Below are positions 1 to 64,000 of a stretch of 64,000 nucleotides of DNA, in pieces. The stretch covers positions 1-64,000 of the forward strand of contig DUZW01000001.1 in NCBI GenBank assembly GCA_013349295.1. The letters run 5' to 3'. The DNA comes from Deltaproteobacteria bacterium (GTDB taxonomy: Bacteria; Desulfobacterota; Desulfobulbia; Desulfobulbales; Desulfurivibrionaceae). Made by a program: the position numbers and the translations under genes. Each line of letters begins with the position of its first letter. The stretch's first letter is position 1. The notes under the pieces are model-generated. The model had not been told where the DNA came from. It saw only the letters and a list, made by a program, of their open reading frames with translations, and made no database searches.

Positions 1-639
1 TGTGCCGGGAACGAGAATTTGCGGTCCCTCCTGCCGTGGGGGGGGGGGGGCCGGCGAAGCCGCAGGCGCCATAACATTGGGCTCCCGAGTCTGCGGGGTC
101 TGAGCCTGTACCCGTTCCTTGGTTTTCTCGTATAACAATTTGGTTATCTTTTGTCCGCCCCGGCTGAAAGTTATTTGTCTCGGCAGAATCTCCGTGACCT
201 TATAGCCGTTCACCGTGTCACCCACGACCACCCGGAGAAACCCCAGCTTCGCCCCACTCGGAGGAGCGCCCGGTTGCCCCCCCAAAGGATAACAGAGCAG
301 GGCCTTGAAATTGTCCCCGGCGATGATGGAACCGCTGTACTGTACCTTATCTATCCCTACATTCCCTGCGTTCTGGGATTGTCCGTCTTTTCCCCCCCCA
401 ACGGCAAGATTCCGCTCGGCATTGAAAATATAGCCCTGATTGAGATCTGGCGGGGCTTCGGGCAACACCGGTTGCAGGCTCACTCTTTTCTCCGACGCCA
501 CGGCCTGAACCTGGGCCTCTTTTTTCCTTGTAACAGCGAGGCTGCTTAAAGGATCATCCCGCCAGACCGTCACCAGCCCCCAGGCCTGGGCCAACAGCAT
601 CAGCATGAGCACAACCGCCATGACTAGCCTGGTCGTCAT
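1..639 (-). CDS. gspC: GspC-like type II secretion protein (C-terminus runs off the window)
   Basis: Manual translation of the reverse strand from ATG at 639 is open to the window edge: MTTRLVMAVVLMLMLLAQAWGLVTVW... one N-terminal TM, then a GYIFNAERNLAV...VQYSGSIIAGD...LRVVVGDTVNGYKVTEILP segment resembling the GspC HR domain. It is adjacent to gspM. Not in the ORF track because it has no stop inside the window. Confidence 0.65.
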   Translation of the reverse strand, partial: MTTRLVMAVVLMLMLLAQAWGLVTVWRDDPLSSLAVTRKKEAQVQAVASEKRVSLQPVLPEAPPDLNQGYIFNAERNLAVGGGKDGQSQNAGNVGIDKVQYSGSIIAGDNFKALLCYPLGGQPGAPPSGAKLGFLRVVVGDTVNGYKVTEILPRQITFSRGGQKITKLLYEKTKERVQAQTPQTREPNVMAPAASPAPPPPRQEGPQILVPGT

Positions 640-1214
640 ATCGCCTTGTCACCCTCCTTGCCGATCTTGTAATACCCGCGGACATCCAGGGAAATCTTCA
701 GCTCTCCGGGCCTGAATGGCCTGACGGTAAGACCTTCTATCCTAAAAAATTGTTTGCTGGCGTAGCGGCTGTGCAGAAATTTACCAAGGTCATTGAGCGC
801 ACCGGACATCCGAATCTTGATGGCGATCTCCCCGTGCTCCTTGCCGTCTCTCCCTTCGCCTCGCCGCTGGGGCTGGATGAATTCCGGCTCAAGCCCGGCG
901 TTGCTGACCTCCGATTGCAGCATGATCTGCATGGCCGAGGCGATCTTTTCTTCATTTTCGCCTTGAAAGAGGAAGGATTCAAGCTGTTCCTGCCGGCGGG
1001 CCAGGAGGGCCACCCGATCGTTTATTTCCGGTAACCGCTGCACAGCCTCGCGATATTGCGCCAGCATGGCCATGCGGTCCGCTAATTCCGCCTCGCGGGC
1101 ATCGAGATAACTCAAACCCCAGCGGCCAAGATTGGCAATCAGCAGAACAATGGCCACCCCTGCCAGGAGATGACGCCGGTCAAATCGCTGGATGAACTCC
1201 ATGATCTGGTTCAC
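636..1214 (-). CDS. gspM: GspM-like type II secretion protein (PilO-like fold)
   Basis: Single N-terminal TM plus coiled coil (ALLARRQEQLESFLFQGENEEKIASAMQIMLQSEVSNAGLE); lies between gspL and gspC. Confidence 0.75.
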   Translation of the reverse strand: MNQIMEFIQRFDRRHLLAGVAIVLLIANLGRWGLSYLDAREAELADRMAMLAQYREAVQRLPEINDRVALLARRQEQLESFLFQGENEEKIASAMQIMLQSEVSNAGLEPEFIQPQRRGEGRDGKEHGEIAIKIRMSGALNDLGKFLHSRYASKQFFRIEGLTVRPFRPGELKISLDVRGYYKIGKEGDKAI

Positions 1215-2353
1215 GGCAGATTGATCTCCATCTGAAAATAATTTTTGTTATTGCGGCGGCTGGTGGATTTGAGACTCACCTCGCCGAGCCCCTGCAGGCT
1301 GGTGGACATCTCGCCCATGTCGTCCGCATACCCATCGAGATAAAGAATAGCCGCCTCTTTCTTTTCCATCCGAAGCTGATCAAGATAGGCTGAAGGCGGG
1401 AGTTTGTCGGTCAAGCCAGTCAAGACGGCAAGAAGGTCGGGATTTCTGCCGATCTCCTCCAGCCTGGCAATTTCTTTTCGGATCCGGTCCTCCTTGCTGC
1501 CCAGGGCGTTGACCTTTTTCATCTCCGGCTGCAGCCGGGCGATCTCCGCCTCAACCCGGCTGCTGGTCGCCTGGAAACGGTATTCCTTTATACCCACCAG
1601 CAAAAACAAGGAAAGCACGTTGAGTATCGCCAAACCGGCAACAACGAATTTGAAATAATCAGGCCGTCGGTAGGATGCGGGCAACAGATTAAAGGCCTTG
1701 CCGAGGGGGGCGTCGGCCAGCAGGCTCTCAGCCTCCGCAAAACCGTCACTCTCCAAAGCCTTCGGGCAATACACCGTATCACAGCCGCTCAACTCCCTGG
1801 CCTCCTTGACGGTGGGTGAGGACGGACAGAGCAGACGCCGGCTCAGCCGACCATTGACAAAAGTCAGGAGGGTGTTCATTCTGCCGGGCAGCAGCAGAGC
1901 CCATTTTTTCTTGCCCTGCCTACGGTTCAGATACCGCTGGCTCAAAGGGAACAGACCGGCCAGGCTGTGGCCGCTTTCCGCCAGCTCCTGCAAATGGGGG
2001 GTGATGAACTCTTCCGGCACGGCGTAAAGGGTGACAGCCGTTTCCTTCTTCCTCCGCTCCGTCACATAGCTGAAAAAACAGGCGTTGTTCGGAAAAGGCA
2101 GAAGCATCTCCAGCTGATAACCGATGGCCTGTTTGATGCCGGAACCCTTGACCGGCAGGCTGAACTGTTTGCAGAAAAGCAGCTCTTCGGCAACATACAC
2201 GGTTACAGCTGGACCAGCTTTCTGGTGAGGGACCAGGCCTACCCTGGCCAGCATGCGGGCGATCACGGCCTCGACCGGATGCGGTTTCGCAACCGGACCT
2301 CCCTCCAGACGAATGGCGCCACGGTCCGTGATGATCACCTCCGCTCCCCTCAT
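1211..2353 (-). CDS. gspL: GspL-like type II secretion protein
   Basis: 380 aa; N-terminal PilM-like cytoplasmic part and C-terminal PilN-like TM/periplasmic part; position between gspK and gspM. Confidence 0.75.
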   Translation of the reverse strand: MRGAEVIITDRGAIRLEGGPVAKPHPVEAVIARMLARVGLVPHQKAGPAVTVYVAEELLFCKQFSLPVKGSGIKQAIGYQLEMLLPFPNNACFFSYVTERRKKETAVTLYAVPEEFITPHLQELAESGHSLAGLFPLSQRYLNRRQGKKKWALLLPGRMNTLLTFVNGRLSRRLLCPSSPTVKEARELSGCDTVYCPKALESDGFAEAESLLADAPLGKAFNLLPASYRRPDYFKFVVAGLAILNVLSLFLLVGIKEYRFQATSSRVEAEIARLQPEMKKVNALGSKEDRIRKEIARLEEIGRNPDLLAVLTGLTDKLPPSAYLDQLRMEKKEAAILYLDGYADDMGEMSTSLQGLGEVSLKSTSRRNNKNYFQMEINLP

Positions 2354-3306
2354 GAGTAACGCTCCTGCCAGGAAAGAATCTGATACCCGTTGGCAAGAAT
2401 CCGAACCAAGGCATTGACGGTCAGACCGGGCCCGACCTTATTTTCCGCGCCACCCGGCACTCCGGCCTGACCGGTGGCGGTGATGGTGTAGAAGAGGCTT
2501 GCCGCCCCTTCCTCATAGCGAAGAAACGGCGCAAGCTCGGCAAACCGCCCCTCCCCGAGAATCCGCCGGACCATGGCGGCATTGAGGGTTGCCTGAAGTT
2601 GTCGAGCCTCATGGTAAGCCTGCCGTCGGGCCTCATCGCCTTCCACGATAAAATCGAGCATGGCCGGGGTAAGACTGTTGATATTGATCCCTTTTTCATG
2701 GTTATGGACGGTAAAGACCTCCTCCGCCTGAAAGTTACCGGCCAGGAGGTCAGTGCCCCGGAGGAGAAAAAACTCGGCCGGATCTTCGATTCTGCCGTTT
2801 CTGGGGATGTAGGGTTCGGGCAGATGCATGTAGTATTCCTGCTCAGCGCCGTTGAAGCGCAGCAAATTATCCGGATCGCGCCAGTCAAGCAGCGAGTCAA
2901 TGACAACACCTGCCTGCTCCATGGTCAATTTCCGGTGTCGCAGAAAAAGTTCAAGCAGTCTCGGGTCGGCAACATTGAGGTCGATCTTCCCGGACTCGTT
3001 GGCCGCATAATACCGGACCAGACCACCCTTCAGGGAGTGCGTGTACTCCCGCCCGGCCACCAGTCGTCCGTATTCGTCTTCCGCCTCCAGGTCGACGGGC
3101 CTGTCCATGATCCGAAAAAGCGCGAGATTGATGCCGGCTTCCGCCAGGATTGCTGCCCGGTCGCGATCCTTGGCATTGGCGGCTATCCGTTGTTCCGTGC
3201 GGACATCCAGGCTGAGCTGCGAGGCGAGAAAACTGGCCAGCAGCAGCACCAGGATGACAACCAGGAGGGCAAAGCCCTTATTATTGTCGGCAAGCCGTTG
3301 CAACAA
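2350..3306 (-). CDS. gspK: Type II secretion minor pseudopilin GspK
   Basis: GFALLVVILVLLLASFLASQLSLDVRTEQRIAANAKDRDRAAILAEAGINLALF... plus helix-hairpin region. Confidence 0.85.
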   Translation of the reverse strand: MLQRLADNNKGFALLVVILVLLLASFLASQLSLDVRTEQRIAANAKDRDRAAILAEAGINLALFRIMDRPVDLEAEDEYGRLVAGREYTHSLKGGLVRYYAANESGKIDLNVADPRLLELFLRHRKLTMEQAGVVIDSLLDWRDPDNLLRFNGAEQEYYMHLPEPYIPRNGRIEDPAEFFLLRGTDLLAGNFQAEEVFTVHNHEKGININSLTPAMLDFIVEGDEARRQAYHEARQLQATLNAAMVRRILGEGRFAELAPFLRYEEGAASLFYTITATGQAGVPGGAENKVGPGLTVNALVRILANGYQILSWQERYS

Positions 3307-3441
3307 AATAATGTCGTCCCCTGAATGACAAAAGCGGCAGAAAGCGCCGTAACGAACCGACCGGAATGACAGAGATTTTTTCGTAACGGCTCCCCGTCTT
3401 CTCGCTCAACAGGCGACATTGGCTAATCGATACCATAGCCT

Positions 3442-3759
3442 TCAACGCTTTTCAAGCCTCACGGTTTCCAACTGACCGTCTTTACTGCTAATTTTTTTCA
3501 AGACGAATTTCTGCCCCAGGACCAGCACCGCACCTCCAAGATCCCCCCCCCGGAGTTGCTGCTCAAAGTCCATGGATTCGCGCAGATCCGAGGCCCGGCC
3601 CTTTTCCAGTCGGAAGATATTGGCGCCGGACTGGGAAAAATTCTGTAAAACCGCGACATAGGCCAGACTGAGAATAAGTACGGCAACAAGTACTTCCAGC
3701 AGGGTAAACCCTTGTTGCCGGCAAGAGTTATCACAAATCACGGGGTTCACCTTCCGCAC
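3442..3759 (-). CDS. gspI: Type II secretion pseudopilin GspI
   Basis: Prepilin motif QQGFTLLEVLVAVLILSLAYVAV; operon position. Confidence 0.8.
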   Translation of the reverse strand: MRKVNPVICDNSCRQQGFTLLEVLVAVLILSLAYVAVLQNFSQSGANIFRLEKGRASDLRESMDFEQQLRGGDLGGAVLVLGQKFVLKKISSKDGQLETVRLEKR

Positions 3760-3762
3760 CCC

Positions 3763-4380
3763 CTATTGAGCCGTGCCCGATAAAATTGGTGTCACGCCAG
3801 GCGGCAGACTTTTGGGAAAAAAAGCAAACCCTTCCCCGCCCAGGGTTATGATCACCCTGCTTTTTTCCGGCTCGTAGGCCAACGCCACTGGCCGGTCCGC
3901 GGCATACATTTTCTCCATTTCCTTAAAATCCGGCAGATATTTCTCTCCATACTCCGCATTAAAATAATCTAATTTTTCCAGGTAATAAAGGGTCTGTTCG
4001 GCTTCGTTGACCCTGTAAACCGCAAGCACGGTGCCTGCGGTCCTGTGCAGCAGAGGCTGGTGGGTAACGATGCGCAGCACGCCGTCCCCCCCCGATATTT
4101 TCACCCTGCCTAACCGCAGGTCGTACCACGCCCCGTTCACCTGTCGCCGCAAAAGGCTCAACAAATTTTTTTCCCTGGCCAGCCTTTCCAGGTGTTTCCC
4201 TCCCCTGGCGCTGAAATTGATCCCCACGTTGAGCACGGAATAGATCATGGTGCTGACCATCCCCAAAAGTACCACGGCAATGAGCAATTCCAAAAGGGTT
4301 ATCCCCTGCTGACCGCGATGCGCTCTACCGAACCGGCTATTTTCCTGTGGCGCCGACCCAACCCGTATTTCGCCTCTCAT
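3763..4380 (-). CDS. gspJ: Type II secretion pseudopilin GspJ
   Basis: Prepilin motif QQGITLLELLIAVVLLGMVSTMIYSVL; operon position. Confidence 0.8.
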   Translation of the reverse strand: MRGEIRVGSAPQENSRFGRAHRGQQGITLLELLIAVVLLGMVSTMIYSVLNVGINFSARGGKHLERLAREKNLLSLLRRQVNGAWYDLRLGRVKISGGDGVLRIVTHQPLLHRTAGTVLAVYRVNEAEQTLYYLEKLDYFNAEYGEKYLPDFKEMEKMYAADRPVALAYEPEKSRVIITLGGEGFAFFPKSLPPGVTPILSGTAQ

Positions 4381-4922
4381 TGTCGCACCGGGATGCCGGT
4401 GAGCGGATCAATCAGGAACTCCTGGGAGCGGTGACCGCTCCGGGACACCAACCTTCCCGGCGTCGCCAGCCCGTCCGGATAAAAAACCAGGGTTTCCGGC
4501 CTGAGCTCAAACAACATACCCTCCGGCAAATCAATCTCTTTTTTTTCCTCCACCGCCCCGCTAAAATAGAGAAGTTGGGCTTGCCGGTCAAAATGCATCT
4601 CCACCGGCCGCCCCTTGCCCACTGCCATAAGCCGGGCATAACGGGTACCGGCGACCAGCGCCGCCGTCTGCCTGCGAAAACTCAACCTGTCGAGAAACCG
4701 AGCGGTGGCCGGGGCCACCATCCCGGCCATGATGCCGAGCACGGCAAGAACCATGATCAATTCTAGAAGTGAAAAACCACGTCGGCACCCTCGGAAGAGT
4801 AACCGTTCAGCAATCCCCCGGATGCGCGTGTCAATCGTCGACAGAAGTGTCCTACAAAGAGGCCTGCCCGCCATATCAGACCGATGACAAAGCAGATGCG
4901 AGACTGCTGGACGCTTAGGCAT
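4377..4922 (-). CDS. gspH: Type II secretion pseudopilin GspH with an atypically long leader
   Basis: RRGFSLLELIMVLAVLGIMAGMVAPATARFLDRLS; ATG at 4922 is 3 nt after the gspF stop; ~48 residues precede the G^F cleavage motif. Confidence 0.75.
   Translation of the reverse strand: MPKRPAVSHLLCHRSDMAGRPLCRTLLSTIDTRIRGIAERLLFRGCRRGFSLLELIMVLAVLGIMAGMVAPATARFLDRLSFRRQTAALVAGTRYARLMAVGKGRPVEMHFDRQAQLLYFSGAVEEKKEIDLPEGMLFELRPETLVFYPDGLATPGRLVSRSGHRSQEFLIDPLTGIPVRQ
4799..4918 (+). repeat. Palindromic element, family 1, copy F, embedded in the 5' end of gspH
   Basis: GTAACCGTTCAGCAATCCCCCGGATGCGCG...AAAGAGGCCTGC...CCGATGACAAAGCAGATGCGAGACTGCTGGACGCTTAG. Confidence 0.7.
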
Positions 4923-4925
4923 GGG

Positions 4926-6140
4926 TCAGCCCACGATATCGTTGATGCTCAGGATAACCGAAAGCATGGAGATCACCACGTAGCCTGCAACCACGGCGAT
5001 GAGCAGGATGAAGATCGGCTCCACCATGGCGGTCAGCCGCTTAATCCGCTCCTTGAGCTCCTTTTCAAAATGGTCGGCGATCCGGCCGCACATCTCGCCC
5101 ACCCTTCCCGACTCCTCCCCGATGGAGAGCAGTTCGGTGGCAAGTTCAGGAAAGAGCTTTTCCGCACTCAAGCGCTCGCCGATACGGCGGCCTTCCTGGA
5201 GAGCACGGGTGGCCTGATTGAGCAGGCGACGGTATTCCGCGTTCACCGCCACGCCGCTGCCGATCTTGAGGGCCGCAGCCAAATGGACACCGTTATTGAC
5301 CAGCACCTCGATGGTACGAAAAATCCGGGTGGTCTCCAGGTTCCGGACAAAAGAGGCCAACACTGGAATTCGCAAAACCCAGCGATCCATCCGCCTTTTA
5401 CCGTCCGCACTTTTTAAATAGCGCCATGCCGCAAGCGGCGGCCCCGCCAGCAACAGCAAAGTCAACAGGGGATGTCTGCCGATCCACTTGGCCGTGGCCA
5501 TGAGCATCACAACATGGGTAGGCAATTGCTGACCCATGCCCTCGAAAAGAATCTCAAACCTCGGCAGGATGGTGGTCAACAGGATGATGATCGCGAGAAA
5601 ACCCACACCCAGAAGAAAAAGCGGATAGATGGAAGCGGAAATCACGTACTGCTTGAGTTCCTGAAAGGCCGCCTGATACCCGGCAATCTTCATCAGCATG
5701 GCGGGCAGGATCCCACCCTCTTCCCCAGCCCGGACGATATTGAGGTACATGGGTGAAAAATGCGGATAATCGGACAGGGCCTGGGAAAAGGATTTACCTT
5801 CCTTGATTTTTTGTTCCAGATCGCCGACAAACCGCCGAAAAAGGGGCTTATGGCTGTGCCGTTTCATCACCCGCAGCGCCTGATCCAGGGCCAACCCGCT
5901 TTTGAGCAGCAGGCCGATCTGGTTGGTGAAAAACTCGATATCCGCACGATTCAGCCTTTCCGGCCGGAAGCGGATCCGCAAATCAAAGCCCTGCCCCAGG
6001 CCTCCCTGGCGGCGGATGTTCAGGGGCCGCAACCCCTGTTGCATCAAGCGCTTAGCCGCGCTTTCCCGATCGAGGGCCTCAAGGACTCCGTCCTGCGCCT
6101 GATTGTCGGCGTCCAGTGCCGTATATTTAAATTGCCCCAT
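4926..6140 (-). CDS. gspF: Type II secretion inner-membrane protein GspF
   Basis: MGQFKYTALDADNQAQDGVLEALDRESA...; GspF family, start taken at MGQFKY; overlaps the gspE stop by 14 bp. Confidence 0.9.
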   Translation of the reverse strand: MGQFKYTALDADNQAQDGVLEALDRESAAKRLMQQGLRPLNIRRQGGLGQGFDLRIRFRPERLNRADIEFFTNQIGLLLKSGLALDQALRVMKRHSHKPLFRRFVGDLEQKIKEGKSFSQALSDYPHFSPMYLNIVRAGEEGGILPAMLMKIAGYQAAFQELKQYVISASIYPLFLLGVGFLAIIILLTTILPRFEILFEGMGQQLPTHVVMLMATAKWIGRHPLLTLLLLAGPPLAAWRYLKSADGKRRMDRWVLRIPVLASFVRNLETTRIFRTIEVLVNNGVHLAAALKIGSGVAVNAEYRRLLNQATRALQEGRRIGERLSAEKLFPELATELLSIGEESGRVGEMCGRIADHFEKELKERIKRLTAMVEPIFILLIAVVAGYVVISMLSVILSINDIVG

Positions 6141-7803
6141 TTTCGGTTCCCCTACAGACTCTGACCACCTCACTGAAGGTGGTCAGCCCCTGCCGGACCT
6201 TGATCAAACCGTCGGCGAACATGGATTGGAACCCTTGTTCCTCGGCAATCGTTCTCAGGTCCATCAGGTCCAACCCCTTGGAAATCCCTCGGTTGATGGC
6301 CTCGTCGATGACCAGCAACTCATAAAGACCGATTCGACCGATGTAACCAGTGCCGGAACAATGGGAACATCCCCTCCCTTCGAAAATGGGGAAATCATCG
6401 CCCGTCGGCTGGTAGCCGAACTCGCTGAGCAGCCCCTGCTCCACCTTGCAATGCGGGCAGATGCAGCGCACCAGCCGTTGGGCGAGGACGCCGCGCAGGG
6501 AAGAGGAAATGAGAAAACGCTCCACTCCCAGATCGATCATCCGTACCACTGCGGAGATGGCGTCGTTGGTGTGGAGGGTGGAAAAAACCAGATGGCCGGT
6601 GAGCGAGGACTGCACCGCGATTTCCGCCGTTTCCAGATCGCGGATTTCGCCGATCATGATTACATCGGGGTCTTGGCGGACAATGGAGCGAAGACCGGAG
6701 GCAAAGGTCAGGCCGATCTCCGAACGGACCTGAATCTGGTTGATGCCGTGCAGCTGGTACTCCACCGGATCTTCCACGGTGATGATCTTGTTGCTGCCGG
6801 TGTTGATCTGGTTGAGCGCGCAATAGAGGGTCGTGGTCTTGCCGCTGCCGGTGGGGCCGGTAACCAGGATGATGCCGTCCGGCATCGCGATGAGCCTGCG
6901 AAACTCCTCCTCGATCCGGCTGTCCATCCCCAGCCGGGCCAACTCCAGGATGATGGAGGCCTTTTCCAGGATACGGATTACCACGCCCTCGCCGAAGATG
7001 GTAGGCAGGGTGGAAACCCGCAGATCGATCTCCCGACCCGAGACCCGCATGGCGATCTTGCCGTCTTGGGGCAGCCTCCGTTCGGCAATATCGAGCCCGG
7101 CCAGGAGCTTGGTCCGGGAGATAATCGCAGGCTGCATGGCGTGGGGGGGGATTTCGTAATCATGGAGGATGCCGTCGATGCGCAGCCGAATCCGCAGGCC
7201 GTCGGCAAATGGCTCCATGTGGATATCGCTGGCCCGGCGGCTGACCGCCGTATCGATCAGGTTGTTGACATATTTGATGACCGGCGCCTCCGAGGCCATG
7301 TCCTTGAGCTTGTCGATATCCGCCTCGTCAATGAGCATGGCCGCGGCCTCGTTCTCCTGCTGTCCAAGCTGATACCGCGCACGGATCAGCTGCTTGAGCT
7401 GAGCCTCGCCGATAACCTGGATGGCAAAGGACGAAGCCAGGATAATCCCGGCGGAGGCAAGAATATCGCTGTCCAATGGATCGCTGGTCAGAAGGAAGGA
7501 GTCGGAGTCTCCCCGGCGGAAAAGGAGAAAAGGATGATCTTTAAGAAAAAACTGGGAGATGGGCGGAGTGAGAAACTCGTCCTCGTCCTGCGGAGCATAG
7601 ACGCTCAGACCGAGCTGCTGGGCCAGGGCCGCAGCAAGGTCTTCCTCGCTGATATATCCGAGGGAGAGCAGGATTTCCCCAAGCCGGCGGGAAACGGTTT
7701 CCTGATGGGCCAGGGCCCTGTCCAGCTGAGCGGATTGCAGCCTGCCGTTATTGACCAGCAGCGAACCGATCTTTTCTTTTTTACGAAAGAAGGCGGATTG
7801 CAT
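6127..7803 (-). CDS. gspE: Type II secretion ATPase GspE
   Basis: Walker A GPTGSGKTTTLY, CxxC zinc motifs CICPHCK / CSHCSGTGYIGR, GEIRDLETAEIAVQSSLTGH. Confidence 0.93.
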   Translation of the reverse strand: MQSAFFRKKEKIGSLLVNNGRLQSAQLDRALAHQETVSRRLGEILLSLGYISEEDLAAALAQQLGLSVYAPQDEDEFLTPPISQFFLKDHPFLLFRRGDSDSFLLTSDPLDSDILASAGIILASSFAIQVIGEAQLKQLIRARYQLGQQENEAAAMLIDEADIDKLKDMASEAPVIKYVNNLIDTAVSRRASDIHMEPFADGLRIRLRIDGILHDYEIPPHAMQPAIISRTKLLAGLDIAERRLPQDGKIAMRVSGREIDLRVSTLPTIFGEGVVIRILEKASIILELARLGMDSRIEEEFRRLIAMPDGIILVTGPTGSGKTTTLYCALNQINTGSNKIITVEDPVEYQLHGINQIQVRSEIGLTFASGLRSIVRQDPDVIMIGEIRDLETAEIAVQSSLTGHLVFSTLHTNDAISAVVRMIDLGVERFLISSSLRGVLAQRLVRCICPHCKVEQGLLSEFGYQPTGDDFPIFEGRGCSHCSGTGYIGRIGLYELLVIDEAINRGISKGLDLMDLRTIAEEQGFQSMFADGLIKVRQGLTTFSEVVRVCRGTENGAI

Positions 7804-7833
7804 AAGGGAAGCTGCGGCCTCTGCCGGGAAAGG

Positions 7834-8256
7834 CTATTCCCAGCTGCCAATATCGGCGTTTTCTTTTTCCCCGCCGGGCTGTTTGTCCTGCCCGTAGGAA
7901 TAAATGTCCACCTCGCCATGCGCTCCGGGATTGCGGTACTGATAGGAATTTCCCCAAGGATCGTTGGGCACGGCCTTTTTCAGATAGGCGCCGTCCCATT
8001 TCTCCACTCCCGGATCGGTTACCAGGGCGGTCAATCCTTCCTGCTGGGTCGGATAGCGGCCCACATCAAGACGGAAGGCTTCCATGGCCGCCATAAGCAT
8101 CTCGATCTGGGTCTTGGCCGTCTTCTGCTGGGCCTTGCCCAATTTACCGAAGAGCTTGGGCCCGACCAGAGAGGCGATCAGCCCGAGAATAACCATGACG
8201 ATCAACAGCTCCATCAGGGAAAAGCCGCGCTGGTTTTTAAGAGTTCGGTGTTTCAT
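7834..8256 (-). CDS. gspG: Type II secretion major pseudopilin GspG
   Basis: MKHRTLKNQRGFSLMELLIVMVILGLIASLVGPKLFGKLGKAQQKTAKTQIEMLMAAMEAFRLDVGRYPT; start taken at 8256. Confidence 0.93.
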   Translation of the reverse strand: MKHRTLKNQRGFSLMELLIVMVILGLIASLVGPKLFGKLGKAQQKTAKTQIEMLMAAMEAFRLDVGRYPTQQEGLTALVTDPGVEKWDGAYLKKAVPNDPWGNSYQYRNPGAHGEVDIYSYGQDKQPGGEKENADIGSWE

Positions 8257-8305
8257 GGGCTTAATTTCTCTCGGGCGCTGTCCTTGAGACCAGCGCAGAA
8301 GATGG

Positions 8306-8710
8306 TTAGAATATCCGACTGAAGCTAAACGGTGCACCTGGAGCCATGTCGCAGGTATGACCGCCCACCGGGGTGGCTGAACCAACGGTACCTGAAAGCG
8401 TGGAATCACTTTGCAGATTGAGCTGCAAGACATATTGGCAATCCGAGGCATGTTGCGTTATAGTTGCTGTGTTGCCATCAATGTCACCAACCCCAGCTAT
8501 CCAAGAATTCCCCTCAATTGCACCAGGAGGAATAACCGTACCAAAGTTATCCAGTTCAAGGAATAACAGCACCCCGTTGCGCTCAACTGTGGCGAAATAT
8601 GTTTCGCCATCGCTCCATGCTCCGTTCCAGTCGCTGGCAAGCGTGGACTGCGCAACACCACAACAAGACAAAACCAAAGCCAGTGCCAACACAATTCGCT
8701 TCTTCATCAT
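8306..8710 (-). CDS. Small secreted protein of unknown function, immediately upstream of gspG
   Basis: Signal peptide MMKKRIVLALALVLSCCGVAQSTLAS, then ~110 aa beta-rich domain with two cysteines; co-directional with the T2SS operon. Confidence 0.6.
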   Translation of the reverse strand: MMKKRIVLALALVLSCCGVAQSTLASDWNGAWSDGETYFATVERNGVLLFLELDNFGTVIPPGAIEGNSWIAGVGDIDGNTATITQHASDCQYVLQLNLQSDSTLSGTVGSATPVGGHTCDMAPGAPFSFSRIF

Positions 8711-8883
8711 AATGCCTCTTACGCGACTTCTTGAAATTTGCTATCGATCAGCGCCTTAACATCAGGGCCACCACAACATCCTGCCTGAACATGAAGAAAA
8801 ACCTCTCATAACCCCCATTGTGCTTACAATGACGCCAGCAAACATGTCAAGCAAAAATGGGGCTCTGCCGGCTGAGGCGCGCA

Positions 8884-10032
8884 TCATGGTCTGCGCCGCA
8901 CCTTCAGCAGCCGCCCGGCGATGATGGCCAGGATACCGCACCCAGCACTGAACAAGGCGCCCATCTTGGCCGCGCCCTGGACGAGCGGATCAGTGAAAGC
9001 CTCGCCAGCCACGAACAGGGCCACAGTCAGACCAAGCCCCCCGATCAAGCCGACCAGCAACAACTCCTTTTTACCTACATGCGAAGGAAGCGGATAGCCC
9101 AGTTTTTTGCCCAGCAATCCCATACTGTAGATGCCTCCGGTCTTGCCGATCACGAGCGAGGCCAAGACCAACCAGGTTGCAACACCGATGGCGGCGAACT
9201 CCACCCCGGCATTGGCCAGGCCGAACATGAAGAGGCCGAAATCCACCACCACCTTCCACTCATGCTCAAAGTTGGCAAGGGGGGTCAAATCCCTGGGGTC
9301 TTCCTCAAAGAGGTGCTTGTGTTCCCGTGGGGGATGGGGCAGAAAAGGAACAATGAAGACCAGGGCCAGGGCCGGATGGATATGGGCCTTGAACAACCCT
9401 ACCCAGCTGAGCACGCCTCCGATGAGAAGGTAGGGCCAATAGGTAGCGGCCTTGCGTTGCCGCAGCAGAAAGGCGATGCCCATCCCGGCCAGGGTCAGGG
9501 CCAGCCATTGCGGAGCTGCGGGATGCATCGGGTCCGGGTAAAAGATCGCGATGATGGCAAGGCCGATGGCATCGTCGGCTATGGCCAGCAGCAGAAGGAA
9601 AAAGATGGCGGGATGGCGCTTGCCGAAAACCATACTGGCGATCAGCCACGCCAGGGCGATATCGGTGGCGGTGGGGATGCCCCAGCCGCCTCGCAACGCC
9701 GGGGAACCGATCAAGGCGTTGAGCCCCAGATAGACGCTCACCGGCCCGATTACCCCGCCGAGGGTGGCCAGCAAAGGGTTCACCGCCTTGCGCAGGGGAT
9801 GGAGATCTCCGCCGGGAAGGCAGCTCATGGTGATCTCCGCGGCGGCCATGCCGAAAAAAAGCACCATGAATAGTTCATTGGCGAGAAAATGGAAATTGAG
9901 CGACCCGAACATGGGTGCATGATTGAAACGGTGGTAGCCTTCCGGGTCCAGGTTCACCCAGATCAGGGCGACGACAACCCCCAACAGAAGCGGGACAGAA
10001 AATTCCCGGAGCAGGTTAAAATGTTTTTTCAC
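8884..10032 (-). CDS. nhaA: Na+/H+ antiporter NhaA
   Basis: 382 aa polytopic; GGWGIPTATDIALAWLIASMVFGKRHPAIFFLLLLAIADDAIGLAIIAIFY. Confidence 0.93.
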   Translation of the reverse strand: MKKHFNLLREFSVPLLLGVVVALIWVNLDPEGYHRFNHAPMFGSLNFHFLANELFMVLFFGMAAAEITMSCLPGGDLHPLRKAVNPLLATLGGVIGPVSVYLGLNALIGSPALRGGWGIPTATDIALAWLIASMVFGKRHPAIFFLLLLAIADDAIGLAIIAIFYPDPMHPAAPQWLALTLAGMGIAFLLRQRKAATYWPYLLIGGVLSWVGLFKAHIHPALALVFIVPFLPHPPREHKHLFEEDPRDLTPLANFEHEWKVVVDFGLFMFGLANAGVEFAAIGVATWLVLASLVIGKTGGIYSMGLLGKKLGYPLPSHVGKKELLLVGLIGGLGLTVALFVAGEAFTDPLVQGAAKMGALFSAGCGILAIIAGRLLKVRRRP

Positions 10033-10077
10033 GATTCATCCTTTGTTGGGCTGGCAAAAAGTCACAAGAGTGTTCTC

Positions 10078-10105
10078 CCGTCATTCCGGCAAAAGCCGGA
10101 ATAAA
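10078..10105. repeat. REP-like palindrome CGTCATTCCGGC-AAAA-GCCGGAAT
   Basis: Perfect ATTCCGGC/GCCGGAAT stem with AAAA loop between genes. Confidence 0.55.
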
Positions 10106-10448
10106 GAAGGTGAAACGAGACTCAAAGCAGTTGGTGTCGAATAATTGCGGAAAGCTTGAGAGCCGGGTTTCTCCGGGGTGACTGTTTTCTGAATGGATCT
10201 TCCTTTGCTGACTCACCGGGAAACCGCGCTCTGCATTGAGCCGCGACCTAAAACCCAGATACAATCATACCGGAAAACCATCTCCGGTCAAGGGTAATCG
10301 ACCTTCCCCTGGCGCCAAGCAGGCCGGAATCCAGACGGCCATACAGCCTGAAACACGAAATAAGTGGCTACTGCCGCAAGCCTTTTATCTGAAAACCATG
10401 CCGAGAAAATCCGGCAGCACTTCTCGCGAAAGACGAAGCCGGGAATAT

Positions 10449-10498
10449 AAAACGCAAAAAGCCACCCCGCCGCATGGCAGGATGGCTTTTTGCGTTTT
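10449..10498 (-). terminator. Rho-independent terminator-like hairpin
   Basis: AAAACGCAAAAAGCCA...TGGCTTTTTGCGTTTT 3' of the 10517 gene. Confidence 0.75.
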
Positions 10499-10516
10499 AC
10501 CCAATTGCTTTCTAGA

Positions 10517-10960
10517 TCAATGCCCGCCGCCGGAAAGAATACCGCTGGCCGCCAGGGTCAGAATAATCGCCTCGGCCATCGCCATAAACGCCATGGCTTT
10601 GTCTTTCCTGGCGAACAGCCCCGGGGTGATGACGATGTAGCAGAGAATGGTGACCCCGGACAGAATGGCCACCGGCAGGAAGTTCAGAAAATCGCCATAA
10701 CCGAGGAGCTTCATCCAGGACCAGCCGATGGGCAGGGTTTCCCAATGGAGAAAGTTGGTGTTAATGGCCACCAGATAGTCATGCACCGGAGTGCTCCAGT
10801 ATAAAGAAATCTCATCCAGTGGGATGACCGGCGGCAAGACGCCCAGTACATACAGAGCAAAAGCGACGATCATGATAGCTAGGCCTGCATACATGCCTTT
10901 TTCAAGAATATCGGCGTACAGAACCTGTTCTTCGGTTGCTTGGGTATTATGATGTGACAT
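10517..10960 (-). CDS. Small integral membrane protein paired with TauE/SafE
   Basis: 147 aa with about four predicted TM segments; directly downstream of the TauE/SafE gene. Confidence 0.6.
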   Translation of the reverse strand: MSHHNTQATEEQVLYADILEKGMYAGLAIMIVAFALYVLGVLPPVIPLDEISLYWSTPVHDYLVAINTNFLHWETLPIGWSWMKLLGYGDFLNFLPVAILSGVTILCYIVITPGLFARKDKAMAFMAMAEAIILTLAASGILSGGGH

Positions 10961-11053
10961 GATACAATCCTCCGTAAAGTAGACTATTAAAGCTGAGTTG
11001 AGCAGCTTGCCTGCTCAAACGAAACTTATGCCCTCTGGGTGCAGATCGTTGCG

Positions 11054-12040
11054 TTAAAACAGGCTGACACCCATGGTGCTCAAGCCCTTTTGCACAGCCT
11101 TCAGGCCGGCGAAGAGGAGAATGCCGATAACCATCCAGCGGATAAAGGTCGGCTTGGCAACCTTGAGCAAACGAACCCCGACGAACGAACCCAGCATGAT
11201 GCCGATGAGCGAAGGCACAACGATCATGGGGATCAAGCAGCCCTTGTTCAGATAAATCCAGGCGGCGGAGGTGTCGGTGATGGAGAGCAGGAACTTGGAG
11301 GTGGCCACGCTGATCTTGAGCGGTGCGCCCATCATCAGGTTCAACACCGGCACGTTGGCCCAACCGGCGCCAAGCCCGAACATACCGGCCATGAAACCGA
11401 TGATGATGAAGGTCAGCAGGCCGGGGATGGTGCGATGGATCTTCCAGTTGATCTCTTCCTTGGTGGTCGGCTCATAAAAAACACCGGTGATGCGCAGGGC
11501 GGAAGAAAGCGCATCCGCCTTGGGAACATCGGGAACCGTTGATTTCTTGGCGGTGAGCATGATGGCCACGATGCCGAGGATGGTGCCGCCCAAGGCAAGC
11601 TGAACGATATGGGTGGGCAGGGCCAGACCGACCATGGCGCCGACAATGGCCATGGTGGAGGCGATGAGTGCCACCGGCAGAGCCAAACGCAGGCTGGCGA
11701 GGTTGGCCTTCAACAGCCCGGGTCCTGCAGCCAGGGAACCGCACAGAGCAACAAGCAGACCGGCACCGCGGACAAAATCAAGGTGGAACGGGAAAAAACC
11801 GCCGATGATGGGCACGAAGAGCACCCCGCCGCCAACGCCGCCAAGCACCGCGATAATACCCATAACAAAGGTGACAACCAGCAGAATCAACGGCCATTTC
11901 CACCAGCCCGGATCACCGGCAGCCGGAATCTGGGCGACCTCTGCCACTTCGCTTGCCAGGGCCCAGGCCGGGCTCAACATGATGGCGCACATGAGGGAGA
12001 CAAACAGCATCCCCGCCTTTTCCTTGATGTTTCTTAGCAT
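11054..12040 (-). CDS. TauE/SafE family sulfite/sulfonate exporter
   Basis: GGVGGGVLFVPIIGGFFPF...MAGMFGLGAGWANVPVLNLMMGAPLKISVATS. Confidence 0.85.
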   Translation of the reverse strand: MLRNIKEKAGMLFVSLMCAIMLSPAWALASEVAEVAQIPAAGDPGWWKWPLILLVVTFVMGIIAVLGGVGGGVLFVPIIGGFFPFHLDFVRGAGLLVALCGSLAAGPGLLKANLASLRLALPVALIASTMAIVGAMVGLALPTHIVQLALGGTILGIVAIMLTAKKSTVPDVPKADALSSALRITGVFYEPTTKEEINWKIHRTIPGLLTFIIIGFMAGMFGLGAGWANVPVLNLMMGAPLKISVATSKFLLSITDTSAAWIYLNKGCLIPMIVVPSLIGIMLGSFVGVRLLKVAKPTFIRWMVIGILLFAGLKAVQKGLSTMGVSLF

Positions 12041-12103
12041 CCTTAGTTTCCTCCCTATTTATCCTAACACAAAAGTAAAGAAATATATGTGCCGCTATTC
12101 AAA

Positions 12104-12177
12104 AATAACTGAAACATTTGCCTTCCGTGTCCGGCATAAGGGGCCGTAACGAAATCGGGTAAAATGTAAGGGTTATT
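12104..12177 (+). repeat. 74-bp palindromic element, family 2, copy a
   Basis: AATAAC...CGGC-ATAAGGG-GCCGTAACG...GTTATT; inverted ends; same length and loop as the copy at 44648. Confidence 0.6.
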
Positions 12178-12451
12178 TCTTAACGGCTCCCAAAAAATGA
12201 ACCAGCACTGTGAATACGTGCATGCAACCGAGGGACAACCTTTGCTGGATGGGCAAGCAGACGTCTTGCCTTGCTCCGTGACCGTGGCTATTTCTTAAAA
12301 TTTTCGGTATGCTTACTGCTCTCAAAAAGGGCTGTCAAGTAAAAACTGTTCATCCCTGAAACATGGTCGTTGCATTATGCATCATCTTTAAAAAATGCTG
12401 CGTAATCATACCTATACGCTGCATTGTGCAACATTTTCCCTGGAATAATCA

Positions 12452-13132
12452 ATGAAATTTTCCCTGCCCGAGGTTTTGCAAATACTCAGCACAGAGGTGG
12501 CCGGGTACGCCGTGCCCATTGTCGATCTCATTGGTGTGCAGACCAACGACCCGTACAAGGTTCTGGTGGCGACCATCCTCTCCGCCCGAACCAAGGATGA
12601 AACCACGGCCACAGCCGCGGCCAGACTGTTCAAGGAAGCGCCCGACCTGGCCTCCCTGGCCGGACTCAGCGAAGAGCAACTTGCCACGTTGATCTTTCCG
12701 GTGGGCTTTTACAAAAACAAGGCCGGGTTTCTCGCCCGACTCCCCCGGGTACTGGCCGAGGAGTTTAACAACCGGATCCCAGACGAGGTCGAACCCCTCA
12801 CCCGTTTGCCCGGTGTAGGCCGAAAAACCGCCAACCTCGTAGTGGCGGTGGCCTTCCGGAAACCGGCGATCTGCGTGGACACCCATGTCCACCGGATCAT
12901 GAACATCTGGGGCTATGTGTCCACCAAAACCCCTCTCGAAACCGAGATGGCGCTCAGGGAAATGCTGCCGTCGAAATACTGGCTGACCATCAATTCCACC
13001 CTGGTGGCTTTTGGCCAAGGAACCTGCAGGCCGGTAGGACCCCACTGCGATCGTTGCGTCATCGCCATGTATTGCCCGCGGCTCGGAGTAAGACCCAGAA
13101 AGGAGCCGAGGCAGGGCAAAAAAACAAATTAA
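12452..13132 (+). CDS. nth: Endonuclease III
   Basis: LPGVGRKTANLVV HhH, VDTHVHRI, 4Fe-4S cysteines CRPVGPHCDRCVIAMYC. Confidence 0.92.
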   Translation: MKFSLPEVLQILSTEVAGYAVPIVDLIGVQTNDPYKVLVATILSARTKDETTATAAARLFKEAPDLASLAGLSEEQLATLIFPVGFYKNKAGFLARLPRVLAEEFNNRIPDEVEPLTRLPGVGRKTANLVVAVAFRKPAICVDTHVHRIMNIWGYVSTKTPLETEMALREMLPSKYWLTINSTLVAFGQGTCRPVGPHCDRCVIAMYCPRLGVRPRKEPRQGKKTN

Positions 13133-13277
13133 CTGTTCCACGCGATGCTGAACTGAAGGAAACCCACGGGATATTGCGGCTCCGCAGTGCCGCAGATGCG
13201 CGAAAAAAACCTGCAACGTGTGCAATTGCCCATAAACATAATGCCGACACAGCAGATATGGTGCTGCTGGACAGTTA
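13130..13277 (+). repeat. Palindromic element, family 1, copy A
   Basis: TAACTGTTCCA...TGGACAGTTA ends; core GCAGTGCCGCAGATGCGCGAAAAA...GGTGCTGCTGGACAG; begins on the nth stop codon. Confidence 0.7.
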
Positions 13278-13296
13278 CAAAACAAACGAGGATAGT

Positions 13297-14058
13297 ATGC
13301 GAAGATTTGTGTCGTGGAATGTAAACGGCCTGCGGGCCGTGGAAAAAAAAGGCTTTGTCGAGATCATCGCCGGACTGGACGCCGATCTGGTCGCACTCCA
13401 GGAGATCAAGGCCCTGCCGGAACAGCTGCCGGAAACGGTTCGAACTATCCCCGGCTACACCGCCTACTTGTTTTCCGCCCAGAAAAAAGGCTATGCCGGG
13501 GTGGCGACCTACACCAGGGAAGAACCCCTCTCGGTGCTCTACGGCATCGACCACACGGACCACGATTACGAGGGGCGGGTTCTGACCCTGGAGTTTGGAG
13601 ACTTCTTCTTCGTGAACGCCTATTTCCCCAATGCCCAGCACGGGTTGGTGCGCATGGACTACAAGCTCCGGTTCAACAACGACCTCCAGGCTTTTGTCAA
13701 AACACTGGCTGAGCAAAAATCGGTGGTGATCTGTGGGGATTTCAACGTGGCGCACAAGGAGATCGACCTGACCAACCCCAAGCAGAACGAAAAAAACCCT
13801 GGCTATGCCCCGGAGGAACGGGCCTGGATGGACAATTTTCTTGGGGCAGGATTCGTGGACACCTTCCGGATGTTCAATCAGGAACCGGGCCAGTACACTT
13901 GGTGGAGTTACCGCTTCAACGCGCGATCAAGAAACATCGGCTGGCGTATTGATTATTTCTGCGTGGACAAAAAAAGCGAGGCACGGGTGACAGGGGCTGA
14001 AATTTTAGCCGAAATCATGGGGTCGGATCATTGCCCGGTGGTATTGGCTTATCGCTAA
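13297..14058 (+). CDS. xth: Exodeoxyribonuclease III
   Basis: MRRFVSWNVNGLRAVEKKG...LVALQEIKA...CGDFNVAHKEIDL...GSDHCPV. Confidence 0.92.
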   Translation: MRRFVSWNVNGLRAVEKKGFVEIIAGLDADLVALQEIKALPEQLPETVRTIPGYTAYLFSAQKKGYAGVATYTREEPLSVLYGIDHTDHDYEGRVLTLEFGDFFFVNAYFPNAQHGLVRMDYKLRFNNDLQAFVKTLAEQKSVVICGDFNVAHKEIDLTNPKQNEKNPGYAPEERAWMDNFLGAGFVDTFRMFNQEPGQYTWWSYRFNARSRNIGWRIDYFCVDKKSEARVTGAEILAEIMGSDHCPVVLAYR

Positions 14059-14076
14059 AGACGGGCTCCTTTTCAC

Positions 14077-14110
14077 AAAAAAAAGAGGGGGCAAAGCCCC
14101 CTCTTTTTTA
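14077..14110 (+). terminator. Rho-independent terminator-like hairpin between convergent genes
   Basis: AAAAAGAGGGGG-CAAAG-CCCCCTCTTTTTT. Confidence 0.85.
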
Positions 14111-14129
14111 CATATGCACAGCTTGCCTA

Positions 14130-14924
14130 CTACTTATTCAGGTTGTGGGCAATACCATGACACTGACCGCATTGCGGGAACTTGGCATGCATCTGCGCCG
14201 GATGCGGATGCTCGCCATGACAGCCCTGACACTTGGGAATCATCTTATGCTTTGCCTGGTGGCAGGCTGCACAAGCAATCTTCGAATGCTTGGCCGGATT
14301 AGCGGTAATCATCTTGTAGACATCGTCATGGCAGGCTGCACAGAGCTTGGAAGACGTGGTATCCGGATAGGTAACCTGCAGCGGCATGTGGGCCTTGTGA
14401 CAGGTCAGACAATCCTTTGTGGTCTGGCCTTCCACATGCGGCGAATGGCAGTGGCTGCAATCCGGAATAAGGCCGTGCCGTTCACGATGACAGGTACTGC
14501 AGGCCACGGCGGTATGCTTGCTTTTGTTCTGCTGAAGCTGCGCCATCTGCTCGGTATGACAGGTAAGACACGGCTCGGTGAGATTGCTGCCGATGGTAAT
14601 GACCTTCGGAGTATGGGGGTTGGTGTGGCAATTGAGACAACCCTGCAGTTTGAAATGGGCCTTACCCTCATGACACTGGCTACACTGGGGGATGTTGCCG
14701 ATTTTCTTCGGAGCATGACCGGCATGACAATCAATACAACTTACCTTGCTCTTGTGGGCTCCACCGTTGCTGTTGATGTCCTGGGGGGGCTTTTCATGGC
14801 ATTTAATACAATCATCCGGGCTGAGCCCCGCAGCCATGGCGCCGGTGGCCAAAAACGATGCGGCGACAAATAGGGTTCCCCCGAGCAGGCCTGCGAGTCG
14901 GGAATGTTTTTTTCTACTGTTCAT
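14130..14924 (-). CDS. Dodecahaem c-type cytochrome (exported)
   Basis: Signal peptide then 12 CxxCH motifs counted in the translation (CIKCH, CIDCH, CSQCH, CLNCH, CLTCH, CSTCH, CSHCH, CLTCH, CAACH, CAACH, CQGCH, CGQCH). Confidence 0.88.
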   Translation of the reverse strand: MNSRKKHSRLAGLLGGTLFVAASFLATGAMAAGLSPDDCIKCHEKPPQDINSNGGAHKSKVSCIDCHAGHAPKKIGNIPQCSQCHEGKAHFKLQGCLNCHTNPHTPKVITIGSNLTEPCLTCHTEQMAQLQQNKSKHTAVACSTCHRERHGLIPDCSHCHSPHVEGQTTKDCLTCHKAHMPLQVTYPDTTSSKLCAACHDDVYKMITANPAKHSKIACAACHQAKHKMIPKCQGCHGEHPHPAQMHAKFPQCGQCHGIAHNLNK

Positions 14925-15281
14925 TGTTCCTACCCTCAAAATATTGGATATTAATAAAGTAATGGCTGCCGCCCTTATGTCTTCGAGACAGAAGAGCAAG
15001 TCTTGTGCCATGATTGCTAAAAAATAACGCGTCGGGCGCGACAGACGAAAAAACCTGCAAATAAATTTTTCCTGGCACCAAAGCGCCCTACCTCACGAGG
15101 AGATAGATGACCAGAAGTTGACCGAAGGCGCATCAGAAGCTGATTGCCGGATAACCGCAGCTGAGTCGTCCTTGATTTACGGCATCCCTTCTGCCGAAAA
15201 AATATGTTATCATAATAATTATATCATGTGCATCATTTTTCCCGTATCTCACATTCAACGCGTCGACCATAATCTATCTCC

Positions 15282-16133
15282 GTGTGCATTTCCATGAATA
15301 ATTGCAACCCACCCCTGACCGCACACCCCCCGGCCATCCCAGAGCCGCTCTGGAACGGGATGATCCGAGACAGCGCCATAGGCGGGCATCCGGTGCGCTT
15401 TCTCGCCAGCACTGGCTCGACCAACGATGTGGCACTTGAGCTTGCCGCCTCAGGAGCCGCCTCCGGCACCCTGGTCGTGGCCGAGAGCCAGAGCGCGGGC
15501 CGGGGACGTCTCCCCGGCAGGACCTGGGCCTCGCCCCCTGAATCCGGGCTCTATTTTTCGCTGATTCTTCACCCGCATCTTGCCCCGGCGGATTTCCCCA
15601 AGCTCACCCTGGCCGCTGGCCTTGCCCTGTGCAAGGGCCTGGAAAACCGCACCGAGTGCCACCCCGGCCTGAAATGGCCGAACGATCTTTTCCTGTGCGG
15701 CAAAAAATGCGGCGGCATCCTGAGCGAAACACAGGCTCTGTCGGGAGCCGGGCAGACCGCCGTGGTAATCGGCATCGGCCTGAATGTGAACACCCCGGCG
15801 CACGACTTTACAGACGAGCTGCAGATCAAGGCCACCTCGCTGCTCGCTGAAACCGGCGCCTCCTATGACCGCGGCGCGCTGCTCTCAGCCATTCTTGCCG
15901 AACTGGACCTCATGGTGGCCCGGCTGGAACAAAATGATTTCCCCTCCATCCTGACCGAGTGGCGGCAACGGGATATCCACGCCGACCGGCAAGTTTCCTG
16001 GGTGAACAATCAAGGGATGATCATCACCGGCCTCTCCCTTGGCCCGGACGAAGAGGGGCTGCTCCGTGTCCGGGATGCCCAAGGGCACGTCCACTCTGTC
16101 ATCTCCGGGGATATCTCCCCTGCACAGGTCTAA
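15282..16133 (+). CDS. birA: Biotin--[acetyl-CoA-carboxylase] ligase without N-terminal HTH
   Basis: STNDVALELAASG, SAGRGRLPGRTWASPP, KWPNDLFLCGKKCGGIL. Confidence 0.9.
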   Translation: MCISMNNCNPPLTAHPPAIPEPLWNGMIRDSAIGGHPVRFLASTGSTNDVALELAASGAASGTLVVAESQSAGRGRLPGRTWASPPESGLYFSLILHPHLAPADFPKLTLAAGLALCKGLENRTECHPGLKWPNDLFLCGKKCGGILSETQALSGAGQTAVVIGIGLNVNTPAHDFTDELQIKATSLLAETGASYDRGALLSAILAELDLMVARLEQNDFPSILTEWRQRDIHADRQVSWVNNQGMIITGLSLGPDEEGLLRVRDAQGHVHSVISGDISPAQV

Positions 16134-16196
16134 AATGACCCATCGGCCTTTATCTTACCGGAACGCAAAGATTCGCCAAAGGGAGCCCTTTCCGCC

Positions 16197-16883
16197 ATGA
16201 TTCCTCGCCCGATCCAGCAATTGCTGCTGACCACACTCTATGACGCCTTTGCCCAATGGGCTGAAAGATTCACCTTTGTCTGTCGCAAGGGATGTGCGAC
16301 CTGCTGCACCCGAAGCGTCACCATGACCACTCTGGAAGGGGATTCGATCCTGGCCTTTCTGGCCGAGGGAGATCGTCTCTTTGAGCTGGCTGCCCCGGCA
16401 TTTCAGCCGACACCGGATCGGATAGTGCCATGCACCACCAACGGGTTCGTTGCCGCACACCTCAGGGGCGAGTCCGTGGAAGAAGCACAAAGTTGGGACC
16501 TGCGCCCCTGCCCGTTTCTCAAGAACGAAAGCTGTACCATCTATCCGGTCCGCCCCTTTGGCTGCCGACTCTTTGGCTCCTCGGACCCTTGCGCCGTAAG
16601 CGGCGTGGCAGAGATGCCGCCGGGGTATCTCGCCGGCGCGACCGTCCTGCTGCAATGCATCGAGCATCTGGATAGCGGCGGCCGCTGGGGCACCATGGTG
16701 GAAATGCTGGCAGACCTGAACAACGAGCAGGGAAAGGACTACGGGAAACCCACATTAGCCATTCCCGGCTTCCTCATCGCCCCGGACGAAGGTGCCCTTG
16801 TCGAACCGCTCCTCCATGGGGTGTTCTCCCGGGAAATCAAAGGCCGGACCTTTGAACAGTGGCTCAATGAATCGCGACCATGA
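16197..16883 (+). CDS. YkgJ-type cysteine cluster protein
   Basis: FVCRKGCATCCTRSV ... CPFLKNESCTIYPVRPFGCRLFGSSDPC. Confidence 0.7.
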   Translation: MIPRPIQQLLLTTLYDAFAQWAERFTFVCRKGCATCCTRSVTMTTLEGDSILAFLAEGDRLFELAAPAFQPTPDRIVPCTTNGFVAAHLRGESVEEAQSWDLRPCPFLKNESCTIYPVRPFGCRLFGSSDPCAVSGVAEMPPGYLAGATVLLQCIEHLDSGGRWGTMVEMLADLNNEQGKDYGKPTLAIPGFLIAPDEGALVEPLLHGVFSREIKGRTFEQWLNESRP

Positions 16884-16914
16884 TTGCACACCGATCCGCA
16901 ACCGACTAACCCAC

Positions 16915-16956
16915 GAAAAATGGCGCCTCCCGATTGGGAAAGCGCCATTTTTATTC
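16915..16956. terminator. Rho-independent terminator-like hairpin between convergent genes
   Basis: GAAAAATGGCGC...GCGCCATTTTTATT. Confidence 0.8.
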
Positions 16957-16976
16957 AAGCAAAAACAGAGAGTTAA

Positions 16977-18425
16977 TTAGTAGCGGTAATGGTCCGCCTT
17001 GTAGGGGCCACCCACCGGCACATCGATATAGGCGGCCTGCGCCTTGGAAAGCTCGGAGAGATGCACGCCGAGCTTCTTGAGATGGAGGCGCGCCACCTTC
17101 TCGTCCAGCACCTTTGGCAACACATACACCTTCTTCTGGTACTTCTTGGCATTGGCGAAAAGCTCAATCTGGGCCAGGACCTGATTGGTAAAAGAGGCGG
17201 ACATCACGAAGCTCGGATGGCCGGTGGCGCAGCCCAGATTCACCAACCTGCCTTCGGCCAGCAGGGTAATTTTCTTGCCGTCCGGGAAAATGATGTGGTC
17301 CACCTGGGGTTTGATATTCTCCCAAGTGTATTTGCGCAGCGAGGCCACGTCGATCTCCGAATCAAAATGGCCGATATTGCAGACAATGGCCTCATCCTTC
17401 ATCGCCTTCATGTGGGCGTGGTTGATGACCTTCTCGTTGCCGGTGCAGGTGACAAAAATATCGCCTTGGGAGGCGGCCTCTTCCATGGTCACCACCCGGT
17501 AGCCTTCCATGGCCGCCTGGAGCGCGCAGATCGGGTCGATCTCGGTGACCCACACCTGGGCACCCAAACCACGGAAGGCCTGGGCACAGCCTTTACCCAC
17601 GTCACCGTAACCGAGAATCACGGCGAGCTTGCCGGCCACCATCACATCTGTGGCCCGCTTGATGCCGTCCATCAAGGATTCACGGCAACCGTAGAGATTG
17701 TCGAACTTGGACTTGGTCACGGAATCGTTAACATTCATGGCCGGGAAGAGCAGGCTGCCCCCCTTCTCCATCTGGTAAAGACGATGCACCCCGGTGGTGG
17801 TCTCTTCGGTCACGCCGCGGATGGCCTTGGCGGCGGCGGTCCATTTATTTTTATCCGCGGCAAGGTCCTGCTTGAGCACACCCAGCACTGCTTGATATTC
17901 CTCATTATCGCTCTTCTTGACTGCGGGAACCTTACCGGCCTTTTCGAACTCGACGCCCTTATGCACCAGCAAGGTGGCATCACCGCCGTCGTCCAGGATC
18001 ATGTTGGGCGGGTTGCCGTCCGGCCAGGTCAGGGCCTTTTCCGTACACCACCAGTATTCCTCGATGGTTTCCCCTTTCCAGGCATAGACCGGGATGCCCG
18101 CTGCGGCAATGGCGGCGGCGGCGTGATCCTGGGTGGAAAAGATATTGCAGGAGGCCCAGCGCACCTGGGCACCCAGCGCAACCAGAGTCTCGATCAAGAC
18201 CGCGGTCTGGATGGTCATATGCAGACTGCCGGAGATCCGCGCCCCCTTGAGGGGCTTCTTTGTGCCGAACTCCTCGCGCAGGGCCATGAGTCCGGGCATC
18301 TCGGTTTCCGCGATCCTGATCTCCTTACGACCCCAATCGGCCAGACTCAGATCCGCAACCTTGAAATCGGCCTGTTTTTTGGCCGGGGCTTTTTTGGCTG
18401 ATGCTTTTTTTGCAGGTGCCTTCAT
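16977..18425 (-). CDS. ahcY: Adenosylhomocysteinase
   Basis: 482 aa; [39 protein letters not shown]-terminal KADHYRY. Confidence 0.95.
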
Positions 18426-18523
18426 CGGTGTATCCTCCTGACTGCGCCTTGGCGCGGAGTGGGTCGTTGTTCTTTATTGTAATCCTTTTACAAACGGGTG
18501 GGGAAAAACCAATCTCCTTGACC

Positions 18524-18629
18524 GTAAATGTTCAGCAGTGCCGTAGATGCACGAAAGAGGTCTGCGAAGTCTGCTATTGCACATGAACAGGCCGATGACA
18601 AAGCAGATGCGGTGCTGCTGACCATTTAC
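18524..18629 (+). repeat. Palindromic element, family 1, copy B
   Basis: GTAAATGTTCAGCAGTGCC...GGTGCTGCTGACCATTTAC; right end contains the metK stop codon. Confidence 0.75.
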
Positions 18630-19795
18630 GATTTTATTCCGGCGTCATCCCGCAAGGCCTCGGCCTTGTCGGTGCGCTCCCAGGTGAACTCTTCCTCTTC
18701 CCGGCCAAAGTGGCCATAGGCTGCGGTTTTCTTATAAATCGGCCGCAGAAGATCCAGGTGCTGGATGATCGCCTTGGGCCGCAGGTCAAAATGCGCGTCA
18801 ATGATCGCCTTGATCCGCTCATCGCTGATCTTGCCGGTGCCGAAGGAGTTGACATTGATGGAGACCGGCTTGGAGATGCCGATGGCATAGGCAATTTGCA
18901 CCTCAAGCTCCGTGGCGATCCCGGCGGCCACCAGATTCTTGGCAACATAGCGTCCCATATAGGAGGAAGAACGGTCGACCTTGGAGGGGTCCTTGCCGGA
19001 AAAAGCGCCGCCCCCATGGGAGCCCATGCCGCCATAGGTATCAACGATGATCTTACGGCCGGTAACCCCGCAATCGCCCACCGGCCCGCCGATGACAAAA
19101 CGCCCTGTGGGGTTGATGAAATACTTGGTATTGCTGTCCACCATATGCGCCGGAATGATGGGCTTGATGATCTCCTCCATCACGCCGGCCTTGAGATCCT
19201 CATAATTCACGTCCGGAGAATGCTGGGTGGAAAGGACAATGGCCTCAACCCGCTTGGGCTTCTTGTTTTCATATTCGATGGTGACCTGGCTTTTCGCATC
19301 GGGACGCAGCCAAGGCAGAAGCCCGGCCTTGCGCACCTCGGCCTGCCGCTTGGTGAGCCTGTGGGCATAGGTGATGGGCATGGGCATCAAAACTTTGGTT
19401 TCCGTGCAAGCATATCCGAACATCAGCCCCTGGTCGCCGGCGCCCTGATCCAGGTCCAGACCGGAACCTTCGTTCACGCCCTGGGCAATATCAGGGGACT
19501 GCTTGCCGATGCTGGTGAGCACCGCGCAGGACTGCCAGTCAAAGCCCATCTCGGAAGAATTGTAACCGATCTCCCGCACCGTCTCCCGCACCACGGCGGG
19601 CATATCCACCCAGGCGGTGGTGGTGATCTCGCCGGCAATAAGAGCCAGGCCGGTGGTTACCAGAGTTTCGCAAGCCACCCTGGCGTACTTGTCCTGAGCA
19701 AGAATGGCGTCGAGGACCGCATCCGAGATCTGATCGGCAACCTTGTCCGGATGGCCTTCCGAAACAGATTCCGAGGTAAAAAGATAATTTGGCAT
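18626..19795 (-). CDS. metK: S-adenosylmethionine synthetase
   Basis: [48 protein letters not shown]. Confidence 0.96.
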
Positions 19796-19918
19796 TTCAA
19801 CTCCTCATGATTTTCGATAAAAAAACTGTCCGCGCCGCAACCACGAAACCTATTACTTTTAATAGAATAAAGGAAGTTGTCAAGGAAATCACGACAAAAG
19901 CAGCGTAACAGACGTCCT

Positions 19919-20869
19919 TTATCCCGGAAAATACGTTTTTTCCAGACTCTTTACCGCGTCAACAAGTTCCGCATTGACCGGCGCCGGAATACCCAATCGC
20001 CCAGCCTCTTCCAGCACCGCACCGTTGATGGCCTCGATTTCGGTTTGCCTTTTTTGCCTCACATCCTGAAGCATGGAGGAAATATTGGACGCCGTTGCCC
20101 GGCAGACCGCGATGGTCCGGGCCACCGGATCAGGGGCAATGGCAATCCCCTTGGCTTGGGCAACACCGGCCGCTTCCTGCACGGCAGCCCTCATCAACCC
20201 AAGGGCCTCCGGCTTGCGCAGCAGCTCGCCGTTCTCACAATGATAAATAGCGGTGAGAGCATTGATCCCCACATTGACCAGCAGCTTGTTCCAAATCTGA
20301 GCCAGGATATCTTTGTCAACCCGCGCCTCCAGGCCCGCCAGCCGCAACAGTTCCGCTGCCCCATCCAGGGCCTGCCTCGCCTCCCGGGGAGCTTCGCCAA
20401 GAAATCCGAGGGTGGTTGCCCCGGCCCCCCCGAATCGCACCCGCCCCGGCCCAAGCAGATGCGCGCCCAGGGAAGTAACCGCCAAGGCCAGGGCGCAAGG
20501 AAGCTGCGCCCCGAGCAAGAACGGCAGATGACCAATGCCGTTTTGCCAGGCAAGCAACAGGGTCTTTTCCGTGAGCAGGGGAAGAAGGGAAGGAAGCGTC
20601 CGGCGAAGAGCCGGAGATTTCACGCAGAGCAGCACCAGGTCCACCGGCCCGATCAGCCGGGCATCGGCAGTGGCCTGAATTGGAAAATGTTCGCAGCGAT
20701 CGGCATACTCAAGGGTAAGACCCGAGTGCTGGAGCAGAGCAGCCCGCCGGCTGTCATGATCCAGCACCCAGATTTCTTCACCGCCTATCCGACAGAGGGC
20801 TGTCGCCAACAGACAGCCCAAGGCACCCGGACCGACGATGGCGACCCTCTTCGGGGGGGTATCCCGCAT
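19919..20869 (-). CDS. panE: 2-dehydropantoate 2-reductase (ketopantoate reductase family)
   Basis: VAIVGPGALGCLLATAL Rossmann; NKLLVNVGINALTAIY. Confidence 0.8.
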   Translation of the reverse strand: MRDTPPKRVAIVGPGALGCLLATALCRIGGEEIWVLDHDSRRAALLQHSGLTLEYADRCEHFPIQATADARLIGPVDLVLLCVKSPALRRTLPSLLPLLTEKTLLLAWQNGIGHLPFLLGAQLPCALALAVTSLGAHLLGPGRVRFGGAGATTLGFLGEAPREARQALDGAAELLRLAGLEARVDKDILAQIWNKLLVNVGINALTAIYHCENGELLRKPEALGLMRAAVQEAAGVAQAKGIAIAPDPVARTIAVCRATASNISSMLQDVRQKRQTEIEAINGAVLEEAGRLGIPAPVNAELVDAVKSLEKTYFPG

Positions 20870-20878
20870 GGTTCGCGG

Positions 20879-21724
20879 TTAACGGGTAATGGTCACGTTT
20901 TCGACAATGACATCATACTGGTACCCGGAACCAAAATCCTTGTTCGCGGCAAGCACGCCTTCCACCGTGACGATATCGCCCTTTTCCGCCTTATCCAACG
21001 TGGTCACCACCAGGTCATGGGTATTCTTCAAAGGATCGCCGGTGCCATCCTGCAGATGCAGCCAGTTTTTCTTCATGATCTGAGGGGAAAATTTGAGCAC
21101 CTGCGCCTTGATTTTCACCTTTTTACCATTCAGGCTTGCGGCTTTGGCAAAAATATCGGCAACAGTGTAAGCGTTCTCGCCAGTGGCCTTGGCAATCTTC
21201 AATTCCACAAAAGGTACCACGGCCTTGCCGCTGCCCGGAGTCGTTTCGCCCGCACCCACGGCTCCGCCTTCCTGCTGCATGGCTGCGCCGAAACCACCAC
21301 CCGCCGCTGGGGCGGCAGGCGCTCCTCCGCCATGGGAACCATTGCCCATCTCCGCTTTTTTACCTTCAAGACCAGGAGAAAAAAGAATCTCGGCAAAGGT
21401 GCGATTCAGAGTCTTGCTGGGGAAATTCTGCATGACCTGGCCTTCGGCAACGGTGCATGCCTCGCCCACCGCAACCGTGGTCTCCGGCACCGCCACCCAC
21501 GTTTCTCCCTTCTCTGCAGCAATAAGAACATAGGTAAAACCGCCGCCATGGAGCACCTCCTTGGCCTTCCCCTGGATAGGGAAAGCCGGCTCGCCAGCCT
21601 GCTTGGTCCCGGCGTCCGCTCCAACCGCAGCCTGCTCAGGCGCCTTGGTTTCGGGCTTTTCACTATTACAGGCAACCAGCGTCACCAGACACAAACCGCT
21701 CACGAAAAAATTCCGCCACTTCAT
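20879..21724 (-). CDS. Lipoprotein with OB-fold-like (NrfJ-like) domains
   Basis: MKWRNFFVSGLCLVTLVAC lipobox; two beta-barrel-like segments, C-terminal VKIKAQVLKFSPQIMKKNWLHLQDGTGDP...DIVTVEGVLAANKDFGSGYQYDVIVENVTI. Confidence 0.6.
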   Translation of the reverse strand: MKWRNFFVSGLCLVTLVACNSEKPETKAPEQAAVGADAGTKQAGEPAFPIQGKAKEVLHGGGFTYVLIAAEKGETWVAVPETTVAVGEACTVAEGQVMQNFPSKTLNRTFAEILFSPGLEGKKAEMGNGSHGGGAPAAPAAGGGFGAAMQQEGGAVGAGETTPGSGKAVVPFVELKIAKATGENAYTVADIFAKAASLNGKKVKIKAQVLKFSPQIMKKNWLHLQDGTGDPLKNTHDLVVTTLDKAEKGDIVTVEGVLAANKDFGSGYQYDVIVENVTITR

Positions 21725-21857
21725 TGCATAGCCCATACGCTCGACACTCCTTCCTCTGCTCGTTCTTTCTGGATATGAAAACAGCGCACCGCAGCCTTTC
21801 TGCCGTGCGCCAACGTTCTTCCTCAACAAGACAGCTTCCTTGGCAAAAAAGTTCGCA

Positions 21858-24143
21858 TTATTTACTTCTTTCAGTCTTTCGCGGTTTACTTTCCTTCACT
21901 TCCCCGCCTTTACTCTTGTACTGATAGGTCAGCCTGCCTCCCTTGAGCCCGATCAGCACACTGCCCCCCTTGACCAAGCGGCCAAAGAGCAACTCTTCGG
22001 TCAACGCATCCCCCACCTCTTGCAGGATAAGCCTTCTCAGCGGCCGCGCCCCGAATTCCGGCTCGTAACCCTTGGCTGCCAGCCAGCTCCGGGCGGTGCT
22101 GCTGAGACTGATCGTCACCTTACGTTCCGCCAGCTGGGTTTGCAACTCCACGATCATCTTGTCCACGATCCGCTCCATGAGCGGACCATCCAGGGAATTG
22201 AAGGTAATGATCGCGTCCAACCTGTTGCGGAATTCCGGCGAAAAGAGATTTTTCAAGGCGCGGTCGTTTCTCCCCTTGCTGTCCCCGGTAAATCCGATGG
22301 GGTGCTCGCTCAGTTCGCGGGCGCCGGCATTGGTGGTCATGATCAGAATCACGTTGCGGAAATCCGCCTTGCGGCCGGCATTATCCGTAAGGGTCGAATG
22401 ATCCATGACCTGCAGCAGGATGCTGAACAGGTCCGGATGGGCCTTTTCAATCTCGTCGAGCAGCAGCACGCAGTAAGGATGTCTGCGGATGGCATCGGTC
22501 AAAAGCCCGCCCTGGTCGAAACCGACATAGCCGGGAGGCGCGCCGATGAGCCGGGACACCGCATGTTTTTCCATGTACTCGCTCATGTCAAAACGCTCAA
22601 AATGCACGGACAGGGCCGCGGCCAGCTGTTTGGCGACCTCGGTTTTCCCGACTCCGGTTGGTCCGGCAAAGAGAAAGGAACCGGTGGGTCCCTCGTTCTG
22701 CTTCAACCCGGCCCGGGAACGCTTCACCGCCGTGACCAGGGCGCTGATCGCGTGGTCCTGGCCGAAGATGGATTTTTTCAGGACTGTGTCCAGCTCCCGA
22801 AGATGGCTCAAATCGGAGCCGCTGACGCTTCTTGCCGGCACTCGGGCCATCCGGGAGACCACCTTTTCCACGTCGCGCACGGTCACCGTCCGCCGCTTGT
22901 CGGCGGGGCCGGCGGCCAAGCGGAAGGAGGCGCCGATCTCGTCCAACACGTCAATGGCCTTATCCGGCAGAAAACGATCGGTGATGTAACGGCTGGCCAG
23001 TTCCGCCGTGGCCTTTACCGCCGCAGCCGAGTAAGTGATCCCGTGATGCTCCTCGTAGCGGGGCAGCAACCCTTGCAAAATGGCACAGGTCTCGGCCACG
23101 CTGGGCTCATCGATGTCGATCTTCTGAAAACGCCGGGCCAGGGCTCGATCCTTTTCAATATGATTCTTGTATTCCTCATAGGTTGTCGAGCCGATGCAGC
23201 GGAGCGAACCGGCCTGGAGGGCGGGCTTGAGCAGATTGGAAGCATCCATGCTGCCGCCGCTGGTCGCCCCGGCCCCGACAATGGTATGGATCTCGTCGAT
23301 GAAGAGAATGATGTGCGGCTCTTTTTCCACAGCGGAAATGACGGCCTTGAGACGCTGCTCAAAGTCGCCCCGGTACTTGGTACCGGAAAGCAGCCCACCC
23401 ATGTCCAGAAGACGAATCTCCACCCCCTGCAACAGCTCCGGCACCCGGCCTTCGTGCACCTGCAAGGCCAATCCTTCGGCAATGGCGGTTTTGCCGACGC
23501 CCGGCTCGCCCACCAGCAACGGATTATTCTTGCGCCTGCGGCAGAGGGTCTGCATCACCCGTTTCAATTCAGTGGTCCGACCGATCAGGGGATCGATCAA
23601 TCCTTGGGCGGCCCGCTCGCTGAAGTTGATGGTATATTTTTCCAGTGCCTCGTTTTCCTTGCTTTTTTCAGCACTCTTCTCCTCAGGCTTCTTTTCCTCC
23701 TGGGGCGCTTCTTCCTTTTCCATGCCATGGGAGAGATATTCCGTCACGTCAAGCTTGCTGATCCCTTCGGAATGGAGAAAATAAACGGCAAACGATTCGG
23801 CCTCGGCAAAGATGGCGGCCAGCACATCCCCGGCATCCACCTCTTTTTTCCCGCAGCTCTGCACATGGGCAATGGCCCGCTGCAAGACCCGGTTGAAGCC
23901 GAGGGTCTGGATGGGGTCGTGGGGAAGCCCTTCCTTAACCATGGGCAGGTTGGAGGCGAAAAAATCCTCCAGCCGTTTCTTCATCCCCTCGGGATCGCCG
24001 CCGCAAACCGAGATAACCCGGGTGGCCAGTTCGTCATCCAGCAGACCGTACAGGATATGCTCGACCGTGACATGTTCGTGCCTGCGGATCTTTGCCTCCC
24101 GGATGGCTCGCACCAGGGCTATTTCCAGCTTCGCATTTATCAT
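21858..24143 (-). CDS. clpA: ATP-dependent Clp protease ATP-binding subunit ClpA
   Basis: Two AAA+ modules: GEPGVGKTAIAEGLA and GPTGVGKTEVAKQLA; adjacent to clpS. Confidence 0.95.
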   Translation of the reverse strand: MINAKLEIALVRAIREAKIRRHEHVTVEHILYGLLDDELATRVISVCGGDPEGMKKRLEDFFASNLPMVKEGLPHDPIQTLGFNRVLQRAIAHVQSCGKKEVDAGDVLAAIFAEAESFAVYFLHSEGISKLDVTEYLSHGMEKEEAPQEEKKPEEKSAEKSKENEALEKYTINFSERAAQGLIDPLIGRTTELKRVMQTLCRRRKNNPLLVGEPGVGKTAIAEGLALQVHEGRVPELLQGVEIRLLDMGGLLSGTKYRGDFEQRLKAVISAVEKEPHIILFIDEIHTIVGAGATSGGSMDASNLLKPALQAGSLRCIGSTTYEEYKNHIEKDRALARRFQKIDIDEPSVAETCAILQGLLPRYEEHHGITYSAAAVKATAELASRYITDRFLPDKAIDVLDEIGASFRLAAGPADKRRTVTVRDVEKVVSRMARVPARSVSGSDLSHLRELDTVLKKSIFGQDHAISALVTAVKRSRAGLKQNEGPTGSFLFAGPTGVGKTEVAKQLAAALSVHFERFDMSEYMEKHAVSRLIGAPPGYVGFDQGGLLTDAIRRHPYCVLLLDEIEKAHPDLFSILLQVMDHSTLTDNAGRKADFRNVILIMTTNAGARELSEHPIGFTGDSKGRNDRALKNLFSPEFRNRLDAIITFNSLDGPLMERIVDKMIVELQTQLAERKVTISLSSTARSWLAAKGYEPEFGARPLRRLILQEVGDALTEELLFGRLVKGGSVLIGLKGGRLTYQYKSKGGEVKESKPRKTERSK

Positions 24144-24167
24144 CTCGCGCTCCTCACGGGAAACCCG

Positions 24168-24482
24168 TCACGCCTTTTCAAGGGAACATTTCAAGGGGTA
24201 TTCATGCTTGCGGGCCAAGTCATGCACCAGAATCACCTTGGTTTCCGCCACATCGCGCGGGTACACTCCGGCCACCCCCACGCCATGTTCATGGACGTTG
24301 AGCATAATCCGGTTGGCCTCTTCCACGCCTTTATGAAATATTGTTTCCAGCACCATCACCACGAAATCCATGGTGGTATAATCGTCATTGTGCAACAGCA
24401 CCTTGTACATGGAAGGACGCCTGGTCTGCTGCTTTTTTTCGGTTATGACCGAACCCTCGCTCTCCCTGCCCGTCCCGCCCAT
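24168..24482 (-). CDS. clpS: ClpS adaptor
   Basis: YKVLLHNDDYTTMDFVVMVLETIFHKG. Confidence 0.93.
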   Translation of the reverse strand: MGGTGRESEGSVITEKKQQTRRPSMYKVLLHNDDYTTMDFVVMVLETIFHKGVEEANRIMLNVHEHGVGVAGVYPRDVAETKVILVHDLARKHEYPLKCSLEKA

Positions 24483-24589
24483 GCTTATCCTGCTCCCTTA
24501 CACTCAAACTCCGCCACTCCTGGCTGACAACAATAATCATTTTTTTTCGATCCGCACGCCTGTCGTGCATCTTTTTACCTAAACACCCC

Positions 24590-25993
24590 TTATCCGGCCA
24601 CGGTTTTTTTGCGAGACCACTCAGGAGCCTGCAAAACCGAAAAAAGAAAATCCTCCAGGATCAAATATTCCGGCAGACCGGAGCCTTTCAGCCGATATTC
24701 CGCCTCCAGCAGAGCGGCACGGGCCTGTTTCAAGGCCGCCAGGGTAAACCGCTCCGCCTGCTGAAAACTCTTGTATACGGCAAAAGGGTGCCCGCCCAGC
24801 ACCTTCTGCTGTGGGCCAAGACTCTCTTGCAACTGCGGAAGAAGACCTTTTTGAAAGGCGGCATAGGAGATACCCTCGGGATATGCGGGGGCGGGCTGTT
24901 CGATAATGGCGCGCACCAGCAGCAGCTTACGGAGAAAATTACGCAACCCCGCCACCACGATGAGCGGATGCACCCCATTTTCCTTGAGGCGGTGGGAAAT
25001 CGTCAGCGAAGCGGCCAAATCATGATTGCCAAAGGCCTCGTTCAGCTCGTACAAGGCCTCTTCCCGGGTCCGACCGACCATGGCATTGAGATCGTCCATG
25101 GTGACGGTCGCCGCCTCGCCCACGGACAAGGCCAGTTTTTCCGTCTCCATGGCCAAAGCCACCGGATGAAAGCCAACCCGTTCAAGCAGGACCGGCAAGG
25201 CCCTCGCTTCCAACTTTTTCCCGAACCTGGCCAGATTCTGCTGGACAATCTCCTTGAGCAGGGCGTCCTGATCCTTGCGCGCCGTGGAGCTGGACCCGGC
25301 ATCCACGGACAGATCCACAACCACACAATTTTTTTCAAGATACTTGAAGAGCTTCTTGCGCTTATCCGCCGCCTCGGCCAGCAGAATCAAAGTATTGCCC
25401 GCCGGAATCCCCGCCTCCAAGGCCGCCGTCAACAACTCCGCCCCGTCACTCTTGGGCGCGGACAGCGAGCCGCTCCCTTCGCTCGCGACACAGGCCTCCC
25501 CCACCCAGTCCAAATCCTCCGGCTTGGCGAAACCGAAAAGCTCCTGCCAGCGTCCGGGGGGGCAGGCGCCCATCTCCTCTTTCTCCCAATCAGCCGGGGA
25601 AAGATCGGCCAGCGCCAACATCTGCGTCAGATACCGCAGCGCCTTTTTCGGTTCCTTCCCGCCCCACGCCTTGCACGCCTTGTCCCAGAGGGTGCCGGCC
25701 ACAACCTTGGAGTAGAGAATCTGGGAGTCCATCACCCGGATAACCTGTCTGGCACCGAACAGGCTGTAGGTCTTGAGCATATTAACCGTGGCGCCCATCT
25801 CTTCCTGGTCGCCATCGATGGTCTTCAAGTTATTGGCGCGTTGGCTCTCATCGGGCAGCAGGCGGCAGATCAGCTCATTGGCGATCTCCTGACACAGATA
25901 CCGCTCGCCGAACAGAAGATAGACCGGGGCTGTTTCCCCGCGCTCCACCCCCTTCAACAGCGGAGTTACTTCCTGTCGTTTATAAACCGCCAT
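24590..25993 (-). CDS. holA: DNA polymerase III subunit delta (HolA-like, enlarged)
   Basis: APVYLLFGERYLCQEIANELI...; delta clamp-loader fold; 467 aa. Confidence 0.75.
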   Translation of the reverse strand: MAVYKRQEVTPLLKGVERGETAPVYLLFGERYLCQEIANELICRLLPDESQRANNLKTIDGDQEEMGATVNMLKTYSLFGARQVIRVMDSQILYSKVVAGTLWDKACKAWGGKEPKKALRYLTQMLALADLSPADWEKEEMGACPPGRWQELFGFAKPEDLDWVGEACVASEGSGSLSAPKSDGAELLTAALEAGIPAGNTLILLAEAADKRKKLFKYLEKNCVVVDLSVDAGSSSTARKDQDALLKEIVQQNLARFGKKLEARALPVLLERVGFHPVALAMETEKLALSVGEAATVTMDDLNAMVGRTREEALYELNEAFGNHDLAASLTISHRLKENGVHPLIVVAGLRNFLRKLLLVRAIIEQPAPAYPEGISYAAFQKGLLPQLQESLGPQQKVLGGHPFAVYKSFQQAERFTLAALKQARAALLEAEYRLKGSGLPEYLILEDFLFSVLQAPEWSRKKTVAG

Positions 25994-26097
25994 CCATTTT
26001 CCTTAATCGTCCTCAGCAGCCGCAAGGACGGAGGACATGCTTCCTGTTGACTGAGCCGGCCCTTGTTGATACTCTCAAAAAGCTATTGCGTTAACAT

Positions 26098-26120
26098 GGC
26101 TCCGTTACGGTCCTTATGCC
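26098..26120 (-). repeat. Family 2 core motif GGCATAAGGACCGTAACGGAGCC
   Basis: Reverse complement shares GGCATAAGG-n-CCGTAACG with copies at 12104, 28377 and 44648. Confidence 0.5.
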
Positions 26121-26226
26121 ATTCGTATCATGCGAATAGCACGATTTATGTATAATGGCTTAAGTACTGTGTCTCGTTGCCCTTGTCACTGAAAAAAAAC
26201 CCTGACATGGCCGGCAGCCTTCAACA

Positions 26227-27423
26227 ATGAATAACCCCGGAAAAACAAACATGACGCCAGTCGCAGCTGAAAAAACAGGTGTACTCGTCGGCGGTTCAGG
26301 CCTGCTCGGCGGCACCCTGCTGTATTATTTCAAAACCCAGACCGAGGGGAGGATCAGCGTCCTCGCCCCCAACAGCAAAAAACTCAGCCTCCGGGACCCG
26401 GACGACATCCGCCGCTATTTTGAAAAGGCAAAACCCGCCTTTATCATCAATTGCGCCATTGCCGCCATCGACAGCGACCCGCATCTTGCTTACGAAATCA
26501 ACTACCTGGGCACGGTCTATCTGGCCAAGGCCGCCCAGGAGCTCGGCATTCCGTACATCCACCTGAGTTCAGCCGCCGTCATGCCGATCGGCCGGAATCT
26601 GGACGAAGAAAAGCGCCTGCCGCTGCGCCCGGATCTGCCCAACTACACCAAGGCCAAGCTCATGGCCGAGCTGACCCTCGAACATCTGCGCAGGGTCAAG
26701 GGCCTTGATTACACCGCGATCCGGCTGGGCATTGTCTATGGTGCCCACGACCATAAAATCCAAGGCTTTCAGCGTTTGTTTTTCGCCATTATCGACCGCT
26801 CCATGCCGATGCTGTTCACCAGGCGCGATGCCCTGCACTCCTATTCAAACGCAAAAAAACTGCCCTATTTCATCGCGCACCTTCTGGAAAACCGGGCCGA
26901 GTTTTCCGGCCAGATTTACAACTTTGTCGATCCGAACCCCGTACTCCTGAGCCAGCTCATCCTCACCATCAAGTCCTACCTTGAGCTGAAAACCCCACGG
27001 GAAATCTATCTGCCTTACCCCGTGGCAAAATTCGGCATGGGGATCATGGCCCGGCTGGTACGGATGATAACCCGGCTCGGCATCGATGCGCGCATGCCTG
27101 CCGAGCTGATGTTTTTAAAAAATTTCTATGAAACCCAGACCTTGTCCGCCGCCAAACTGCGAAATTCAAGCTTCAGCGATCCCGATCCGGGGGCGACAAT
27201 CTTCAGCGAACTCCCTGCTCTTATTGAATATTATGTAACCAGATGGGAGCACCTGAACCTCATCGAACCGTTCAACAAGGACTTTTTCGACCCCCGCAAG
27301 CGGGCCGAGGAATTTCTTCGCCTCCCGGACCTGCTCCTGCAGGAAATCCACCAGGAAAGCGATCTTCCTTTTCTCAAGCAATGCGCCTTGGTTGACCAGG
27401 CACCGGAGAGGAAACAACCGTAA
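26227..27423 (+). CDS. NAD-dependent epimerase/dehydratase (RmlD-like SDR)
   Basis: VLVGGSGLLGGTLLYYF; YTKAKLMAELTLEHL. Confidence 0.75.
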   Translation: MNNPGKTNMTPVAAEKTGVLVGGSGLLGGTLLYYFKTQTEGRISVLAPNSKKLSLRDPDDIRRYFEKAKPAFIINCAIAAIDSDPHLAYEINYLGTVYLAKAAQELGIPYIHLSSAAVMPIGRNLDEEKRLPLRPDLPNYTKAKLMAELTLEHLRRVKGLDYTAIRLGIVYGAHDHKIQGFQRLFFAIIDRSMPMLFTRRDALHSYSNAKKLPYFIAHLLENRAEFSGQIYNFVDPNPVLLSQLILTIKSYLELKTPREIYLPYPVAKFGMGIMARLVRMITRLGIDARMPAELMFLKNFYETQTLSAAKLRNSSFSDPDPGATIFSELPALIEYYVTRWEHLNLIEPFNKDFFDPRKRAEEFLRLPDLLLQEIHQESDLPFLKQCALVDQAPERKQP

Positions 27424-27500
27424 ATTACAGGATTCGATCTCACCGGAATGCGGGGGGAGCGATACGTTCTAAGAAAAGATTCCGTATCCGACATACCTCC

Positions 27501-28256
27501 TCAGAGGGTAAGGGTCCATTCCGCGCCAAGTTTCCGAAGAGCCGCGTGATTGGTGAGATCCAGATGCAGGGGGGTAACGGAGACATAGCCGGCAACAATG
27601 GCCTGGGCATCGGTATCTTCGCCTTCGTCCCAGAAGGGCGTCCCGCCGCCGATCCAGTAATGCTGCCGGCCCCACGGGTCAAAGGTTTCCTTGATGGCCC
27701 CATCATAGACCCGCCGTCCCTGCCGGGTAAAGCGGACACCATGTATTCCCTCCGACGGACGGTTGGGGACATTGACATTGAGAAGGGTATCCTTGGGCAA
27801 TCCCTTATCGAGGATGATCCGCGCCAGCTTGACGGCAAAGGCGGCGGCGGTTTCAAAACAAAAGGGCTCTTCTCCGACCAGGGAAACCGCCAGGGAGGGC
27901 GCGCCGAGCATGGTGCCTTCCACTGCGGCGGAGACCGTGCCGGAGTAACTGACATCGTCTCCCAGATTCGGCCCGGGATTGATGCCGGAAACAACCAGAT
28001 GGGGCTTGTGCAGCAGAATCTTGCCCACGGCAAGGGTTACGCAATCGGTGGGGGTCCCGTCAACGGAATAACGATTCGGGCCAAGCTCTTTCACCCTGAG
28101 GGGCCGCTTCATGGTGAGCGAGTGGCTGGCCGCGCTGTTGTCCTGATCCGGGGCGACAATCACTATCTGGCCGACGGCCTCTAAGGCCTTGGCGAGAACG
28201 GCAAGTCCCGGAGCACGTACCCCGTCATCGTTAGTCACAAGTATCAGTGGCGTCAT
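27501..28256 (-). CDS. surE: 5'/3'-nucleotidase SurE
   Basis: MTPLILVTNDDGVRAPGLAVLAKAL...APDQDNSAASHSLT; start taken at 28256. Confidence 0.93.
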   Translation of the reverse strand: MTPLILVTNDDGVRAPGLAVLAKALEAVGQIVIVAPDQDNSAASHSLTMKRPLRVKELGPNRYSVDGTPTDCVTLAVGKILLHKPHLVVSGINPGPNLGDDVSYSGTVSAAVEGTMLGAPSLAVSLVGEEPFCFETAAAFAVKLARIILDKGLPKDTLLNVNVPNRPSEGIHGVRFTRQGRRVYDGAIKETFDPWGRQHYWIGGGTPFWDEGEDTDAQAIVAGYVSVTPLHLDLTNHAALRKLGAEWTLTL

Positions 28257-28376
28257 TTTTTTCCTCGTTGCCTCCGCCCCCAATCCAGTCGTCTTTTCAT
28301 ACAAGCGGGATTCCTTGTGGGGCTGCATGTTCCGCCGTTATACCAAAATAATCAGCCGATTGAAATGGGATGCCCC

Positions 28377-30756
<2,380 letters not shown>

Positions 30757-30797
30757 GTATGATCTGATTGTTGAACAAAGCGAGAAAGGAGCAGGAG

Positions 30798-31079
30798 ATG
30801 GCAAGAAAACGGGTGGTGGCAAGGGTTGAAGGTTTGGTCCAGGGCGTCTATTTTCGCGATTATGCCCAAAAGGAAGCCCGGAGCCTTGAATTGAGCGGTT
30901 GGGTCCGGAACCGGCTGGATGGCTCGGTGGAAGCAGTGCTTGAAGGCGAAGCGGAAAAGGTCGAGCAAATGCTTGCCTGGCTGCACACCGGCTCCCCCCA
31001 AGCCGAGGTCAAGGAGGTGCAGGTGACCGAAGAACAGCCCCTGGGCGACAAGACCGCCTTTGCCATCCGGTACAACTGA
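30798..31079 (+). CDS. acyP: Acylphosphatase
   Basis: MARKRVVARVEGLVQGVYFRDYAQKEARSLELSGWVRNRLDGSVEAVLEG. Confidence 0.93.
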   Translation: MARKRVVARVEGLVQGVYFRDYAQKEARSLELSGWVRNRLDGSVEAVLEGEAEKVEQMLAWLHTGSPQAEVKEVQVTEEQPLGDKTAFAIRYN

Positions 31080-31232
31080 TCCAGAGCACGACAGGGGCGC
31101 CGCCCCCCCAACACTCATCGTTAAAAGTTTTAGTTACGGCGTCAGCTCTAAATTGACATTTTTCGGTATCTGCCGTAGAATCCACCCTTTTATCATAAGG
31201 GTATTACCCTCTTTATTCTGGTGAGGAGCAGC

Positions 31233-31496
31233 ATGGATACCGAAACCGCAACTCCCCGCAGGGTTCCACAAAAAAGCCGGGCGCACATCCGCTGTCCGCA
31301 CTGCGGCAACGATACCGATTTCTTTGAGATCGCCGATGGGGTTGTCCTGACTACCCGTTACTTACAAAATAGCGATGGAAGCTTTACCCAGGAAGGCGAT
31401 GAGTCACAGGTGCTGGGAGAGATCAAGTTTTTTTGTGGCGAGTGCAACCAGGACCTTTCCGAGTATCACAACCACTTCCTGGAAATGCTTTTCTGA
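31233..31496 (+). CDS. Small zinc-ribbon-like protein of unknown function
   Basis: CPHCGN...FFCGECNQDLSEYHNHFLEMLF. Confidence 0.6.
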   Translation: MDTETATPRRVPQKSRAHIRCPHCGNDTDFFEIADGVVLTTRYLQNSDGSFTQEGDESQVLGEIKFFCGECNQDLSEYHNHFLEMLF

Positions 31497-31553
31497 AGGG
31501 AGGCTACGCGGCTGTCCGCTTGGCAGGGCCGGAGGGTTAAGGAATTTTGGACG

Positions 31554-31589
31554 AAAAAAAAGGAGAAGGCAGATGCCTTCTCCTTTTTT
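31554..31589. terminator. Rho-independent terminator-like hairpin between convergent genes
   Basis: AAAAAAGGAGAAGGC-AGAT-GCCTTCTCCTTTTTT. Confidence 0.85.
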
Positions 31590-31623
31590 CATTCAATTCT
31601 GAACGAATCGACTGGCGTGGAAA

Positions 31624-31944
31624 TTACACACAACCTGTCGGTTTCGGCAGGCCGGCCATCTTACAGGCGCCCTTGCCGGGACCGGAGGGGAACAGCTCGT
31701 AGATCCGCTTCAACGGGAAGCCGGTGGTCTTGGAAAGGATCCGGACCATGGGAGCGATACCGTTCTTCTTGTAGTAGTCCTGAAGGGTATCGATAACCTT
31801 GCGATGCTCGTCGCTCAGCTCGCTGATGCCCTCAACACCTTTTACGTATTCAATCCAGTGCTCGTTCCACTCTTCCATACCTTTGGTGAGGAAGCCGTCT
31901 TCGTCAACGGTGAAGCTTGAACCATTATGCTCGATCGTAGGCAT
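31624..31944 (-). CDS. dsrC: DsrC (TusE/DsrC/DsvC family sulfur carrier)
   Basis: DGFLTKGMEEWNEHWIEYV...; C-terminal arm GPGKGACKMAGLPKPTGCV with both conserved cysteines. Confidence 0.93.
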   Translation of the reverse strand: MPTIEHNGSSFTVDEDGFLTKGMEEWNEHWIEYVKGVEGISELSDEHRKVIDTLQDYYKKNGIAPMVRILSKTTGFPLKRIYELFPSGPGKGACKMAGLPKPTGCV

Positions 31945-32020
31945 ATTTATTCTCCTTCAGTAAAATTTTAACAAAAAAAATTATTGTGAAATGTAACGTA
32001 TTCGCGCACTCAGGATGCCA

Positions 32021-32049
32021 CTATTACTATATGCTTTAACCTTTGTCAA
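32021..32049 (-). promoter_or_regulatory. Putative sigma70 promoter for dsrC
   Basis: Minus strand TTGACA-N17-TAATAG upstream of dsrC. Confidence 0.45.
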
Positions 32050-32135
32050 GCAGAGGGGGTTATTTTTTTCTCCGATACAAGCACCGGGAAAACCCTCTGA
32101 TTTAACATTATTTTTTCAATAAAACGCCAGTATTC

Positions 32136-32858
32136 TCAGGCAACCATGGCAGAGATACGGGAAAATATTTCAGGAGAAAAACCCTGTTCTTTTTCAAACA
32201 GGGCATCCAGGGTGGTCCTGGGATTAAAATTTTGCAAGGCAAGACGGGACCGTGAACGGTCAAACTGCCGTACCCAGGCAGCGATTTCTTCTTCCGTATG
32301 CAGACCGGGGGCAACGGTCATGCGGAACTCATGGGCGATACCGCTGTGAGTCAACAGATCGATACTTTTTTGAATCGCCCCCAGATCCACGGGACAACCG
32401 GTACAGCGCTCGTATTTATCCTGGATCAGCACCGCCTTGACATCCATGGCCACCATGTCCAGAAGATTGTCGGCCAGCAGTTGCGCCAACACCTCCGGCC
32501 GGCTGCCGTTGGTGTCGAGCTTGATCGCCCAGCCCTCTGCCTTGAGCCGGGCGATCATCGTGGGAAGACCAGGGGACAGGGTCGGTTCGCCGCCGGAGAT
32601 GCAAACCCCTGCCAGCCACTTTTTCCGAGCGGCCAGACGGCTGACGATCTCCTCGAAATCGATGGTCTCCATGCCTTCCGGGGCGAGGACCAGCGGGTGA
32701 TTGTGGCAGAATGGGCAACGGAAGTTGCAGCCGCCCACAAAGAGGATTGCACACAGCTTGCCGGGCCAGTCGATAAAGGAGGTCTCCAGAAACCCCTTTA
32801 TCGGCGGCAGGCAAACACAAGAGCCGGATGCTGCTTGAAAGTGCGACAAGCCACGCAC
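32136..32858 (-). CDS. nrdG: Anaerobic ribonucleoside-triphosphate reductase activating protein (radical SAM), probable GTG start
   Basis: FIDWPGKLCAILFVGGCNFRCPFCHNHPLV with CxxxCxxC; downstream of nrdD; in-frame GTG at 32858 lies just after the upstream gene's stop. Confidence 0.85.
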   Translation of the reverse strand: MRGLSHFQAASGSCVCLPPIKGFLETSFIDWPGKLCAILFVGGCNFRCPFCHNHPLVLAPEGMETIDFEEIVSRLAARKKWLAGVCISGGEPTLSPGLPTMIARLKAEGWAIKLDTNGSRPEVLAQLLADNLLDMVAMDVKAVLIQDKYERCTGCPVDLGAIQKSIDLLTHSGIAHEFRMTVAPGLHTEEEIAAWVRQFDRSRSRLALQNFNPRTTLDALFEKEQGFSPEIFSRISAMVA

Positions 32859-32865
32859 TCCAAGG

Positions 32866-33180
32866 CTATCGCAGGGCGCAGCTGCCGGACTCGCAGCCTG
32901 CCTGTTTGCCAGGACGTCTTGCCGCGACGCCGCACCGGGCGGCGCGCTCCAACAGCCGGCTTTCGATGTGGGGAAACTCATGCAGGGCCGACGAATCGTC
33001 AAGCACCAGGATAGGCAACGTCTTTCTCGCCCGCTCCACCAGGCCGTGCCAGGCAAGGTGGGCCAAGGCTCCGGCGTCGTTATTGTCAAGCACTTCCACC
33101 TGAACATCCATGGCGGAAAGATCAAATTGTTTTTTCAACTGGGCGCACAGCACGCAGTCATCCTTGGTAAACAGTGTCAT
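32866..33180 (-). CDS. Glutaredoxin-like thiol protein
   Basis: MTLFTKDDCVLCAQLKKQFDLSAMDVQVEVLDNND...LPILVLDD; CxxC. Confidence 0.75.
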   Translation of the reverse strand: MTLFTKDDCVLCAQLKKQFDLSAMDVQVEVLDNNDAGALAHLAWHGLVERARKTLPILVLDDSSALHEFPHIESRLLERAARCGVAARRPGKQAGCESGSCALR

Positions 33181-33194
33181 ACAGACTCCCCCCT

Positions 33195-35339
33195 TTAATT
33201 ATTAAACCGGTCGATGTTCCGATAACGGTCGTGCAACTCGCCGAGCTTCCCCTTGTTCCAGCTCGAGATCTTGGTGAAATACCCGGTAATCCGGGTGATC
33301 CCGTCCACGTCTTTCGACTGGCAGTAGGGGCAGGACTCGCTCAACCCCCGGCTCGTCTTCCCGCAGGCAATGCAGGCCGTGAACTCCGGGGAAAAAGCGA
33401 TCTGGTCGTTCTGGGTATGCTTGAAGACATTGATCACAAAACCGGCCAGAGCTTCCTTGTCCGGTTGGGCCTCGCCCAACCAGATATGGGTGATGGAACC
33501 CGCCTCGATGAGGGGATGGAATAACCCTTCCTTTTCCACCCTGGAGATGGGGCTCATGTTGGCGCCCACGTTAAATAAGGTGGAGTTGCTGTAATAGACC
33601 TCCCCCTTTCCCCTGTTGCCCTGAACGACTTTTTCCGCCTCCGTGTTGAAATGGGCAAGATCCAACTTGGCAAAACGGAAGGCGGTGCTCTCGGCCGGGG
33701 TCTGCTCCAGGACGAACTTCATGTCCATGGCCTCGGCCAGCTTGCTGCAAACGATGTTCATGTGGGCAATGACCTTGAGACCGAACTTGATGGATTCATC
33801 CGACTCGTGCAGCTCCTGGCCCAGATGTACCCGGATCAGCTCGTTGAGGCCCACCATGCCGATCAGATAGGAGCAGCGGTGCAGCTTGAGATAGGGCTCG
33901 CCGTCAAGATCCATGGCCAGCAGGGAAAGTGGGCCGCCCTTGCCCAGGCTCATCAACCGCTCGATGAACTTCTTCTTCTGGCCGTGGGCCTTGGCCGCAA
34001 GCTGGAGCTTTTCGGTGAGCAAGAGAAACAGCTTGGTGTCATCCCCCTGGGCCTGGAAGGCAAGGCGCGGCAGATTGATGGTGATGTTCTGCAAGGCCGA
34101 GTAACGCATCTTCCAGGGCTGTTTGGCGTCTTCCAGATCCGAGGCCTCCAGTTTGAAGCTCAGACGGCAACATTCGGAGATCTTGGCGGTATCGCCGCGG
34201 TCAAAAACAAAATAGGTATTGCCCTTCACCGAGGCCACCTCGCAGATATGGTGCAAGAAATCCATGTGGCCGTCGGTTTTGAAGAACTTTTCAGTGATAT
34301 GCACCAACGGCTTGGGGAAGAAGAAGGGACGGCCGGCGGCATCCCCCTCTTTATAGACCTCGAACAAGGCCCAGGCAAAACGCTGCGCCTGTTTTTCGTA
34401 TTCGCCATAGGTCTTGCCGGTGTAGACCCCTCCCGGACCGATGGCGGGCACGTCCACGAAATGCTTGGGCACCTCCCAGTAGATGTTGACGTCGGAAAAG
34501 ATCGCCTGCCCCCCCCTGGCCACGGCCTGCTGGGAGAATTCGTAGATCATCATCTGGGCCAACTGCTTGACCCCGTCATCGGAAAGTTCTTCCAGGTAGG
34601 GGGCATAAAAAAGGTTGATTGCGTCCCAACCGATGGCCCCGGCAAAATGGCTTTGCAGGGAAGCAGCGAATTTAACCATATGGGCAAGGAGCACCTCGGC
34701 ATGCTTGGCCGGTTTGGCCATGGACAAGGCGTGGGGCAGATTGAGACCGAATTTCTTGATGTACTCCAAGGACTGCCCGGAACAATATGGCCGATCGATA
34801 AAACCCAGGTCATGCAGATGCAGATCGCCGCTCAAATGGGCGTCCGCCACATCCGGGGTAAAAACATGGAGCAGGGCGTACTCCTTCTTGATCCCTTCGG
34901 CCAGGGTGAGGTTGGTCGCTTCCGGGCCATGGGGCACATTGGCATTTTCCTTGTTATGCTGGACCAGCAACTGATCGACGTCATAGAGCGGCACCCCGAG
35001 ACGGGTGTGCATGCGCCGGGCCTCCTCAAGCCCCATCTCCAGGAGCTTGGCGTTGACCATTTCACGGATCAAGGGACCGGTGATGGTTTTCACCTTGCCG
35101 GCCTGGATGGTCACCTCGATATCCCGGCTGATCTTCTCGGCGGTGTCACGGTCGATAAAGGTCTCGCGCAACAGGGCATCGACGATGCGCTGCCGGTTCC
35201 AGCCGATCATGTCATCCTGGGAGGAACGGACAAAAAGGGCAATATCGGTGCTGTCTTCGTTCACTACCTGGTGCGTTCTGGCCTGGGCGGTCTCAGCTTT
35301 AAGTGGCATCACAACTCCCATTCCCTTGCTCCTATTCAA
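33195..35339 (-). CDS. nrdD: Anaerobic (class III) ribonucleoside-triphosphate reductase
   Basis: N-terminal ATP-cone (QRIVDALLRETFIDRDTAEKISRDIE); C-terminal CIACGKTSRGLSESCPYCQ zinc site followed by RITGYFTKISSWNKGK. Confidence 0.95.
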   Translation of the reverse strand: MNRSKGMGVVMPLKAETAQARTHQVVNEDSTDIALFVRSSQDDMIGWNRQRIVDALLRETFIDRDTAEKISRDIEVTIQAGKVKTITGPLIREMVNAKLLEMGLEEARRMHTRLGVPLYDVDQLLVQHNKENANVPHGPEATNLTLAEGIKKEYALLHVFTPDVADAHLSGDLHLHDLGFIDRPYCSGQSLEYIKKFGLNLPHALSMAKPAKHAEVLLAHMVKFAASLQSHFAGAIGWDAINLFYAPYLEELSDDGVKQLAQMMIYEFSQQAVARGGQAIFSDVNIYWEVPKHFVDVPAIGPGGVYTGKTYGEYEKQAQRFAWALFEVYKEGDAAGRPFFFPKPLVHITEKFFKTDGHMDFLHHICEVASVKGNTYFVFDRGDTAKISECCRLSFKLEASDLEDAKQPWKMRYSALQNITINLPRLAFQAQGDDTKLFLLLTEKLQLAAKAHGQKKKFIERLMSLGKGGPLSLLAMDLDGEPYLKLHRCSYLIGMVGLNELIRVHLGQELHESDESIKFGLKVIAHMNIVCSKLAEAMDMKFVLEQTPAESTAFRFAKLDLAHFNTEAEKVVQGNRGKGEVYYSNSTLFNVGANMSPISRVEKEGLFHPLIEAGSITHIWLGEAQPDKEALAGFVINVFKHTQNDQIAFSPEFTACIACGKTSRGLSESCPYCQSKDVDGITRITGYFTKISSWNKGKLGELHDRYRNIDRFNN

Positions 35340-35385
35340 TGATTAAGAAATTAGTTAAAATCTTCCCCTCTATTTCACGCACGAA

Positions 35386-35401
35386 ACACGACCTGTAGTG
35401 T
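35386..35401. promoter_or_regulatory. NrdR-like box 1
   Basis: ACACGACCTGTAGTGT palindrome upstream of nrdD. Confidence 0.75.
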
Positions 35402-35417
35402 TTCGCTAAATATTATT

Positions 35418-35433
35418 GCACTACAGGTAGTGT
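35418..35433. promoter_or_regulatory. NrdR-like box 2
   Basis: GCACTACAGGTAGTGT palindrome, 32 bp from box 1. Confidence 0.75.
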
Positions 35434-35599
35434 GCGAGTCAAGAAAAAAAGGACAGGAAAAAAAGAAATGGCTGATTTTCGTTTTTTTGCACGGAAAATC
35501 AATTAATTGCAGAGCAATAGCATTCAAGAAAAAGCTTACGCTTCCGAAATGGGCTGAGCCACACAGAGGGGGGAGAGAGAAATCAGGAGGTCTATCCGG

Positions 35600-37249
35600 C
35601 TAGCTGGAAGAGGCAGCCTGGCACGGTTCGCCGGCCCGACGCCCGATGATGGTATCCTTTTTCCAATGGGCATCGTCTGGTTCGGGAAAATCAACCAGAT
35701 AATGAAGCCCGCGGGATTCCTTGCGGATGCAGGCACAACGAACGATGAGCTCGGCGACCTGGGCGATGTTGCGCAGTTCGATGAGGTCCGGGGTCAGGAT
35801 GTAGTCGTGATAATGCTGATCCACCTCGCGGACGATAACCCGGAGCCGTTCCTGCACCAAGGCAAGGCGCTTCTCGGTGCGGACGATACCGACATAGTTC
35901 CACATCAGGCGACGGATCTGGTCCCAATTATGGCTGACCAGAACATTCTCCTCGATGCGCTGAGCCTCGCCGGCGGACCATTCCGCCACCTCGGGCAGCG
36001 TGGCCTTGCGCAGACTGGGCCATTCCCGTTCGCACTCAAGAAAGGCCTGATGGGCAAAGACCACGGCCTCGAGCAGAGAATTGCTGGCCAGACGGTTGCC
36101 GCCGTGCAGCCCGGTGCAGGCGACCTCTCCAAAGGCAAAAAGATTTTCGATGTTGCTCCTTCCCCACTGGTCCGTAACCACCCCGCCGCACATATAATGG
36201 GCCGCAGGCACCACCGGAATGGGCACCTTGGTCATGTCGATCCCCAGGGAAAGGCATTTATTGTAAATGGTCGGAAACCTTTTCTTGAGAAATTCCGCCG
36301 GCTGGTGGGTAATGTCCAGATAGACGCAATCATCGCCGCTGCTCTTCATCTCACTGTCAATGGCCCTGGCCACCGTGTCGCGGGTGGCGAGATCCCCTCG
36401 AGAATCATACTTGTGCATGAAGGCCTGGCCCCGCTGGTCGATGAGCCGCCCCCCTTCCCCGCGCACCGCCTCGGAGATCAGAAAGTTCTTCACCTGCGGG
36501 TGATAGAGACAGGTGGGATGAAACTGGACAAACTCCAGATTCCCGACCCTGGCCCCGGCCCGGTAAGCCATGGCAATGCCGTCGCCGGTGGCGATATCGG
36601 GATTGGTGGTATAGAGATAGACCTTACCGGTGCCGCCGGTGCAGAGTACCGTCACCTTGGCCTGGTAGGTGTCGATCCGCCCGGTTTCCCGATCAAAGAC
36701 ATAGGCGCCCAGACACTGGTCGCTGAAGCTGTCGTGGGGCTGGTAAGGGGTGCCGGTCTTGGAGCTGACCAGGAGATCGACGGCCAGATGATTTTCCAGC
36801 ACCGTGATCTTTGGATTCGCCGCCACCTGGGCCAGGAGGCCCTCTTCGATCTTGCGGCCGGTGAGATCCATGGCATGGGCAATGCGGCGGGCCGAATGCC
36901 CCCCCTCCTTACCCAGATCAAGATGATTGGGATCGTTGGCCTCGCTCTGGAATTGCACGCCGAGGCGGATCAACTCCTCGATCCGGGCCGGACCGGTCTC
37001 CACCACCAACCGGACGATGTCCTCATGGCAGAGCCCGGCCCCGGAGCGCAGAGTGTCCTCAATGTGCAAGGCAAAGGAATCCTCCGGCGACAACACTGCG
37101 GCGATCCCGCCCTGAGCCAGGTTGGTGGCGGTGTCCACCCTGGCCTTCTTGGTGATGATGGTCACCGATCCTAAACGCGCGGCCTTGATGGCGAAGGAGA
37201 GCCCGGAAATACCGCTGCCGATGACGAGAAAATCCGTGCTCTGTTTCAT
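35600..37249 (-). CDS. nadB: L-aspartate oxidase
   Basis: FLVIGSGISGLSFAIKAA...; TNLAQGGIAAV; EVACTGLHGGNRLASNSLLEAVVF. Confidence 0.93.
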   Translation of the reverse strand: MKQSTDFLVIGSGISGLSFAIKAARLGSVTIITKKARVDTATNLAQGGIAAVLSPEDSFALHIEDTLRSGAGLCHEDIVRLVVETGPARIEELIRLGVQFQSEANDPNHLDLGKEGGHSARRIAHAMDLTGRKIEEGLLAQVAANPKITVLENHLAVDLLVSSKTGTPYQPHDSFSDQCLGAYVFDRETGRIDTYQAKVTVLCTGGTGKVYLYTTNPDIATGDGIAMAYRAGARVGNLEFVQFHPTCLYHPQVKNFLISEAVRGEGGRLIDQRGQAFMHKYDSRGDLATRDTVARAIDSEMKSSGDDCVYLDITHQPAEFLKKRFPTIYNKCLSLGIDMTKVPIPVVPAAHYMCGGVVTDQWGRSNIENLFAFGEVACTGLHGGNRLASNSLLEAVVFAHQAFLECEREWPSLRKATLPEVAEWSAGEAQRIEENVLVSHNWDQIRRLMWNYVGIVRTEKRLALVQERLRVIVREVDQHYHDYILTPDLIELRNIAQVAELIVRCACIRKESRGLHYLVDFPEPDDAHWKKDTIIGRRAGEPCQAASSS

Positions 37250-37302
37250 GACTACCCCTTACGGTTAACAGCTTGACATCTTCGGACGATATTCTGTAAA
37301 GA

Positions 37303-37411
37303 GTAAACGTTCAGCCGCGCGGCATCTGCTTTGTCATCGACCTGCTTGATAGGCAGGCTAAGAACTCACAGGCCTCTTTCATGCCTCTTGAGACACTGCT
37401 CAACCGTTTAC
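37303..37411 (-). repeat. Palindromic element, family 1, copy D (reverse orientation)
   Basis: Reverse complement GTAAACGGTTGAGCAGTG...GAAAGAGGCCTGTGAG...GTCGATGACAAAGCAGATGCCGCGCGGCTGAACGTTTAC. Confidence 0.65.
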
Positions 37412-37589
37412 GTTTCTAAGCTTACGCCGTGTTTTCCCATTGCGGATGAATGATTATTGTAAAAATGAGGATCATTATCCTAAGCACGGCATCCGATGTA
37501 ATACTTTTCAGCCCCACGCCCTGATTCATCCGCCCTGGTAAAGGATTTTACATAGCGCGGACCTGGGAGGATGGCAAGGATTCTTCACA

Positions 37590-38234
37590 ATGGCTTCTTT
37601 AAAACTCGTCGTGTTTGACTGCGATGGCGTAATGTTTGACTCCAAAAACGCCAACCGGGTCTACTACAACCATATCCGCGCCGCCTTCGACCGCCCGCCC
37701 ATGGACGAGGATGAGCTGGAATACGTGCACATGCACCATGTCATGGATTCCATCCGGCACATCTTTCGCGCTTACCCGGCGGACCTGGAACGGGCCGAGG
37801 CCTACCGGCAGTCCCTGGATTACACCCCCTACCTGCAGCACATGAACATGGAGCCGGATCTTCCCGAATTTCTGGATTTTCTCCGCCCTGCATGCAAAAC
37901 CGCGATCAGCACCAACCGGACCTCCACCATGGGCCCGGTGCTGCGGATGTTTGCCCTGGCGGACCGGTTCGACAAGGTGGTCACCGCCATTGATGTGGCC
38001 CGGCCCAAACCCGACCCGGAAGCACTGGAGCAAATCCTCGCCCATTTCGCCTGTCGGGTGGACGAAGCGGTGTACATCGGCGACTCCATGGTTGACCGGG
38101 AACACACCGAAGCCTTGGGCATGCGGCTCATCGCCTTCAAAAATCCGGCCCTGCCGGCGGAATACCATGTACGGAGCTTCATGGAAATAACCCGGTTGCC
38201 GATACTTGCCGAGATTGTAAAAGGAAGAAGATGA
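37590..38234 (+). CDS. HAD-family hydrolase
   Basis: VVFDCDGVMFDSKNANRVYYNHI...; STNRTSTM; ARPKPDPEALEQIL; YIGDSMVDRE. Confidence 0.85.
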   Translation: MASLKLVVFDCDGVMFDSKNANRVYYNHIRAAFDRPPMDEDELEYVHMHHVMDSIRHIFRAYPADLERAEAYRQSLDYTPYLQHMNMEPDLPEFLDFLRPACKTAISTNRTSTMGPVLRMFALADRFDKVVTAIDVARPKPDPEALEQILAHFACRVDEAVYIGDSMVDREHTEALGMRLIAFKNPALPAEYHVRSFMEITRLPILAEIVKGRR

Positions 38235-38728
38235 AACTTGAAATAACCCACAAGATCCTGACCATGGAGCCGGACTTTGAAAAAAGTTCCGCCCATGTCC
38301 TGCGCTTTCTCGACCGTACTTCCCTGGTGCACTACGAGGCGGTACGGGTTGTGGCGGACCAATCCTGCTCCGGCGCGGACCCGCGCTTCTGGCCCTGGCT
38401 TGAGCAGGGAGTGGCCGACAACCGGCAGATTCTGACAAATCTCACCGGAGAGTTACGGGCGGCAGGCACCAAGGGGTTCAGCGATCTCCCGGCCATGCCG
38501 CAGGGCTTTCAAAGCAAGATCTTCCACACCATGGCCCATCTCCTCGACGGTTTTTTCAGCATCGACAGCCAGTTTTACAGCCTGCCGGAGGATTCACACT
38601 GGCTGGGGGCAAGCCTGCGCAGACAGATTGAGGCAGACCCGGAAGACTTCTGGCTGGTCACGGTGGTGGCCACTCTGGGGTCGCTGGAGCACCATGCCAT
38701 TGCGGGCCTGCGCTCCTTTACGAAATAG
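38231..38728 (+). CDS. Conserved hypothetical protein
   Basis: 165 aa ORF with start/stop overlap with the HAD gene; no recognised motif. Confidence 0.55.
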   Translation: MKLEITHKILTMEPDFEKSSAHVLRFLDRTSLVHYEAVRVVADQSCSGADPRFWPWLEQGVADNRQILTNLTGELRAAGTKGFSDLPAMPQGFQSKIFHTMAHLLDGFFSIDSQFYSLPEDSHWLGASLRRQIEADPEDFWLVTVVATLGSLEHHAIAGLRSFTK

Positions 38729-38733
38729 CCCCT

Positions 38734-38994
38734 TCAGTCGTAATGATGGTGATGATGGTGGTGGTGATGATGACCCTCGCCTGGACCGCCGATCTCCGCC
38801 AGGACCTTTTTCAAGATGCCGTCGGTCTCGGCCATGCTGGCCACGGCCTTAGCCAAAAGATCCGCCAGCCCCCCCTGCCCCTCACTCCGCACCAAATCCA
38901 ACCATTTTTTGAACTCAGCCTCATGGTTCTGATTATGCTCAATCCAGTGGGGCAGAAGAATCTGCAACTTTTCCATCGTGGTTTTCTCGTCCAT
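38734..38994 (-). CDS. Small protein with C-terminal ten-histidine tail
   Basis: ...MAETDGILKKVLAEIGGPGEGHHHHHHHHHHYD; next to a CooT-like gene. Confidence 0.75.
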   Translation of the reverse strand: MDEKTTMEKLQILLPHWIEHNQNHEAEFKKWLDLVRSEGQGGLADLLAKAVASMAETDGILKKVLAEIGGPGEGHHHHHHHHHHYD

Positions 38995-38995
38995 C

Positions 38996-39199
38996 TCAGG
39001 CCTTTTCTCCTTTCCGGATCACGGTTACCCTGCCATTTAAAAAATCAATGGCCCGAACCGCCGCACCCCGGATGAATTGTGGCTCTTCAAACAAGGTGCT
39101 GATTCGGATGCCATCCTCACAGACCTCAAGCTGCGAGGCGCTTTCCGCCACCACCGCCTCGTTGCCATCCTGCTCCAGAACGACGCGCATCTGACACAT
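38996..39199 (-). CDS. CooT-like nickel-binding protein
   Basis: MCQMRVVLEQDGNEAVVAESASQLEVCEDGIRISTLFEEPQFIRGAAVRAIDFLNGRVTVI; starts M-C as in CooT. Confidence 0.7.
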   Translation of the reverse strand: MCQMRVVLEQDGNEAVVAESASQLEVCEDGIRISTLFEEPQFIRGAAVRAIDFLNGRVTVIRKGEKA

Positions 39200-39319
39200 A
39201 GCCTACCTCTTTCTTCTCATTTTTTAACTGTGCCGACTAAGAAAAAACAATATAATACCTTTTCCCGGCTTTATCATGCAGATTTGCAGGGCCATACACC
39301 TACAGCACGAGATACCCGC

Positions 39320-39739
39320 ATGCTCCTTAATGATCTCCCTGCCATAAAAACATTGCTGACCACAAGCAAAACCATCGCGGTGGTCGGCCTCTCCCCCAAG
39401 GAATCCCGGCCCAGCAACATGGTGGCCCGTTACCTGATCGAAGCGGGCTATACGATTATCCCGGTCAATCCCGGACAAGAGAAAATCCTCGGCCTGGACT
39501 GCTACCCCAACCTTGCCGCAATCCCCGCCCAGGTGGATATTGTCGATATCTTCCGCCGCTCCGAGGATGTCCCCGCCATCGTGGCCGAAGCCATTGCCGT
39601 CGGCGCCAGGGCGGTCTGGATGCAGGAAGGGGTGAGCCACGCCGAGGCGGCCCGGAGCGCGAAGGCGGCGGGGTTGATGGTGGTGATGGACCGTTGCCTC
39701 AAGACCATGCATCATGATATAGGGCACGAACAAGGGTAA
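39320..39739 (+). CDS. CoA-binding protein (YccU-like)
   Basis: KTIAVVGLSPKESRPSNMVARYLIEAGYTIIPVNPGQEKILG...VWMQEGVSHAEAA. Confidence 0.85.
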   Translation: MLLNDLPAIKTLLTTSKTIAVVGLSPKESRPSNMVARYLIEAGYTIIPVNPGQEKILGLDCYPNLAAIPAQVDIVDIFRRSEDVPAIVAEAIAVGARAVWMQEGVSHAEAARSAKAAGLMVVMDRCLKTMHHDIGHEQG

Positions 39740-40078
39740 CCAGGAGAGATTTGCCGTTGGCCCACAGCCGAGCAGCTTTGAGAAGCGCAGGGCCTCCCGC
39801 CGTGGCGGGACAAATGACCCGGGATACCCTTTCTTTGCTTCGTATCTTTAGGCAAGCAACGAAATGGGACCTACCCTGAATTCCGAAAATGGCCTTCAAA
39901 AGGTCTGCCTGAAAAAAAGTGACAACGTACGAGTCGCAATTTGCGTGATCAGCAGGAAAAAATGGTAGCCGTACAGCCATGATCACCAATGTTGCCAGAA
40001 GATATCGGTCGATTTAATATATCGACTGTCACGAATTTATCCTCTGATAGCAGAAGCCCATGCCAACCGCACCAAAAA

Positions 40079-40110
40079 AAGGCCAGCCCGGGAAAACCCA
40101 GGCTGGCCTT
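40079..40110 (-). terminator. Rho-independent terminator-like hairpin downstream of yajC
   Basis: AAGGCCAGCCCGGGAAAACCCAGGCTGGCCTT. Confidence 0.8.
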
Positions 40111-40154
40111 AAATCTTTTCTTCGCTTCACTCCCGGTGAAGGGCTAGTTCAGCC

Positions 40155-40523
40155 TCAACCCCCCTTGCTACCGATGGCGCAGGCCGCACCTTCTTTTTTC
40201 TCGCCACCCTCCATGCTCGCCAGCGATCCCAGGATATAGGACCGGGCAATTTTCACCCGCACATTCTCGGCAATCTCAATGGTCGCCACCCGGTCTGTCA
40301 GACCGGTGATCTTGCCCTGAAGGCCACCGCTGGTCAGAACCTCGTCACCCTTCTTGAGATTGGCGACAAATTCCTGATGCTCCTTGGCTTTTTTCTGCTG
40401 AGTACGGATCAGGAGGAAATAGAACACCACAAAGATCAAAATAAGCGGCAAAAAACTCATCAGGCCTTGCGGCCCAGCTGCTCCACCAGCCGCAGCATCT
40501 GCGGCAAAAGCTACATCAACCAT
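40155..40523 (-). CDS. yajC: Preprotein translocase subunit YajC
   Basis: FLPLILIFVVFYFLLIRTQQKKAKEHQEFVANLKKGDEVLTSGGLQGKI; next to tgt. Confidence 0.93.
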   Translation of the reverse strand: MVDVAFAADAAAGGAAGPQGLMSFLPLILIFVVFYFLLIRTQQKKAKEHQEFVANLKKGDEVLTSGGLQGKITGLTDRVATIEIAENVRVKIARSYILGSLASMEGGEKKEGAACAIGSKGG

Positions 40524-40580
40524 AAACCCCTCCGATTCTGTTTAACTTTTTCAGGCAGGCAAATATCCGCCTGCGACCTT

Positions 40581-42394
<1,814 letters not shown>

Positions 42395-42446
42395 GATTAA
42401 TTTCCTGAAAAGATTGAATACAACTTAAAAATCCGACCGGCTAAAT

Positions 42447-42552
42447 GTAACGGTTCAGCAGTGCCGCAGATGCGAGGAAGAGGCTTGCGAAGTGTGCTAG
42501 TGCACATGAGCAGGCCGATGACGATGCAGATGTGGTGCTGTTGAACCGTTAC
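42447..42552 (+). repeat. Palindromic element, family 1, copy C
   Basis: GTAACGGTTCAGCAGTGCCGCAGATGC...GCAGATGTGGTGCTGTTGAACCGTTAC; right end contains the pepP stop codon. Confidence 0.78.
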
Positions 42553-43658
42553 AGATCCAAAAAGGTGGTGTCCCGATTCAACACCCTGCACCCCTCTTTT
42601 TCTACCACCGCCATGTTTTCCAAGCGGATCCCGCCCCAACCCGGGATATAGACCCCCGGCTCCACCGTGACCACCATCCCGGCGGCAAGGGGTTTACGGT
42701 TCCGGTAGTTGAGCGACGGACCTTCGTGAACGTTCAAGCCCACCCCGTGGCCAAGGCCATGGCCGAACCGCTCACCTAAGCCCGCCCGCTCTATCACGCC
42801 GCGGGCGATCTTGTCCACCGCCATTCCGCTTATCCCGGCCCGAAGGCAATTCAGCCCGGCCAGTTGCGCCTTGCGCACTAAACGGAACAACGAAACCGTT
42901 TTGGCATCCGGAGTTCCAAGCACCACGGTCCGGGTCATGTCCGAACAGTAGCCGTCCAACACGAGGCCCATGTCGATGACAATGGTTTCTCCAGCCGCCA
43001 GCGGTCTGTCGGAGGGAACCGCATGGGGCAAAGCCGCGTTGGGACCACCTGCGACGATGGTCTCGAAACTCGGCCGCTCCGCGCCCTTGAGCCGCATACC
43101 GTTTTCAATGGCCAGGGCCACCTCTTTTTCGGTCTGGCCCGGGCGCAGGGTACGATAAATCTCCAGAAACACCGCTTCGTTGAGGAGAACCGCACGTTCT
43201 ATCCTGGCCAGCTCCTCCACATCCTTTCCCAGCCGAAGCTCCTCGACAAACCCGGTGAGCGGCACCAGTTCCACCTTGAGGGCGGCAGCCAGCTTGGTCA
43301 GGGTCAGGGAGGTGGAATGCAGGAAATAATGACTCTCAAAGGCCAGCCGCTTGAAGCGGTGCTTCTTAAGCAGGATGCGCAGCAAGGGAAACAACCCACG
43401 GGGATAGAGCTTGACCCGAAAATCAGTGGACTCCTGTTCCGCCTGCAAATGAAACCGGGAATCGGTGAGAAGATAGGGCTCACCCTCGGAGGGGATGAGC
43501 AGGACGCCCGCGCTTTCGTTGATCGCATGATCCCTGGCCGTATAGCCGCTCAGATACCTCCGGTTTTCCGGCTGGGTCACCAGGATGGCGTCAAGCTGGC
43601 GCCGCTTGAGGCTGCGTCTGATTCGGTCAAGAACTCCTTGCATCCGCATGACCGTCAA
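42549..43658 (-). CDS. pepP: M24 family aminopeptidase (Xaa-Pro aminopeptidase-like)
   Basis: IDMGLVLDGYCSDMTRTVVLG; GHGLGHGVGLNVHEGPSL; VTVEPGVYIPGWGGIRLEN. Confidence 0.88.
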   Translation of the reverse strand: MTVMRMQGVLDRIRRSLKRRQLDAILVTQPENRRYLSGYTARDHAINESAGVLLIPSEGEPYLLTDSRFHLQAEQESTDFRVKLYPRGLFPLLRILLKKHRFKRLAFESHYFLHSTSLTLTKLAAALKVELVPLTGFVEELRLGKDVEELARIERAVLLNEAVFLEIYRTLRPGQTEKEVALAIENGMRLKGAERPSFETIVAGGPNAALPHAVPSDRPLAAGETIVIDMGLVLDGYCSDMTRTVVLGTPDAKTVSLFRLVRKAQLAGLNCLRAGISGMAVDKIARGVIERAGLGERFGHGLGHGVGLNVHEGPSLNYRNRKPLAAGMVVTVEPGVYIPGWGGIRLENMAVVEKEGCRVLNRDTTFLDL

Positions 43659-43915
43659 TGCATGAAATGGACAAAAACCTTAACCCCGTACCGGTAGAGC
43701 TTGCCGTGCAACCCCTGAATGGATTGGGGCAGATCCGCCTGCCCGAAATCCACCTGGTAGCGATACGGCTTGTCCAGTACCGTGAGGAAACCGAAACACG
43801 GCTTGTTATAGCGCGCCTCCGCCCCGGCTGCGTACCAATCCTTGAACCTTTTTTCAACCTCGGGCAGATCCTTGGGATCGGCCTCTTCCACATCGAGCCA
43901 GATTTCTGCTTCCAT
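43655..43915 (-). CDS. Conserved hypothetical protein
   Basis: 86 aa, overlaps the pepP start. Confidence 0.5.
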   Translation of the reverse strand: MEAEIWLDVEEADPKDLPEVEKRFKDWYAAGAEARYNKPCFGFLTVLDKPYRYQVDFGQADLPQSIQGLHGKLYRYGVKVFVHFMH

Positions 43916-43949
43916 GCCCCCTCTCCTTTCCTGAAACTATCGCCCTTGT

Positions 43950-44543
43950 TTACGGGATCAAATGCTGTTCGACCAAATCTTTCAGCTGTTTCAGGGCCTG
44001 GCCGTACTGTTCGTTAAGCTGGCCTTGAATCCTGGCCCATTCCTCTTGAAATTTCGGGTGCTGGGCGGGCTGCAGCTTCATGGCCCTGCCGGTCTGCTTG
44101 GCCAGATTCTGCTCCATCATCGCCATCTGCTGGCTGAACTGGGCCTCAAGCTGCTCTTTCAGCTGCTCGCCATGCTGCCGGTACCCATCGAGAATCTTTT
44201 TCATTTCAGCCAAAATCTGAAGCAGCTCTCCATCCCCCTGCCCGATCTCAACCAGCCCGTGCATGGCCTTATCGGCGAGCTCCTGCTTTTCCGCTTCACG
44301 GGCCAGGAAAATATTGCGCAGCATGGCCTGCACCGCCCCTTTCAGCACAGGCCCTTTCTCGTCAGGCGATAGCGCTCCAAGCCTTTCTCCCAGGCCAGGC
44401 CCTTCGCCGCGCATATAGGCGGCGCCGAGACGCATCCCCTCCTTGAGCTGCTCTTCTGCGAGGTAATTCCCTTCCCCTGCCCCGGCAGCCATTCTTGCCG
44501 CCCGCTCCAACACCATATCCATGGTGCTCTTTATTTCCGCCAT
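43950..44543 (-). CDS. Conserved hypothetical coiled-coil protein
   Basis: MAEIKSTMDMVLERAARMAAGAGEGNYLAEEQLKEG...; Gln-rich amphipathic. Confidence 0.6.
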   Translation of the reverse strand: MAEIKSTMDMVLERAARMAAGAGEGNYLAEEQLKEGMRLGAAYMRGEGPGLGERLGALSPDEKGPVLKGAVQAMLRNIFLAREAEKQELADKAMHGLVEIGQGDGELLQILAEMKKILDGYRQHGEQLKEQLEAQFSQQMAMMEQNLAKQTGRAMKLQPAQHPKFQEEWARIQGQLNEQYGQALKQLKDLVEQHLIP

Positions 44544-44647
44544 GGGAAACAGCCTCCTTGATTCTTCGTTTTTAAGTGTGCCTCGGGCAAACATACACCA
44601 AGGGTTCCACCATTTCCAGCCCTGTGTTTTTTTAGTAGCCGTGCGAA

Positions 44648-44721
44648 AATAACTTGTACTCATCCGCCTCGACGTTACGGCTCCTTATGCCGTCTCGGCA
44701 GGATGCGGTATTCACGTTATT
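44648..44721 (-). repeat. 74-bp palindromic element, family 2, copy b
   Basis: Reverse complement AATAACGTGAATACCGCATCCTGCCGAGACGGCATAAGGAGCCGTAACGTCGAGGCGGATGAGTACAAGTTATT. Confidence 0.6.
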
Positions 44722-44735
44722 TTTTGCTCAACGGC

Positions 44736-46826
44736 TTACCGGGGAAAGGCGGCCATGATCCCGCCATCCACCGGCAGGGTTGCGCCGGTGGTCGGGGTCT
44801 GTTCGCTGGCGAAAAAAACCACCGCATTGCCTACATGGTCGGCATGCACCGTAGTTTTCAGAAGATTCCGCTGGCGATAATAATCCTTGAGCCCTTCCGG
44901 GTCAAGGTTGCGGGAGCGCATCCGCTCAGGCCCCACCACATCCCAGAGGCCGGAGGAAACACCTGCGTCATCGAAAATCGCATCCGCATTGATCATGTTC
45001 ACCCGCACGCCGAACTCGGCCAGCTCCAGAGCGGCAATCTTGCCCAACTGATGTGCCCCGGCTTTGGAAGCGCTGTACGCGCCGAAAGAGGCGCCGGGAG
45101 CAAAAACATTTTTCGAACTGTTGATCACGATGCTGCCGCCGGTGCCCTGACGCTTTAGAATCGGGATCGCCCCCTTGATCACCTGAAACACCCCCAGACA
45201 GTTGACTTCCATGACCTGCCTGAAAGCAGCCTCGCTGAGGTCGGCAAGTTTCGCCACATGGGCGATGCCGGCATTGGGGACCAGAATATCAAGGCCGCCG
45301 CATTCCACGACCAGTTGCTCCATGCCGATCCGTACCGACTCCTCGCTGGTCACATCCATGAGCAACGAAGAAACCAGGCGACTGCCAAAAGTATCAGCCA
45401 GATTGTGGCAGACCGTTTCCAACCGTTCCTGATTGATGTCGGTCATGAAAACCCTGGCTCCGGCCTCCAGGAGCTTGCGGCCGATTCCCATGGCAATGGC
45501 CCCGCCCCCCCCGGTCACCAAGGCGGTTCGCCCCTCGAGGGGCTTCGGCTTTGCCTTCCCCAGCTTGACTTGCTCAAGAGCCCAGTATTCCATATCGAAA
45601 ATAGCGTCCTGTGCAAGCTCACGGTAAGGGCCGAGGGGTGCGCCCCGCAACTTTGCCGCAATGGTATGCTCGGCGATATCCGCGGCAATTCCTGCCTCCT
45701 TCTCACTGAACCCGGCGGCGACCAGGCCCAGACCCGGCACCAGAACAACCCGCGGCATGGAATCAAGCTTGGTGCGGCTGACCTTTTTCGCCGCCACCTG
45801 GGCGACGAAGTACTGGTCATACTCCTCCTGGTATCGGGCAAGTCCGCTCTGCACCGCCGCCATGGTCTCGCCCTCGTCCAGCCCCGCCACCTCAAGCCAG
45901 AGCGGGTAATTCTTGGTGCGGATCACATGGTCCGGGGTGAGCACCCCGTTGACAAAGAGCTCTCTGGCGTCCTCCCGGGCGAGAGCGGCAAGGATTTCCC
46001 CGTTCCGGCGCACGGTCAGCTGCAGGGTACGGCGACGGCCCGATTCCTCCACAAAACTCAATCCCCCCCGCAGGATGGGCAAGACCACCGACGGTTGCAC
46101 CGATCCCGGAGCAACGGCGAGGCTTGGGGTTGAACCCGCGCTGCGCCCGGCAAGATACGCCTCGGCCCGGCTCACATAATCGATCATCCTGTCGTAGGCG
46201 GTTTTTGCATCATCGCCAAAGGTGAAAATGCCATGATTTTTGAGAACGATGCAGTCGACTTCCGGCCTGCTCTCATAAAGTTCCGCCATGGCCCTGGCCA
46301 GGGGCAGACCCGGCATGATAAAGGGCAGTATCCCGATATTTTCCCCCAGCGCCTCGTGCAGATGGGTTTTTGCATCTTCCCGGTTGGTCAGGGAAACAAT
46401 GGCATCGGCATGGGTATGATCAATGAACCGGTGGGGCAGAAAGGCATGCACCAGGGTTTCGATGGAGGGATTGGGCGAGGCGGCGTCAAGGAGATGGGTG
46501 CGGAACTGGTTGACCATCTCCGCATCGCTTAAGTCCTGAACCAAGCGAAGCTTGCGGAGATAGGCCAGATCAAGGCCGGGAAATCCCTGGGGCGCGATGA
46601 TCCCAAGATCCCAGCCGCTGCCCTTGATATAGAGAATATCTTGTTCTTCCCCGACCAGATTGGTTATTCTGCCCTTAACCGAGGTGTTGCCGCCTCCGTG
46701 CAAAACAAGATCTTCTTCCGCGCCCAGCAACCGCGAGGTATAAACCCGGAGGGCGAGTTCCGGCAGGCAGTTGGGATAGGCCCCGACAAAGGCCTGGGCT
46801 TCTTTTTCATCATAACGGTTCTTCAT
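44736..46826 (-). CDS. Bifunctional class II aldolase / short-chain dehydrogenase
   Basis: N-terminal class II aldolase (HGGGNTSVKG, HTHADAIVSLTN) fused to SDR (ALVTGGGGAIAMGIGRKL, YSASKAGAHQLGK). Confidence 0.9.
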   Translation of the reverse strand: MKNRYDEKEAQAFVGAYPNCLPELALRVYTSRLLGAEEDLVLHGGGNTSVKGRITNLVGEEQDILYIKGSGWDLGIIAPQGFPGLDLAYLRKLRLVQDLSDAEMVNQFRTHLLDAASPNPSIETLVHAFLPHRFIDHTHADAIVSLTNREDAKTHLHEALGENIGILPFIMPGLPLARAMAELYESRPEVDCIVLKNHGIFTFGDDAKTAYDRMIDYVSRAEAYLAGRSAGSTPSLAVAPGSVQPSVVLPILRGGLSFVEESGRRRTLQLTVRRNGEILAALAREDARELFVNGVLTPDHVIRTKNYPLWLEVAGLDEGETMAAVQSGLARYQEEYDQYFVAQVAAKKVSRTKLDSMPRVVLVPGLGLVAAGFSEKEAGIAADIAEHTIAAKLRGAPLGPYRELAQDAIFDMEYWALEQVKLGKAKPKPLEGRTALVTGGGGAIAMGIGRKLLEAGARVFMTDINQERLETVCHNLADTFGSRLVSSLLMDVTSEESVRIGMEQLVVECGGLDILVPNAGIAHVAKLADLSEAAFRQVMEVNCLGVFQVIKGAIPILKRQGTGGSIVINSSKNVFAPGASFGAYSASKAGAHQLGKIAALELAEFGVRVNMINADAIFDDAGVSSGLWDVVGPERMRSRNLDPEGLKDYYRQRNLLKTTVHADHVGNAVVFFASEQTPTTGATLPVDGGIMAAFPR

Positions 46827-47051
46827 GAAACGGCTTCTCCTGAAAAATGCGGCTGCCGGCCCGGAAAAGAAAACAGACCGTGACGAAATTAATAAAATCT
46901 TACACCCAAAACAGCCTATAAAGGTGACTTATCAACGTTTTTTCCTTGACACCACACACAGATGGATTACACAGAAAGATTGTGGCCATAATATATACAG
47001 TTGTTGTGGATCCTGCACCTTTCCTTTTGCCCAAGGAGTCTTTTTGACGGT

Positions 47052-48821
47052 ATGACTGTAAATCAAGGTGAAGATACAGTCCAACTCATCAAGGACGCTG
47101 CGGACATCGCCGAGATCATCGGCGAACATGTCTCTCTCAAGCGCGCAGGCACCAATCTCAAGGGGCTCTGCCCTTTTCATTCCGAAAAAACGCCTTCCTT
47201 CACCGTAAATCCCGATCGCAAAACATACCACTGTTTTGGTTGCGGCGAGGGGGGGGATGTTCTCAGCTTCATGATGAACTTCCACCGCTTGAGCTTTGCT
47301 GAAGCGTTGAAAGAACTGGCCCGAAAATACCAGATTGCCCTGCCGGAAAAGCCGCTGAATCCCCAGGAGCTTGAAAAAGCCCAAAAGCGCGAGGCATTGC
47401 ATGTCGCCAACGAAAAAGCGGCCGAGCTCTTTCATCACCTCCTGCTTTCCGATCCGGGCGCGCAAAAAGCCCGCGAATATCTTGCCAAACGTGGCATCCC
47501 GGAGGAAATCACCCGGGAATTTCGCCTGGGATTTGCCCCGGACAGCTGGAGTTTTCTCGTCAACGCACTGCCCAAGCAGAACATCGGCGCCGAAGCAATC
47601 AAGGAGGCCGGCCTGATCGTGCCCAGGGAGAACGGCGGCTTTTATGACCGTTTCCGCAACCGGGTCATGTTTCCCATCATCGGCCTGACCGGCAGGGTCG
47701 TCGCCTTTGGCGGCCGCATTCTGGACGACGGCCAACCCAAGTACATGAACTCGCCGGAATCTCCGGTCTTTGACAAAAGCCGTACCCTGTTCGGCCTCTA
47801 TCATAATCGGGAGCACATCCGCCAAGCCAAAAACTGCCTGGTGGTTGAAGGCAACTTCGACCTGCTCTCCCTGGCCGTGCATGGGGTGCGCAATGTGGTC
47901 GCCCCCCTCGGCACCGCCTTGACCCAGGCCCATATCCGCTCTCTCAAGGGCTACACCGATGAGGTGATCCTTCTTTTTGACGGCGATCAGGCAGGACTCA
48001 AGGCGGCCATGCGCTCGGTTCCGCTTTTTTTGAGCGAACAGGTGACGGCTCGCATCGCCGTGCTGCCCGAGGCCCATGACCCGGATACCTTTGTCCGGGA
48101 GTTCGGCCGGGATGGTCTGAACAAACACCTTAAAACCGCCATGCCGTTGCCGGAGTTTGTTTTTGACAAGCTCGTTGCCCAATATGGCTTAAGCGTGGCC
48201 GGCAAGGCCAAGATCGTTGCAGAGCTGCAGGAACTGATCAAGGCCATTGGCGATCAACATCTCCAGCGCACCCTCTTTGTTTCGCATTTCGCCAAAAAAC
48301 TTGGCCTCGAACCCCAGCAGCTCCTGGATGGGGTCATCCCCGCCAAGCCGACAAACATCCAAGCCCCGAGACCTGCTGCCGCACCGGGAAAAGGCGAGGC
48401 CCAGCTCCCCATGAAACAGCGGCAGCTGCTTGAATTTCTCTTGGCCTACCCCGAATATCTGCCCGCCTTTCTGGAGGCGGGCCTGGAAGAAATCATCATA
48501 AACCCGTTCGGCCTTGCCATTCTGCATCTGCTCAAAAGGCAACCGGACCTCGCCGGCGGGTCGGAACAGCTCCTTGAGCTAGCCACCGGTCCGGAACGAT
48601 CTTTTATTTCCAAACTGCTTATCTCCACGCCCTCGCATTCCGAAGAGATGCGGGAACAGATGGCCCGGGAAATGCTGCGCTGGCTTACAGCAACCAGCAT
48701 GAAGGCGAAACAAGAACGGCTCACGCAACAAAGCAGCGAGGCCCGACAGACCAGGAATCCACAGCTCGAGATGGAGCTGGCGATACAAAAAATACAGATG
48801 AATAAGGCCCTGCATTCATAG
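47052..48821 (+). CDS. dnaG: DNA primase
   Basis: Zinc finger CPFHSEKTPSFTVNPDRKTYHCFGCGEGGDVLSF; followed by rpoD. Confidence 0.95.
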   Translation: MTVNQGEDTVQLIKDAADIAEIIGEHVSLKRAGTNLKGLCPFHSEKTPSFTVNPDRKTYHCFGCGEGGDVLSFMMNFHRLSFAEALKELARKYQIALPEKPLNPQELEKAQKREALHVANEKAAELFHHLLLSDPGAQKAREYLAKRGIPEEITREFRLGFAPDSWSFLVNALPKQNIGAEAIKEAGLIVPRENGGFYDRFRNRVMFPIIGLTGRVVAFGGRILDDGQPKYMNSPESPVFDKSRTLFGLYHNREHIRQAKNCLVVEGNFDLLSLAVHGVRNVVAPLGTALTQAHIRSLKGYTDEVILLFDGDQAGLKAAMRSVPLFLSEQVTARIAVLPEAHDPDTFVREFGRDGLNKHLKTAMPLPEFVFDKLVAQYGLSVAGKAKIVAELQELIKAIGDQHLQRTLFVSHFAKKLGLEPQQLLDGVIPAKPTNIQAPRPAAAPGKGEAQLPMKQRQLLEFLLAYPEYLPAFLEAGLEEIIINPFGLAILHLLKRQPDLAGGSEQLLELATGPERSFISKLLISTPSHSEEMREQMAREMLRWLTATSMKAKQERLTQQSSEARQTRNPQLEMELAIQKIQMNKALHS

Positions 48822-48896
48822 GGCCTGTACTCTTTTTCGACAGCTTTTGTTAAGTTAAAGAGGTGGGGCGAATTAACTTAGGAGGACGAAAAGGCT

Positions 48897-50507
48897 ATGC
48901 CGAGGCACGAAAAAGGATCAAAACCATCGAGTATAACCGCCGCCAAGGAAATGACCAGCGTCCTGCTGGCCGAGGATGCTTTGCTTGAAAGTGGAGAGGA
49001 AGAGGAAAGCAGCTGGTCGCTAGAACGCCCGAGCAATCTTACCGCCATTTTTGATCTGGATCTGGACAACGAGATCGACCTGGAGGAAAGCTTGCATCCG
49101 GTGGACTTGGAGGATGACGATTCGACCGGAGGGTTGATCGCAAAGACTCGCGATCTTTCCGGAAACCAGCTTGATCCGGTCAAGGCGTATCTCCAGGAAA
49201 TGGGTTCCGTGGGCCTGCTTTCCTCGGAAGCGGAAACCGAAATAGCCAAGAAGATCGAAGACGGGGAAAAACTGCTCCAGGACACCCTCCTGACCACGCC
49301 GCTGGCCATTGACTACCTGCGTGAAATAGCAGACAAGATGCTCGCCGGAAAACGGACCATCGCCGATATTCTCCGCGGCCAGGATGAAATAAATACTTCG
49401 ATCAATGAAGAAAAGAAAGAACAGTTTCTCGGGCAGATCAGCGAGGCACACCGTCTCAACGAAGAGCTTTCGGCCTTCCGTCTCGACCTGCTTGATCCCG
49501 CATTAACCAAAGCCGAAGCCCAGAAAATCAGAATCCGCATCAAACGCAACGGCAAGGCGATCGCCGACCTTTTTGAGCACGATCGCTTCAGCGCCAAGCA
49601 TCTCTCCACCATCATCACCCGACTGCGCAAACAAGGGGCCAAACTTACTCCTCCACCCCAGATCAAGAATGACAAAGCCAAATATTCCCTCTTTCTGCAA
49701 GGCTGCGTTAAAACACATGGCATTGATTATGAATCACTGACCACGTTGCTTAACGAAATCACCGCCGGGGAAAAAATCACCCGTGAATCAAAAAACACCC
49801 TGGTGCAGGCCAATCTGCGTCTTGTGGTCAGCGTGGCGAAAAAGTACGCCAATCGTGGGCTGCAGCTTCTCGATCTCATTCAGGAAGGCAACATCGGCCT
49901 GATGAAGGCCGTGGAAAAATTTGAATACCGGAGAGGCTATAAATTCAGCACCTATGCCACTTGGTGGATCAGACAGGCCATCACCCGGGCCATTGCCGAT
50001 CAGGGCCGCACCATCCGCATCCCCGTGCATATGATCGACACTATCAATCGTCTCCTCAAGGGCGCCAAGGATTTTCTGCGGGAAACAGGCCGCGAACCCA
50101 CCCCCGAGGAAATGGCCGAACGGCTCGATATCGATTTGAGCAAGGTCAAGAACATCCTGAAGATCGCCAAGGAGCCCCTCTCCCTGGACACCCCCATCGG
50201 CAGCAGCGAAGACAGCTATCTTTCCGATTTCATAGAAGACGTGAACTCCCTGTCGCCGGATGAGGCAACCGCCATGGAAAGTCTGCGGGAAAATCTCCGC
50301 AGCGTCTTGCGGACCCTCTCCCCGCGAGAGGAGCTGGTCCTGCGCATGCGCTTCGGAATCGACACTTCGGTTGACCTGACCCTGGAGGAGGTTGGCGATA
50401 ACTTCGCCGTAACCAGGGAGCGAATCCGCCAGATCGAAGCCAAGGCGCTGAAAAAACTCAAGCACCCCACCCGCCGCAATCTTCTTTTTGCCTTTTACAA
50501 CGATTAG
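48897..50507 (+). CDS. rpoD: RNA polymerase sigma factor RpoD
   Basis: [86 protein letters not shown]. Confidence 0.96.
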
Positions 50508-50521
50508 TCGACTGTTATAGT

Positions 50522-50559
50522 GAAGAATAGGGTTCCCTCTTCAGGGAATCCTGTTCTTC
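50522..50559 (+). terminator. Long hairpin downstream of rpoD
   Basis: GAAGAATAGGGTTCCCTCTTCAGGGAATCCTGTTCTTC. Confidence 0.7.
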
Positions 50560-50716
50560 TGCCGCCCGCGCCTGACAAGGCCTTTACCCCGGGAAAACAG
50601 AGTTACCTTCGCACCACGCTTCTTCATGCTTGTGCCGGCCGGAACCTCCAGCCTCAGCAGGAAGCTCGCCAGTGCTGCAGACACTTCACCCTTTCGTTCC
50701 TTGCGGTCTTGCTGAT

Positions 50717-51832
50717 ATGGACACCAAACACCAGTGGCTTTCCCTTGCCCTTACCCCTGGGCTCGGCCCAGCCACCCTCCGAAAACTTGTCGAACGCTTC
50801 GGCTCTGCCCGACATATTCTCGCAGCGAGCCGCCAGGAGCTGGCGGAATGCTCTTTTTTACGCAAAGACAGCCTTGCCGGCCTGTGCGACCAGAAACTGA
50901 TTGCCGCCGCAGCGGCGGACCGGGAGCTTCAGCTGGCGGAAAAATCCGGAATAATCATCCTCTGCTGGGACGATCCGCTTTTTCCTCCCCTGCTCAAGGA
51001 AATAAACGATCCGCCGCCCATTCTCTATGTTAAGGGGGCGCCGCAACTCCTTCGCGCCCCGGGAATCGCCATGGTCGGGGCGCGGGCGGCGTCCTCGTAC
51101 GGGTTGCAGGTCGCGGAACGGCTGGCCAAGGAACTGGCCGGCCACGATCTTGTCATCACCAGCGGCTTTGCCCTGGGAATAGACACTGCCGCCCACAAAG
51201 GGGCGCTGGCGGCCGGAGGCAATACCATCGCGGTTATGGGCTGCGGCCTGGATATTGTTTATCCCGGCCAGAATAAAAAACTCCACGAACAAATAGCCGA
51301 CCACGGCGCGATAATCAGCGAAAGCCCTTTGGGAACGATGCCTGAAGGTTTTCGCTTTCCCGCCAGAAACCGGATTATAAGCGGCTTGTCCTTGGGAGTG
51401 GTGGTCGTGGAAGCCGCCATCCGTTCAGGCACCCTGATCACCGCGCACCAAGCGCTGGAACAGGGCAGAGATGTTTTTGCCATCCCAGGCAGGATCGATT
51501 CCCCGAAAAGCGAGGGCTGCCACCGCCTGATTCAGGAAGGAGCAAAGCTCGTGCACAACGGAGCCGATATTCTGGAAGAACTGGCCCTGAGCGCCCCGGC
51601 ATCAGCGCCGGCAATACACCCACCAGCGCCTCCGCTGCCGCCGGAAGAGGGGAAGATTTTCTCTCTTCTTGAGGTCTACCCAAAAAACATCGAAGAGATT
51701 ATCCAGGCGGCTCGACTGCCGGCTCACAGGATCAGCGAGATACTGCTTCACCTCGAACTCCAGGGCCTGGTGGCATCTTTACCGGGCAATCAATACCAAA
51801 GGCTTGCAGAACCACATTCGTCCAGTGTATAA
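50717..51832 (+). CDS. dprA: DNA-processing protein DprA
   Basis: MVGARAASSYGLQVAERLAKELAGHDLVITSGFALGIDTAAHKGAL...AVMGCGLDIVYP. Confidence 0.93.
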   Translation: MDTKHQWLSLALTPGLGPATLRKLVERFGSARHILAASRQELAECSFLRKDSLAGLCDQKLIAAAAADRELQLAEKSGIIILCWDDPLFPPLLKEINDPPPILYVKGAPQLLRAPGIAMVGARAASSYGLQVAERLAKELAGHDLVITSGFALGIDTAAHKGALAAGGNTIAVMGCGLDIVYPGQNKKLHEQIADHGAIISESPLGTMPEGFRFPARNRIISGLSLGVVVVEAAIRSGTLITAHQALEQGRDVFAIPGRIDSPKSEGCHRLIQEGAKLVHNGADILEELALSAPASAPAIHPPAPPLPPEEGKIFSLLEVYPKNIEEIIQAARLPAHRISEILLHLELQGLVASLPGNQYQRLAEPHSSSV

Positions 51833-51901
51833 GGCCCCTAGAGAAATAGTCGCAGCTGCGCCAGCTTAACAAAAACGGCAACCAGGCAAACCCCAAAAGT
51901 T

Positions 51902-52049
51902 GTAACTATTCAGCAGGGCCGCTGCTGCACGCAAGAGCCTGCGAGCAGCAGTGAAACGGCGATAGTCCGCCTATGCGGACAAGCCTATGACAGCTCAGCG
52001 AATACCGCGAGACGACTCCACAGCAAAGCGGGTGCCGCAGAATAGTTAC
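51902..52049 (+). repeat. Palindromic element, family 1, copy E (divergent/expanded)
   Basis: GTAACTATTCAGCAGGGCC...GGTGCCGCAGAATAGTTAC upstream of topA. Confidence 0.55.
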
Positions 52050-52076
52050 CCAAAACGCACAGATCACCAGGACACT

Positions 52077-54368
52077 ATGTCACAATCGCTCATTATTGTT
52101 GAATCTCCGGCCAAAGCCCGGACCTTGCAGAAATATCTCGGTAAAAACTTTACGGTCAAGGCATCGGTCGGCCATATCATCGATCTGCCGGTTAAAACCC
52201 TGGGGGTAGATGTTGCCAATGATTTTGCCCCGCAATACGTCACGATCCGGGGCAAGGGGAAAATCATCACCGACCTTAAAAACGCGGCGGAAAAGGCAGA
52301 CACGATATACCTGGCCCCTGACCCGGACCGCGAGGGTGAGGCCATCGCCCACCATATCGCCGAAATATTAAAATCCGCCCACAAGCCCATCCGGCGGGTT
52401 CTCTTCCATGAGCTCACCAAGAAAGCAATCCTCGCCGCCATCGACCAGGCCAGCGAGGTCAACCAGCAACGTTTCGAGGCCCAACAAACCCGCCGCATCC
52501 TGGACCGTCTGGTGGGCTACCAGATCTCACCGCTCCTCTGGGACAAGGTCCGCCGCGGCTTGAGCGCAGGGAGGGTCCAGTCCGTCGCGGTCCGCATGGT
52601 CTGTGAACGTGAACAGGCCATCGATGCCTTTGTTTCGGAAGAGTACTGGTCCATCCACACCACCCTGGAGGGAAAAACGCCCCCTCCCTTCATCGCCCAA
52701 CTCGACCAGGCATACGGCAAAAAGATTGATCTCAAGAAAAACAAGATCGGCACCGATGCCGAGGCGCAGGCCATTGTCACTGCGGTGAAGAACGCCTCTT
52801 TTCTGGTGGAGAGCCTGGAAAAGAAAAAGAAAAAACGCAACCCGAGTCCACCCTTCATCACCAGCACCATGCAGATGGACGCCAACCGCAAGCTTCGCTT
52901 TTCCGCGAAAAAAACCATGACCCTGGCCCAGCGGCTCTACGAAGGTATCGAATTGGGAGCCGATGGCCCCACCGGCCTGATCACCTACATGCGGACCGAC
53001 TCCACCCGGATCAGCAACGAGGCCCTGGATGAAGCCCGCTCGTATATCACCGAGGCCTTCGGAGACCAATTTCTCCCTGCCAAGCCGAATATCTTCAAAA
53101 CCAGCAAATCCGCCCAGGACGCCCACGAAGCCGTCCGCCCCACGGATGTTCGCAATACCCCGGAAAAACTCGCACCTTTTCTGGAAAAAGACATGCTCTC
53201 CCTCTACACTCTGATCTGGAAACGCTTTCTCGCCTGCCAGATGGCCCCGGCGGAATATGATCAGACCACCATCACCCTGGTGGCGGCCAACGATTTTATT
53301 TTCAAGACCGTGGGCTCCATCATGCGCTTCCAGGGCTTTATGGCCTTGTATGAGGAAGCGGTGGACGAAAGCGCCTCTCCGGAAGGTGCGGACGGCAACA
53401 ATGCCACCCTGCCGGATCTGCAAAAAGGCGATTCCGTCTCCCTCCTGGCCATTGAACCGAAACAGCACTTCACCCAGCCCCCTCCCCGATATACCGAGGC
53501 GACCCTGGTCAAGGCCCTGGAAGAAAACGGCGTGGGCCGACCCAGTACCTATGCTTCCATTCTTTCCACCATCCAGGACAAGGAATACGCCCTCCTGGCC
53601 CAGCGCAAATTCATGCCCACCGATCTCGGCAAGCTGGTCAACGAACTTCTTGTCGCCCATTTCCCGGATATTCTGGATATAGAATTCACCGCCTCCATGG
53701 AAGAAAAGCTTGATGAGGTCGAGGCAGGCAACAGTCAGTGGCTGAAGGTTCTCCAGGATTTTTACGGGCCGTTCAGCAAGACTCTGGACACGGCCAAGGA
53801 GGAGATGAAGTCGATCAAGAAAACGGCCATCCCCACCGAACTTCCCTGTCCGCTCTGTGACGGAAAAATGGTGATCAAGTGGGGGAAAAACGGCGAATTT
53901 CTTGCCTGCGAGAAATATCCTGAGTGCAAACACACCCAGGATTTCACCAGAAATGACGAAGGTAAGATCGTACCCGTCGAGAGGGAGCAGCCGGCCGAAT
54001 CAGGCGAGCTCTGTGAAAAATGCGGCAAGCCCATGGTCTTTAAAATTGGGCGTTATGGGAAGTTTCTGGCTTGTTCCGGTTATCCGGCCTGTAAAAACAT
54101 CCGCGCCACCGGAACCGGGGTACCCTGTCCGGAAGAAGGGTGCACAGGAGAACTCATCCAGAAGATATCCAAACGGGGCAAGGTATTCTACAGCTGCAAC
54201 CGATATCCGGGGTGCAGCTTCGCCCTGTGGGACAAGCCGGTCAACGAAATGTGTCCGCAATGCGGGTCTGTCTATCTGCTTGAGCGGGAAACGAAAAAAA
54301 GCGGGCTGCAGCTGCATTGCCCGAACAAGGAATGCGGGTATGCTAAAAAGCTCGGCGAGGAAGAATAG
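52077..54368 (+). CDS. topA: DNA topoisomerase I
   Basis: MSQSLIIVESPAKARTLQKYLGKNFTVKASVGHI; three C-terminal C4 zinc fingers; start taken at 52077. Confidence 0.95.
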   Translation: MSQSLIIVESPAKARTLQKYLGKNFTVKASVGHIIDLPVKTLGVDVANDFAPQYVTIRGKGKIITDLKNAAEKADTIYLAPDPDREGEAIAHHIAEILKSAHKPIRRVLFHELTKKAILAAIDQASEVNQQRFEAQQTRRILDRLVGYQISPLLWDKVRRGLSAGRVQSVAVRMVCEREQAIDAFVSEEYWSIHTTLEGKTPPPFIAQLDQAYGKKIDLKKNKIGTDAEAQAIVTAVKNASFLVESLEKKKKKRNPSPPFITSTMQMDANRKLRFSAKKTMTLAQRLYEGIELGADGPTGLITYMRTDSTRISNEALDEARSYITEAFGDQFLPAKPNIFKTSKSAQDAHEAVRPTDVRNTPEKLAPFLEKDMLSLYTLIWKRFLACQMAPAEYDQTTITLVAANDFIFKTVGSIMRFQGFMALYEEAVDESASPEGADGNNATLPDLQKGDSVSLLAIEPKQHFTQPPPRYTEATLVKALEENGVGRPSTYASILSTIQDKEYALLAQRKFMPTDLGKLVNELLVAHFPDILDIEFTASMEEKLDEVEAGNSQWLKVLQDFYGPFSKTLDTAKEEMKSIKKTAIPTELPCPLCDGKMVIKWGKNGEFLACEKYPECKHTQDFTRNDEGKIVPVEREQPAESGELCEKCGKPMVFKIGRYGKFLACSGYPACKNIRATGTGVPCPEEGCTGELIQKISKRGKVFYSCNRYPGCSFALWDKPVNEMCPQCGSVYLLERETKKSGLQLHCPNKECGYAKKLGEEE

Positions 54369-54376
54369 TCGGGAAA

Positions 54377-55165
54377 CTAGAGCTTACCCTGAATCAAATA
54401 GGCGGTGTAACCGACAATCTCATAGAGCATCCAATACGTATCCTCCAAGCCATCACCGGACGGGACAAAACTCTCCCGGGTTATGGGCCTGTTGTCCCTG
54501 GAAACTGAGAGCAGGTCCAGATTCAACCCCTGCTTACGGAAGAGCGCTGCCGCCCTTCGCATATGGTTGGCCGAGGTAATGAGCAGGAGCCGCTTGATCC
54601 CCTTGCTCTCGCAGTATGCCTTGACGCTTTTAGCCTCGGCCAGGGTATTGTAGACCTTGCCGTGGACCGCAATCTTTCCGGCATCAATTCCCTGCCTTTC
54701 GAGAAGATCAAGAAGAATTTTGGTCTCGTGCACGCCCTTGATACTCACATCGCTCAGCAGCAAGGTGTCGGCCAGACCGCTTTTTATCGCCGCAGCCCCC
54801 ATGAGGATCCGCGCCGAACTCTGCCCCAACTGCTGATAGTCAAAAACATATTTGAATATCTCTTCTTTATTTTCCGCCGCATGTTTCACATACCATTTAT
54901 AATCAACCATCCCCCCAGGCACCACGGCGGCATCATACCTGCTCTGCCGGTCCACCGTGTCCTTCATGTACCATCTGGCCATGACAATCTGTGAAGTATA
55001 GGGGATACTGACGCCATAGAGGTAGACCAGAAGCAGCAACAAGCCAAAGCGTGTCCGCTCTTTCTTGAACAGCAGGATCAGGCCGATAAAAAAGACAGGG
55101 AAGAGCGGATTGAGAAAAAACCGGCCCACATCCTGAACAGTATAAAAAGGCATAGCAACCCTCAA
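54377..55165 (-). CDS. YdcF/SanA/ElyC family membrane protein (DUF218)
   Basis: AAVVPGGMVDYKW...LLLSDVSIKGVHETKILLDLLERQGID...LLITSANHMRRAAALFRKQGLN. Confidence 0.8.
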   Translation of the reverse strand: MRVAMPFYTVQDVGRFFLNPLFPVFFIGLILLFKKERTRFGLLLLLVYLYGVSIPYTSQIVMARWYMKDTVDRQSRYDAAVVPGGMVDYKWYVKHAAENKEEIFKYVFDYQQLGQSSARILMGAAAIKSGLADTLLLSDVSIKGVHETKILLDLLERQGIDAGKIAVHGKVYNTLAEAKSVKAYCESKGIKRLLLITSANHMRRAAALFRKQGLNLDLLSVSRDNRPITRESFVPSGDGLEDTYWMLYEIVGYTAYLIQGKL

Positions 55166-55329
55166 GGTACATTATCAGTGAAAACAAGCGGCGCCAACAG
55201 CCGTATTCCCATCAGGTATACTTGCAAAACAGCCCCATTACCACCCAGAAAAATAAAGCTGCTTGCCAAAAAGGCCGATAAGGAAATATGATACGGTATA
55301 GCTTGCGCAAAATACCAGGAGGCAACCCC

Positions 55330-55683
55330 ATGATTTCCGGCATCCATTCGGCACTTTCGGGCTTGACCGCCATCCAGAAAAAGATTGAATCAAACGCCAA
55401 TAATGTGGCGAACGTCAATACGGATGGCTACAAAAAAACACGGGTCACCCTGCACGAACAGGAACCACAAGGCATACAGGCCGTGGTGCAACAGATCCAG
55501 ACGCCTGGACCTATAGTGTACGAACAAACATCCGAGGGAGAAACCCTGGTTGAACAATCAAACGTGGAATTGAGCGAAGAGTTGCCCAACATGATGTTAA
55601 GCCGCCGCTTTTTTCAGGCCAACCTGAAAACCGTACAGATACAAGATGAAATGCTTGGAAGTCTGCTGGACATCAAGAGCTGA
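55330..55683 (+). CDS. Orphan flagellar basal-body rod (FlgC-like) protein
   Basis: MISGIHSALSGLTAIQKKIESNANNVANVNTDGYKKTRVTLHE...VELSEELPNMMLSRRFFQANLKTVQIQDEMLGSLLDIKS; no other flagellar gene in the window. Confidence 0.75.
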   Translation: MISGIHSALSGLTAIQKKIESNANNVANVNTDGYKKTRVTLHEQEPQGIQAVVQQIQTPGPIVYEQTSEGETLVEQSNVELSEELPNMMLSRRFFQANLKTVQIQDEMLGSLLDIKS

Positions 55684-56977
55684 AATCGCCGTCCTGCCGC
55701 CAGGTTATCCTGCCGTCCAGGAGGGTCAACACGGCTTTCCCCTGCAGTTCCCAGCCCAGAAATGGAGAATTCCTGCTCTTGGAGAGAATGCTCTCCCTGG
55801 AAAAAACAAACTTCATCTCCGGATCAATCACCGTTATATCCGCCGCTGCCCCCACGGAAAGGGTTCCGCCGGGCACCCCGAGAATCCTTGCCGGATTCAC
55901 CGAAAGCAATTCCACCATCCGCCGGGCATCAAGCTGATTTTCCCGAACAAGTTGCAAAGTTAACGGCACCGCGGTTTCCAGACCGATTATGCCGTTGGCC
56001 GCCAAATCAAACTCAATATCCTTGTCAAGCTCCGCATGCGGCGCATGATCAGTGGCGATTGCGTCAAGAGTCCCGTCCCGCAAAGCCTCCCGGACCGCGG
56101 CAACATCCGCCTCGGTGCGCAGGGGAGGATTCATCTTCGCCAGGGTGTTATAGCCATCCACCGCCGTCTCGGTAAGGGTAAAATAATGCGGCGCTGTTTC
56201 CGCGGTAACAGTCACCCCTTTTTCCTTGGCCCTTCTGATCAGGGCAAGCGACTCCCGCGTGCTGACATGGGCGATATGGATGGGGCGCCGGGTAAATTCA
56301 GCCAAGGCCAGATCGCGATACACCATGATTTCTTCGGCGACGTGCGGGATGCCCCGCAGGCCGAGCCTGGTAGCCAGCGGGCCATCGTTCATCGCTCCAC
56401 CGTGGCTGAGGGTCATCTCCTCGGCATGGGAAATAACCAGCAAATCATGGTCGCCCGCATACTCGAGAGCACGGCGCATGAGCTGACTGTTGCCCACCGG
56501 CAAACCATCATCGGTTACGGCAACCGCTCCGGCCTGACGTAATTCGCCAAACTCCGCAAGATGTTCTCCGTTGCTTCCGCTGCTGATCGCGCCCACCGGA
56601 TAGACCCGGGCAAAACCTGCCTCCGCCGCCTTTGCCAAAATGAACAAGGTCACGGTCTGATTGTCGTTGACGGGCCTGGTGTTCGGCATGGCTGCAACGG
56701 CGGTAAAGCCGCCGGCTGCGGCGGCACGGGTTCCCGTTGCGATGGTTTCCTTGTATTCCTGGCCAGGCTCACGCAAATGGACATGCATGTCGATCAACCC
56801 GGGGACCACCCACTTACCCTGCACGTCATAAACGATGCCCTCCATCTGCTCGGGAAGAGAGCCCGGTTGGGCCACCGCGCTTATCCTGCCATCCGCGATC
56901 AACACATCAAGGATCTGATCAATTCCGTTCGCCGGATCAATCACGCGCCCATTTTTTAAAAGAATAACTCCGGGCAT
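55673..56977 (-). CDS. pyrC: Dihydroorotase
   Basis: VVPGLIDMHVHLREPGQEYKETIATGTRAAAAGGFTAVAAMPNT; TDHAPH. Confidence 0.95.
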   Translation of the reverse strand: MPGVILLKNGRVIDPANGIDQILDVLIADGRISAVAQPGSLPEQMEGIVYDVQGKWVVPGLIDMHVHLREPGQEYKETIATGTRAAAAGGFTAVAAMPNTRPVNDNQTVTLFILAKAAEAGFARVYPVGAISSGSNGEHLAEFGELRQAGAVAVTDDGLPVGNSQLMRRALEYAGDHDLLVISHAEEMTLSHGGAMNDGPLATRLGLRGIPHVAEEIMVYRDLALAEFTRRPIHIAHVSTRESLALIRRAKEKGVTVTAETAPHYFTLTETAVDGYNTLAKMNPPLRTEADVAAVREALRDGTLDAIATDHAPHAELDKDIEFDLAANGIIGLETAVPLTLQLVRENQLDARRMVELLSVNPARILGVPGGTLSVGAAADITVIDPEMKFVFSRESILSKSRNSPFLGWELQGKAVLTLLDGRITWRQDGDFSS

Positions 56978-56978
56978 G

Positions 56979-57911
56979 CTAATCGCCTCCCATTATCAGA
57001 TAAATCAAAGCCATCCGCACAGCCACTCCGTTGGTAACCTGCTCCAGAATCACGGAACGACTGCCATCGGCAAGCTGCGGATCGAGCTCAACCCCTCGGT
57101 TTATCGGGCCGGGGTGCATGATGATCGCATCGGGCGAGGCTGCATCCACCACCTTTTGGGAAACTCCAAAAAATTTCGCATATTCCCGCAGAGACGGGAA
57201 CAGAGGATCCTGCTGCCGCTCTTTCTGGATCCGCAGGGCCATGATCACATCAGCCCCCTCAACTGCTTCGATCACGGTCCGGCTGACCTGAGCACCCAGC
57301 TCCTCAATGCCGGGCGGGATCAGAGTCGCCGGGCCGCACACCGTGACGGTGGCCCCCATCTTGGAAAAACCGATGATATTTGAATGCGCCACCCGGCTGT
57401 GGGCTATGTCTCCGATAATGGCGATTTTCAACCCGGCGATCCGGCCCTTGGCTTCCCTTACCGTCATCAGGTCGAGGAGACCTTGACTTGGATGCTCGTG
57501 GGTTCCGTCCCCGGCATTGATCACGGAGGCGTTGATATGGTCGGCCAGGAGGCGGGCCGAGCCCGACCTGGGATGCCGGAGGATGATGCAATCCGGATTC
57601 ATGGCAGCGAGATTCCGCGCGGTATCAATGAGCGTTTCCCCTTTCACCGTACTGCTGCCCGAGCTGGAGATATTAAAGGTATCCGCGCTCATGCGCTTTG
57701 CGGCAACCTCAAAAGAGAGACGGGTCCGGGTGCTTGGCTCAAAGAAAAAATTGATGATGGTTTTACCGCGAAGGGTCGGAACTTTTTTTATGGAGCGGGA
57801 AGATATTTCCTTGAACGATTCCGCTGTCTGCAAAACGGTACGAATATCTTCCGCTGAAAGATCGGCAAGTCCAAGGACATGTTTGTGGCTGAATCTGTAC
57901 TCGGGATCCAT
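56979..57911 (-). CDS. pyrB: Aspartate carbamoyltransferase catalytic subunit
   Basis: [46 protein letters not shown]. Confidence 0.95.
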
Positions 57912-58028
57912 ACGATTCTTTCCGTGAAAATTTCAGCGCGAACGATGCAACCATGTCGCGCAAAACATGATGAGCAACACCGCATCAACCAACAATAAAA
58001 AAAACAGGCGCCAATGGTCCAGAACTTT

Positions 58029-58670
58029 TTAAGGAATCATATGGAAAAGCCGCTTCCAGCGCACCGTGAAATTATCACTGTCCCATGACCAGTACAACAT
58101 AAAAGCCTTGCCCCTGATGGCCTTGAGATCGACAAATCCCCAGAATCGACTGTCATGACTGTTGTCACGGTTATCCCCCATGACAAAGACGGAATTGGGC
58201 GGCACGGTCACCGCTCCCATATTATCCCTGGGAGAAGGAAAGATTTCCGCATCCAGATTCACGGCGTTGGGCTCAACAAAAGGCTCTCCATTAACAAACA
58301 CCTTTTTGTGCACAATTTCAACCCGATCTCCGGCCACCCCTACAACCCGCTTAATGAAATCCTGGGAAGGATTTTGCGGATACTTGAAGACAATGACATC
58401 ATGCCGGTGGGGATCTCCCACCGTGATCCAAGTATCACCGTTCAAGGGATTTTTCACGCCGTAGCCGAATTTATTGACCAGAATGTGATCACCGATCAAC
58501 AAGGTGGGAATCATGGATCCGGAAGGAATCTTGAAAGCCTGCACCACAAAAGTTCTGATGAAAAAAGCGAGCAGCAAGGCAATAATGATTGCCTCGGTGT
58601 ATTCACGCACCAGAGATTTGCCAATGGCCTTGCCGGGATTTTTCTTCAACACGCTTGATCCTCGTTTCAC
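58029..58670 (-). CDS. lepB: Signal peptidase I
   Basis: FKIPSGSMIPTLLIGDHILVNKFGYG; KRVVGVAGDRVEI; VPPNSVFVMGDNRDNSHDSRFWGFV. Confidence 0.95.
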   Translation of the reverse strand: MKRGSSVLKKNPGKAIGKSLVREYTEAIIIALLLAFFIRTFVVQAFKIPSGSMIPTLLIGDHILVNKFGYGVKNPLNGDTWITVGDPHRHDVIVFKYPQNPSQDFIKRVVGVAGDRVEIVHKKVFVNGEPFVEPNAVNLDAEIFPSPRDNMGAVTVPPNSVFVMGDNRDNSHDSRFWGFVDLKAIRGKAFMLYWSWDSDNFTVRWKRLFHMIP

Positions 58671-58763
58671 AAACTATTCATCCGGATGAATCGAGATGCC
58701 GCCCTGCGACAAGTCAATCCCCGAAAAGGTGGCCACAAAATAAGCGAAGACCGAAATAAATAC

Positions 58764-58925
58764 AAGGGTTGGAATGGGTCCGAGCCAAAAAACTCTCTTA
58801 ATCCCATGAGTTGATAATCATGAATCATTTCCAGAAGTACGAACCACATGTAGTGGTAGGCATTTACAAATAACACAAGATGGCGGGATTTTTAAGTTTT
58901 TTTACCCGGACCCATTCCAACCCTT
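58764..58925. repeat. 162-bp segment bounded by a perfect 19-bp inverted repeat
   Basis: AAGGGTTGGAATGGGTCCG (58764-58782) and CGGACCCATTCCAACCCTT (58907-58925); internal ACCAC-ATGTA-GTGGT hairpin. Confidence 0.7.
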
Positions 58926-59126
58926 ACCTTCAATTATTCGATTTTTATGAGAAAAATCCAGGCCCTATCACTTACTTTATTCTTGACACCATGTTTTTTT
59001 TGTGTCTCTAATGCAATAAAATAGATGAAATCATAATCAGCAAGCGCAGTTAGAAAGTATTCCTCAAGGCAACCGATCTCGGCCTGCGGATGTAAACAGC
59101 CAGAAAATTTTGGTCACGGGGTGCTC

Positions 59127-60224
59127 ATGGGCAAGACCGGTTTTAAAAAATTACAATTGCCATCCCTGCATCTTCCTTTTCTCAAAAGGCAAACACTCTC
59201 CATCGGCCTTGATATCGGCTCCCATGCCGTAAAGATTTGTGAACTGGCGGAATCCGGCCAAGGCTATCAGCTCGTAGCCTTGGGAAGCGCCCTCCTCCCG
59301 CCCGATTCCCTTGAAGATGGCGCCTTGCAAAACCCGGAGGCCGTGGCCAGGGTCATCACCTCTCTCATCAGCAACCTGAAAATCAAGAATAAAAAGGTGG
59401 CCATCTCCATTTCAGGATACTCGGTCATCGTTAAAAAAATAAATCTGGCCGTAATGAGCGAAGAAGCGCTGGAGAAACACATCGAGTCAGAGGCGGAGCA
59501 ATATATTCCGTTCGACATTGAAGACGTGTACCTGGATTTTCAGGATCTAAAAACGAACACCACCGCCGAAGACCGCACGGATGTCATGCTGGTAGCGGCC
59601 AAGCGCGATGTTGTGGATGGATATCTCAACATGTTGCGGGGGGTCGGTCTCCAGCCGGTAGTCGTCGACGTGGATGCCTTTGCCTTGGAAAATGCCTTTG
59701 AAGCAAATTTCGGCATGGAAGACAATGTCGCCCTGGTTGATATCGGCGCCTCCAAAATGAACATCAATATCATCTCACACGGTGCTTCAATCTTGGCCCG
59801 AGACGTTGTTCTCGGCAGCCGCCAGTTGACCGAACAGATAGAAAATCTTTTTGGGGTCAGCTTTGAAGAAGCCGAAGCCTTGAAAACGGGTGAAATTGCT
59901 TCCAAGGAAAAGCAGAAGGAGCTTGAAACCCTTTTTGCGAACACCTGTAATCAATGGGTAACAGAGGTGAAACGGGCTATTGATTTTTATTATTCCAATC
60001 ATCCGGACGAAACTATTACAAAAATTGTCCTCAGCGGGGGCGGCGCAAATATACAGGGCCTTACCGAATTCTTTGAAAAAGAGACTGATATCCCTGTCGA
60101 AATGTTCAATCCTTTCACGCAGGCTGAGGTGGATAGCAGGGCCATTGATCCATCCTATCTGAAAAGAATTGCTTCTGAAATGACGCTTGCCGCCGGTCTG
60201 GCGACAAGGCCGGTGGAGGTATAG
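59127..60224 (+). CDS. pilM: Type IV pilus assembly protein PilM
   Basis: SIGLDIGSHAVKICELAESGQGYQLVALGSALLPPDSLEDGAL; actin-like; first gene of pilMNOPQ. Confidence 0.93.
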   Translation: MGKTGFKKLQLPSLHLPFLKRQTLSIGLDIGSHAVKICELAESGQGYQLVALGSALLPPDSLEDGALQNPEAVARVITSLISNLKIKNKKVAISISGYSVIVKKINLAVMSEEALEKHIESEAEQYIPFDIEDVYLDFQDLKTNTTAEDRTDVMLVAAKRDVVDGYLNMLRGVGLQPVVVDVDAFALENAFEANFGMEDNVALVDIGASKMNINIISHGASILARDVVLGSRQLTEQIENLFGVSFEEAEALKTGEIASKEKQKELETLFANTCNQWVTEVKRAIDFYYSNHPDETITKIVLSGGGANIQGLTEFFEKETDIPVEMFNPFTQAEVDSRAIDPSYLKRIASEMTLAAGLATRPVEV

Positions 60225-60228
60225 CCGC

Positions 60229-60780
60229 ATGATCCGCATCAACCTCCTGCCGATCAGGCAGATGAAAAAAAGGCAACGCTTGAAGACCGAGCTGCTGGGG
60301 TTTTCAGCCAGCCTTGTTCTGGTGTTGTTGATACTGGCGGTCGGCTGGTTTGCTTTAGCCGGAAAAATTTCCACCCTGCAGGATGAACTGGTTGCCCTTG
60401 AACAAAAGAAACTCTCCTACCAACCCATCCTGAAAGAGATAGACACGCTGAAAAAAGAGAAGCAGATGGTGGAGCAGAAGCTGGACTCCATAAAAAAACT
60501 GCAGGCCGGCACCAAGGTTACGGTACGCGTTCTTGATGAGGTTGCATCACGCACCCCCACAAGCCGCATGTGGCTCACCTCCCTGCAACAATCCGCCGGC
60601 CGCCTGCAACTGGAAGGCATTGCCCTGGACAACGAAACCATTGCCCAATACATGCAGCAACTGGAAGCCTCCGAGTATTTCGAAAAAACGGAATTGACCA
60701 GTTCCGCGCAGACGGATGTTGCCAAGCAGAAGCTGAAATCTTTTTCTCTCACAATAAATGTCGTCACACCGAGCAGTTAA
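60229..60780 (+). CDS. pilN: Type IV pilus assembly protein PilN
   Basis: MIRINLLPIRQMKKRQRLKTELLGFSASLVLVLLILAVGWFAL. Confidence 0.92.
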   Translation: MIRINLLPIRQMKKRQRLKTELLGFSASLVLVLLILAVGWFALAGKISTLQDELVALEQKKLSYQPILKEIDTLKKEKQMVEQKLDSIKKLQAGTKVTVRVLDEVASRTPTSRMWLTSLQQSAGRLQLEGIALDNETIAQYMQQLEASEYFEKTELTSSAQTDVAKQKLKSFSLTINVVTPSS

Positions 60781-60800
60781 AACCTTGGGCAGGAGAAGCC

Positions 60801-61451
60801 ATGGCGCTTGACATAAAACAACTCCAGGCGGGCCTTGAGAATTTTCTCGACAGCAAGGTGAGCCGACTTGATATAAAGCAAAAAATGATGATCGCCGCCG
60901 GAGCCTGTGTCCTGCCGTGCGTCGCTTTCTTTCTTCTTGCTTATGCCCCGAAAACCAAAGAAATAGAAACTCTTGAAACAAAAAAGGCCGGGATCGAAGA
61001 AGAAATACGGAACGTAGAAAAAATCGCCCGCGAGCTTTCGAAGCACAAAGCGGAAATGGCGGAAGTTCAACGACAGTTTACCGAGGCATCCCTGTTGCTT
61101 CCCGATCAAAAGGAAATCCCTTCGCTTCTGACAACCATTTCCGGACAGGCAACTTCTTCGGGCCTGGATGTTCTTTCCTTTAAGCCGCTTGCGGAAAAAC
61201 CCCAAGAATTTTACGCGGAAATTCCAGTGGATATCGGAGTACAGGGTTCCTATCATGATGTGGGCGTTTTTCTTGACAAGATCAGCAAACTCCCCCGTAT
61301 TGTCGCCGTGAACAACATCAAGATGGATACCCCCAAGCAGATGGGCGGAGAAATGATCCTGAATTCAACATTTCAGCTCGTCACCTACCGCTTTCTCGAT
61401 CCTGCGGAAGTTGCCGCCAACGCGCAGAAAAATGTACAGGGTAAGAAGTAA
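60801..61451 (+). CDS. pilO: Type IV pilus assembly protein PilO
   Basis: 216 aa, one TM then coiled coil; operon position. Confidence 0.9.
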   Translation: MALDIKQLQAGLENFLDSKVSRLDIKQKMMIAAGACVLPCVAFFLLAYAPKTKEIETLETKKAGIEEEIRNVEKIARELSKHKAEMAEVQRQFTEASLLLPDQKEIPSLLTTISGQATSSGLDVLSFKPLAEKPQEFYAEIPVDIGVQGSYHDVGVFLDKISKLPRIVAVNNIKMDTPKQMGGEMILNSTFQLVTYRFLDPAEVAANAQKNVQGKK

Positions 61452-61519
61452 CAGGTTCGCAACACGCAATTAAAGGGTTACAGAACGATAACCGCTACAT
61501 TCGGCGAGAACCACTCATC

Positions 61520-62035
61520 ATGATGAACAGCGAGTACTCAAAAAATATTTTCCTTGCGGTTGCCCTTATTGCGATATTGTGCTGCGAGGGTGCATGGAAT
61601 TCCGCCGCTGCCCAAACAGAGCCAGTCACACCCGGTGCCACCGCAGACAATCCGGCCCAGACGCTGGAAACACTCCTTACAAGCGGACAGCCCCCGCCTT
61701 TTGTATATAACCGCGAAAGACCGGATCCATTTTTCCCGTTTCTTACCCAGGAAATCATGAAGGCCAAGGCAGAACTTACGGGAACACAGAAATATGAACC
61801 GTCCCAGTTGACCTTGGTCGCCATCGTCTCAGGCAAGCGCGGGTTCGTGGCCATGGTGCAGGATTCCTCCGGCGTTGGTTATGTCCTGCGCAAGGGCACA
61901 AAAATTGGTGAAATGGGAGAAGTTACACAAATAACGCCAGACAAGGTGGTCATCGAGCAATCACAAAAAAATGTGACCGGTGGACGCACATCCCGCAAAG
62001 TTGAGATGATCTTAAACAAAGAGGGAGAAAAATAA
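61520..62035 (+). CDS. pilP: Type IV pilus assembly protein PilP
   Basis: RPDPFFPFLTQEIM...YEPSQLTLVAIVSGKRGFVAMVQDSSGVGYVLRKGTKIGEMGEVTQITPDKVVIEQ. Confidence 0.88.
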   Translation: MMNSEYSKNIFLAVALIAILCCEGAWNSAAAQTEPVTPGATADNPAQTLETLLTSGQPPPFVYNRERPDPFFPFLTQEIMKAKAELTGTQKYEPSQLTLVAIVSGKRGFVAMVQDSSGVGYVLRKGTKIGEMGEVTQITPDKVVIEQSQKNVTGGRTSRKVEMILNKEGEK

Positions 62036-64000
62036 TGACACCCCTTACCCGCCTGAAATGTATCTCCGCCGGGATGATGATATTCTGTTTTCTTTTGGCC
62101 GGGACGGTTTTTGCCCAAAAAGCAGCCCCCCAGGCAAAAGCAGCCTACACAATATCAGGCATTTCCCTTAACCAGGCTGCCGATGGCTTGCAACTGGTTG
62201 TTCAAGGACGCACAACACCTACATACACAATGTACGAACTTTTCGAGCCGCTGCGGATCGTGCTGGATATTGCCGATGCCAGATTCCTTGACTCTGCGGC
62301 GATTCCGACAAATCTGCCGCAGGGTCCGGTCCAGCAAATTAAAAATATCTCCCTGACGGATCAGGAACCGACCATTGCCCGGCTTGAGATCTACCTTTCC
62401 GACGATCCAGCCTATACCATCGAAAGAAAAGGAAACAATATCGTCGTCAGTTTTGCAAAGACAATGCCCCTGCCCCCCCACCTCGCGCAGACGATTGCCG
62501 AAACGGAACAACCACCTGCAACCGTTGCCGTCTCGGCGTCTCGTCCGGCTTCACTGCTCCAGGACATTGAGATTGACACCACCAATCCGGCCGAAACCCG
62601 TGTCATTATCAAAACGGACGGCCCAATCACGGATTTCCAAAAAGCCCATCTCGCTAAAAGCGAGGGTCGTCCGGCAAGAATGTATATTGACATTGCAAAC
62701 GTCGCGCTTCCAGGAAAGATGCTGCAACATACGGTCGGGACAGCCTTGGCAAAAATTCGCGCAGCTCAACGCAAATCTGCGGTGCGCATCGTTTTTGATT
62801 CCGGACTTAACGAATTATTCCCCTATGAGGTCGAAAACCTTCCCGATGGCTTACTGGTAAAAATTACCGAGCCTGCGGCATCTCTTTCCCCGCCCCTCAT
62901 GGCGGATCGTCTCAAGCAGAATCCTGCGCAAAAAATAGACCCACGACAAAATAAAACGAAAACTCCTGCTGCCCCGGTTACTCCAGCTGACTCTTTTGCT
63001 GTCGCGGCAACCGCACCGGTATCCGTCGCTCCGGCTGTGTCCATGCCGGCGGTAACGACTTCCGAATCAATCGTGCCCATTTTTTCGACAACAAAAGACG
63101 AAGTTAAAACCGTGCCCACACAACCGCTTCACGGCGCGACCAAAACAGCCGCCAAGAAAAATTCAGGAGCTACCACGGCAAAAGCAGAATCCTTCAATGT
63201 CTCCGGATATGAAAAACAAAAAATCACCGTGGATTTTTTCAAAATTGATCTTCACAACGTGTTCAGACTGTTCGGTGAAATAAGCGGTCAGAATATTGTT
63301 GTGGACGAAGGAGTCAGCGGCACCCTGACCTTGGCCCTCAATGATATCCCTTGGGATTTTGCTCTGGATATCGTGCTCAACCTCAAAGGTCTGCAAAAAG
63401 AAGAGCGTTTTAACACCATTGTAATTTTCCCCAAAGACAAGAATTTTCAATTTCCCAAGGTAGCGCTGGACCGTACCGATACCAAGGAGCATCAAGACAA
63501 ACCGGACCTTGTTACGGCAACCCAACAGTTGAAAGAACATAAAGAAATTCTTGAGGCAAAAAAGCTCATTCAACAAGGAGAACTTGCTGAAAAATCAGGA
63601 CGCTACCCCCAGGCACTCTCCTTATATGAAGCCGCTTTCAACTCTTGGCCGGACAATGCTCAGTTAGCTAACCGCATCTCCGCCCTGTGTCTTGTCCAGC
63701 TTGGCATGAATGCCAAGGCCGTGCACTATGCCAAGGCAGCGTTGACCCTCGAGCCTGCCAATACGGAAGCGGCACTACAGGCTGCCATCGGTTCCGCCAA
63801 CATGAAAAAAATTGAAGCCGCCAAAGCATACTTTGATCTGGCCATCCGCGCTCCACGACCGTCCAGCGAAGCGCTGACCAGCTATGCGGCTTTTGCCGAA
63901 GAACAACAAAGTTACAGAGGTGCCTTGACACTTCTTGATAAGCATAACGTACTGTACGGGGATACCCTGGACACGCTGGTATCAAGAGCGCGTATCCTCG
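62035..64000 (+). CDS. pilQ: PilQ-position protein: AMIN-like + STN-like domains followed by TPR-like repeats (C-terminus beyond window)
   Basis: Manual translation from ATG 62035 (TAATG overlap with pilP) is open to 64000: AMIN-like repeats, KITVDFFKIDLHNVFRLFGEISGQNIVVDEGVSGTLTLALNDIPWDFALDIVLNLKGL (STN), then AEKSGRYPQALSLYEAAFNSWPDNAQLANRISALCLVQLGMNAKAVHYAKAALTLEPANTEAALQAAIG (TPR-like). Confidence 0.75.
   Translation, partial: MTPLTRLKCISAGMMIFCFLLAGTVFAQKAAPQAKAAYTISGISLNQAADGLQLVVQGRTTPTYTMYELFEPLRIVLDIADARFLDSAAIPTNLPQGPVQQIKNISLTDQEPTIARLEIYLSDDPAYTIERKGNNIVVSFAKTMPLPPHLAQTIAETEQPPATVAVSASRPASLLQDIEIDTTNPAETRVIIKTDGPITDFQKAHLAKSEGRPARMYIDIANVALPGKMLQHTVGTALAKIRAAQRKSAVRIVFDSGLNELFPYEVENLPDGLLVKITEPAASLSPPLMADRLKQNPAQKIDPRQNKTKTPAAPVTPADSFAVAATAPVSVAPAVSMPAVTTSESIVPIFSTTKDEVKTVPTQPLHGATKTAAKKNSGATTAKAESFNVSGYEKQKITVDFFKIDLHNVFRLFGEISGQNIVVDEGVSGTLTLALNDIPWDFALDIVLNLKGLQKEERFNTIVIFPKDKNFQFPKVALDRTDTKEHQDKPDLVTATQQLKEHKEILEAKKLIQQGELAEKSGRYPQALSLYEAAFNSWPDNAQLANRISALCLVQLGMNAKAVHYAKAALTLEPANTEAALQAAIGSANMKKIEAAKAYFDLAIRAPRPSSEALTSYAAFAEEQQSYRGALTLLDKHNVLYGDTLDTLVSRARIL

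Follow-up and report, generated by a model that had tools for sequence, protein, structure and literature searches.

A palindromic element at positions 42447–42552 (+ strand) of the DNA analysed here (the window, 64,000 nucleotides, which is contig 1 of a deltaproteobacterial genome assembly of 2.9 Mb in 66 contigs, 88% complete) recurs in five further copies within the window, and this raises the question of what keeps the arms of such a hairpin complementary in copies that differ in sequence. The original prediction gave selection on a fold as the answer, rather than an insertion; the covariation on which it was built is real, but the copies are insertions.

The repeat family in the window and beyond

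All six copies exist where they had been placed and share a core, and the complementary terminal-stem pairs attributed to them are correct, but the copies are not equivalent; two of them, 18524–18629 and 42447–42552, are typical hairpins of 106 nt, while others are modified or diverged. A difference between these two in the inner stem (GGTCTGC versus GGCTTGC, with the opposite strand unchanged) had been taken for a compensatory change, whereas it is a one-sided swap of wobble pairs. The hairpin at 42447 folds with −69.2 kcal/mol (z −12.7) on the + strand and with −40.4 kcal/mol (z −6.3) on the − strand, which is far beyond chance. A reading of the core as a peptide was dropped because its length is not a multiple of three and its variation is stem-like. 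Rfam holds no match to the window at gathering score or to the element at E ≤ 5, and phages and plasmids gave no match to the element.

Used as a BLAST query, the copy at 42447 has 40 matches in its own genome at E ≤ 0.01; a covariance model built from 26 copies has 107 at E ≤ 0.1, which leave about 82 distinct places when hits of a copy to its own opposite strand are discounted. The further copies that had been expected genome-wide and in relatives are therefore present: 52 of the 58 genomes searched (the own genome included) carry the family, among them all 17 of the genus, each with 21–67 matches, and genomes from several further families of the order. A survey of 398 genomes across the phylum, in which few candidates per genome were scored and the counts are lower bounds, gave at least 26 that match, at least 17 of them outside the order; relatives bearing the core are metagenome-assembled genomes labelled Desulfobulbaceae or Deltaproteobacteria (e.g., UBA2273, UBA11700, and RIFOXYD12_FULL_56_24).

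When the copies are printed with their flanks, the predicted borders prove to delimit the hairpin but not the element, which reaches further left; about 45 nt upstream lies another terminal repeat, the outer left end, followed by an A-rich linker, and the target duplications described below lie outside that end. From left to right, the element of about 150 bp consists of the left terminal repeat GTAAYNRTYCAGC, the linker of about 32 nt, and the hairpin of about 106 nt, the 5′ arm of which opens with a second copy of the terminal repeat while the 3′ arm closes with the right terminal repeat (...GCTGRAYNNTTAC). In the window, the element with the typical hairpin at 18524 spans 18479–18629 (+ strand), its outer left end (GTAATCCTTTTAC) being located at 18479–18491 and followed by the linker; at 42447 the outer left end has decayed. 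The copy given as 13130–13277 had been drawn from the true left end straight through to the right end; the full element extends from 13129, where the outer left end TTAACTGTTCCAC begins, to 13278 (+ strand), and the hairpin proper is 13173–13278. On the minus strand, a diverged element occupies 37303–37457, with the hairpin at 37303–37411, the linker, and the outer left end (ATAATCATTCATC) up to 37457. A variant at 51878–52049 (+ strand) has a short left extension (51878–51901) and a hairpin (51902–52049) with the same ends and a different interior, and a diverged hairpin copy with an extra hairpin module (GTGTCAATCGTCGACAG...) lies at 4799–4918 (+ strand), its left end not being recognisable.

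The linker of the own copies (1–31 nt left of the hairpin) contains A-rich blocks about 10 bp apart, with peaks near −3/−4, −11/−12, −21/−22, and −30, a spacing that resembles intrinsically curved DNA. Short relatives consist of ends, linker, and a small hairpin only (L191, with the duplication TCCCTTAA, and L187, with CGGAGAAC). The interior is variable; there are two kinds of apical hairpin as well as inserted hairpins (GTGTCAATTGTCGGCAG...CCGACAA or CGCCGCTTCGCTGC / AGCAGCG...GGCG), and modules are exchanged even between orthologous copies. Small hairpin modules in the internal loop or the lower stem of some copies are absent from the sister-species orthologues, as if they were swapped between copies (those bearing modules or compared are window 4799–4918; L117, L102, L171, L177, L178, and L236; L306, L309, L332, and L334). 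The most constant part is formed by the residues of the internal loop (mean identity 0.86 versus 0.77 in the stems); its core recurs beyond the order, there with an entirely different outer stem (L469, G446; other genomes of the phylum). A kink-turn is not claimed for this loop, as the second helix pairs poorly.

Insertion and the link to IS66

That the copies are insertions is evident from 8-bp target duplications, from presence and absence between species, from empty sites, and from ends identical to those of an element with an IS66 transposase. Many own copies have lost a recognisable outer left end, and scoring of duplications was limited to the 31 that retain it; there, the 8-mers flanking the outer left end and the right end match on average at 4.74 of 8 positions, versus 2.12 in control pairings, and 13 copies match at six or more positions where 0.4 are expected, the observed agreement being reached in none of 20,000 permutations. 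Perfect duplications are found in the own genome at C22:17262 (CTTACCCC), at C33:19520 (TGAATCAC), and in the window around the element at 13129, where AAAACAAA occupies 13121–13128 and 13279–13286 (8/8); in other genomes they occur at L090 (CCGCTCAG), at the short relative L187, and at L103 (GTCCGGGA). The diverged element on the minus strand is flanked by TCTTTACA on the hairpin side (37295–37302) and TTTTTACA on the outer-left side (37458–37465; both given as minus strand, 7/8), and the variant by CAAAAACG (51870–51877) and CCAAAACG (52050–52057; 7/8). The borders of the hairpin were rejected as borders of the transposon: only 4 of 81 copies match there at six or more of eight bases (0.7 expected), and in one of these four the copy takes in the outer left end anyway, which is therefore the true border.

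At the window sites 13129 and 51878, sister species are without the insertion and have the target sequence once; the element at 42447 is absent from all alignable sister-species loci, and at nine own loci compared with 16 congeners the insertions are common to only some of these or to none. The repeats are insertions of a non-autonomous transposon (MITE), short, multi-copy, and with no gene inside, and not a free-standing RNA family.

Ends beginning with GTAA and 8-bp duplications characterise IS66, the single-gene members of which form the ISBst12 subgroup. Of 118 genomes of the order, 40 have an IS66 transposase (PF03050), and several IS66 elements there, like the MITE, begin with GTAA and have perfect 8-bp duplications. 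One of them (L213 in genome G048) is 1,729 bp long, has the ends GTAACTATCCAGCTT / GTAACTATCCAGCTC and the duplication GAATATTT (8/8), and encodes in a single gene a transposase of 475 aa (PF03050, 5.7e-47; NCBIfam NF033517, 3.4e-86). Its 13-bp ends are those of the MITE (GTAACTATCCAGC), that is, the terminal inverted repeats are common to the MITE and an autonomous element, and the MITE, with GTAACTATCCAGCTTGATGCC..., is present in this genome too. Among further IS66 elements of the order, the ends GTAACTACTCAGC, GTAACTACTCAC, and GTAACTGTTCAGG occur, with duplications of 8/8. Single-gene elements of this sort, which we take to be ISBst12-like, thus share with the MITE the ends GTAACTATCCAGC and relatives as well as the 8-bp duplications (measured on L213 and others); unlike them, the MITE is gene-free and has for its body a hairpin in which the end occurs a second time.

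Taken as a whole, the repeats are very probably non-autonomous MITEs of the IS66 type, about 150 bp long and with a maintained hairpin. A single-gene IS66 transposase acting in trans would move the segment between the outer left and the right end. Because no IS66 transposase gene was found in the 17 genomes of the genus (the own included), most of which are incomplete metagenome assemblies, the partner of the genus may have been lost, be unassembled, or have been acquired only transiently; among the lone terminal repeats inspected for a larger element, none belonged to one with a transposase. The missing gene speaks against the IS66-type reading, as does the number of copies that no longer have a recognisable outer left end.

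The bacterial MITEs RUP (IS630-Spn1), Correia/NEMIS, and ERIC have been reviewed (PMC2229807), where they are listed with TA termini and another kind of duplication. The element is like them in having 100–200 bp, a mostly intergenic location, terminal repeats, long stem-loops, and several size classes; it differs in the 8-bp duplication, the IS66-like ends, the arrangement of one outer left end plus hairpin, and the position of the right end on stop codons. The papers searched contained no named family of IS66 MITEs, and we regard the element as a new MITE family, not as a new kind of system. A conspicuous repeat, of which single genomes in an order of mostly uncultured bacteria from sediments hold tens of copies, is hereby explained and tied to IS66.

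Covariation of the hairpin arms

As had been predicted, this is a dispersed family with covariation exceeding a phylogenetic null, whereby the test employed a simplified null of our own, not R-scape itself, on an alignment fitted to the structure of the model. In 97 copies, 94.6% of the cells are paired and 25 of the 31 pairs have changed on both sides; 214 double-changed cells compare with 45 in shuffles, and sliding the partner destroys the signal. With a tree-simulated null, 8 of the 31 pairs are significant (E < 0.05), which is covariation as asked of a structured RNA, and no pairs in the entire alignment are stronger than the stem pairs 5–102 and 6–101. As a pointer to selection on an RNA fold, however, covariation alone is not proof, since correction of DNA templated by the hairpin would leave the same trace.

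A third cause, matching of the two transposon ends, is ruled out because, of the two terminal repeats on the left, it is the inner one that the right end tracks (copies compared by eye, e.g., L181 and C42). The arms are complementary to the last base pair while the outer left end differs; it is therefore the hairpin itself that is kept, rather than a match of ends for the transposase.

How the arms change together can be followed at orthologous sites. Double changes in place, such as AACG/CGTT versus ACCG/CGGT (C37:22432), T-A versus G-C (L080/L081), and T-A versus C-G (C13:465), were found four times in 241 pairs, as opposed to 1.2 expected; breaks and wobbles were gained equally by orthologous copies (13 and 13), and loops diverge like stems, which favours concerted change, for example, by template switching, over steady site-by-site purifying selection. 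Concerted double substitutions by template switching restore or change stem pairs in one step, as demonstrated on reconstructed histories of RNA genes (PMC8794818); the one-step double substitution is what the two cases have in common, and they differ in that RNA genes were concerned there, whereas for a MITE such maintenance is a proposal. The stem covariation looks to be mostly concerted double change, and DNA correction templated by the hairpin is at least as likely its cause as selection on RNA; some of the apparent concertedness could instead stem from gene conversion among copies, which also adds noise. Most likely, such template-switch correction would keep the arms matched in combination with selection that acts on the hairpin as long as a copy still spreads, a scenario that stands about level with selection at the RNA level.

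What selection at the RNA level might act upon is a structured RNA carried by the transposon. The predicted + strand transcript would form one long hairpin with a conserved internal loop as the site of protein binding or of processing; the stems would stay paired because this RNA is under selection, either in the host or for the element to spread. Such an RNA, which we consider possible but on balance improbable, would fit the stronger fold of the + strand, the bias of the wobbles to one strand (404 G·U versus 67 A·C cells, six pairs being fixed as wobble only in this sense), and broken pairs at about 0.4 of the neutral expectation; the internal loop, more conserved than the stems and retained outside the order, points in the same direction and also counts against a purely passive transposon with template switching. 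However, the wobble bias is slight once the six fixed pairs are set aside (81 versus 55, p = 0.03), genes in tandem around a copy run antisense to its hairpin strand more often than sense (35 versus 15, p = 0.007; 51 versus 21 with relatives), and both the equal gain of breaks and wobbles in orthologues, with their diverging loops, and the lack of an Rfam match speak against it. With orthologous double changes available, the family is a test case for deciding between RNA function and template switching of DNA as the source of covariation in repeated hairpins.

Stop codons at the right end

Gene borders are where the insertions are mainly located. When genes are called from their codon usage and copies are counted where both neighbours were called, a right end that faces the 3′ end of a gene has the stop codon within −4 to +6 bp in 39 of 47 own copies, as opposed to 3 of 27 for the left end (Fisher p = 2e-9); in related genomes, the facing stop lies within this range in 18 of 21 copies. 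Such a stop belongs either to the terminal repeat, whose GTTAC often provides the TAA, or to the 8-bp duplication. The two cases in the window concern certain genes: the TAA (42549–42551) of an M24 peptidase gene (42549–43658, minus strand) lies inside the right terminal repeat GTTAC of the copy at 42447, and the right terminal repeat of the element at 18479 supplies the TAA (18626–18628) of metK (18626–19795, minus strand).

This placement, seen in own and related copies alike, would suit a mobile cassette of stop codon and hairpin that is kept by the host as terminator, as protector of the mRNA 3′ end, or as translation brake for the facing gene, and, according to a study cited in PMC12306157, ribosomes can be stalled by REPs that lie no more than 15 nt from a stop codon. 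A role of this kind is unlikely nonetheless: a U-tract, as in an intrinsic terminator, does not consistently follow the hairpin, being present in 20 of 81 copies when read antisense and in 15 of 81 when read sense, the insertions are not conserved between species, and other species of the genus use an unrelated palindrome at the 42447 site. A terminator scan of 42300–42700 found only a small unrelated site. The palindrome in question (CTTCGACAGGCTCAGGCCGAACGG...GTGCTGAGCCTGTCGAAGCAC) lies at the same gene 3′ end in sites orthologous to 42447 (L265, L268–L270, L272, L275, L277, and L278), which marks such gene ends as shared hot spots for palindromic repeats; it has only four sites in the own genome, too few for it to serve as a control.

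Slightly less probable still is a transposon family with a conserved structured hairpin (tandem GA motif AGAU/AGAU and the loop CGAAAGA/GAUGACAAA) in its life cycle, where this hairpin, as RNA or single-stranded DNA, would direct insertion to stop codons or secure survival there; were this true, each new copy would end a gene cleanly with its own stop and a 3′ hairpin.

The habit of providing stop codons is already known from REPs, and it is the carrier, a MITE of the IS66 type, that is new. The termini of GTAG REPs often lend stop codons, and their subfamilies have alternative complementary stems (PMC3733652); many REPs lie within 1–20 nt of the end of an ORF, according to an earlier study as cited in PMC12306157. 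Palindromes, a terminal G-T-A motif, stop-supplying termini, subfamilies with alternative complementary stem residues, and frequent G-T pairs are thus common to both (PMC3733652; PMC12306157), but it is very improbable that the repeats are REPs moved by a RAYT (tyrosine transposase), which would be palindromes of 20–40 bp with an unpaired GTAG tag and no duplication. The element differs in size (about 150 bp, with a hairpin of 106 nt), in its ends (terminal GTAA inside the paired stem, repeats common to IS66), and in its mobility (clear 8-bp target duplications). REPs and the IS66-type MITE together offer a test case for why small palindromes of differing origin gather on stop codons. Least probable of all is a family of attC-like integron recombination sites; these would account for hairpins of variable stem at stop codons, but each copy stands alone at a scattered site instead of in a cassette array, the copies create 8-bp duplications, and the sequences seen contain no GTTRRRY/RYYYAAC core pair.

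Elsewhere in the window, a 31-bp inverted repeat (58764–58794 / 58895–58925; 90% complementary, arms 100 nt apart) is unrelated to the element.
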